A DNA stretch of 8,564 bases, taken from contig JAJYKO010000181.1 of assembly GCA_021788565.1 (NCBI GenBank), positions 1 through 8,564 of the forward strand, written 5' to 3'. Source of the stretch: Chloroflexota bacterium (GTDB lineage Bacteria; Chloroflexota; UBA6077). Below, piece by piece: positions 1 to 8,564 of this stretch. Each line of letters opens with the position of its first letter. Position 1 is the first letter of the stretch. The position numbers and the translations under genes are program-made. The notes beneath the pieces are model-generated. The model searched no databases. It was given only the letters and a program-made list of their open reading frames with translations, and had not been told where the DNA came from.

Positions 1-22
1 ATTTTGAACGGATCGATATCGC

Positions 23-307
23 CTATCGGATGACAGTTGTCGAAGCAGCTGGCGACATGCGCAGGAACAGCGTGAGTGAGCGTTCGATGGTAGCCTTCTT
101 CACCTCGGAGGACTGGGTCTCGACCAGGCACTCCTCCATTCGGGCCGCAACCACGCTCAACGCGACTCTGTCCAGGTCAGCGCGAGCATCCATTATTCGG
201 GTAATCATATCCTCGCAAGGCCGGCCTTCCTCCAGCATTCGTTGGATTCCGTTGACCTGCTCTTCTACTCGCCTGAGCCCTGCCAGGATCCCTCGGCTAT
301 ATCTCAT
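23..307 (-). CDS. CsoR/FrmR-family repressor, CstR-like (persulfide-sensor type)
   Basis: A 94-residue all-helical DNA-binding repressor of the CsoR/RcnR/FrmR/CstR family (DUF156). The family core is seen from residue 12 (RRVEEQVNGIQRMLEEG) through the second helix (ARADLDRVAL). Cys31 (GRPCED) and Cys60 (MEECL) fall exactly at the two thiols that S. aureus CstR uses to sense persulfide. The copper ligand His of true CsoR, four residues before the second Cys, is Arg56 here. The family binds DNA when reduced or ligand-free and releases it on thiol modification or metal binding, so a persulfide/polysulfide sensor is more likely than a Cu(I) sensor. ATG start at 307 with an AGAAGGG Shine-Dalgarno about 11 nt upstream. 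It is divergent from the MFS gene. Its own promoter carries the GAGCnnnnGCTC operator rather than a CsoR-type site, but a CsoR-type operator lies at 4913-4929 between two ferredoxin genes. Family assignment is secure; the CstR subtype is inferred from ligand residues. Confidence 0.9.
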   Translation of the reverse strand: MRYSRGILAGLRRVEEQVNGIQRMLEEGRPCEDMITRIMDARADLDRVALSVVAARMEECLVETQSSEVKKATIERSLTLFLRMSPAASTTVIR

Positions 308-400
308 TTCGCATTTATCCCTTCTAGGGCCCTCTGCTGGCTCTTACGGAATGGCGCGCTTCCTCCCCGGTGCAACAGCAACCGCCCCCCCTGCTCGCTG

Positions 401-417
401 TTATGAGCGTAAGCTCA
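401..417 (-). promoter_or_regulatory. Operator copy 1 (TGAGC-N4-GCTCA) at the cstR-like promoter
   Basis: Perfect 5-bp inverted repeat TGAGC (404-408), GTAA, GCTCA (413-417). Read along the minus strand it is TGAGCTTACGCTCATAA, matching GAGC-N4-GCTCATAA at the MFS and DUF134 promoters in the same direction relative to transcription. It covers roughly -7 to +7 of the predicted start site. The binding protein is not identified; see the copies at 558-569 and 3482-3493. Confidence 0.7.
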
Positions 418-445
418 GAATATTCCGTGGAGGCGGTGCTGTCAA
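417..445 (-). promoter_or_regulatory. Sigma70-type promoter of the cstR-like gene
   Basis: On the minus strand, TTGACA (445-440) is separated by exactly 17 nt from TATTCT (422-417). Transcription would begin near 410, giving a leader of about 100 nt before the ATG at 307. The operator-like inverted repeat at 404-417 abuts and overlaps the -10, so a bound protein would block initiation. Confidence 0.7.
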
Positions 446-522
446 GCAGGGTGCGCAACGCGGTTGCACCGACAGCCCATGTGGCACCTGGTTCCTGCGG
501 GGTTGAAACGGCAATCCTCCGA

Positions 523-551
523 TTGACAACACCGACATGGCTCTCTACGAT
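523..551 (+). promoter_or_regulatory. Sigma70-type promoter of the MFS gene
   Basis: Consensus TTGACA (523-528), 17-nt spacer, TACGAT (546-551). The predicted start site near 558 coincides with the first base of the palindrome at 558-569, leaving a short leader of about 30 nt before the GTG at 590. Confidence 0.75.
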
Positions 552-556
552 GTTGA

Positions 557-573
557 AGAGCATATGCTCATAA
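557..573 (+). promoter_or_regulatory. Operator copy 2, GAGCATATGCTC palindrome at the MFS start site
   Basis: GAGCATATGCTC (558-569) is a perfect 12-bp palindrome. With its flanks (AGAGCATATGCTCATAA, 557-573) it is identical over 17 nt to the minus-strand sequence at 3494-3478 in front of the DUF134 gene. Its position at +1 to +12 relative to the TTGACA/TACGAT promoter is typical of a repressor roadblock. Confidence 0.8.
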
Positions 574-589
574 GGGAGTATGACGCGCG

Positions 590-1855
590 GTGCAGTTCAC
601 CTACATTCCCATTCAGGCGGCAGGGCGCGGGATTTCGTTCGTCGGCAGGCAGGCGCACGATTGGAAGGTCACAGTAGCACGAACGTCGCTGGACAGGCTC
701 GTCTACCAGATGGTCTACCCCTACCTGTCCATCTACATCGTCGCCCTCGGTGCGACGGCAACCCAGCTGGGGGCGATAAACAGCGCGGGCATGCTGGCAG
801 CTGCCGCCCTGGGGCCATCGACAGGCTGGCTCATCGATCGGATTGGCACGAAGAAAATCTATCTGGCCGGCATCGGCATGCTGATCGTCTCATACCTGAC
901 CTACGCGCTGTCCCAGAACTGGCTGATGGCGATGGTGGCCATGGTGGGATACTGGCTGGGATACTCGACCAGCATCCTCGGCTGTGCCACGGTATGCGGG
1001 AACTGCCTGGTGACCCGCGATCGTGCCACCGGGATGATGATCTGCGAAACCGTGGCCGCGGGGCTGCTTGGAATGGCCGGTCCGCTGATAGGGGCGTGGC
1101 TCGTAGCCAGCTCTGGCGGAGTGGAAGTCGGTGCTATTCGCCCCCTGTTTCTCGTCGCGACGGTTACGACGGTGGGAACGTTCGCACTGGTGATGACCCA
1201 GCTGTCCGATCGGCGGTGGGCGAACGTACGCGGCACCCCGAGGGGCATGTTCGGGGACCTGCATCAGGTGCTGAAGGAGGGGCGGTACCTCAAGCGATGG
1301 CTTGCCGCCACCTCGGTCGGCCAACTTCCACTGGCCATGGTCTTCCCGTTCTCCCAGGTATACGCCCACGAGATAAAGGGCGCTGATGCCTACACATTGG
1401 GAGCGATGGTCACGGCGTGTGCCGTGACGTCCATCGTCTTCGCCATTCCTCTGGGGAGGTTCGCCGATCGGTCAGGCAGGAAGACGGTTCTCTACATGGC
1501 GATGCCGCTCTTCTGGCTCTCCAACCTCGTTCTCGTGTGGGCTCCCAACTCGGCGTTCCTGATCGTGGCGGGTGCTCTCCAGGGTTTCTACTACATAGGG
1601 GGTCCCATCCAGTCGGCAATGGAGAGGGAGTTGGTTCCTGCTCACCAGATGGGCCGCTGGCTCGGCATCACTCGCTTCTCTCGGATGCTCGTCAGCTCCA
1701 TCATGGCGATGGTAGCGGGCGTGATGTGGGACAAAGTCGGCCCGCAGTACCTTTTCGTTGGATTTGTGGCTATAGACCTCCTCGTGCGCCTGCCCTTGCT
1801 TGTGCAAGTGCCCGAGACCCTACGCAGAGGGATTGAGGTGGTGGTACGCCTCTAA
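590..1855 (+). CDS. Major facilitator superfamily transporter
   Basis: A 421-residue integral membrane secondary transporter of about twelve helices; its substrate cannot be told from sequence. The MFS motif A is seen twice, once per half: GWLIDRIGTKK at 79-89 and GRFADRSGRKT at 289-299. A hydrophilic central loop lies at about 206-235. The first 35 residues are an ordinary cytoplasmic leader. GTG start at 590; GGGAG at 574-578 gives an 11-nt spacing, and the ATG at 580 is in another frame. Three cysteines cluster in the fourth helix (Cys132, Cys136, Cys139), which is unusual and might relate to thiol or metal chemistry. It is divergent from the cstR-like gene and shares an operator type with it and with DUF134, so export or import linked to sulfur, metal or thiol stress is plausible but unproven. 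The 3' end forms part of a hairpin facing the convergent MBL gene. Confidence 0.9.
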   Translation: MQFTYIPIQAAGRGISFVGRQAHDWKVTVARTSLDRLVYQMVYPYLSIYIVALGATATQLGAINSAGMLAAAALGPSTGWLIDRIGTKKIYLAGIGMLIVSYLTYALSQNWLMAMVAMVGYWLGYSTSILGCATVCGNCLVTRDRATGMMICETVAAGLLGMAGPLIGAWLVASSGGVEVGAIRPLFLVATVTTVGTFALVMTQLSDRRWANVRGTPRGMFGDLHQVLKEGRYLKRWLAATSVGQLPLAMVFPFSQVYAHEIKGADAYTLGAMVTACAVTSIVFAIPLGRFADRSGRKTVLYMAMPLFWLSNLVLVWAPNSAFLIVAGALQGFYYIGGPIQSAMERELVPAHQMGRWLGITRFSRMLVSSIMAMVAGVMWDKVGPQYLFVGFVAIDLLVRLPLLVQVPETLRRGIEVVVRL

Positions 1856-1873
1856 TCCCAGAGTCGTACCACC
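1840..1873. terminator. Hairpin between convergent genes, possible bidirectional terminator
   Basis: GGTGGTACG (1840-1848) pairs with CGTACCACC (1865-1873). The stem continues inward as CTCT/AGAG after one C/T mismatch and closes on the 6-nt loop AATCCC. It spans the last codons and stop of the MFS gene and ends 8 bp before the MBL stop. Neither strand has a U-tract, so it is terminator-like in position and strength but not a canonical intrinsic terminator. Confidence 0.6.
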
Positions 1874-1880
1874 CATGGCC

Positions 1881-2720
1881 TCACAGCTCCCATTCGGAGA
1901 CGGTGCCGACGTTATTGAAGAAGAATCTGTCGCCGAACTCGTGAGCGAGGCGCGCCGACGCCGCCAGTCCGGTGCAGTGGGAGACCCCTAGCTTCTGGAT
2001 GTCGAACCCCCGCAGCGCATCCACGGTTTTCGAGAGCTGCTCCGCGGTGGAGAAGCTCAGGTGCGTGCCTCCCAGCACGGCGAAGATTCTGCCCTCCTCG
2101 GCTACCTCCTGTGCCCTGTGGAGGGTGTTCACCATGCCGCTGTGGGCACAGCCGAGTAGCACCACCAGCCCCCTGGGCGTCTTTACCACTAGCGACTGGT
2201 CGTCCGGCACCTCGTCCTGCTGCCAACCGCCTGGCGCCTTCACTACCAGATCGGCATCCAGCCTCTCGAATGACGTGGTCCTCGGGACCGGGCCGGTGGT
2301 CATCACATCCCGACTGATGCGATCGGGCCCGTCAGAGAACTGGAACGTCGCACCCATGGCTTCCAACTGCTCGCGCACGTACATCAACCCCGCGTACCTT
2401 GGCCTCCTTTCCGCCTTGCGAGCGACGTACCGAGGTCTCCAGATCTGGGAGTGTGCGTGAACACTCACCTCCCCGGTCTGGGCCAGCACGTCCCTGAGGC
2501 CGCCTGTGTGGTCCTGATGGCCGTGGCTGAGAACGATGTGGTCGGCCCGAGACAGATCGACGCCGAGAGCCCGAGCGTTGTGGACGGCGGTGCCGGTCTG
2601 CCCCGTATCCAGCAGGACGCGGAGAGCGTCGACCTCCAGCAACATCGAGAGGCCGTGCTCGGCCAGGGTGTTGAACTTGGTGGCGGTATTCTCGGCCAGG
2701 GTCGTGATCCTGATATGCAT
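1881..2720 (-). CDS. MBL-fold metallohydrolase, COG1237 type
   Basis: 279 residues from the chosen start. The metal-binding signature HGHQDHTGG is at residues 66-74 (ligands His66, His68, Asp70, His71). Later family blocks are GCAHSGMVNTL (His193), GGTHL (His220) and SHCTG near 247-251. This series matches the family often annotated as 7,8-dihydropterin-6-yl-methyl-4-(beta-D-ribofuranosyl)aminobenzene 5'-phosphate synthase-like. That archaeal activity should not be transferred; a cytoplasmic Zn/Fe hydrolase of unknown substrate is the safe call. The frame stays open to an ATG at 2795, but GGAGG at 2730-2734 lies 9 nt before the ATG at 2720, where homology-like sequence (HIRITTLAEN) begins. 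It lies 229 nt downstream of the DUF134 gene on the same strand, and I see no convincing separate promoter, so co-transcription is likely. Confidence 0.9.
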   Translation of the reverse strand: MHIRITTLAENTATKFNTLAEHGLSMLLEVDALRVLLDTGQTGTAVHNARALGVDLSRADHIVLSHGHQDHTGGLRDVLAQTGEVSVHAHSQIWRPRYVARKAERRPRYAGLMYVREQLEAMGATFQFSDGPDRISRDVMTTGPVPRTTSFERLDADLVVKAPGGWQQDEVPDDQSLVVKTPRGLVVLLGCAHSGMVNTLHRAQEVAEEGRIFAVLGGTHLSFSTAEQLSKTVDALRGFDIQKLGVSHCTGLAASARLAHEFGDRFFFNNVGTVSEWEL

Positions 2721-2729
2721 GTACAGGAG

Positions 2730-2734
2730 CCTCC
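2730..2734 (-). promoter_or_regulatory. Ribosome binding site deciding the MBL start
   Basis: GGAGG on the minus strand, 9 nt upstream of the ATG at 2720. The upstream in-frame ATGs at 2795 and 2747 have weaker or no Shine-Dalgarno sequences. Confidence 0.7.
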
Positions 2735-2866
2735 AATATCGCTTCATCTGATTGAGGAGCCGCTCCCAGAGCCGCTCCAGCCCATCCGCCGGCACTCCTC
2801 CGCCCTGCTCTGTGACCGCCCTACCGCTAGACCCTGGTGCTCAGTCAAACAGCGTTTGCTGGATCC

Positions 2867-2922
2867 TGGAATCGAGGCTTCAGCCAGCCGTACCAGTATC
2901 ACCCGCTGAAGCGTCGATTCCA
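2867..2922. repeat. Large inverted repeat between DUF134 and MBL genes
   Basis: An 18-nt left arm (TGGAATCGAGGCTTCAGC, 2867-2884) pairs with 2905-2922 at 17 of 18 positions, with one internal G/G mismatch and a 20-nt loop. It begins 27 nt past the DUF134 stop. No U-tract follows on either strand, so it could be a processing or mRNA-stability element, a weak terminator, a protein-binding site or a small mobile repeat. Confidence 0.75.
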
Positions 2923-2949
2923 CTACGTCAGTAAACGTGTGACCGAACC

Positions 2950-3462
2950 CTAGTCTCGCGCTGCGTCGCGATTGTGCCGGTGATTACCTGGTCCGTGCCC
3001 TTCCGCGACGGACCTACCCTCCGGCACAGTTACACCGCGCTCATTCGGCGCGCCGGGCGATAGGTGGAGATCGGCCGTCTTCTCCTCGCAGTTGGGGCAG
3101 GCCACAGGGATGCCTCTAGTGAGAAGCTGCTCCCAGGAGTGGCCACAATGCCGGCAGCGCAAGTGCATGGGGGCCACCTCGTAGTCCCCACCTTCGATCT
3201 CCAGCGCCTTCCCTGTGACCAGCGCCTCCGCTACCTTCCGGTGGGCCTCATCCTGAATCCGCTGGAAGGTCTGACGGGAGACAGCCATCTCCCTGGCAGC
3301 CTCCTCCTGCTCGAGCCCCAAGAGGTCCTTGAGCCGCAGCGCCTCCAACTCGTCCACCGAGAGCCTCACCTCCTCAAGGAGCCTCATGGGTATGCCCCTG
3401 GGCTTGAAGTAGGTGACCCCCGGCACGAAACAGACCCTCCTGGGCTTCCTGGGTCTTGCCAC
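2950..3462 (-). CDS. DUF134-family HTH regulator with C-terminal zinc ribbon
   Basis: 170 residues. The N-terminal half is a clear DUF134 (PF02001) protein: basic start ARPRKPRRV, then YFKPRGIP (18-25), LSVDELEALRL (34-44), and a helix-turn-helix in QEEAAREMAVSRQTFQRI (52-69), like the sigma-region-4 fold. Residues 103-125 add a zinc ribbon (Cys103-x2-Cys106, Cys122-x2-Cys125), and a His-rich polar tail ends the protein. DUF134 proteins are predicted transcription factors, often near NifX/NafY-domain and Mrp/NBP35-type Fe-S genes, neither of which is in this window. GTG start at 3462 with GAAGGGGG a few bases upstream. The promoter is overlaid by GAGCATATGCTC, the same site found before the MFS gene, which suggests autoregulation. 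The MBL gene follows on the same strand. Confidence 0.9.
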   Translation of the reverse strand: MARPRKPRRVCFVPGVTYFKPRGIPMRLLEEVRLSVDELEALRLKDLLGLEQEEAAREMAVSRQTFQRIQDEAHRKVAEALVTGKALEIEGGDYEVAPMHLRCRHCGHSWEQLLTRGIPVACPNCEEKTADLHLSPGAPNERGVTVPEGRSVAEGHGPGNHRHNRDAARD

Positions 3463-3477
3463 CGCGCCCCCTTCTCA

Positions 3478-3494
3478 TTATGAGCATATGCTCT
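3478..3494 (-). promoter_or_regulatory. Operator copy 3, GAGCATATGCTC palindrome at the DUF134 start site
   Basis: Perfect 12-bp palindrome at 3482-3493. On the minus strand AGAGCATATGCTCATAA (3494-3478) is identical to 557-573. It covers the predicted transcription start (about 3492), 5 nt past the -10. Confidence 0.8.
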
Positions 3495-3498
3495 CATC

Positions 3499-3527
3499 AT
3501 CATATGGTGAGAGCCCGCGAAAGTCAA
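3499..3527 (-). promoter_or_regulatory. Sigma70-type promoter of the DUF134 gene
   Basis: Minus strand TTGACT (3527-3522), 17-nt spacer, TATGAT (3504-3499). A second CATATG-centred imperfect palindrome (TCATCATATGGTGA, 3497-3510) overlaps this -10. Its centre is 16 bp from the centre of the main operator, so two sites on roughly adjacent helical turns may exist. Confidence 0.75.
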
Positions 3528-3541
3528 GGTCTGGCACGCGG

Positions 3542-3550
3542 TGGTATAAT
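3542..3550 (+). promoter_or_regulatory. Extended -10 promoter for the GAF leader transcript
   Basis: TGGTATAAT is a consensus TG-n-TATAAT extended -10. The -35 region (AGTCAA at 3522-3527) is poor, as is common with extended -10 promoters. The start site would be near 3556, about 268 nt before the GAF start codon, so the transcript has a long leader. Confidence 0.6.
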
Positions 3551-3613
3551 GTCTCTACAATACCGTAGAAGCTTGTTCTGGCGCGCGGCGCTCGGTGACC
3601 GGTGGGCATCGAA

Positions 3614-3657
3614 AGCCAGCTTCGGCACGGGGCTGCCGGGGCTGGCTATTGTTCTTT
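3614..3657 (+). terminator. Terminator-like hairpin in the GAF leader (possible attenuator or sRNA end)
   Basis: AGCCAGC (3614-3620) pairs with GCTGGCT (3641-3647). Nested inside is CGGCA (3623-3627) with TGCCG (3634-3638). The stem is followed by ATTGTTCTTTA, a U-rich run. It lies between the extended -10 at 3542-3550 and the GAF gene, so termination would yield an RNA of about 100 nt and readthrough would express GAF. Two further hairpins follow, 3710-3729 (CCGGCC/GGCCGG) and 3751-3770. No known riboswitch class was recognised. Confidence 0.5.
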
Positions 3658-3750
3658 ATGAAGGGGGGGATGTGGCGCTCCGACGCTCACGTTGCCATCA
3701 GAAGCTATTCCGGCCAGATTGCGGGCCGGGACTCGCCAGCGTAGCCGAGA

Positions 3751-3770
3751 GATGACCCTCGCGGGTCATC
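3751..3770 (+). repeat. Perfect hairpin GATGACCC-TCGC-GGGTCATC upstream of GAF
   Basis: An 8-bp perfect stem with a TCGC tetraloop, 43 nt before the GGGAGG ribosome binding site. With no U-tract it is more likely a leader RNA structure or protein-binding site than a terminator. Confidence 0.6.
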
Positions 3771-3823
3771 GCCAGCATGGCCGTTCGGTCCCAGGAACCG
3801 GTCCGGACGGATGGGAGGCTGTG

Positions 3824-4420
3824 ATGAGGATGTCGGATGAGTCCTACTGCCGTTACTATCACGCCCTCTACCGCGTGGCCGCGACGATCAACTCGAGCCT
3901 CGACCCTGGAGCCGTGTTGCAGGCTATCGTCCAGAACACCACCGAGGCGATGGGTGTGAAGGCATGCTCCATAATGCTGCTCAGCCCTGATAGACGGGAG
4001 CTGCGCCATAGCGCCACCTATGGACTGAGCAACACCTACCTCAAGAAGGGGCCTGTGAGCGTCGACCTTAGCATGGCCGAGGCGCTGAAAGGGCGCTCCA
4101 TCTCGGTGCGGGACGCGGGCTCCGACCCGAGGGTTCAGTATGGGCGCCAGAACACGGCGGAAGGGATTGCCTCGATGCTTTCGGTGCCCATGCGACTGCG
4201 TGGGCAGATCATCGGTGTCATGAGGATCTACTCCGGCGAACCGACGGATTTCGACCACGAGGACACTGAGTTCGTGGAGGCGGCCGCCCATCTGGGTGCG
4301 ATTGCCCTGGAGAACGCCCGCCGCCACGACGAGCTCCAGTACAACTACGATATGATCACTCGCTACGTCTACAGCGATACCTGGGTGGGACAGCTGTGGT
4401 CTACAGAGAAGACCGCCTAA
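3824..4420 (+). CDS. GAF-domain sensory protein
   Basis: 198 residues, essentially one GAF domain (about 26-175). N-terminal sequence LYRVAATINSSLDPGAVLQAIVQNTTEAMGV is the usual helix entry to GAF sensors. It continues with ACSIMLLSPDRREL, a central AEGIASMLSVPMRLRGQIIGVMRIY strand block and the exit helix FVEAAAHLGAIALENAR. No kinase, GGDEF or HTH output domain follows; the last 25 residues end in RYVYSDTWVG. It is therefore a stand-alone ligand or redox sensor likely acting through a partner. Start chosen at ATG 3824 because GGGAGG (3813-3818) lies 5 nt upstream; the frame is open upstream to 3692 but that stretch does not resemble protein. It is divergent from DUF134, and a strong terminator hairpin follows at 4454-4478. 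Only Cys9 and Cys48 could serve thiol sensing. Confidence 0.85.
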   Translation: MRMSDESYCRYYHALYRVAATINSSLDPGAVLQAIVQNTTEAMGVKACSIMLLSPDRRELRHSATYGLSNTYLKKGPVSVDLSMAEALKGRSISVRDAGSDPRVQYGRQNTAEGIASMLSVPMRLRGQIIGVMRIYSGEPTDFDHEDTEFVEAAAHLGAIALENARRHDELQYNYDMITRYVYSDTWVGQLWSTEKTA

Positions 4421-4453
4421 AGACAAGCGGCCGACTCTACAGTTCGGCGAGGA

Positions 4454-4478
4454 GCCGGGAGCATCCATAGCTCCCGGC
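4454..4478 (+). terminator. Rho-independent-like terminator after GAF
   Basis: GCCGGGAGC (4454-4462) pairs perfectly with GCTCCCGGC (4470-4478) around a 7-nt loop, followed by CCCATTCTTCC, a modest pyrimidine tail. It begins 33 nt after the GAF stop. Confidence 0.75.
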
Positions 4479-4510
4479 CCCATTCTTCCCGGAGGCCGCC
4501 CGGAGAGTGA

Positions 4511-4597
4511 CCACCAAGTCACAAAGAACACAAAGAGGCGCTACGAAATCCTCTGGTGAAGCACCGTGACATTCGTGTCCTTCGTGCCTTTGTGCCT
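4511..4597. repeat. Intergenic inverted repeat of CACAAAG/CACGAAG units
   Basis: The left part (4511-4536) contains CACCAAG, CACAAAG, CACAAAG at 8-10 nt intervals. The right part (4571-4597), read on the minus strand, contains CACAAAG, CACGAAG, CACGAAT with the same rhythm, so the two halves face each other. This pattern resembles dispersed intergenic repeats seen in many environmental bacterial genomes. It lies in the 218-bp gap between GAF and the first ferredoxin. Confidence 0.55.
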
Positions 4598-4638
4598 GTC
4601 GGATAAGTCGCCGCTGAAGCGGGCGGAGCGGAATAGGG

Positions 4639-4857
4639 TCAGGCTCTAGCCTGGAAACGGCCGTTGGGGGTTGGAGTGTTGTCCGGTACTTCCTTGAAGA
4701 CGCGGCAGCTCGAGGTGCAGCGCCCGCACTCGATGCAGGTCTCTTTGTCTATTGTGGGGGCACTGTACCCCTCCTGCTGCAGCGCGCCAGTGGGGCAGAC
4801 ACGGAGGGTGGGGCAGCGATGGTTCTGAGGGCAATATTGCGACTGGACCAGGATCAT
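4639..4857 (-). CDS. Small 7-Cys ferredoxin-like Fe-S protein A
   Basis: 72 residues, a cytoplasmic electron-transfer protein of the bacterial ferredoxin fold. Motif 1 is Cys9-x5-Cys15-x5-Cys21-Pro (CPQNHRCPTLRVCPTGAL), instead of the usual CxxCxxCxxxCP. Motif 2 is the standard Cys41-x2-Cys44-x2-Cys47-x3-Cys51. Seven cysteines leave one cluster short of a Cys ligand, so one 4Fe-4S plus a 3Fe-4S or a cluster with a non-Cys ligand is possible. ATG at 4857 with GAGGTGG about 6 nt upstream. It is divergent from a second ferredoxin of the same unusual spacing, with a CsoR-type operator between them. The C-terminal tail (NTPTPNGRFQARA) is polar and probably disordered. Confidence 0.85.
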   Translation of the reverse strand: MILVQSQYCPQNHRCPTLRVCPTGALQQEGYSAPTIDKETCIECGRCTSSCRVFKEVPDNTPTPNGRFQARA

Positions 4858-4909
4858 GAAACCACCTCGGAGTAAAAGTGCCGCGCTTGCGCGGCCGGAA
4901 GGGTACTGC

Positions 4910-4939
4910 TAGATACCCCATAGGGGTATATGGTACAAT
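4910..4939. promoter_or_regulatory. Overlapping divergent promoters of the two ferredoxin genes
   Basis: Plus strand: extended -10 TGGTACAAT (4931-4939) with a weak -35. Minus strand: TTGTAC (4938-4933), 17-nt spacer, TATCTA (4915-4910). The two promoters overlap almost completely, so one operator at 4913-4929 can control both directions. Confidence 0.6.
4913..4929. promoter_or_regulatory. CsoR/CstR-type operator
   Basis: ATACCCC (4913-4919), ATA, GGGGTAT (4923-4929) is a perfect 7-bp inverted repeat of the TACCC/GGGTA style recognised by CsoR-family repressors. It sits inside the spacers of both divergent ferredoxin promoters. A CsoR-family gene lies at 23-307 in the same window, and no similar site was seen in front of that gene. 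Confidence 0.75.
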
Positions 4940-4993
4940 CCGGTCGCCGGACGGTCAAGTCCGAGCCATCTGCCGATTTCCTGGGGGTTTGCC

Positions 4994-5233
4994 ATGCCGG
5001 TGATCATCGACTACAACCTCTGCGACGGGGTCCAGGATTGTGCCGCCGTTCGGATGTGCGACGCAGAGGCCCTCTACTTCGACGTGTCCACGGGCCGCAT
5101 CGAGTATGACAAGGAGAAGTGCCGAAACTGCGGCACATGCGCCAACTACTGCGGTCCCAGTGCCATCCTCCACGTGGAGTCTGAGGAGGAGTGGGAGGAG
5201 ATTCGCGCCATGACCGATGCTCAGGGCGTATAG
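4994..5233 (+). CDS. Small 7-Cys ferredoxin-like Fe-S protein B
   Basis: 79 residues. Motif 1 is Cys10-x5-Cys16-x5-Cys22 (CDGVQDCAAVRMCDAEAL), and motif 2 is Cys43-x2-Cys46-x2-Cys49-x3-Cys53. This is the same layout as the divergent ferredoxin A, so the two look like paralogues or partners. Here the Pro after the third Cys is Asp, and the region after the last Cys is GPSAI. An acidic C-terminus (VESEEEWEEI) could dock a basic partner. ATG at 4994 with a G-rich Shine-Dalgarno (TGGGGGT) about 7 nt upstream. It forms an operon with the DUF2892 peptide, whose ribosome binding site starts at the stop codon. Role: low-potential electron transfer, partner unknown. Confidence 0.88.
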   Translation: MPVIIDYNLCDGVQDCAAVRMCDAEALYFDVSTGRIEYDKEKCRNCGTCANYCGPSAILHVESEEEWEEIRAMTDAQGV

Positions 5234-5238
5234 GGAGG
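5233..5238 (+). promoter_or_regulatory. Ribosome binding site deciding the DUF2892 start
   Basis: GGGAGG, beginning on the last base of the ferredoxin B stop, 8 nt before the ATG at 5247. The open frame reaches an earlier ATG at 5217 inside ferredoxin B without a comparable site. Confidence 0.7.
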
Positions 5239-5246
5239 CGTCGACA

Positions 5247-5450
5247 ATGAGTTGCACCGTTGGCAAGCAGTCCAGGGTTCTCAGGGTGGCTGTAGGTATG
5301 GTGGCGCTGAGTGTTGGGGTCTATCGCCGCAACTGGCTCGGAATCCTTGGCCTCTTCCCGCTCCTCTCGGGCATCACTGGCTGGTGCCCGCTTCCAGATC
5401 CTTTCGGGCTCTCCACCTGCGAAGCGAAGGATACATCCAGGTATAGCTGA
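5247..5450 (+). CDS. YgaP-like DUF2892 membrane peptide
   Basis: 67 residues forming a two-helix membrane hairpin (about 11-26 and 30-46). It matches the DUF2892 transmembrane unit found alone or at the end of rhodanese protein YgaP: VLRVAVGMVAL, then NWLGILGLFPLLSGITGWCPL and FGLSTC. Cys47 and Cys58 are the two conserved cysteines of the GxCPL...TC ending; Cys3 is extra. Stand-alone DUF2892 genes commonly accompany sulfurtransferase and persulfide genes, including those under CstR/CsoR-type repressors. That fits the operator upstream of ferredoxin B and the CstR-like gene in this window. Its biochemical role is unsettled. It is translated 13 nt after ferredoxin B, so the two should be made together. 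Confidence 0.85.
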   Translation: MSCTVGKQSRVLRVAVGMVALSVGVYRRNWLGILGLFPLLSGITGWCPLPDPFGLSTCEAKDTSRYS

Positions 5451-5645
5451 CCGGAGCCGCGGCCCCGGGCCGCCCCAGCGATCGTTGTCATCGAGATGGC
5501 CGCGCGGGGGGGGGTGAAGGCGAGGCGCCCCTATCTTGAGGAGCGCTGACACTGGGTGGCGTGCCGAACGGACTACCTCGAGGAAACCGTCCGCGTCGTC
5601 TTCACCCCAACATACCTGTAATCCACCGACCCACCCGCCTGGACA

Positions 5646-5693
5646 GCAGCCCGGCCCCTCGGTAGCTGCGACGTTGCCGAGGGGCCTGGCTGC
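5646..5693. terminator. Long hairpin, possible terminator without U-tract
   Basis: GGCCCCTCGG (5653-5662) pairs perfectly with CCGAGGGGCC (5677-5686), and the stem extends outward with GCAGCC/TGGCTGC-type pairing at 5646-5651 and 5688-5693. In total 16 of 17 positions pair around a 14-nt loop. It lies 196 nt past the DUF2892 stop, and no U-tract follows on either strand. Confidence 0.5.
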
Positions 5694-5914
5694 CAAGAAG
5701 CCCAGCAGAACAGTGCTCGCTTCCAGACCGCAGCGATCAGGGGAACCTGTGGCGCAGGCCCTTCTGAGAGGTATGTCAATTTGGAGCACACCCCGGCTCT
5801 ACGGGGGGAAGACCCTCCGCACGTTGGCATCGGGTAGCGGAGTGCACCTGACTCCAGCTCTTTTGGGCTCGGGCCGACCCAGCGCTAACAAGTGTAGGAG
5901 TGTAGGCATGTTGG

Positions 5915-5943
5915 TTAACGGACAGCAAAACTTGGCCTACAAT
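5915..5943 (+). promoter_or_regulatory. Promoter of the helicase-like gene
   Basis: TTAACG (5915-5920), 17-nt spacer, TACAAT (5938-5943); the start would be about 55 nt before the ATG at 6005. Two direct AGTGTAGG units (5891-5898, 5899-5906) stand just upstream. An inverted GCCTACA (5935-5941) overlaps the -10 and mirrors TGTAGGC (5901-5907), which could form an operator. Confidence 0.55.
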
Positions 5944-6004
5944 ACTCCGGTGCCTCACAGATACCCGCACTCACCTCCAGCAACACTGAGCGAGGGCTGC
6001 TCTC

Positions 6005-8564
6005 ATGGTTCTCGATACAGACATCACCGAAGTAGGGAGGAAACGAATAGGTCAGGTATTTCGATACCTGGAAGCTCTGAACCAACTAAGAAACCCTGTT
6101 GTTCGCCAGGTAAGTGAGCAGCCTTGGGTTTTGTGGCTGCGTCGCCTGCCAGACCATCCATCGATACGCAGGGGTACTTTCGCCGACACCGCCTCTGGTT
6201 CGGCCCTCATCGACAAGACCGGCGATGCCCCTGAACCCGCTTCGGCTGATGACTTTGTTCTTCGCGTCCGACGCCCGATTATCAGACCAGCGCCGATTCC
6301 GCCAGAGGAGATCGCTCAATGGCTTCGGGCTGGGTGGGCCGACATCGACGGGCAAGTCGAGGTGTCTGCGTCTCGCAACGCAACCGACGACAATGGCGAG
6401 ACGATCATTGTTCGCTTCTGGGATGACCCGCAGCGGCCCATGCTCCTCGCGACCTGGAAGACGCGGAGGGATCTATGGGCCGTCAACGAGAGGCCGGCCC
6501 GAGAGGCGTTAAAGGTGTTCGAGCGGCTCTACGAACTGCGAGGCCGGATCGAGCGAGAGGGCGAGCGGGTAGAGCTGGTGCTGGGGGACGGCATTCTCAA
6601 CTGGCGTCGCCCAGATGGAGGCATCCATCACCCAATTCTGCTCCAGCGGCTCCAACTGGAGTTCGATCCCGACGTTCCCCAGTTCTTCCTTCGAGAAACG
6701 GATCACCCAGTAGAGCTCTACTCGGCGCTGTTCCGAGCCGTCCCGGAGGTGGACTTTCGAGCTATAAGTCGGTGCCGCGACGAACTCGAAGCCGCGTCCT
6801 ACCACCCGCTTGGCTGGGACGACATTTCGGGCTTCCTCCATAGCCTGGTAACGCAGCTCTCGGCCCACGGCGAGTTCGTGGAAGAAGGCGAATTGCGTGG
6901 TGAGTACGACCACCCGCGCATCGGTCGAGACCCGGTCATCTTCATGCGAACCCGCACGCAAGGCTTTGCCACGGCTATCGAAGCGGTCATAGAGGATCTG
7001 CCGGCCAGGGAGGAGTTCCCCCACTCCCTACTGAACATCGTTGGCCTGGAGCCCGTCCCCGAAGAAGCCGAATTCGAGAACGTGGCCTTGCGAGCGGATG
7101 CCGGCAACGACGATGAACAAATCCTGTTGAGCAAACCGGCGAACCCTGAGCAACTCCGCATCGCCCAGCGATTGGAGCAGTACGGGTCTGTGTTGGTGCT
7201 GGGTCCGCCGGGCACGGGCAAGACCCACATGGTCGGCAACCTCATAGGCCACCTACTCGCTCAGGGTAAGAGCGTCCTGGTAACCAGCCACACCACCAAG
7301 GCCTTGAAGAGGGTTAGGGAACAGGTCATCAAGGATCTGCGTGCCCTCTGCGCCAGCGTACTCGAAAGCGATGCCGCCAATCAGGCTGAATTGAAGCACT
7401 CCATCGAAGCCATCGTCGACCGTCTATCCTCAACGGACACCGACTACCTGGAACAGCAGGCCGCCGTTCTTCAGAAGCAGCGGGGAGAGATCCTGGAGCG
7501 GCTACGCCACGCTCGGAATCGCCTGAAGAAGGCTCGTGGCGAAGAATACCTGGAAGTGATCGTGGCGGGTGAGAGCTTCACGCCGGCCGATGCCGCTCGA
7601 CGAGTAGCCGCAGGCAAGGGCGAAGCCGATTGGATTCCAGGTCCTGTTGCCCTCGGTGAGCCTATGCCTCTTTCCCTTGGCGAACTCAGTGATCTGTACC
7701 GAACAAACGGCAGCGTGACGGCTGAGGACGAGAGCGAGTTGGCGGCTTCGTTGCCTCAGCCGGGGCAGCTGCTGGTACCCGAGGAGTTCAATCGCCTCGT
7801 CGAGGAGAGAGTGCGTCTCTCTGGAGAGGACCTGCAGCTGAGAGATGATCTCTGGCGAGAGCCACCGAACGTGCTGAATCCCGAGGACATCGAGGCTCTG
7901 CTCGACCGGATACGCCGTGCGATGGAGCTGATCCAGGACTGCCGGGACTGGAAATTGGCGCCGATTGCCGCTGGGCGGCGGGGTGGCCCGCACCGAGAAT
8001 TTTGGGACAACCTTCTGACCCAGATATCAGCAGCTGTTGAGGGTTGCGCCAAGGCCAGGGAATCGATCCTGGCGCACGGGCCGAAACTGTCCGAGAAGCA
8101 TGCCCTCGACGCCCAGATCCGGCTGCTGGAGGAGATTGTCGCTCACCTGGAGAGCGGCAAAGAGCTATCGGGCATCACACTCTTGCGCCATCGGGACTGG
8201 AGCAGGCTGATAGACCAGGTGAGGGTCGATGCTGGTCAACCGCAGCAGCTAGCGCACTTCAAGGCTCTGCACGCCATGGCCACCGTCCAGGCCACGAGAC
8301 AGGATTTAGTGCTCCGCTGGGAGCGGCAGATGGTGCCCCTGGGCGGCCCCTCTAAGGCAGATCTGGGCGACCAGCCCGAAGAAGCCTGTGCCCAGTACAG
8401 CCCCCAGCTCAAAGCGGCGCTGAACTGGCACAATGAGGTCTTTGTCCCGCTGGAGTGGGAACTGAGCCAGATCGGTTTCTCGTGGCATGCTCTGTTGAAA
8501 GAGATGCCGCCAAATCTGTCGGCATACGGCGACCTTCGACGCATAGCAGAAGCTGCTCTGAAGC
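6005..8564 (+). CDS. Large P-loop, SF1-helicase-like protein (5' part, open at window end)
   Basis: 853 codons are read without a stop and the frame is still open at the window edge. ATG at 6005 is the first start after an in-frame TGA at 5987, with GCGAGGG 8 nt upstream. Residues 1-375 match nothing I recognise. Residues 380-394 (NPEQLRIAQRLEQYG) resemble a Q-motif lead-in. GPPGTGKT at 400-407 is a Walker A, and VLVTSHTTKAL at 424-434 is a motif Ia, as in Upf1/Dna2-type AAA_11 superfamily 1 helicases. After that, from about 445 to 853, comes a long charged, helix-rich, probably coiled-coil insertion with no motif II yet. Motifs II-VI and any C-terminal nuclease must lie outside the window. 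Large SF1 helicases with such insertions occur in anti-phage systems (for example Mokosh-type) but also as orphan genes; defence is a guess. It has its own promoter and no link to the upstream redox genes. Confidence 0.85.
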   Translation, partial: MVLDTDITEVGRKRIGQVFRYLEALNQLRNPVVRQVSEQPWVLWLRRLPDHPSIRRGTFADTASGSALIDKTGDAPEPASADDFVLRVRRPIIRPAPIPPEEIAQWLRAGWADIDGQVEVSASRNATDDNGETIIVRFWDDPQRPMLLATWKTRRDLWAVNERPAREALKVFERLYELRGRIEREGERVELVLGDGILNWRRPDGGIHHPILLQRLQLEFDPDVPQFFLRETDHPVELYSALFRAVPEVDFRAISRCRDELEAASYHPLGWDDISGFLHSLVTQLSAHGEFVEEGELRGEYDHPRIGRDPVIFMRTRTQGFATAIEAVIEDLPAREEFPHSLLNIVGLEPVPEEAEFENVALRADAGNDDEQILLSKPANPEQLRIAQRLEQYGSVLVLGPPGTGKTHMVGNLIGHLLAQGKSVLVTSHTTKALKRVREQVIKDLRALCASVLESDAANQAELKHSIEAIVDRLSSTDTDYLEQQAAVLQKQRGEILERLRHARNRLKKARGEEYLEVIVAGESFTPADAARRVAAGKGEADWIPGPVALGEPMPLSLGELSDLYRTNGSVTAEDESELAASLPQPGQLLVPEEFNRLVEERVRLSGEDLQLRDDLWREPPNVLNPEDIEALLDRIRRAMELIQDCRDWKLAPIAAGRRGGPHREFWDNLLTQISAAVEGCAKARESILAHGPKLSEKHALDAQIRLLEEIVAHLESGKELSGITLLRHRDWSRLIDQVRVDAGQPQQLAHFKALHAMATVQATRQDLVLRWERQMVPLGGPSKADLGDQPEEACAQYSPQLKAALNWHNEVFVPLEWELSQIGFSWHALLKEMPPNLSAYGDLRRIAEAALK

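Follow-up and report, generated by a model that had tools for sequence, protein, structure and literature searches.

Genes and promoters in the window

The window analyzed here is the whole 8,564-nucleotide stretch of contig JAJYKO010000181.1, from a Chloroflexota bacterium of the UBA6077 lineage. Its first part contains genes for a CsoR/RcnR-family regulator, an MFS transporter, an MBL-fold hydrolase and a member of the DUF134 family (Table 1). The translated CsoR/RcnR-family protein has C31 and C60, and its residue 56 is R, not His. Regulators of the CstR subgroup sense persulfide via two conserved Cys and have no metal-binding His, and the protein is taken to be CstR-like on the basis of its two Cys. 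The MBL-fold hydrolase gene, located 3' of the DUF134 gene, is possibly in one transcript with it, and at one other locus (L037) an MBL-fold gene likewise adjoins a DUF134-type site. Profile scanning of nine window ORFs gave no ArsR match, and a plasmid search with positions 1-3600 gave no match.

Table 1. Genes, promoters and predicted operators at the locus
Feature	Position	Strand	Evidence or remark
CsoR/RcnR-family regulator (PF02583), CstR-like	23..307	-	3.1e-16; 60 bits vs cut-off 22.8
Predicted DUF134 operator copy 1, TTCTGAGCTTACGCTCATAA on minus strand	401..420	-	just past -10 of CsoR/CstR-like gene; score 19.7
CsoR/CstR-like gene promoter, TTGACA-17-TATTCT	417..445	-	promoter scan
MFS gene promoter, TTGACA-17-TACGAT	523..551	+	promoter scan
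Predicted DUF134 operator copy 2, TGAAGAGCATATGCTCATAA	554..573	+	MFS promoter; score 22.4
MFS transporter	590..1855	+	profile match; UBA6077 ortholog at 81% identity
MBL-fold hydrolase	1881..2795	-	profile match
DUF134 protein (PF02001), C-terminal zinc-ribbon-like Cys cluster	2950..3462	-	2e-24; 86.4 bits vs cut-off 27
Predicted DUF134 operator copy 3, ATGAGAGCATATGCTCATAA on minus strand	3478..3497	-	putative autoregulatory site; score 18.4
DUF134 gene promoter, TTGACT-17-TATGAT	3499..3527	-	promoter scan

The DUF134 protein contains a helix-turn-helix whose recognition helix starts at residue 63 (R63, Q67, R68). Its predicted model was of moderate quality overall (mean pLDDT 66.9) and good for residues 31-80. 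Foldseek comparison with this model returned sigma region 4 and DeoR domains at high probability, but with E-values of at least 0.07, and the match of the protein to Sigma70_r4_2 (5.5e-4) was under the cut-off. The search of solved structures listed no DUF134 structure, the best match being a DeoR DNA-binding domain (E 7e-4).

A 20-bp palindrome at three promoters

One 20-bp palindromic form, TTATGAGCATATGCTCATAA, fits all three copies of a repeat in the window, with the outer arm on one side imperfect in each copy. The only zero-mismatch occurrences of the core, GAGCNTANGCTC, in the window are those at 405-416, 558-569 and 3482-3493; the chance mean of 5.27 for this core was counted at up to two mismatches and is not a measure of exact matches. 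At up to three mismatches, the 20-bp form had precisely three sites in the window versus 0.02 expected, and none of 200 shuffles reached three. With a weight matrix from which the window was excluded, the three sites scored 18.4-22.4, versus -2.6 for the runner-up in the window and a top score of 8.5 across 200 shuffled windows.

The first-pass annotation had reported three inverted-repeat copies near the starts of the cstR-like, MFS and DUF134 genes, and both the exact core matches and the shuffles indicate that these are real. Their reported placement, at or a few bases past the -10 of promoters with 17-nt spacers, was also recovered, as the promoter scan of positions 1-5300 identified three promoters matching at 10/12 with 17-nt spacers, exactly at the three sites. 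The -10 and the core GAGC are separated by 6 nt at the MFS promoter, 5 nt at the DUF134 promoter and 0 nt at the CsoR/CstR-like promoter. The 17 nucleotides, AGAGCATATGCTCATAA, in which the MFS and DUF134 copies were described as identical are visible in the sequence itself, and the matrix scan, with no fourth site in the window, agrees that the ferredoxin and helicase genes lack an upstream copy. The motif had been described as GAGC-nTAn-GCTC followed by ATAA; the repeat holds, and the ATAA is only one arm end of the 20-bp palindrome. Being palindromic over 20 bp, the motif cannot properly be said to point either way, which corrects the claim that the copies read in the direction of transcription.

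Conservation of the site upstream of DUF134 genes

The best 80 of 584 confirmed DUF134 loci were all used for a count of sites with at least 16 of 20 matching bases in the 130 bp upstream of the DUF134 gene. A site was present at 43 of the 80, in many phyla and including two archaea, compared with 0.0 in shuffles and 0.11 per 80 in random segments. The proposed operator of the TTATGARCATATGYTCATAA type stands before the DUF134 gene itself in these 43 relatives and, at 3478-3497 (score 18.4), in the window. Absence of the motif before orthologous DUF134 genes had been proposed as grounds for rejecting a DUF134 regulon, and the motif precedes about half of those examined. Many Firmicutes among the first 80 loci had no site, and 49 of 180 DUF134 loci had none at 16/20 within 200 bp, in part because the scoring rejects T at base 8. 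DUF134 relatives are numerous: one search returned 1,959, and within one phylum 166 of 285 genomes had a match to the family over the cut-off.

Among the 197 genomes of one class, the core TGAGCNTANGCTCA was found in 11 of the 40 that carry DUF134 and in 6 of the 157 that lack it (Fisher 3e-5); for the exact sequence TGAGCATATGCTCA the corresponding counts were 6 of 40 and 0 of 157 (Fisher 5e-5). The copy adjoins DUF134 in only four of those 11 core-bearing genomes, and five others have degenerate cores on other contigs. A single core copy, the one preceding DUF134, was held by 11 of 16 DUF134 genomes, 12 of the 16 having been selected because the site had already been seen there.

Placement relative to promoters was also examined in relatives. 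In 46 of 51 promoter-bearing loci the distance from the site centre to the -10 end is at most 25 nt, compared with 26% for random placement; the promoter search was not restricted to the vicinity of the site, and the promoter hexamers and the site share letters, which adds to the apparent coupling. The centres cluster sharply at about -22, -11 and +12 relative to the -10 end, and in 18 of the 51 loci the centre is 11 or 21-22 nt upstream of it.

These positions bear on two other explanations. The window copies are all at or just past the expected transcription start, as would suit an RNA-level motif in which the 5' end of the transcript folds into a 4-bp hairpin, but in relatives the palindrome often covers -35 or falls in the spacer between -35 and -10, where it would be left out of the transcript, which makes this explanation extremely improbable. 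DUF134 might instead be the cognate regulator and act as an activator or in a dual role, repression being a predicted mode of action. This is unlikely, as in those 46 loci a bound dimer would lie so close to the -10 that it should obstruct polymerase.

Members of the predicted regulon

Ten genomes picked as DUF134 carriers contained 20 distinct sites at up to three mismatches, and a reversed-pattern control gave 0. Eleven of the 20 head DUF134 genes or apparent operons, five precede metallocofactor genes, one precedes the MFS gene and three were unassigned. A separate set of 12 genomes used in the analysis was also picked from carriers. Of 40 sites away from DUF134, 18 were examined and the neighbours of 14 were scanned. 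Downstream-gene tallies cover the 46 of 80 loci with the next gene found within 250 bp. The partners found in relatives were Nitro_FeMo-Co, Mrp/NBP35 ATPase, ferredoxin, DUF5320, DUF364 and metal transporters, and in some relatives the Nitro_FeMo-Co domain is fused to DUF134.

The motif was also sought before orthologs of the other two window genes, where its absence had likewise been named as evidence against a shared regulon. The UBA6077 ortholog of the MFS gene has DUF134-type sites upstream, the nearer scoring only 15.0. Two distant MFS relatives (52-54% identity), in genomes whose DUF134 status was unchecked, had no operator; the search in the distant class found relatives in 2 of 23 genomes. 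CsoR-like relatives were located at four places in two of four genomes, and none had an operator; the relative of the cstR-like gene in UBA6077 (68% identity) has no site. The DUF134 loci and the UBA6077 MFS gene support the suggestion that DUF134 probably controls a local regulon, and the evidence for the CstR-like gene as a putative member is limited to the window because its UBA6077 relative is without a site.

The CsoR/CstR-like protein of the window could itself bind the sites, one of which precedes its own gene, and sites of this family vary, Thermus TTHA1953 being described as binding TACNNTACNNNNGTANNGTA, which has no G/C run (PMC10318464). According to the same source, CsoR/RcnR homologs mostly bind sites with runs of at least four G or C. 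No such run is present in the three sites; it is found instead at 4914-4928, in a CsoR-type site, TACCCCATAGGGGTA, at the ferredoxin promoters of the window. Together with the site-less UBA6077 relative, this renders binding by the CsoR/CstR-like protein highly improbable.

Covariation of recognition-helix residues with operator bases

Residues of the DUF134 recognition helix covary with operator bases: residue 63 with base 8, residue 67 with base 7 and residue 68 with base 5. The tables comprise 131 of 180 loci, those with a site at 16/20 or more. Forty loci were added from listed matches that had no locus yet and an open frame of at least 122 aa, a few other such matches being omitted. The strongest residue-base pairs were 63x8 (z 60) and 68x5 (z 29), followed by 55x7 and 67x7. 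Base 5 is T in both arms in 13/13 loci with N68 and in 2/118 with R68, these two R68 loci nonetheless being T/T. Base 8 is T in at least one arm in 23/24 loci with Q63 versus 2/107 with other residues, and base 7 is A/A in 22/23 loci with H67 versus 14/108 with others. The pairing of R68N with G5T, noticed in the first 80 loci, was repeated in 8/8 new site-bearing N68 loci; L080 and L196 are further N68 loci that fit G5T.

It is possible that this covariation reflects hitchhiking in a few clades, in which case the specific contacts would be wrong and DUF134 may still bind. Residues outside the helix-turn-helix also correlate, such as residue 93 with base 5 in an earlier table (53 rows at 14 or more matches, window included). 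On the tree, the independent residue changes number 2, 3 and 6, with one or two pairs on well supported branches, and the sign tests are unable to reach 0.05 because these changes are few. Among the residue-base pairs tested, however, the four with the highest z-scores all involve helix-turn-helix residues, of which three belong to the recognition helix, and hitchhiking is considered improbable.

The covariation also bears on what had been named the main alternative, that the sites are bound by an unlinked metal sensor of the ArsR/SmtB type, with DUF134 as just one of its targets. The dyad resembles ArsR-family sites, and an ArsR-type gene adjoins one UBA6077 site. This alternative is nevertheless disfavoured, and judged very unlikely, because the operator bases track the recognition-helix residues of DUF134; in addition, DUF134-bearing genomes are enriched in sites, and 11 of the 20 strong sites in the ten carriers are at DUF134 genes.

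A proposed role for DUF134

The site, its position, its conservation and its covariation with the protein are established computationally. DUF134 is the very probable binder because the site precedes DUF134 in many relatives and tracks its DNA-reading residues, and we conclude with high confidence that the DUF134 (UPF0251, PF02001) protein of the window has the palindrome as its operator, with the regulon and code proposed here; binding and repression are inferred. In the proposed mechanism, DUF134, presumably a dimer because the operator is palindromic, would bind the 20-bp palindrome through its sigma-70-region-4-like helix-turn-helix, with residues 63, 67 and 68, which open the recognition helix, probably setting half-site bases 8, 7 and 5. 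Bound at -10/+1 (in relatives also over -35 or in the spacer that separates it from -10), the protein would keep its own gene and a few others repressed. This small regulon would in relatives consist mostly of DUF134 and metallocofactor genes, and that of the window would additionally take in the MFS transporter and CstR-like genes. A metal or metallocluster signal may cause release, with either the zinc ribbon or else a Nitro_FeMo-Co domain receiving it.

A broader reading, offered tentatively and at somewhat less than even confidence, is that DUF134 proteins are widespread and ancient metallocofactor-responsive repressors of Bacteria and Archaea that use the 63/67/68 code, each sensing how much cluster or metal its Nitro_FeMo-Co and Mrp partners carry, and that the lineage of the window recruited the MFS transporter and, with the CstR-like gene, a sulfur regulator, joining metal-cluster and sulfur homeostasis. 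Pfam describes DUF134 as a family of unknown function. The predicted operator, code and regulon make it a testable regulator of Fe-S/Mo-type cofactor modules, such as NifX-like proteins and Mrp ATPases, and the code would allow the operator to be predicted from any DUF134 protein sequence.

Comparison with known systems

No function or operator for DUF134/UPF0251 was found in the titles and abstract openings surveyed, which covered open papers and, for broader queries, top matches, and the operator letters as a query found no paper in the open literature. In the available part of PMC5886521, UPF0251 appears as an entry in a mutation table. The window protein belongs to the family over the curated cut-off, and what is new for the family is the predicted operator, recognition code and regulon.

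Studies of GntR- and IclR-family regulators (PMC4494728, PMC8222616) similarly describe operators from comparative genomics together with residue-motif correlation. They concern different families, and the DUF134 helix-turn-helix is sigma-70-region-4-like. As in CsoR/CstR systems (PMC10318464), the window has a CstR-like gene and, at the ferredoxins, a CsoR-type site; CsoR/CstR sites are described as mostly G/C-run palindromes, unlike the GAGCATATGCTC of the window. The available part of the account of the Desulfovibrio vulgaris ORP/MrpORP system (PMC6345978) names no DUF134 operator, and that system differs in having two divergent operons and a sigma-54-dependent promoter. It resembles the predicted DUF134 regulon in combining an Mrp/NBP35 ATPase with dinitrogenase-cofactor (Nitro_FeMo-Co) domains that bind Fe-S clusters.

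Predicted operator copies and promoters in the window

The first-pass annotation had described a GAGC-nTAn-GCTC repeat at three promoters with 17-nt spacers, and both parts of this description were borne out. A search of the whole window, an 8,564-base contig, located GAGCNTANGCTC at three positions and found no further exact match, and the 20-bp form of the operator matched three times versus 0.02 expected. With a weight matrix derived from 43 sites in other genomes, the three copies scored 22.4, 19.7 and 18.4, against -2.6 for the next-best window position and a top score of 8.5 in 200 shuffled windows. In a consensus promoter scan of positions 1-5300, 10-of-12 promoters, each with a 17-nt spacer, coincided with all three copies, the gap between the -10 element and the operator core being 6, 5 and 0 nt.

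Genes and predicted regulatory elements of the window
Feature	Position	Strand	Basis or note
CsoR/RcnR-family (CstR-like) regulator	23-307	-	Pfam
MFS transporter	590-1855	+	Pfam
MBL-fold hydrolase	1881-2795	-	Pfam
DUF134 protein	2950-3462	-	Pfam
GAF protein	within 3692-4420	+	Pfam
Two ferredoxins			Pfam
YgaP-like membrane protein			Pfam
Helicase-like protein	6005-8563		Pfam; cut by contig end
Operator, CstR-like gene	401-420		GAGCNTANGCTC at 405-416
Operator, MFS gene	554-573		GAGCNTANGCTC at 558-569
Operator, DUF134 gene	3478-3497		GAGCNTANGCTC at 3482-3493
CsoR/CstR-type palindrome	4914-4928		TACCCCATAGGGGTA, exact

The CsoR/CstR-type palindrome (0.26 expected at up to two mismatches) overlaps or lies beside a pair of divergent promoter-like sites in the region separating the ferredoxin genes, and is a likely target of the CstR-like regulator. 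The helicase-like protein displayed a weak likeness to ProA, an anti-phage protein, with a match (1.8e-10) that falls far short of the cut-off.

Predicted operator upstream of DUF134 genes in relatives

An alignment of 28 DUF134 proteins served as the query that yielded 80 loci from named genomes (the best 80 of 584). When upstream regions were scored for any 20-bp palindrome, TTATGAGCATATGCTCATAA and its variants emerged in many of these loci. Within 130 bp upstream of DUF134, all 20 bases were matched in six loci and at least 16 in 43 of the 80, compared with 0.0 per 80 loci in shuffles and 0.11 in random segments. According to record titles, site-bearing loci belonged to Chloroflexota, Deltaproteobacteria, Zixibacteria, Omnitrophota, Ignavibacteriae, Planctomycetota, Firmicutes and two archaea (L007, L043). 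In three loci (L042, L080 and L001) the operator appears to head an operon with DUF134 further down; in L042 and L080 a TrmO_N domain gene directly precedes DUF134 behind the same operator.

Some Firmicutes loci (L034, L037, L038, L049) have a pair of sites separated by about 35-60 bp, of which the first includes a -35-like TTGACA (TTATTGACATATG). In Omnitrophota, DUF134 exceeded the cut-off in 166 of 285 genomes, with up to five matches per genome, and the fetched loci contained at least three operator classes (GAGC, TTAGC/TTGGC and GAGT).

Occurrence across whole genomes

The 14-bp core was present in 13 of 16 DUF134 genomes searched, and in 11 of those 13 as a single copy preceding DUF134; since 12 of the 16 were selected because a site had already been seen, the absence of extra copies is the informative part. 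Among the named relatives recovered with DUF134 genes, Chloroflexi bacterium UBA6077 is the nearest. Of the 29 genomes in its class, one had DUF134 above the cut-off and five contained the core, with three copies in UBA6077 and one in each of the other four.

Co-occurrence with DUF134, the check proposed with the repeat, was evident as enrichment in a class of 197 genomes, where the core was found in 11 of 40 genomes with DUF134 versus 6 of 157 without, and exact TGAGCATATGCTCA in 6 of 40 versus 0 of 157. Four of the six exact copies lie immediately before DUF134, one (L143) precedes a ferredoxin and Nitro_FeMo-Co pair, and one (L146, genome G183) is close to methionyl-tRNA synthetase but not to DUF134, with no obvious regulon partner. 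In the remaining five DUF134 genomes with a core, the copies are degenerate and located on other contigs, perhaps as chance occurrences.

A search of ten genomes chosen as carriers, allowing up to three mismatches to the 20-mer, gave 20 distinct sites, and the reversed pattern gave none. Eleven were at DUF134 genes or apparent operons, six preceded Mrp ATPase (2), Nitro_FeMo-Co (2), a cation-efflux/Nitro_FeMo-Co fusion followed by ZnuABC (1) or the MFS ortholog (1), and three had no target assigned.

Covariation of DUF134 residues and operator bases

DUF134 proteins were aligned against their own operators. Residue 68 (R or N) tracked base 5 of the half-site, which was T/T in 5/5 N68 versus 0/48 R68 loci of the first set. 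In 100 newly fetched loci, scored with G and T counted alike, those with a site had T/T in 8/8 N68 versus 2/68 R68 cases; no site was found in one N68 locus (L252). The rule also fits L080, with a site at -479, and the second DUF134 gene of genome G481 (L196).

Residue 63 tracked base 8, one or both arms having T in 23/24 Q63 versus 2/107 other loci, even under a scoring that gave T no advantage at this base, and residue 67 tracked base 7, which was A/A in 22/23 H67 versus 14/108 others and G/G in 40/41 G67 versus 39/90 others. The rules for 63 and 67 were derived from pooled data, so that new loci served as a test of the 68 rule alone. Across 131 loci, the four highest z-scores among the residue-base pairs tested were 63x8, 68x5, 55x7 and 67x7, and in the predicted model, with a helix-turn-helix within residues 36-83, the third helix begins at residue 63. 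The window protein has R63, Q67 and R68, from which the code predicts G5, mostly G7, and C8; the window operators read GAGC.

Common descent may account for part of the correlation. A tree that left out the recognition columns required at least two changes at residue 68, three at 63 and six at 67 (H), and well-supported branches left only 1-2 independent pairs, so that sign tests have no power; in these pairs the base mostly moved with the residue and hardly ever the opposite way. The sites in 43 of 80 relatives, the genome enrichment and the covariation together favor DUF134, as first proposed, as their regulator. The analysis thus raises the three-copy repeat to what is very probably the operator of an uncharacterised family, predicted from sequence together with a code at the level of residues.

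Predicted mode of regulation

The best promoter within 200 bp was taken irrespective of the site, at a threshold of at least 9 points, and 51 of 55 loci had one while 4 did not. In 46 of the 51, no more than 25 nt separated the site centre from the -10 end, compared with 26% for random placement. Distances fall into groups near -22, -11 and +12, which place the site over the -35, between the -35 and -10, and just past the -10, respectively; site and promoter letters overlap in the first two classes, which favours apparent coupling. Because of this position, DUF134 would most likely act as a repressor. The distance classes in the 51 loci are about 11 bp apart or multiples thereof, as if one helix face were kept.

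Conservation of Cys 103, 122 and 125 (80/80, 77/80 and 76/80 loci) suggests a metal site, but these residues are absent from many newly fetched shorter relatives, and this part therefore cannot serve as a sensor throughout the family.

Predicted regulon

The proposal of a local regulon joining the three window genes was supported: orthologous DUF134 genes (43/80 loci) and the MFS ortholog of UBA6077 are preceded by the motif, whereas the CstR-like relative in UBA6077 (68%) had no DUF134-type site. The MFS ortholog (81%), the sole match in 301 genomes and on another contig, has two sites, the farther scoring 26.9 and the nearer 15.0, and by eye the nearer is preceded by a TTGACA-17-TAGCAT promoter, an arrangement shared with the window. 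The CsoR-like relative in UBA6077 (L164) has TACCC-ATGGA-GGGTA just upstream in place of the DUF134 site, perhaps its self-operator.

Genes next downstream of DUF134 (46) included 11 Nitro_FeMo-Co, 10 Mrp/NUBPL-type ATPase, 8 DUF5320 and 6 DUF364 (putative heavy-metal chelation) genes. Sites away from DUF134 preceded genes for Mrp-type ATPase, Nitro_FeMo-Co, DUF5320, NifU_N and DUF1847, but also for a rhodanese-domain disulphide oxidoreductase (L005) and TrmO_N, and an ORF without a family; of 18 such sites inspected, four had no assigned gene. At L161 (2454-3731), a fusion of a cation-efflux protein and a Nitro_FeMo-Co domain lies behind a DUF134-type site, followed by ZnuA, ABC, ABC-3 and ArsR-type genes and a second site before an Mrp ATPase.

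DUF134 is itself fused to a Nitro_FeMo-Co domain in several relatives (P0017, P0029, P0038 and others). In the Desulfovibrio protein MrpORP, Fe-S clusters are reported to be bound by both Mrp and Nitro_FeMo-Co-type domains, and the Mrp domain to be able to transfer its cluster (PMC6345978).
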